From an uncultured Acetatifactor sp. (GTDB lineage Bacteria; Bacillota; Clostridia; Lachnospirales; Lachnospiraceae): DNA of 17,246 nucleotides. The stretch lies in NCBI GenBank assembly GCA_934394515.1, contig CAKRRU010000051.1, positions 1-17,246 of the forward strand. The letters are read 5' to 3'. Positions 1 to 17,246 of this stretch are shown piece after piece. How positions within the stretch are numbered: position 1 is the stretch's first letter; each line of letters starts with the position of its first letter. The notes under the pieces were generated by a model that worked only from the letters and a program-made list of their open reading frames with translations, was not told where the DNA came from and searched no databases. Made by a program: the position numbers and the translations under genes.

Positions 1-173
1 TGCCGGAAAAAGAAATGTTGTTCATTGTGGTAAAAAGTGAGCAGAAAAATTCCATCATGCGTGCTATAATGGAAAAGGCGGGACTGGAGAGCAAGGCAAA
101 AAGCATCGTATTCTCCCTTCCCGTGACAGATACAGCAGGCATGCGCCTGATGGAGGAGATGGGAGAAACATGA
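1..173 (+). CDS. P-II-like nitrogen regulator family protein, C-terminal part
   Basis: This gene is cut by the left edge of the window. Codons can be read from base 3, giving 56 residues before the TGA at 171-173. The visible sequence begins PEKEMLFIVVKSEQKNSIMR and continues with a helix (AIMEKAGLESKAKSIVFSLPV). That matches the second half of the ferredoxin-like fold of P-II/GlnB-like signal proteins, where a strand leads into a helix and then a GxxFSLPV-type strand. P-II proteins bind 2-oxoglutarate and ATP/ADP and control nitrogen transport or assimilation. The T-loop is outside the window, so the subtype cannot be judged. The stop overlaps the next start as ATGA, so the two genes are probably co-translated. 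The family call rests on the end of the protein only. Confidence 0.6.
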   Translation, partial: PEKEMLFIVVKSEQKNSIMRAIMEKAGLESKAKSIVFSLPVTDTAGMRLMEEMGET

Positions 174-1276
174 TAAACGGCTTATCCCGGCCCAGAAAAC
201 AGTTTCTGGATGTGCTCAGGGTACTGGCGACCTGTGCAGTGGTGCTGATGCACGTGCTGACAGGCGCAACAGACGTGACAGATGCGTCAAAAATGCCGGA
301 ATACCGGGGACTGCTGTTGGCAGTGATGGATCTGGTGACATGGTGTGTTCCTGTATTTTTACTGATTTCAGGATATTTATTTTTAGACCCGGAGCGGGAA
401 TTGACCTATCCGGTGATGATTAAAAAATATTGCAGGAGGATTGCATTGGCGATCCTCCTATTCGGCGTTCCTTACGCCTGTTCCGAACTGATGGTGGCAG
501 AGAGAAGCTTCCGTATGGGAATGCTCCCGGAGGCACTACGGCTGACACTGACAGGGCATACCTGGTCCCATATGTGGTATCTGTATCTGATCTTTTTCCT
601 GTACCTGATGACACCACTGTTGAAAAAAGCTTTGCAGGTGCTTCCCCAATGGTGTATCCGGGGTGTATTATTGCTTCTTTTTGTGGGAAGCAGCATGATG
701 CCTTTTATGAATAAGGTACTGAATAACAGTGTACTTCCTGTACTTCCGGATGGAGGTATCCATGTCCTGTATTATATTTGTGGATACTTTTTTGCCCAAT
801 GGGAGAAAACGGTGGATAAAAAAGAAAAAATGCAGAAGGTTTTTGGAACCATGGGAGCGGTACTGATGCTGGGAATGGCAGGCAGCAGACTGTTGGCAGA
901 TTTTCAGATCCAGATGGCGTACAATTATCCTTTTACTGTACTGCTTGCCCTTTTACTGTTTGCCGCAGGATGGAGTGGCAGCCCCGAAAAACGATCCGGC
1001 GAAGAAGTGCAAAAGCACCGGACCCTCTGGCAGGCGGCAGGCACTTTGAGCTTTGCTGTATACCTGGTACATCCGGTGTATGTAAATCTGCTCTATAAAT
1101 TTATGAAGATCACACCGTTTACGCTGTTGGAGCAGAGCGGCGTGCAGTCTGTGGCCGCAGGCCGGGTACGGCTGCTTTTCCTGCTGCTTGCCTTCTGCCT
1201 GCCGGTACTGGCGCTGTCAATGGCAACCGCATGGCTGCTTCGTAAGATTCCGGTGCTCAGAAAATATGTGTTGTGA
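170..1276 (+). CDS. acyltransferase-3 family integral membrane acyltransferase
   Basis: The product is a 368-residue, very hydrophobic protein with about ten predicted membrane segments. The N-terminus reads FLDVLRVLATCAVVLMHV and carries the R-x10-H pattern (R17, H28) in the first membrane helix that is typical of acyltransferase-3 (OafA/OatA-type) proteins. These enzymes move an acyl group, usually acetyl, onto surface polysaccharides, peptidoglycan or lipids at the membrane. The length matches stand-alone members without the extracellular SGNH domain. The last helices contain FAVYLVHPVYVNLLYKF, matching the late 'hP' helix of the family. The ATG overlaps the stop of the P-II-like gene (ATGA), and the GGAGG and GGAGA runs at 152-166 serve as ribosome binding site, so the two are likely one operon. 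The acceptor substrate cannot be told from sequence. Confidence 0.85.
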   Translation: MINGLSRPRKQFLDVLRVLATCAVVLMHVLTGATDVTDASKMPEYRGLLLAVMDLVTWCVPVFLLISGYLFLDPERELTYPVMIKKYCRRIALAILLFGVPYACSELMVAERSFRMGMLPEALRLTLTGHTWSHMWYLYLIFFLYLMTPLLKKALQVLPQWCIRGVLLLLFVGSSMMPFMNKVLNNSVLPVLPDGGIHVLYYICGYFFAQWEKTVDKKEKMQKVFGTMGAVLMLGMAGSRLLADFQIQMAYNYPFTVLLALLLFAAGWSGSPEKRSGEEVQKHRTLWQAAGTLSFAVYLVHPVYVNLLYKFMKITPFTLLEQSGVQSVAAGRVRLLFLLLAFCLPVLALSMATAWLLRKIPVLRKYVL

Positions 1277-1342
1277 ACAGCTGTCGGAAGGACTGGAAAC
1301 GTCTGTGCAGACTGGCGTTTCAATCTGTTATAGGGAGAATTT

Positions 1343-2317
1343 ATGATAGAAATTAAACCAGAAGCGAAAAAAACGGATGGTATTACAAATGATTTAGTTA
1401 AAATCGTTCAACCGTCGATTGAAAAAATGATTTATGTTATTAGAGATAAGCAAGTTATGTTGGATAGTGATCTTGCCGTTCTTTACCAGGTTGAGACAGG
1501 GGCATTGAATAGAGCAGTAAAAAGAAATATCAGTAGATTCCCAGAAGATTTTCGTTTTCAGCTCACGAAAGAGGAATATCAAAACTTGAGATGCCAAACT
1601 GGCATTTCAAGTTTTGCGCAGGACGAAAATAATTATGGTGGTCGCAGGACTCTTCCTTATGTATTTACAGAGCAGGGAATCTCTATGTTGGCGAGTGTGC
1701 TGCATAGTGAAGTGGCAATTAAGGTAAGCATTGGTATTATGCGCGCATTCGTGGAAATGAGGCGATTTATTGCTAATAATGCCTTGCTTTTTGAACGTAT
1801 CAGTAATGTGGAGTTAAAACAACTGGAATATCAAAAGCAAACGGATGAAAAATTGGATCAGATATTTGAATATATATCGGACCATGAGGAATCAAATCAG
1901 AAAGTCTTTTTTGACGGCCAGATATATGATGCTTTTAGTCTGATTGTCAGCCTGATTCAAAAAGCGGAAAAGGAAATCGTTTTAATTGATGGCTATGTGG
2001 ATGTAGGAACGCTGAATCTTCTCGCAAAAAAGAATGAGAATGTGGCTGTTGTGATGTATACATTGAAAAGAACCAAGTTATCTCAAGAAGATGTTGATAA
2101 TTTCAACAGCCAGTATCCTTTACTGGAAGTGCGGTACACGAAAGTATTTCATGATCGCTTTTTAATCTTGGATAAGAAAAATGCTTATCATATAGGAGCC
2201 TCCTTAAAAGATGCAGGAAAAAAGTGTTTTGGAATTACTCTGATTGAGGATGATGGTATTGTGAGAGACATTCTTCAGAGATTGGAGATTGAAACGGAAC
2301 TCCTCGGCAGCGTGTGA
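1343..2317 (+). CDS. ORF6N domain protein with phospholipase-D-like C-terminal domain
   Basis: The product has 324 residues. Residues about 25-130 match the ORF6N/KilA-N-type DNA-binding domain common in phage antirepressors: MIYVIRDKQVMLDSDLAVLY, then the R-N-x-x-R-F-P-E-D-F-x-F-x-L segment, and LPYVFTEQGISMLASVL. Residues about 140-195 look like a charged linker or coiled coil. Residues about 196-310 (SLIVSLIQKAEKEIVLIDGY, then FHDRFLILD and HIGASLKD) resemble half of a phospholipase-D nuclease fold. The expected HxKx4D motif is present as HxRx4D (H270, R272, D277). The DNA is clearly more AT-rich than the genes on either side, which suggests acquisition. The start is supported by AGGGAGA at 1332-1338. 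A role as antirepressor-like regulator or in mobile-element biology is inference; a nuclease role is uncertain because of the Lys-to-Arg change. Confidence 0.8.
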   Translation: MIEIKPEAKKTDGITNDLVKIVQPSIEKMIYVIRDKQVMLDSDLAVLYQVETGALNRAVKRNISRFPEDFRFQLTKEEYQNLRCQTGISSFAQDENNYGGRRTLPYVFTEQGISMLASVLHSEVAIKVSIGIMRAFVEMRRFIANNALLFERISNVELKQLEYQKQTDEKLDQIFEYISDHEESNQKVFFDGQIYDAFSLIVSLIQKAEKEIVLIDGYVDVGTLNLLAKKNENVAVVMYTLKRTKLSQEDVDNFNSQYPLLEVRYTKVFHDRFLILDKKNAYHIGASLKDAGKKCFGITLIEDDGIVRDILQRLEIETELLGSV

Positions 2318-2375
2318 AAAACGGATCGTTTAGAATTCAATCATCAGGCGGTAGTTGTTGCTTTTGTCTGCAATC

Positions 2376-2406
2376 AAGAAGGAGCCTCGACCAGGGGCTC
2401 CTTCTT
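2376..2406. terminator. bidirectional intrinsic terminator between convergent genes
   Basis: A perfect 11-bp stem (AAGAAGGAGCC at 2376-2386, GGCTCCTTCTT at 2396-2406) encloses a 9-nt loop. The pyrimidine-rich right arm and A-rich left arm give a U-rich end in either direction. It lies between the ends of the ORF6N gene (plus) and the methyltransferase gene (minus), so it probably ends both transcripts. Confidence 0.75.
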
Positions 2407-2431
2407 AATTCTGCTTATGATGTTAGTTAGA

Positions 2432-3331
2432 TCAGTTCCGCTGCCAGCGTCCGGAAGCACCGCAGGGCAGTATCAGACCACTCTCAGTGACGGGGAGACC
2501 GATCTCCCCGGCTTCCACATGACCGCCGAACTTTTTCGTCAGGGTGGAATTCATCATATAGGACAGCACGGCGGGCTGTAATCCTGTGGTATAGGAATTG
2601 ATCAGGAAGAACAGCGCATCATCAGACAAAAGCTGTGCGGTCAGTCCCACGAAATCCCAGATATTGTCTTCTATTTTCCAGATTTCCCCCTTGGGTCCTC
2701 TGCCGTAGGAAGGAGGATCCATGATGATGCCGTCGTATTTGTTGCCGCGGCGGATCTCACGCTCCACGAACTTCATGCAGTCGTCCACCAGCCAGCGGAT
2801 GGGAGCATCGGCAAGCCCGCTGGCGGCAGCATTTTCCTTCGCCCAGCCGACCATACCCTTGGAAGCATCCACATGAGTGACCGCTGCTCCGGCAGCTGCG
2901 GCGGATACCGTGGCACCGCCGGTGTAGGCGAAGAGGTTCAGCACCTTTACAGGTCTGTCTGCCTCATGGATCAGGGTGGAGAACCAGTCCCAGTTCACCG
3001 CCTGCTCCGGGAACAGACCGGTATGCTTGAAGCTGAAGGGCTTCAGATGGAAGGTCAGAGGATCAGCCTTGCCGGGAGCTTCCTTCTGGAAAGGCAGAGT
3101 GTAATGGATCGCCCATTCATCCGGCAGATGGAAAAATTCCCATTCGCCGCCGCCCTTGGCACTCCTGTGGTAATGACCGTTTTTCTGTTTCCAGCCCTTA
3201 TGATCGTGAGGCGTCTTCCAGATGACCTGGGGATCCGGACGGACGAGAATATAATCTCCCCAACGCTCCAGTTTTTCTCCGCTGGACGTATCCAGCACTT
3301 CGTAATCTTTCCAATGATCTGCAATCCACAT
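2432..3331 (-). CDS. class I SAM-dependent methyltransferase, RlmI-like (COG1092 type)
   Basis: The product has 299 residues. The methyltransferase core begins near residue 130 with VLNLFAYTGGATVSAAAAG (SAM-binding motif I), followed by THVDASKGMVGWAKENAA (acidic residue binding the ribose). At about residue 204 comes IIMDPPSYGRGPKGEIW, the DPP-S/F motif of RNA (cytosine-5) and related methyltransferases. RlmI-type enzymes act on 23S rRNA. This protein is about 100 residues shorter than E. coli RlmI and shows no PUA domain; instead it has a short N-terminal beta-rich segment (MWIADHWKDYEVLDTSSGEK). The target base is therefore uncertain and no symbol is given. A purine-rich binding site (AGAAAGG on the minus strand, about 3341-3350) precedes the ATG. 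It reads toward the ORF6N gene and is separated from it by a terminator. Confidence 0.85.
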   Translation of the reverse strand: MWIADHWKDYEVLDTSSGEKLERWGDYILVRPDPQVIWKTPHDHKGWKQKNGHYHRSAKGGGEWEFFHLPDEWAIHYTLPFQKEAPGKADPLTFHLKPFSFKHTGLFPEQAVNWDWFSTLIHEADRPVKVLNLFAYTGGATVSAAAAGAAVTHVDASKGMVGWAKENAAASGLADAPIRWLVDDCMKFVEREIRRGNKYDGIIMDPPSYGRGPKGEIWKIEDNIWDFVGLTAQLLSDDALFFLINSYTTGLQPAVLSYMMNSTLTKKFGGHVEAGEIGLPVTESGLILPCGASGRWQRN

Positions 3332-3374
3332 ATATAATAAACCTTTCTGTTGTAAACTTGTGATTCCTCTTTAT

Positions 3375-3403
3375 AGAATATAATAGAAGAAAAACTTTTT
3401 CAA
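3375..3403 (-). promoter_or_regulatory. promoter of the methyltransferase gene
   Basis: Reading the minus strand, TTGAAA (3398-3403) and TATTCT (3375-3380) are separated by 17 bp. The predicted start point falls about 35-40 bp before the ATG. The -10 box is only 4/6 to consensus, so the call is moderate. Confidence 0.45.
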
Positions 3404-3473
3404 GGAATACTTGCATTGGCTGATATCGGCACACGGGAATCGTGTGTGCTTTGACCGGAAAATGCAGCAGGGA

Positions 3474-3520
3474 TAGCAAAATAACCAAATTTGAGTGGTG
3501 TAGATTTGGCTATTTTACTA
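3474..3520. repeat. imperfect 17-bp inverted repeat beside the Rpn promoter
   Basis: The left arm TAGCAAAATAACCAAAT (3474-3490) pairs with ATTTGGCTATTTTACTA (3504-3520), with two mismatches and a 13-nt centre. The right arm ends two bases before the TTGACA box of the downstream promoter. It could be a regulator site, or a terminator-like hairpin for transcripts entering from either side; neither arm is followed by a long T run. Confidence 0.55.
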
Positions 3521-3522
3521 CG

Positions 3523-3551
3523 TTGACAATTAAATATTCGTTTGCTATGCT
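3523..3551 (+). promoter_or_regulatory. strong sigma-A-type promoter before the Rpn gene
   Basis: A perfect TTGACA (3523-3528) is separated by 17 bp from TATGCT (3546-3551, 4/6). The AT-rich spacer and correct orientation make this the likely promoter of the Rpn-family gene at 3742, with a leader of about 185 nt. Confidence 0.65.
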
Positions 3552-3741
3552 CTATGCATAAGCAGATTTTCTATTTCGAATTTCTATATCAGCGAAAGCC
3601 GATGTCTATGACTTCAGAGGAATCCCTGCTTAACTACCCAATAATTACAATAGAGCAGGAGGAAGGCATAGAGTGGATTGAAATTCGATTCTGTGACGGT
3701 ATCGGTATTTTCTCCTGTGGAAAGTGCAAAGGAGAATGTGA

Positions 3742-4560
3742 ATGGCAAAACGATACGAAGAACTTACAATCGCAGATGACTTTATGTTCGGTAAAGTGAT
3801 GGAAGATATGGAACTTTGCCGGGATTCGTTGGAGTGTCTGTTACAGACACCAGTGGGAAAACTGGAAGGCATACAGACACAGCGGGGATTTCGATATACT
3901 TCGGATGGTAAACCGGTTCGCCTGGATATGTATGCAAGGGACAGGAAACGTGTCTACGATGCGGAGATGCAAAACCTGAATCACCAGTCGACAGAGAAAC
4001 TTGCACTGCCGAAAAGAAGCCGGTTTTATCAATCCACGATGGATACGGATCATCTTAGCAAAGGGAAATCTTATCGGGAATTACCGGAAGGAAGAGTATT
4101 ATTCCTTTGCACCTTTGACCCTTTTGGACTGGGATATGCGAAGTATTCTTTCCAGAACCGTTGTGAAGAAAACCTGGAATTGTGTCTGAAAGACGGTACT
4201 GAGAAGATTTTTTATAACTGTGTCAGTGATGCGAAGAATATACCGGAACATCTGAAAAAGTTATATGATTATATTAGAACCGGAAAGGTAGGAGATGACC
4301 TTACCCGGAGGATAGATGAGGCAGTAATTAAGGCCAGAAAGAATGAAGTGTGGAGGTCCGAGTACATGAAAGAATTATTACATGACGATGACATCAGGGA
4401 AGAGGGCAGAGAAGCTGGCAGGGTACAGGGAAGAGCAGAAGGTGAAAGCCTGCTGCTTGCACTGATTTCCCGAATGGCAGCGGGGGGAGATGCAGACAAG
4501 GCAGCACAGCTGGCAGACCCTAAAGTATTGAAAGCAATGCAAAAGAAGTATGGAATGTAA
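3742..4560 (+). CDS. Rpn-family PD-(D/E)XK nuclease / putative transposase
   Basis: The product has 272 residues. The N-terminus (YEELTIADDFMFGKVMED) and the nuclease core match the Rpn/recombination-promoting nuclease family, known in Clostridia as PD-(D/E)XK nuclease family transposase. The catalytic pattern is intact: D62 in VRLDMYARD, then E75 and Q77 in VYDAEMQN, that is D-x12-E-x-Q. The C-terminus carries the usual Gly/Glu/Arg repeats (REEGREAGRVQGRAEGE), followed by a short helical tail ending MQKKYGM. Related E. coli Rpn proteins are DNA endonucleases that promote RecA-independent recombination; whether this one moves DNA is unknown. AAAGGAG at 3728-3734 sits 7 bp before the ATG and fixes the start. 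It stands alone between its own promoter and a terminator. Confidence 0.85.
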   Translation: MAKRYEELTIADDFMFGKVMEDMELCRDSLECLLQTPVGKLEGIQTQRGFRYTSDGKPVRLDMYARDRKRVYDAEMQNLNHQSTEKLALPKRSRFYQSTMDTDHLSKGKSYRELPEGRVLFLCTFDPFGLGYAKYSFQNRCEENLELCLKDGTEKIFYNCVSDAKNIPEHLKKLYDYIRTGKVGDDLTRRIDEAVIKARKNEVWRSEYMKELLHDDDIREEGREAGRVQGRAEGESLLLALISRMAAGGDADKAAQLADPKVLKAMQKKYGM

Positions 4561-4573
4561 TAATACAAAATAA

Positions 4574-4608
4574 AGAAGAACGCACCGATCATACCGGTGC
4601 GTTCTTTT
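4574..4608. terminator. bidirectional intrinsic terminator
   Basis: A perfect 12-bp stem (AAGAACGCACCG at 4576-4587, CGGTGCGTTCTT at 4595-4606) encloses a 7-nt loop. TT follows on the plus strand, and a run rich in T follows on the minus strand. It sits between the convergent Rpn and merR-type genes and should stop both. Confidence 0.85.
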
Positions 4609-4612
4609 GCCG

Positions 4613-5392
4613 TTACAGCTTTATGGGAACGGCTATCTGCGTGATATAGTCCCCGGTATTTTCTCCCCGGCTTGGCGGACCTTCGAGATAAATTGAGCGG
4701 AACGGTCCCGTCATGCAGACATGATTTTCTTCCACGTACTTTGCCAGGGCGTGAAATGCTTTGGAAATCTCATCATAAGCGCCACGGAAATAAATACACA
4801 GTGCAGGTGTTTCCGCAAATTCCATCCGCTCAGGCCCTGTGAAGCTGCTCTCCATAGGGATACAGCACATCAGATCAAGTGTATCGGAATCCTGCGACAT
4901 CCGCATGGTAAACATCCGCGCAACCATAGACATCATACCGGTTCTCGCAGCAGCAATATAGGTTTCACGCAGACGATCCGAAGCATCGGCAATATCCCGG
5001 CATTGATACCGGCGGGCGTAACACACCTGCTGTGGAAGCGTCGTGCTGCGAACGGTCAGATCCCCATACCTGGCGGCACGCACCTGCAGCAGCTGAATAT
5101 TGCGGTCAAGTGCCGCCCGCAGATCCATCAGCCTTTGCAGATGGGCATCTATATTATCCGTACAGTAATAATAGTCCGCAATTTCATTCAGGGAGAGTCC
5201 CAGCGTCTGCAGGGACTTGATGGAACGTATCTGCGTCATATTATCTGCGGTATAGTAACGATATCTGGTGTTCTCATCCTTCACGGCGGGAGTCAGCAGC
5301 CCCTTTTCTTCATAGACCAGAATTGTTTTTCTGGTTACACCGAGTATTTTTGCTATTTCACCGATCTGAAACAGATTTTCATCTTTTTGCAT
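4613..5392 (-). CDS. MerR-family transcriptional regulator with GyrI-like effector domain
   Basis: The product has 259 residues. Residues about 8-34 form the MerR winged helix (FQIGEIAKILGVTRKTILVY, EEKGLLTP), followed by the wing RYRYYTADNMTQIRSIKSLQ. Residues about 75-105 form the dimer coiled coil. From about residue 108 onward the protein resembles the GyrI/BmrR-type ligand-binding domain (CIYFRGAYDEISKAFHALAKYVEENH, and RSIYLEGPPS). BmrR-like proteins bind lipophilic or cationic compounds and activate a promoter with an over-long spacer by twisting the DNA. Exactly such an operator lies just upstream (5424-5454). The binding site GAGGAAAA on the minus strand supports the ATG at 5390-5392. 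In many such systems the target is a divergent efflux gene; here the promoter leads into a surface-protein gene. Confidence 0.9.
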   Translation of the reverse strand: MQKDENLFQIGEIAKILGVTRKTILVYEEKGLLTPAVKDENTRYRYYTADNMTQIRSIKSLQTLGLSLNEIADYYYCTDNIDAHLQRLMDLRAALDRNIQLLQVRAARYGDLTVRSTTLPQQVCYARRYQCRDIADASDRLRETYIAAARTGMMSMVARMFTMRMSQDSDTLDLMCCIPMESSFTGPERMEFAETPALCIYFRGAYDEISKAFHALAKYVEENHVCMTGPFRSIYLEGPPSRGENTGDYITQIAVPIKL

Positions 5393-5423
5393 CGTACTTT
5401 TCCTCGTTTTTTGTCGAAACTGT

Positions 5424-5454
5424 TTGACTCGTCCCCCAGGGGACGATGTACCAT
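5424..5454 (+). promoter_or_regulatory. MerR-type operator/promoter, facing away from merR
   Basis: TTGACT (5424-5429) and TACCAT (5449-5454) are separated by 19 bp, the over-long spacing typical of MerR-activated promoters. The spacer holds the palindrome TCGTCCCC-CA-GGGGACGA (5429-5446), two perfect 8-bp half-sites around CA. Transcription would run rightward and start near 5461. No terminator is visible before the surface-protein ATG at 5714. Confidence 0.8.
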
Positions 5455-5455
5455 T

Positions 5456-5484
5456 AATATAGCAGAATGTAAACAGACTGACAA
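5456..5484 (-). promoter_or_regulatory. promoter of the merR-type gene
   Basis: On the minus strand TTGTCA (complement of 5479-5484) is followed after 17 bp by TATATT (complement of 5456-5461). The transcript would start at the edge of the MerR palindrome, so the regulator probably also controls itself. A GAGGA ribosome binding site lies between start point and ATG. Confidence 0.6.
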
Positions 5485-5713
5485 GATAAAAAAGCCGGTC
5501 TGTCTATCAGGGTAGCTGTCGATGCCGGTGCAAAGTCTGCCATCAAGCCCGGAAAAAGTGCCACCTTATGTGTGGAAATGTAATTCACGACAAAATCGGG
5601 TCAATTCATGCAAAAAATAGTTTTATGAGGGTAAAAAGAGTTACAATGTTTATAAATAATGGATTTACGATATACGGAATGACAGGCGTAAGGCGCCAAC
5701 CAAGGAGGAACTT
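5461..5713 (+). other. long 5' leader of the surface-protein gene
   Basis: About 250 nt separate the predicted MerR-controlled start point from the surface-protein ATG. The leader holds a short inverted repeat (ACAGAC 5473-5478 / GTCTGT 5498-5503), a 31-codon stopless stretch of coding character that ends at the TAA at 5581-5583, an AT-rich segment with TACAAT at 5642-5647 that could be a second -10 box without a good -35, and a GGCG/CGCC hairpin (5685-5697). The ribosome binding site AAGGAGG is at 5702-5708. I could not match it to a riboswitch class I know. Confidence 0.4.
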
Positions 5714-5717
5714 ATGA
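5568..5717 (+). CDS. possible 49-codon upstream ORF overlapping the surface-protein start
   Basis: ATG at 5568 opens a 49-codon frame whose TGA (5715-5717) overlaps the next ATG (5714-5716), the arrangement seen in translational coupling. The C-terminal part is basic (GMTGVRRQPRRNL). Only a weak purine run (GGAAAAAG) stands before the ATG. The peptide has no recognisable domain, and the frame may be open by chance, since the leader is AT-rich with few stops in this phase. Conservation of the frame in related leaders would be needed to accept it. Confidence 0.2.
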   Translation: MCGNVIHDKIGSIHAKNSFMRVKRVTMFINNGFTIYGMTGVRRQPRRNL

Positions 5718-8700
5718 AGAAACGAGTATTGAGTTTGTGCATGGCATTTGTTCTCAGCTTTTCCATGATGCCCATGACGGCGTTTGCGGAAGGAACAGAT
5801 GCAGTGACGGAACAGCAGGAGACACAGGGCAGTGAACTTCCTGGGACTGTGGACACCACGGACGGCTCCGCCACCGTTGAAGACATCAGCGGCGGCAATG
5901 CTGGCACAAAGGATGCAGAGGTGGAAGCAGTACAGGCCCTCATCGATGCTCTGCCGGAGGAAGTAACCGCAGATAATGCGGACGGACTCCAAGCACAGCT
6001 GATGGCGATTGAAGAGGCCCTGACGGTACTGGACAAGGCGCAGACTGCCAGGCTGAATATGACCCGTCTGGAGAATGTTTATGCTGCTCTGAACGTGGCG
6101 GTAGCGGCACAGGCTACTACGCATGTAGACCATTCCTTCTGCGGTGCGACGAACTGCCAAGGTCATGGATCCTACAGCACTCACCACGAAGTTGTGAGCA
6201 ACTGGATACCGCTGTCATATGACGAAACCACCGGCCAGCTAAAGAAGGACGGAAATATTTGGACTTCGACTTCTGCCGGTTATATACTGCCGAAGGGCAA
6301 CTATTATCTCGAAACTGACCTTAAAACGGATGCTACCATTACCAATCAGTACATAAGCGATGAGATAAATCTCTGCCTGAACGGTCACAGCATCACAGCG
6401 GCGGGCAACTTTGACGTCATCACGCAGACGAAGGGAACGTTCCGTCTTTGCGAATGCAAGCAGGATACAGGCAAGATTACCCATCAAGCAGAGACTGCCG
6501 GTAGGGGCGTATGTTCGAATGCTGGTTTATTCTACATGTACGGCGGCACGATCACCGGCAACAATGCGGGCAACAAACTTGGCGGAGGTGTTTATGTCGC
6601 TAACTACTTCCATATATTCGGTGGTACAATCTCTAATAATCAGGCTGATTCAGGTGGTGGTGTGTATGGAAAGAAGACTGTCAATATAAATGGTGGTTTC
6701 ATCCAAAACAACACTGCTACTTCAGGTGACGGTGGCGGCGTATACATTGGTGGTAAGATGACGATGAACATGTACGACGTTACGATCACCGACAACAAGG
6801 CGAGCGGCAACGGCGGTGGTGTATACCTCGGGGATAAATGCGCTATCGGAATGTCCAACGTTTCGATCACCGGCAACAATGCGGGCAGCAACGGCGGTGG
6901 TATGATGCTGCAGACCTCGCAATATATTGATATGCGAAACAAGGTGGAGATTACCAGAAACACGGTTGAAAACAACGCAAACAATCTTTATTTGAAGGAT
7001 AGTGGGAAAATCAATATCAAAGGCGCATTGACCGATTCAAAGATTGGCGTGAGCCTGTCGATTGATGAGAACGATTATGTCGTTGTCGCTAAGGGCAGTT
7101 CTTATTCACTGACATCCGGAGATAAGGATGTCTTCGCCCTCGATGATGCTGGTGCTGGCTATGAGTGGATTGATGTGGATAACAGTGTTGCTTTTCGGAA
7201 AGGAAACCCGCACAAGCATGCCATCTGCGGCAATGCGGACTGCACCGAGGCTGATCACAGCAATGTGGTGTGGAAAGGCATCAATGACCTCGATGAAATT
7301 ACGGAAGATGGCAACTATTATCTGAAGCAGTCAGTGACTCTCTCCTCCACATGGACTTGCGGTCGTAATGTAAACCTCTGCCTGAACGGCAACAGTATCA
7401 CAATGTCGGAAGCGTACGATGCCATTAGGGTAGTTTCTGACTGCACCTTCACACTCTGCGACTGTAACGGCAGTAATAATGGCAACGGTAAGATCACTCA
7501 CAAAAGCGGAAAGAACGGCAGTGGCGTTGTAGTAAATGGCAGCTTCACCATGTACGGCGGCAGCATCACCGGCAACGAGGCTTCTGGCAACGGCGGTGGT
7601 GTGAATGTAGGCGTAAACGGCACCATGACCGTAGGCGGCAGTGCACAGATCACCGACAATGGTGACAGCAATGTTTATTTGCCCGATGGTCAGTTCATCA
7701 CGGTTGACAAGGCGTTGAACGAAAATGCCAAGATCCATGTGACCACTGCGGCAGAAATCGCTGAGGGCGCATATGCTGTCATTGCCGAGGGCACAGACGA
7801 CCATGCACTGACGGACAATGACCTGAAGGCTTTCACTAGCGACAGCAGCTATACGGAGAAGTTGCTGGACAACGGCATCATCTTTATTAACGGTGATCTG
7901 CATGAACATGGCATCTGTGGCAAGGAGGGCTGCAGCGAGGCTGGACATGGAAATGTGGCATGGACAGGTGTCAGCACACTCGATGAAATTAAGAGTGCGG
8001 GGTACTATTATCTGAAAAACGATATTGAACTGACGAATGGCAGTGTGTGGGAGCCTGCAAACGGTGTAGTGCTCTGCCTGAACGGTCACAGCATTACGCA
8101 GATGACACATACTGCGGACAGAAGCCTCAATGTCATTAATGTCAAGAACGGCAACACCTTCACACTGAGCGACTGCAAAGGAGGAGCAGGAGCTTATGGC
8201 AAGATTACCCATAAAGACGGGGAAAAAGGTAGTGCTATGGAGGTGGCGTCCGGTAGCAGCTTCAATTTCTACGGTGGCTGCATTACAGGCAACGTTTCTG
8301 AATACAATACAGTGTCGGTATATGGAAATTTTTATATGTATGACGGCGAAATCAAGGGCAACGCAAGCTCCGCATACACCACTGTGTTTGTTTTTGGTAA
8401 CGGTGGCACATTCAACATGTCCGGCGGCAGGATCACCGGGAATAGTGTTAAGCAATATGGCGGTGTAGGTGTGAATGGTGCTTTTACTGTCAGTGGCGAT
8501 GTGAAGATTACCGGCAACGTGATAGGTGGAACGAAAGGCGCTGATGGTCTGTATACTGGCGGAACAACGAGCAACGTCTATCTGCTCAGCGGTAGGGAGA
8601 TCACCGTCGGCGGTGCACTGAACGATTCCGCAAGCATTGGTGTGACGAGTGAAGCAGTTCCTGACGATAGCACCCCTGTGACTATCGCTACGGCGGTGGA

Positions 8701-11700
8701 TAACTGGATCAAAGACGGTAATTTTACTGCTGACAACAGCTTATATAAGGTGAATGTGTCTGCGGACGGCAAGACCGTAAACCTCGGCTTGCACGAACAC
8801 CAGTGGAAAGTGAGAGTGAAAACAGGCGCAGGAAATATTCTTGAAGAGTACTGCGACGTTGCAGGCTGTACCACCGCAGGCGGCACGCTGACACTGAAAG
8901 CGGACGATCAGAAATATAGCGGTGAGCCTTACGATTACGCAAAATGCGTGACAACTGATGACTGGAAACATACTTCAGCTATGGGAAAAGTCTTCTATAC
9001 GGACAGCACGGACACTGAAATTGCTGCGCCTGTCAAGCCGGGTACTTACTATGCCAATGTCACCGTGGACGGTGTAACTGCCAAGCAGGCGTTCAGCATT
9101 GACCGGTGGAAGTTGATTGACAGCGACTTCGAGTATAAAGCACCGGATAACCTGATCTACGACGGCAAGGCTAAGGAAGCCACAGTAACATCGAAAAAGA
9201 CAGGCTTTGGACAATTATTACAATATACCGTGTTATATTTTGACGAGGATTACAACAAGGTTGAAAATCCGACAGATGCCGGTACCTATGAGGTGAAGGT
9301 TCAAGTCGCACGGAGTGATGCATACGAAGCTGGCCAAATAATGAACTCGGATTGGACATTTACCATTGCACCGAAGCACGTCACCATTACAGGCATCTCA
9401 GCAGATAACAAGGTCTATAACGGCAACGCTGACGCTGACATTACCGGAAAGCCTGAGATCAGCGGTCTTGTAGCCGGAGATGAGAATTATGTGACAGTTG
9501 AGGACGCAAATGCTACGGCAAAATTTGCAGACGCAGATGCGGGCACTGCTAAGACAGTTACCTTCAACGGTTATGCCCTTACCGGCACAAAGGCAGGCAA
9601 CTACAAGCTTTCACAGCCCGCCAGCGTGACAGCAGACATCACCCCCAAGGAGTTGATGATCACAGGTGTGACGGTTAAGGATAAGACTTACGATGGCACA
9701 ACGACAGCGGCTGTCACAGGCGTGACATTCAATGGTCTTGTGAACAGCGAGACCCTGACCAAGGACGGGGATTATACGGTAACCGGTAACTTTGCGGATG
9801 CAGCTGCCGGTGCAAATAAGGATGTCGCTGTCACAGTTAAACTTACGGGCAGCGTTAAGAACTACACTCTCAGCGACACAAGGTATACGAAGAACGGCTG
9901 CCAGATTGTAAAGGCTGCCGCAGCAGCTCCTCCTGCTGTCAGGGATCTTACCATTATCAACGGCAGCACTACAATTTACACGGTGATGCTTCCGCAACTT
10001 CTGCCGTCACTGGTATCACCCGGAGAATATGGTAGTCTTACTTATGAAAAACCGACGCTGAATATTACAGACAGCAGCTATCATGGCTTTGCAGAAGTCA
10101 GAAGTGGTATTGAGGATGGAAAGCTGGCACTGAAATTTACAGACACTGGCACTACGGAAGGTTCTATAGGAACTATTACGGTGACGGTTCATTCAGCCAA
10201 TTACGAGGATATCACCCTGACGATCAACATCCTGGCAACAGCTAAGATCGTTCCGCAGCTGGAAGGCACACTGAAGCTTACTCCTTCCGAGATCACCTAC
10301 GGTGAAAAGCTGTCCAATATCACTATTTCCGGCACAATGACGGCAAACGGCAGGAAGATTGCCGGTACATTCGCATGGCAGAACCTGAACGATGTTCTGA
10401 ATGCGGGCAATCAGCAGGCTGCATGGAAATTCACACCGGAAGATACACAGACCTATGCAGAGACCACAGATATTACGACAGTCAAGGTCAACAAGGCAGA
10501 GCAGAGCGGTGCGGTCGGCATGTATAACTACACTTATAACGAGACACCGGCTACGCCGACTCTGACAGAACAAAAGGGCGACCCTGACGCTAAAGTGACC
10601 TACTATTACAGCACTACCAGAACCAACAGCGGCGGTACGGAATGGAAGGACATCACCCCCACTACGCTGAAGGCCGGTACCTACTATATGTACGCAGTGA
10701 TCGGTGAGACTGGGAACTATAAGGCCTACACCACAGAGGCTAAGGCGTTTACGGTATGGACGGCTGAGCCGGCCTACACCAAGCCTTCGGGTCTGACGGC
10801 GAAATATGGACAGAAGCTTAGCAAGATCACGCTGTCCAATCCTGCGGGCAATATGTCCGGTACATGGAGCTGGGAGGCACCTGATACAGTGATCGACAAG
10901 ACCGGCAAAGTAAGCTATGACGCTGTTTTTACGCCGGATGATAAGAATTATAAGGAAGTGGCCGATACCATTGAGATAACAGTCACACCGGGCGACGGCA
11001 GGAATCTTGCCACGGAGGAGCTGACACTGGCATTCAATGACAGTGCTGACCATACTTATACACCTGACTGGTCGGGTCTTCCTGCCGGACAGACATGGAA
11101 TTATAAGTGTGGATCCAGCATCAGCAACGGATCCAATGCCACACTTACCAAGCTGAATGTGTCTGCGGCAGACGGTGGACTGACCTATGCAGTCTCCGAT
11201 GGCCAGGTAGCTGACAAGATTACTGTCATACTGAAAGCATGCTGCAGCAACTATAAGGACTTCACCATTACGCTGAACATCCGGATCACCAAGGCAGCTC
11301 CTGCCGGGGAACCGAAATACACCCTGATCACCACGGGGGGCAAGACCCTGGCGGATGCAGGACTGACGTTAAACGGCAGTACCCTGAATCCTGCAGACGG
11401 TACCCTGGAGTGGGTGGGTACGGACGGAAATGTGTTGTCCGATGACACTGAGGTGAAAGTCAACACGACCTACAAGTGGCGATTCACCCCTGCGGATACC
11501 AATTACAACAGCCTGACCGGTGAAATCGAACTGTACCATGTGGATGCTCCGGCGGTCACTGCACAGCCCAGGAGTGTATCTGTGACAGTAGGAGAGAAAG
11601 CGACCTTTGAAGTAACTGCAACAGGTACGGACGTAACCTATCAGTGGAAGATCGACAGGAATGACGGTAATGGATTTACAGACATCACCGGAGCCACCGG

Positions 11701-12376
11701 TGCGGTCTATACCACAGGAGTAACGGACAAGGATTGCGATGGATTCAAGTATCAGTGCGTCATCCGTAACGCAGCCGGTTCTGTTACAACGGATACCGTA
11801 GTATTGACGGTGAAAGAGAAGCTGTATGAGATCATTGATGGTGCGAACAGCTCCTGGACCCAGAGTACGGACGGAAGCGGAAGTATCAGGATCCGGGGAA
11901 ATGGTGAAATTTCCAAATTTGTGAATGTAAAGGTGGATGGAACGATTGTTGATCCTGCGAACTATATAGTTACAGAAGGTTCTACCATCATCGAATTAAA
12001 GGCAGATTACTTGAAGACGTTGTCGGAAGGCACTCACACCTTTGAAATCATCTGGACGGACGGCACTGCAGGCACCAGCTTTACGGTAGCCAAAAATACA
12101 TCCGGCGCTCCCGGGAACAATGATAACAACAAGGATGAAAACAACGATAATAACGGCAACAACGACAATGGCAATGACAGTAACAACGGCAGCAATAATG
12201 GAAACAATAACGCCGGCAATAACGGCATCAGCAATACAGCAGGCAATGACAACACGGTAGTGCAGATTCTGGACGTTTCTCCCAATACCGGAGATGCTTC
12301 CGGCATTTGGATCGCTCTATTTGTAGTATCTGCCGTAGGACTGGCAGTCATGCTGGTAAGAAGGAAGAAACAATAG
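5714..12376 (+). CDS. giant sortase-anchored surface protein with beta-helix and MBG/YDG/Ig-like domains
   Basis: The product has 2220 residues. It starts MKKRVLSLCMAFVLSFSMMP and ends its signal peptide at TAFAEG. A helical region follows (about 75-135). Residues 137-1020 hold three modules, each opening with a His/Cys motif (near 140, 500, 730) and a 'NYYL...LCLNG.SIT' strand; modules 1 and 2 then have GGGVY/GGxITGN beta-helix repeats, module 3 a weaker version. A fourth Cys pair is at 1047/1052. Then come a bacterial MBG-like domain (about 1130-1220), two YDG domains (about 1225-1313 and 1316-1403), two related about 100-residue units (1405-1508 and 1760-1862), further MBG-like domains between them, an Ig-like domain (1947-2032) and a beta domain (about 2035-2125). 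An Asn/Gly-rich spacer (2135-2181) leads to SPNTG (2189-2193), a hydrophobic helix and RRKKQ. This suggests a wall-anchored adhesin or glycan-binding protein; no catalytic site was recognised. AAGGAGG lies 5 bp before the ATG. Confidence 0.9.
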   Translation: MKKRVLSLCMAFVLSFSMMPMTAFAEGTDAVTEQQETQGSELPGTVDTTDGSATVEDISGGNAGTKDAEVEAVQALIDALPEEVTADNADGLQAQLMAIEEALTVLDKAQTARLNMTRLENVYAALNVAVAAQATTHVDHSFCGATNCQGHGSYSTHHEVVSNWIPLSYDETTGQLKKDGNIWTSTSAGYILPKGNYYLETDLKTDATITNQYISDEINLCLNGHSITAAGNFDVITQTKGTFRLCECKQDTGKITHQAETAGRGVCSNAGLFYMYGGTITGNNAGNKLGGGVYVANYFHIFGGTISNNQADSGGGVYGKKTVNINGGFIQNNTATSGDGGGVYIGGKMTMNMYDVTITDNKASGNGGGVYLGDKCAIGMSNVSITGNNAGSNGGGMMLQTSQYIDMRNKVEITRNTVENNANNLYLKDSGKINIKGALTDSKIGVSLSIDENDYVVVAKGSSYSLTSGDKDVFALDDAGAGYEWIDVDNSVAFRKGNPHKHAICGNADCTEADHSNVVWKGINDLDEITEDGNYYLKQSVTLSSTWTCGRNVNLCLNGNSITMSEAYDAIRVVSDCTFTLCDCNGSNNGNGKITHKSGKNGSGVVVNGSFTMYGGSITGNEASGNGGGVNVGVNGTMTVGGSAQITDNGDSNVYLPDGQFITVDKALNENAKIHVTTAAEIAEGAYAVIAEGTDDHALTDNDLKAFTSDSSYTEKLLDNGIIFINGDLHEHGICGKEGCSEAGHGNVAWTGVSTLDEIKSAGYYYLKNDIELTNGSVWEPANGVVLCLNGHSITQMTHTADRSLNVINVKNGNTFTLSDCKGGAGAYGKITHKDGEKGSAMEVASGSSFNFYGGCITGNVSEYNTVSVYGNFYMYDGEIKGNASSAYTTVFVFGNGGTFNMSGGRITGNSVKQYGGVGVNGAFTVSGDVKITGNVIGGTKGADGLYTGGTTSNVYLLSGREITVGGALNDSASIGVTSEAVPDDSTPVTIATAVDNWIKDGNFTADNSLYKVNVSADGKTVNLGLHEHQWKVRVKTGAGNILEEYCDVAGCTTAGGTLTLKADDQKYSGEPYDYAKCVTTDDWKHTSAMGKVFYTDSTDTEIAAPVKPGTYYANVTVDGVTAKQAFSIDRWKLIDSDFEYKAPDNLIYDGKAKEATVTSKKTGFGQLLQYTVLYFDEDYNKVENPTDAGTYEVKVQVARSDAYEAGQIMNSDWTFTIAPKHVTITGISADNKVYNGNADADITGKPEISGLVAGDENYVTVEDANATAKFADADAGTAKTVTFNGYALTGTKAGNYKLSQPASVTADITPKELMITGVTVKDKTYDGTTTAAVTGVTFNGLVNSETLTKDGDYTVTGNFADAAAGANKDVAVTVKLTGSVKNYTLSDTRYTKNGCQIVKAAAAAPPAVRDLTIINGSTTIYTVMLPQLLPSLVSPGEYGSLTYEKPTLNITDSSYHGFAEVRSGIEDGKLALKFTDTGTTEGSIGTITVTVHSANYEDITLTINILATAKIVPQLEGTLKLTPSEITYGEKLSNITISGTMTANGRKIAGTFAWQNLNDVLNAGNQQAAWKFTPEDTQTYAETTDITTVKVNKAEQSGAVGMYNYTYNETPATPTLTEQKGDPDAKVTYYYSTTRTNSGGTEWKDITPTTLKAGTYYMYAVIGETGNYKAYTTEAKAFTVWTAEPAYTKPSGLTAKYGQKLSKITLSNPAGNMSGTWSWEAPDTVIDKTGKVSYDAVFTPDDKNYKEVADTIEITVTPGDGRNLATEELTLAFNDSADHTYTPDWSGLPAGQTWNYKCGSSISNGSNATLTKLNVSAADGGLTYAVSDGQVADKITVILKACCSNYKDFTITLNIRITKAAPAGEPKYTLITTGGKTLADAGLTLNGSTLNPADGTLEWVGTDGNVLSDDTEVKVNTTYKWRFTPADTNYNSLTGEIELYHVDAPAVTAQPRSVSVTVGEKATFEVTATGTDVTYQWKIDRNDGNGFTDITGATGAVYTTGVTDKDCDGFKYQCVIRNAAGSVTTDTVVLTVKEKLYEIIDGANSSWTQSTDGSGSIRIRGNGEISKFVNVKVDGTIVDPANYIVTEGSTIIELKADYLKTLSEGTHTFEIIWTDGTAGTSFTVAKNTSGAPGNNDNNKDENNDNNGNNDNGNDSNNGSNNGNNNAGNNGISNTAGNDNTVVQILDVSPNTGDASGIWIALFVVSAVGLAVMLVRRKKQ
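6122..8857 (+). repeat. coding repeat modules inside the surface protein
   Basis: Three related modules begin near 6122, 7211 and 7901. Each carries a Cx4C motif, the CTCTGCCTGAACGG block (near 6371, 7376, 8072) and a GGCAAGATTACCCA-like block encoding GKITH. A 23-bp stretch beginning GATCACCGGCAAC is exact at 6550-6572 and 6865-6887, and GCAACGGCGGTGGT recurs near 6808, 6890 and 7587. Such repeats could recombine and change protein length between strains. Confidence 0.75.
12116..12259 (+). repeat. Asn/Gly/Asp-rich low-complexity spacer
   Basis: AAY and GGY codons dominate this stretch (residues about 2135-2181, for example NNGNNDNGNDSNNGSNNGNN). It lies directly before the sorting signal and most likely acts as a flexible cell-wall-spanning linker. 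The repetitive codons make slippage and length variation likely. Confidence 0.75.
12278..12373 (+). other. cell-wall sorting signal SPNTG + membrane helix + basic tail
   Basis: The last 32 residues read SPNTGD, then a hydrophobic stretch of about 20 residues (IWIALFVVSAVGLAVMLV) and RRKKQ. This is the three-part sortase substrate signal with (S/N)PxTG in place of LPxTG, a form recognised by some clostridial class B-like sortases. No sortase gene lies in the window. Confidence 0.85.
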
Positions 12377-12387
12377 TTTCGCATTAC

Positions 12388-12428
12388 AAGCCCCGCCGCA
12401 GGGACAAAACTCTGTGGCGGGGCTTTTT
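12388..12428 (+). terminator. strong intrinsic terminator after the surface-protein gene
   Basis: A GC-rich stem of about 13 bp (AAGCCCCGCCGCAG pairing with CTGTGGCGGGGCTT, one G-U pair) is followed by TTTTT. It ends 4 bases before the regulatory element of the next operon, so it separates the two units cleanly. Confidence 0.93.
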
Positions 12429-12432
12429 GCGG

Positions 12433-12495
12433 CTTTCACACATTACAGCGATAGTAAACTAATTTGTTGATGAATCGGAGATTCTTGTATATAAT
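12433..12495 (+). promoter_or_regulatory. promoter of the two-component operon with 38-bp shared element (copy A)
   Basis: TTGATG (12467-12472) and a perfect TATAAT (12490-12495) are 17 bp apart. The 38 bp at 12433-12470, beginning CTTTCACACATTACAGCGAT and running into the -35 box, are repeated with only two changes at 15429-15466 before putP. The core ATTACAGCGATAGTAA (12442-12457) resembles a cre site and is centred about -52 from the predicted start. The leader to the response-regulator ATG is about 80 nt. Confidence 0.8.
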
Positions 12496-12583
12496 AACTC
12501 ATAGCATATGATAGAAGTATTTTTTTCAAGATTTACTTGAGAGGGATTGGCAGATTAACGGGATCTGCGGAAGGGACGGCAGA

Positions 12584-13312
12584 ATGCAGTGGAGGATCGC
12601 GGTCTGTGACGATGACCGGGCGGATGCGGAGAGCATCGGAGCGGCTCTGACAGAATATCAGCAGGATACAGGAGCGCAGTATTCCGTCCGGATTTTTCAG
12701 AGTGGGAAAACTCTGGAATATGAAGTGGAGGACGGACAACTGTTCGACCTGCTGTTTTTGGATATCGAACTAGGGGATGAGGACGGATTTATGCTGGCAA
12801 GGAGACTGCAGAGCAGGCTCCCGGCAGCGCTGCTTATTTTTGTCTCTTCCTATGAAAAATATGTCTACGATTCTTTTAAATTACAGCCCTTTCGCTTTCT
12901 GCCCAAAAGATGCCTGACACAGATGCTTCCGGAGACCCTCTCGGCGGCAGTGGCGGAACTGAAACGCAGGGAGAACCGGTTCCTGCTTGTGGAGAACGGG
13001 CAGGGAGTGGAGAAGATTCCATTGGAAGCAATAGTTTATATCCGGCAGCAGGGAAAGTATGCCTGTATCGTAAAGGAGAACGGAAACCGGAACAGAGTGC
13101 GGAGAACCCTGAAAAGCCTGGTGGAGGAACTGCCGGAGAAACAATTTTTGCAAATTGACAGAGGGTATTTATGCAATGTGACGAAGGTGACACAGTTAAA
13201 AAACGACAAACTGACGCTGGCAACAGGGGAAGAACTCTATGTCAGTTCAGGCAGAATGCGGGAATTAAAGGATAAAGTCATGGAGTACTGGACCGGGGAG
13301 AAAAAGATATGA
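12584..13312 (+). CDS. LytTR-family (AgrA-like) response regulator
   Basis: The product has 242 residues. The receiver domain (1-120) has the acidic pocket D9-D10-D11 (VCDDDRADAES), phospho-acceptor D60 (LLFLDIELGDEDG), the Ser switch at about S88 (FVSSYEKYVYDSF) and K108 (FLPKRC, where YLxKP is usual). Residues about 130-240 form the LytTR DNA-binding domain (FLLVENGQGVEKIPLEAIVY, RRTLKSLVEELPEKQFLQID, then RGYLCNVTKV). LytTR proteins bind pairs of direct repeats and often control adhesion, autolysis, peptide signalling or solute uptake. The GGAAGGG run near 12569 supports the start. It is first in an operon, with its stop overlapping the kinase start (ATGA). The regulon is not known; the direct repeat at 14650 is one candidate target. 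Confidence 0.93.
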   Translation: MQWRIAVCDDDRADAESIGAALTEYQQDTGAQYSVRIFQSGKTLEYEVEDGQLFDLLFLDIELGDEDGFMLARRLQSRLPAALLIFVSSYEKYVYDSFKLQPFRFLPKRCLTQMLPETLSAAVAELKRRENRFLLVENGQGVEKIPLEAIVYIRQQGKYACIVKENGNRNRVRRTLKSLVEELPEKQFLQIDRGYLCNVTKVTQLKNDKLTLATGEELYVSSGRMRELKDKVMEYWTGEKKI

Positions 13313-14556
13313 CAGGTGTGACGCAAATGCATATGATAACCTTACTGTGCAGCTTTCATGAAGCATTTTGGATGGTGTGGTGGATGAAACAAAACCATGT
13401 GATCAGATCGCTGGGAAGCCGGGAGTGGCCGAGAAGCTTTCTGACGGGAGGTGCCGGCTGTCTTTTTTTGACTTTCGTGTACGGAATTGTATGGTACGGT
13501 ATGCGGGAGACATTATCCTGTCTTCCGGCAATCCTCTTTTTTGCTGTTTCTTTCAGCCTTTTGTGGGAATGCGAAGAGAAGGAAAGCTTTCTGTATGCCG
13601 CAGGGTATTTATTGGGATTGGAAGTGACATTGTGGTTTGCCGGAAGAATGCTGCAGCACGGATTGCTGATCGGACAGGAGGCATGGCTGGGGGTGAACTT
13701 GTTTGGAATCTTGATGCTGCAATCCGGCAGGCTGCGGGAATACAGGCAACAATTGCTGGAAATTTTCGGAACCATGGGAGCAGCTTTTTTCCTGACATTA
13801 TTTTTCAGCAATTTTTTCTGGGATATGCTGCGTGGAGAACGGATAAAAGAGTATTTTTATCTGGCCTGTCTGACAACGGTGCTGGCTGCAACCTATTTTT
13901 ATGCACAGAAGGCGCGGATGCGGGAGCAGATGGAGTATCTGGACCTGCAAAACGGACTTTTGGAGCAGGGGTATCGTAAGACATATGATTTTTACACGGA
14001 AAATGCGAAGCTGTACCATGACATGCACCATCATCTGAGGGCAGTGGAACAGATGATTGCAAAGGGGGATGATGCCGGGGCACTGGAGTACATTGCCAGT
14101 GTACAGGAACCGGTTCGGACAGCAGCAGTACCGGTATGTACCGGAATGGATCTGGTGGACACTGTATTATATGAAACGAAAGAACGGGCTGAGGCGAAAA
14201 ATATCGACCTGCAGATCGAGGCATCCCTGTTTTCAGGTATGGAAAGAGCGCAGAAAAAAGATATATGCGCATTGTTTGCCAATCTGACGGAAAATGCGCT
14301 GGAAGCGGCAAAAAGCAGGATACGGATTACGACCAGGACAGTGCCCGGGATGCTGTTGCTGGAGATCTTAAATGATTACAGAGAGAAACCGGAGATTTCG
14401 GAAGGACATATGCAGACCGGGAAAGCGGATCGTACGAAACACGGCTGGGGACTGCGGATCGTAGAACAGATTGTGAGAAAATATGAGGGGCAGATCGATT
14501 ATGAAATAGAGGAAGAGACGGGGGATTTCCGGGTTCGTGTCTGGCTGAACCTGTGA
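13309..14556 (+). CDS. GHKL-type (AgrC/HPK10-like) sensor histidine kinase
   Basis: The product has 415 residues. The N-terminal half (about 5-200) has five or six membrane segments and no clear extracellular sensor domain. A coiled-coil stretch (about 200-230) leads to the phospho-accepting histidine H237 in YHDMHHHLRAVEQ, the variant of the H-box used by AgrC-like kinases. The ATP-binding domain has the N-box (FANLTENALEAA, N325/N329) and G-box (KHGWGLRIVEQIVRKYEGQI, G379/G381). It should phosphorylate the regulator encoded just before it, with which it shares an ATGA overlap. Such kinases commonly read peptides or membrane events, but no autoinducer-peptide gene was found nearby, so the signal is unknown. 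Confidence 0.92.
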   Translation: MTGVTQMHMITLLCSFHEAFWMVWWMKQNHVIRSLGSREWPRSFLTGGAGCLFLTFVYGIVWYGMRETLSCLPAILFFAVSFSLLWECEEKESFLYAAGYLLGLEVTLWFAGRMLQHGLLIGQEAWLGVNLFGILMLQSGRLREYRQQLLEIFGTMGAAFFLTLFFSNFFWDMLRGERIKEYFYLACLTTVLAATYFYAQKARMREQMEYLDLQNGLLEQGYRKTYDFYTENAKLYHDMHHHLRAVEQMIAKGDDAGALEYIASVQEPVRTAAVPVCTGMDLVDTVLYETKERAEAKNIDLQIEASLFSGMERAQKKDICALFANLTENALEAAKSRIRITTRTVPGMLLLEILNDYREKPEISEGHMQTGKADRTKHGWGLRIVEQIVRKYEGQIDYEIEEETGDFRVRVWLNL

Positions 14557-14649
14557 TCCGGGTCAGGCACGACGGATTTTCAATGTAAGCTTTACAGACG
14601 TGACCCCAAAAGTTGATTTCCGGACGTTGTAATTACGCAGACGTAAAAT

Positions 14650-14713
14650 TTCGAGGTCAGAAAACAGCTATTCGAGGACAGGAGAAAACAAAGAAGGTAC
14701 TGTCTGCTATTAT
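14650..14713 (+). promoter_or_regulatory. 21-bp direct repeat upstream of a -35-poor promoter
   Basis: TTCGAGGTCAGAAAACA (from 14650) and TTCGAGGACAGGAGAAAACA (from 14671) are direct repeats with a 21-bp period, two helical turns. A TATTAT -10-like box (14708-14713) follows, with only AAAACA at the -35 position. This is the layout of a promoter that needs an activator. The neighbouring LytTR regulator is a natural candidate, but the repeats do not fit the published LytTR consensus closely. Confidence 0.35.
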
Positions 14714-14822
14714 GAAGATGTAGCTTAAAAAATGACTTATAAAGCGCAAATTACTTATTGGGATGACGTTGGAATTCCGGAAAATCATTCGGATCCAACG
14801 GAAAACTGACGGAGGGAGAAGA

Positions 14823-15401
14823 ATGAATAAAGTCAAAACGGCTGTAAAATGTGTTGGTGTGGCAGCAGCATATTTGTTACTGCTGATGTTCAGTAAACTG
14901 TTGGAATTCTGGATTTTTACTTCAAAACTGACTTATGAGGAATTGCTAAACCTGACATGGAATTGGGAAGCTATGCCGGAGAGCTTTCTGTTTACCTTCC
15001 CTTATGGCTTGGGAATCTTCCGGGTGCTTCTGATTACACTGCTGCTGTGTCTGCTGATCCATGGCAGGGATTTCCGGATTCGAAGAGAAAAATCTGTATT
15101 ACAATGTCTCAGGATGCATGCGGGAACTTTTCTTTTACAGGGAGCTACACTCACCGGGGTGGTCATCGGAGCCTGTTATGCAAGACTGGATACTCGCTTG
15201 TCGATGCTGCTTTCTGACGGATATTTTTACTTTAGCGGGACACATGCTCTGATGGGAGCAATGCAACTGACAGATCCATTGGCGGAAATATGGACGATTT
15301 TTACTGTGTTGGTATATCTGTACGAATCAGACTTCCTGATGGGGCTGGCAGCCTACGTGTTCTATGAATTGCTTCGCGTGTGTTTTGACAGCAAGTTGTA
15401 A
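14823..15401 (+). CDS. small integral membrane protein of unknown function
   Basis: The product has 192 residues when read from ATG 14823. I chose this start because GGAGGGA (14811-14817) lies 5 bp upstream. An in-frame ATG at 14763 would add 20 residues but has no ribosome binding site. The chain has about four or five hydrophobic segments: about 9-27, 60-80, 100-120 and 145-185. Between the first two lies a polar loop with TYEELLNLTWNWEAMPESF, and after the second an Arg/Lys-rich loop (HGRDFRIRREKS), which suggests it faces the cytosol. I recognise no family. It lies between the two-component operon and putP, in the same direction, after a 266-bp gap, so it may be a target or accessory of the signalling pair. 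Confidence 0.75.
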   Translation: MNKVKTAVKCVGVAAAYLLLLMFSKLLEFWIFTSKLTYEELLNLTWNWEAMPESFLFTFPYGLGIFRVLLITLLLCLLIHGRDFRIRREKSVLQCLRMHAGTFLLQGATLTGVVIGACYARLDTRLSMLLSDGYFYFSGTHALMGAMQLTDPLAEIWTIFTVLVYLYESDFLMGLAAYVFYELLRVCFDSKL

Positions 15402-15428
15402 TAAGATACACATGAACACAATTATATA

Positions 15429-15491
15429 CTTTCACACATTACAGCGATAACAAACTAATTTGTTGACGAGGAGCCGGTTATTGTTTATAAT
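15429..15491 (+). promoter_or_regulatory. promoter of putP with 38-bp shared element (copy B)
   Basis: TTGACG (15463-15468) and a perfect TATAAT (15486-15491) are 17 bp apart. The 38 bp at 15429-15466 match copy A at 36 positions and sit at the same distance from the -10 box. The core ATTACAGCGATAACAA (15438-15453) matches the cre consensus WTGNNARCGNWWWCAW at all defined positions but one. AACAAA-CTAA-TTTGTT (15449-15464) is a perfect inverted repeat overlapping the -35 box. Confidence 0.8.
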
Positions 15492-15546
15492 AAAGCGTAT
15501 CACTGTATACAACAAAACTATTCGGACTGCATCTGAGGAAGAAATT

Positions 15547-15600
15547 ATGATTCCAGAATGTAATTTGGTGTTTTTCAGACAAGTGTATTTCGAATGGTAA
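15547..15600 (+). CDS. possible 17-codon leader peptide before putP
   Basis: GAGGAAG (15535-15541) lies 5 bp before ATG 15547, and the frame runs MIPECNLVFFRQVYFEW to TAA at 15598-15600. It ends 6 bp before the putP ribosome binding site (GAGGAGG, 15607-15613), so ribosomes leaving it could reinitiate at putP. It lies fully inside the leader of the putP transcript. Its rich Phe/Tyr/Trp content is noted, but no attenuator hairpin was found. It may be chance. Confidence 0.35.
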   Translation: MIPECNLVFFRQVYFEW

Positions 15601-15618
15601 ACTTACGAGGAGGATATT

Positions 15619-17154
15619 ATGACAGGAAATACGCTTGGATGGGTAATTGTGGCATTCGTGCTGTACTTACTCATGATGATCGCTATCGGGGCGTTCTATG
15701 CAAAGGGAAACAATAATTCCGAAGATTACTTTTTGGGTGGCAGAAAGCTGAACGGTTTTGTCGCTGCGCTGTCCGCACAGGCATCGGATATGAGCGGATG
15801 GCTGCTGATGGGACTGCCGGGTGCTATTTATTTAACCGGTGTCGGCGGTGACGGCTGGATTGCCATCGGACTGTTTATCGGAACGACACTGAATTGGCTG
15901 TTCATTGCCACGAAGCTGCGCAGATATACGATCCGCGCTAATAATTCCGTGACGCTGCCGACTTATTTTGAGAACCGTTTCCATGATGAGAAGAAGGTAT
16001 TGATGACGGTTTCTTCCGTTACTATTGTGGTATTTTTCCTGGTGTATTGTGCTTCCGCACTTTCTGCCGGCGGTCAGCTGTTTGAGTCAGTGTTCGGTAT
16101 TGATTATCATGTGGCACTGACCATCGGTGCGCTGGTAGTACTGGTGTATACGTTCCTGGGCGGATTCACCGCAGTATGCGTGACAGACTTTATCCAGGGC
16201 ATGCTGATGCTGGTCGGTATTCTGGCAGTACCTTTGTTTGCCTATCATTTCCTGACCGGCAATGGAACCACGCTGGCAGCAGGACTGGAAGCCGGAGGTG
16301 CCGACAGCACCAATTTCCTGAACCTGATGAAGAACGGTGACGGCAGCAACAATATCGTCAGCGTGATCTCCGGCCTCGGCTGGGGACTGGGATATTTCGG
16401 TATGCCTCATATCCTTGTGAGATTTATGGCAGTCCGGGATGAAAAGGAAATGACCAAGTCCAAGGCTACAGCCATCAGCTGGGTGGCATTATCCCTGGGA
16501 TTTGCAGTGTTTATCGGTATTCTGGGCAGAGCTTATCTGCCGGAGCTAGTGAACGGCAATAATGAGAAGGTATTTATCGAGATGATCAAGAAAGTATTCA
16601 CCGTGGAGATGCGGGCTCCTTTCATTGCAGGATTGTTCCTCTGCGGTATCTTGGCGGCGATCATGTCCACGGCGGATTCCCAGCTGTTGGTCAGCGCCTC
16701 CAGCGTAGCGGAAGATATTTTCAAGGGCTTGATCAAAAAGGATGCGGATGACAAGACTGTAATGAATGTCAGCCGTGCTACTGTACTGGCAGTCGCAGTA
16801 CTGGCTTATATCATTGCGTGGAACCCGAACAACACTGTTATGGGACTGGTATCCAACGCATGGGCAGGTCTGGGTGCTGCTTTCGGACCTCTGGTAGTGA
16901 TGTCCTTATATTGGAAGAGAACCAACTTCCCCGGCGCAGTGGCAGGTATCGTCACCGGCGCACTGACCGTTATTGTCTGGGACTACATTCCTCTCGTAGG
17001 CGGACAGACCCTCGGCAAGGCAACCGGCCTGTATTCGCTGGTAGTGGGATTTGCACTTGGTCTCATCGCCATCGTGGCAGTCAGCCTGGCTACCAAGGCT
17101 CCTTCGGAAGAGATGTTGCAGGAGTTTGAGGATGTGAAGGCGAATCGTTTGTAA
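15619..17154 (+). CDS. putP: sodium/proline symporter (SSS family)
   Basis: The product has 511 residues (E. coli PutP has 502) with about 13 membrane segments. The sodium-site stretch in helix 2 is intact: ALSAQASDMSGWLLMGLPGA, where D57, S59 and G60 line up with E. coli D55, S57 and G58. The helix-9 motif IMSTADSQLLVSASSVAEDI carries S350 and T351, matching the second sodium-ligand pair S340/T341. The protein imports L-proline with Na+ for osmoprotection, carbon/nitrogen supply or Stickland-type metabolism. GAGGAGG at 15607-15613 supports the start. Its promoter carries the same 38-bp element as the two-component operon. No putA-like proline catabolic gene lies nearby. The 92 bases after its stop show no gene and no clear terminator. 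Confidence 0.93.
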   Translation: MTGNTLGWVIVAFVLYLLMMIAIGAFYAKGNNNSEDYFLGGRKLNGFVAALSAQASDMSGWLLMGLPGAIYLTGVGGDGWIAIGLFIGTTLNWLFIATKLRRYTIRANNSVTLPTYFENRFHDEKKVLMTVSSVTIVVFFLVYCASALSAGGQLFESVFGIDYHVALTIGALVVLVYTFLGGFTAVCVTDFIQGMLMLVGILAVPLFAYHFLTGNGTTLAAGLEAGGADSTNFLNLMKNGDGSNNIVSVISGLGWGLGYFGMPHILVRFMAVRDEKEMTKSKATAISWVALSLGFAVFIGILGRAYLPELVNGNNEKVFIEMIKKVFTVEMRAPFIAGLFLCGILAAIMSTADSQLLVSASSVAEDIFKGLIKKDADDKTVMNVSRATVLAVAVLAYIIAWNPNNTVMGLVSNAWAGLGAAFGPLVVMSLYWKRTNFPGAVAGIVTGALTVIVWDYIPLVGGQTLGKATGLYSLVVGFALGLIAIVAVSLATKAPSEEMLQEFEDVKANRL

Positions 17155-17246
17155 ATTGAAAGTTAGTGAATGATCATTGGCTAACCGGACGAACTCCCGG
17201 AACGGACAGAATGCCTTCCGGCAGCTGTAACGTCTCCGAGTGTGAA

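Follow-up and report, generated by a model that had tools for sequence, protein, structure and literature searches.

Gene order at the methyltransferase-putP locus

The stretch of DNA analysed here (17,246 nt; hereafter the window) carries a gene for a SAM-dependent methyltransferase on the minus strand (2432..3331; Pfam PF10672) and a putP-like sodium:solute symporter gene on the plus strand (15619..17154; PF00474). Both of the closest genomes found, G001 and G007, encode a symporter 97% identical to it. The name putP and the proline substrate were given in the preliminary description, and the family assigned here is sodium:solute symporter (PF00474). A close putP (E <= 1e-200) is present in 11 of 138 genomes of the genus. 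In eight of these 11 putP loci the methyltransferase gene, the ancestral divergent neighbour of putP, is adjacent to it, with about 175-340 bp between the aligned ends; in G001 the two genes lie 285 bp apart. The locus of G050 extends no further than about 205 bp upstream of putP, which is too short for a gene-order call. The gap between the two genes measures 12,287 bp in the window; in G007 it is about 9.5 kb long, and in G542 about 1.2 kb. At its left edge lies the predicted methyltransferase promoter region (region A; 3373..3413, minus strand), which consists of TTGAAA, 17 bp and TATTCT, and the boxes and the 17-bp spacing are the same in the window, G001 and G007.

The DNA next to region A (cargo 1; 3414..12432) is absent between the methyltransferase gene and putP in G001. 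According to the ORF and Pfam analyses, it contains a PDDEXK-type gene (3742-4560; match below the Pfam cut-off), a MerR-type gene (4613-5392, minus strand) and a gene for a surface-type protein of 2220 aa (5714-12376). The gap of G007 is occupied by a gene for a surface-type protein related to that of the window and by a DUF3800 gene, and the cargo of G542 differs again, with three short ORFs (90, 73 and 92 aa; L082 313-1507). The methyltransferase-putP gap looks like a repeated insertion site. In addition, a 42-bp promoter/leader stretch of the window (3540-3581) is 86% identical (E = 2e-6) to one in G007 (L038 15392-15433). Both stretches lie inside the gap, before the PDDEXK-type gene in the window and before the DUF3800 gene in G007; here, too, one promoter precedes cargo of different kinds. 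This leader was also considered as a possible repeat family; G007 gave the sole match, a single one, among the six genomes searched, and the idea was dropped.

Upstream of putP, on the plus strand, lies a second cargo, an operon encoding a LytTR response regulator (12584..13312; PF04397 and PF00072), a GHKL-type sensor histidine kinase (13309..14556; PF14501 and PF02518) and a 192-aa ORF with no Pfam match (14823..15401). A scan of the plus strand from 12584 to 15800 listed one terminator-like site, which falls within the third ORF (15007-15025), and no further site downstream; therefore, read-through into putP is possible, although the scan lists about as many sites in shuffled sequences. The protein database holds 16 full-length relatives of the kinase at 70-96% identity. 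The best match in the genomes (overlapping sets of 61, 397 and 138, with no more than four and no more than 13 candidates per genome scored in two of the scans) is only 38% identical, and no kinase relatives were found in viral contigs. This 38% identical kinase belongs to a related operon of G001 (L041 9548-12195), in which LytTR regulator and kinase genes are followed by a 193-aa ORF resembling, by eye, the 192-aa ORF of the window. The G001 operon has a different promoter and adjoins a gene read as prfA (release factor). In an alignment of 14 of the kinases, most of the variation falls in the first 60 or so residues.

A repeated promoter and its conservation

A 38-bp element located before the LytTR operon (12433-12470) recurs before putP (15429-15466). 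The preliminary description had reported 36 matches in 38 positions, and pairwise comparison within the window confirmed this identity: a 30-base pattern derived from the repeat matches twice in the window (0 expected from 200 shuffles), and self-BLAST aligns the two copies over 65 bp at 83% identity (E = 1e-12). The promoter boxes are also as described, with a -35 box TTGATG (12467-12472), 17 bp and TATAAT (12490-12495) in copy 1, and TTGACG (15463-15468), 17 bp and TATAAT (15486-15491) in copy 2. The flanking DNA had been called unrelated on both sides, which is right for the left flanks. However, the right flanks are related, and the similarity runs past the 38 bp and through the -10 box, giving a promoter-sized repeat of 74 bp at 80% identity. 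We refer to the 74-bp copies, both on the plus strand, as B1 (copy 1; 12433..12506) and B2 (copy 2; 15429..15502). They rank as the top two of six promoter-like sites in a scan of 12300-15800, a count that equals the shuffle mean of 6.0.

In both G001 and G007, the element occurs once (up to three mismatches), each time as part of the putP promoter. TTCTTGTATATAATAA in copy 1 matches the putP promoters of both genomes exactly, and the window shares CGTATCACTGTATACAA, downstream of copy 2, with both of them. Copy 2 is thus the predicted orthologous putP promoter, and the 38-bp repeated element is its upstream half. An inverted repeat is present in copy 2, and the same test finds none in copy 1, in G001 or at that place in G007. 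Among the 11 genomes with a close putP, four (PutP 78-79% identical) keep only the surroundings of the -35 box and the TTGTATATAAT stretch, and five have promoters different from the G001/G007 type. An Rfam scan of the window at the gathering threshold gave no match.

The preliminary description had further proposed that the element marks a regulon and recurs before other genes, and had suggested a motif search of related genomes. In the relatives searched, the element proved conserved before putP, and the regulon was not borne out. At up to three mismatches the element was found in two of 146 genomes, including G001, and in one of 397 evenly drawn genomes of the family, again G001, which is a member of both of these overlapping sets. 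When the genome collection was scanned for exact matches to a 21-base core, which would not catch the G007 variant, one locus was returned, in the uncultured Lachnospiraceae MAG that is G001. With a single copy at up to three mismatches in each of G001 and G007, there are no operator copies before several unlinked genes in either; therefore, no wider regulon appears to exist in these two genomes. A relaxed core followed by TATAAT matched in 64 of 138 genomes of the genus, mostly with three mismatches, and the reversed-pattern control matched in 17 (counted by hand from the table). These matches were considered as regulon members and set aside as probable general promoters, because they include the putP promoters of G001, G007 and G032, and because the only other match with at most one mismatch, located before a gene read as aldolase in G068, lacks the upstream half. 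The 21-base core gave no match in viral contigs, the whole window none in the plasmid collection (near mode), and the segment 12380-12600 none in the phage collection. Meanwhile, a left-half pattern of the element matches exactly in three viral contigs (L001, L002 and L003). No paper recognised as dealing with the 38-bp element was found in the literature search.

The expectation that the element would be conserved above background in relatives was upheld, before putP in G001 and G007 only. Between the window and G001, the element is identical at 36 of 38 positions, compared with 176 of 262 four-fold sites of putP (67%; p = 2e-4), and the 19 bases after it, with 13 identities, are not above the four-fold sites. 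The corresponding values for G007 are 35 of 38 and 180 of 264 (p = 0.002). A similar contrast exists between the two copies of the window, which agree at 36 of 38 positions in the element and at 10 of 19 in the spacer that follows (p = 4e-4). The preservation of the element beside a diverged spacer suggests that copy 1 has been kept by selection and is probably a working promoter, although the spacer of copy 1 could have changed by block replacement instead of drift. In this way, a conserved 38-bp control element of the symporter gene has been marked.

Origin of the promoter before the LytTR operon

Directly abutting B1 is a stretch that putatively represents the methyltransferase promoter region a second time, in decayed form (A'; 12501..12539, minus strand). 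Its assignment is of moderate strength, and it spans no more than about 39 bp of AT-rich sequence. The spacer of A' is 15 bp, compared with 17 bp in region A of the window, G001 and G007. None of 2000 shuffles reaches the score of A' against the window's own region A (3373-3413), and against the G001 and G007 versions alone the shuffle p values are 0.003 and 0.037, respectively. When overlapping segments of the window and of three loci of relatives (27,139 in all) were compared with region A of the window, G001 and G007 together, A' ranked first, scoring 83 against 75 for the next segment and 65 for the next within the window; this score was attained by five of 20,000 shuffles. Another segment of the window came close in a scan with a single sequence (30, against 31 for A'), but its match fell outside the promoter block. 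A 15-base core of region A, picked after both copies had been seen, has a single exact match in each of G001 and G007, which in either genome lies at the methyltransferase promoter. The window contains the core two times, against an expectation of 0.01 at up to one mismatch. At one mismatch, the core is found at three further places in G001 and two in G007. The likeness of 12501-12539 to the methyltransferase promoter is new here.

As read from the sequence, the order in the window would be methyltransferase-A-cargo 1-B1-A'-cargo 2 (the LytTR operon)-B2-putP. Both edges of the intergenic region are thus duplicated, in the order A...B-A'...B, the A' part being of moderate strength. G001, with one element and one exact core of region A, shows the state of one A and one B presumed to be ancestral. 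The junction B1-A' reads as a circular permutation of the ancestral intergenic A-B, an arrangement that a tandem copy, or a circle integrated via recombination within B, would produce. What the preliminary description had missed is that copy 1 seems to have been duplicated from the putP promoter and to lie in a methyltransferase-putP intergenic region that was copied and rearranged. We consider it reasonably probable that the putP promoter region was duplicated with the intergenic region and that one copy now heads the LytTR operon. In an ancestor, the intergenic region would have been copied in tandem, either by simple duplication or by a circle that integrated by homologous recombination within the promoter. 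The first copy of the region would then have taken up the surface-protein cargo and the second the LytTR/GHKL operon. Transcription of this operon would start at B1, which is presumably active and in which the 38-bp element, the 17-bp spacer and TATAAT are all preserved. The leftward copy, A', would have decayed beside this intact B1. Among the 74 columns of the promoter alignment, column 48 is the only one in which the two copies of the window side together against G001 and G007; therefore, the duplication need not be recent or confined to the lineage of the window, and it could date from around the time when the species of the window, G001 and G007 separated.

The proposal in the preliminary description that the LytTR operon and putP are under common control is plausible, the element being conserved before putP and kept in copy 1. 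A protein would bind the 38 bp, and the LytTR operon would likely answer to the controls of putP. Because the two promoters appear to share ancestry, this shared control would probably have been inherited and not be part of a wider gene network. A bolder version of the duplication, which we regard as decidedly improbable, is that the space separating the divergent promoters serves as a cassette slot, where cargo circles bounded by both promoters recombine into the promoter. If so, each new cargo operon would arrive wired to the putP element, and tandem occupation as in the window would result.

Other explanations of the repeat were weighed against this duplication. A small mobile or freely copied promoter might have landed before the LytTR operon, the likeness of A' to the methyltransferase promoter being a matter of chance. 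B1 is indeed promoter-sized, but A' directly abuts B1 and tops all scanned segments, and G001 and G007 contain no family of copies; we consider this rather unlikely. As for copies within a genome before non-homologous genes, the window has two, before unrelated operons, and G001 and G007 have one each. A dedicated regulator that recognises the 38 bp in front of several operons, with selection for co-regulation acting on the LytTR operon and putP as two of its targets, would account for the constraint on the element but not on the spacers in both copies, and for their common promoter layout. It is at odds with the single copy before putP in each of G001 and G007, with the one positive genome of the 397 being G001 itself, and with the related LytTR operon of G001, which has no copy of the element, and we judge it improbable.

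The LytTR regulator itself could bind the element and control both its own operon and the adjoining putP. G007, however, keeps the element and has no kinase match at E <= 1e-20, and the related operon of G001 does not carry the element, for which reasons the LytTR system is unlikely to be the ancestral regulator of the element. In addition, no pair of sites resembling the LytTR consensus in the 38 bp stands out above the window background. We consider control of this kind very improbable. Even harder to credit is that the LytTR operon forms a mobile unit of 3 kb, with the 38-bp repeats as its ends (att-like or a target duplication). The operon is flanked by direct repeats, and the cargo of the gap differs among the window, G007 and G542; nevertheless, the ORFs between the copies include no integrase or transposase gene, and the repeat has no sharp right end and fades over 74 bp as a promoter does.

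Relation to known systems

Mobile promoters and promoter propagation in prokaryotes were reportedly treated by Matus-Garcia et al. in 2012. In the relevant part of another report, short repeats are assumed to act as mobile promoters (PMC8049555), which would speak for the mobile-promoter explanation. The window resembles such cases in having a promoter-sized sequence in more than one copy before different genes. It differs in that there are two copies here and one in each relative searched, and in that copy 1 is joined to part of the neighbouring promoter, an indication that the intergenic region was duplicated as a whole. Horizontal regulatory transfer, as outlined in a section of PMC9944727, involves regulatory DNA that swaps its neighbour gene and thereby creates new wiring. 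The regulatory DNA of the window likewise gains a new neighbour gene, but, compared with what that section describes, a local duplication suffices here and no transfer between strains is needed. Events of both kinds, the copying of promoters and horizontal regulatory transfer, are already known, and the window is a new instance in which the rearrangement is unusually legible. A near-identical repeated promoter need not imply a regulon, and a variable signalling operon can gain regulation by duplication of a resident promoter region, not by evolution of a new site.

LytTR systems with a transporter target are represented by BtsS/BtsR and by YpdA/YpdB, according to the portion of PMC5552118 that covers them. 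The control of the transporter gene btsT by BtsS/BtsR, like the position of the operon next to putP, lends some support to control of putP by the LytTR regulator. As in these systems, the LytTR two-component operon of the window adjoins a transporter gene. In contrast to the systems as presented there, the kinase of the window has a GHKL domain, the element has no distinctive paired sites, and the element persists in G007 without a close relative of the kinase. A LytTR-type pair is found around 12539-12562, in the leader and outside the element; it scores 13, a value reached by 0.06% of 137,732 pairs in the window. Meanwhile, the predicted leader of the LytTR mRNA (12502-12590) folds into two hairpins (-20.4 kcal/mol; z = -3.3 compared with shuffles), the first of which is the CAAG-N5-CTTG dyad of A'.
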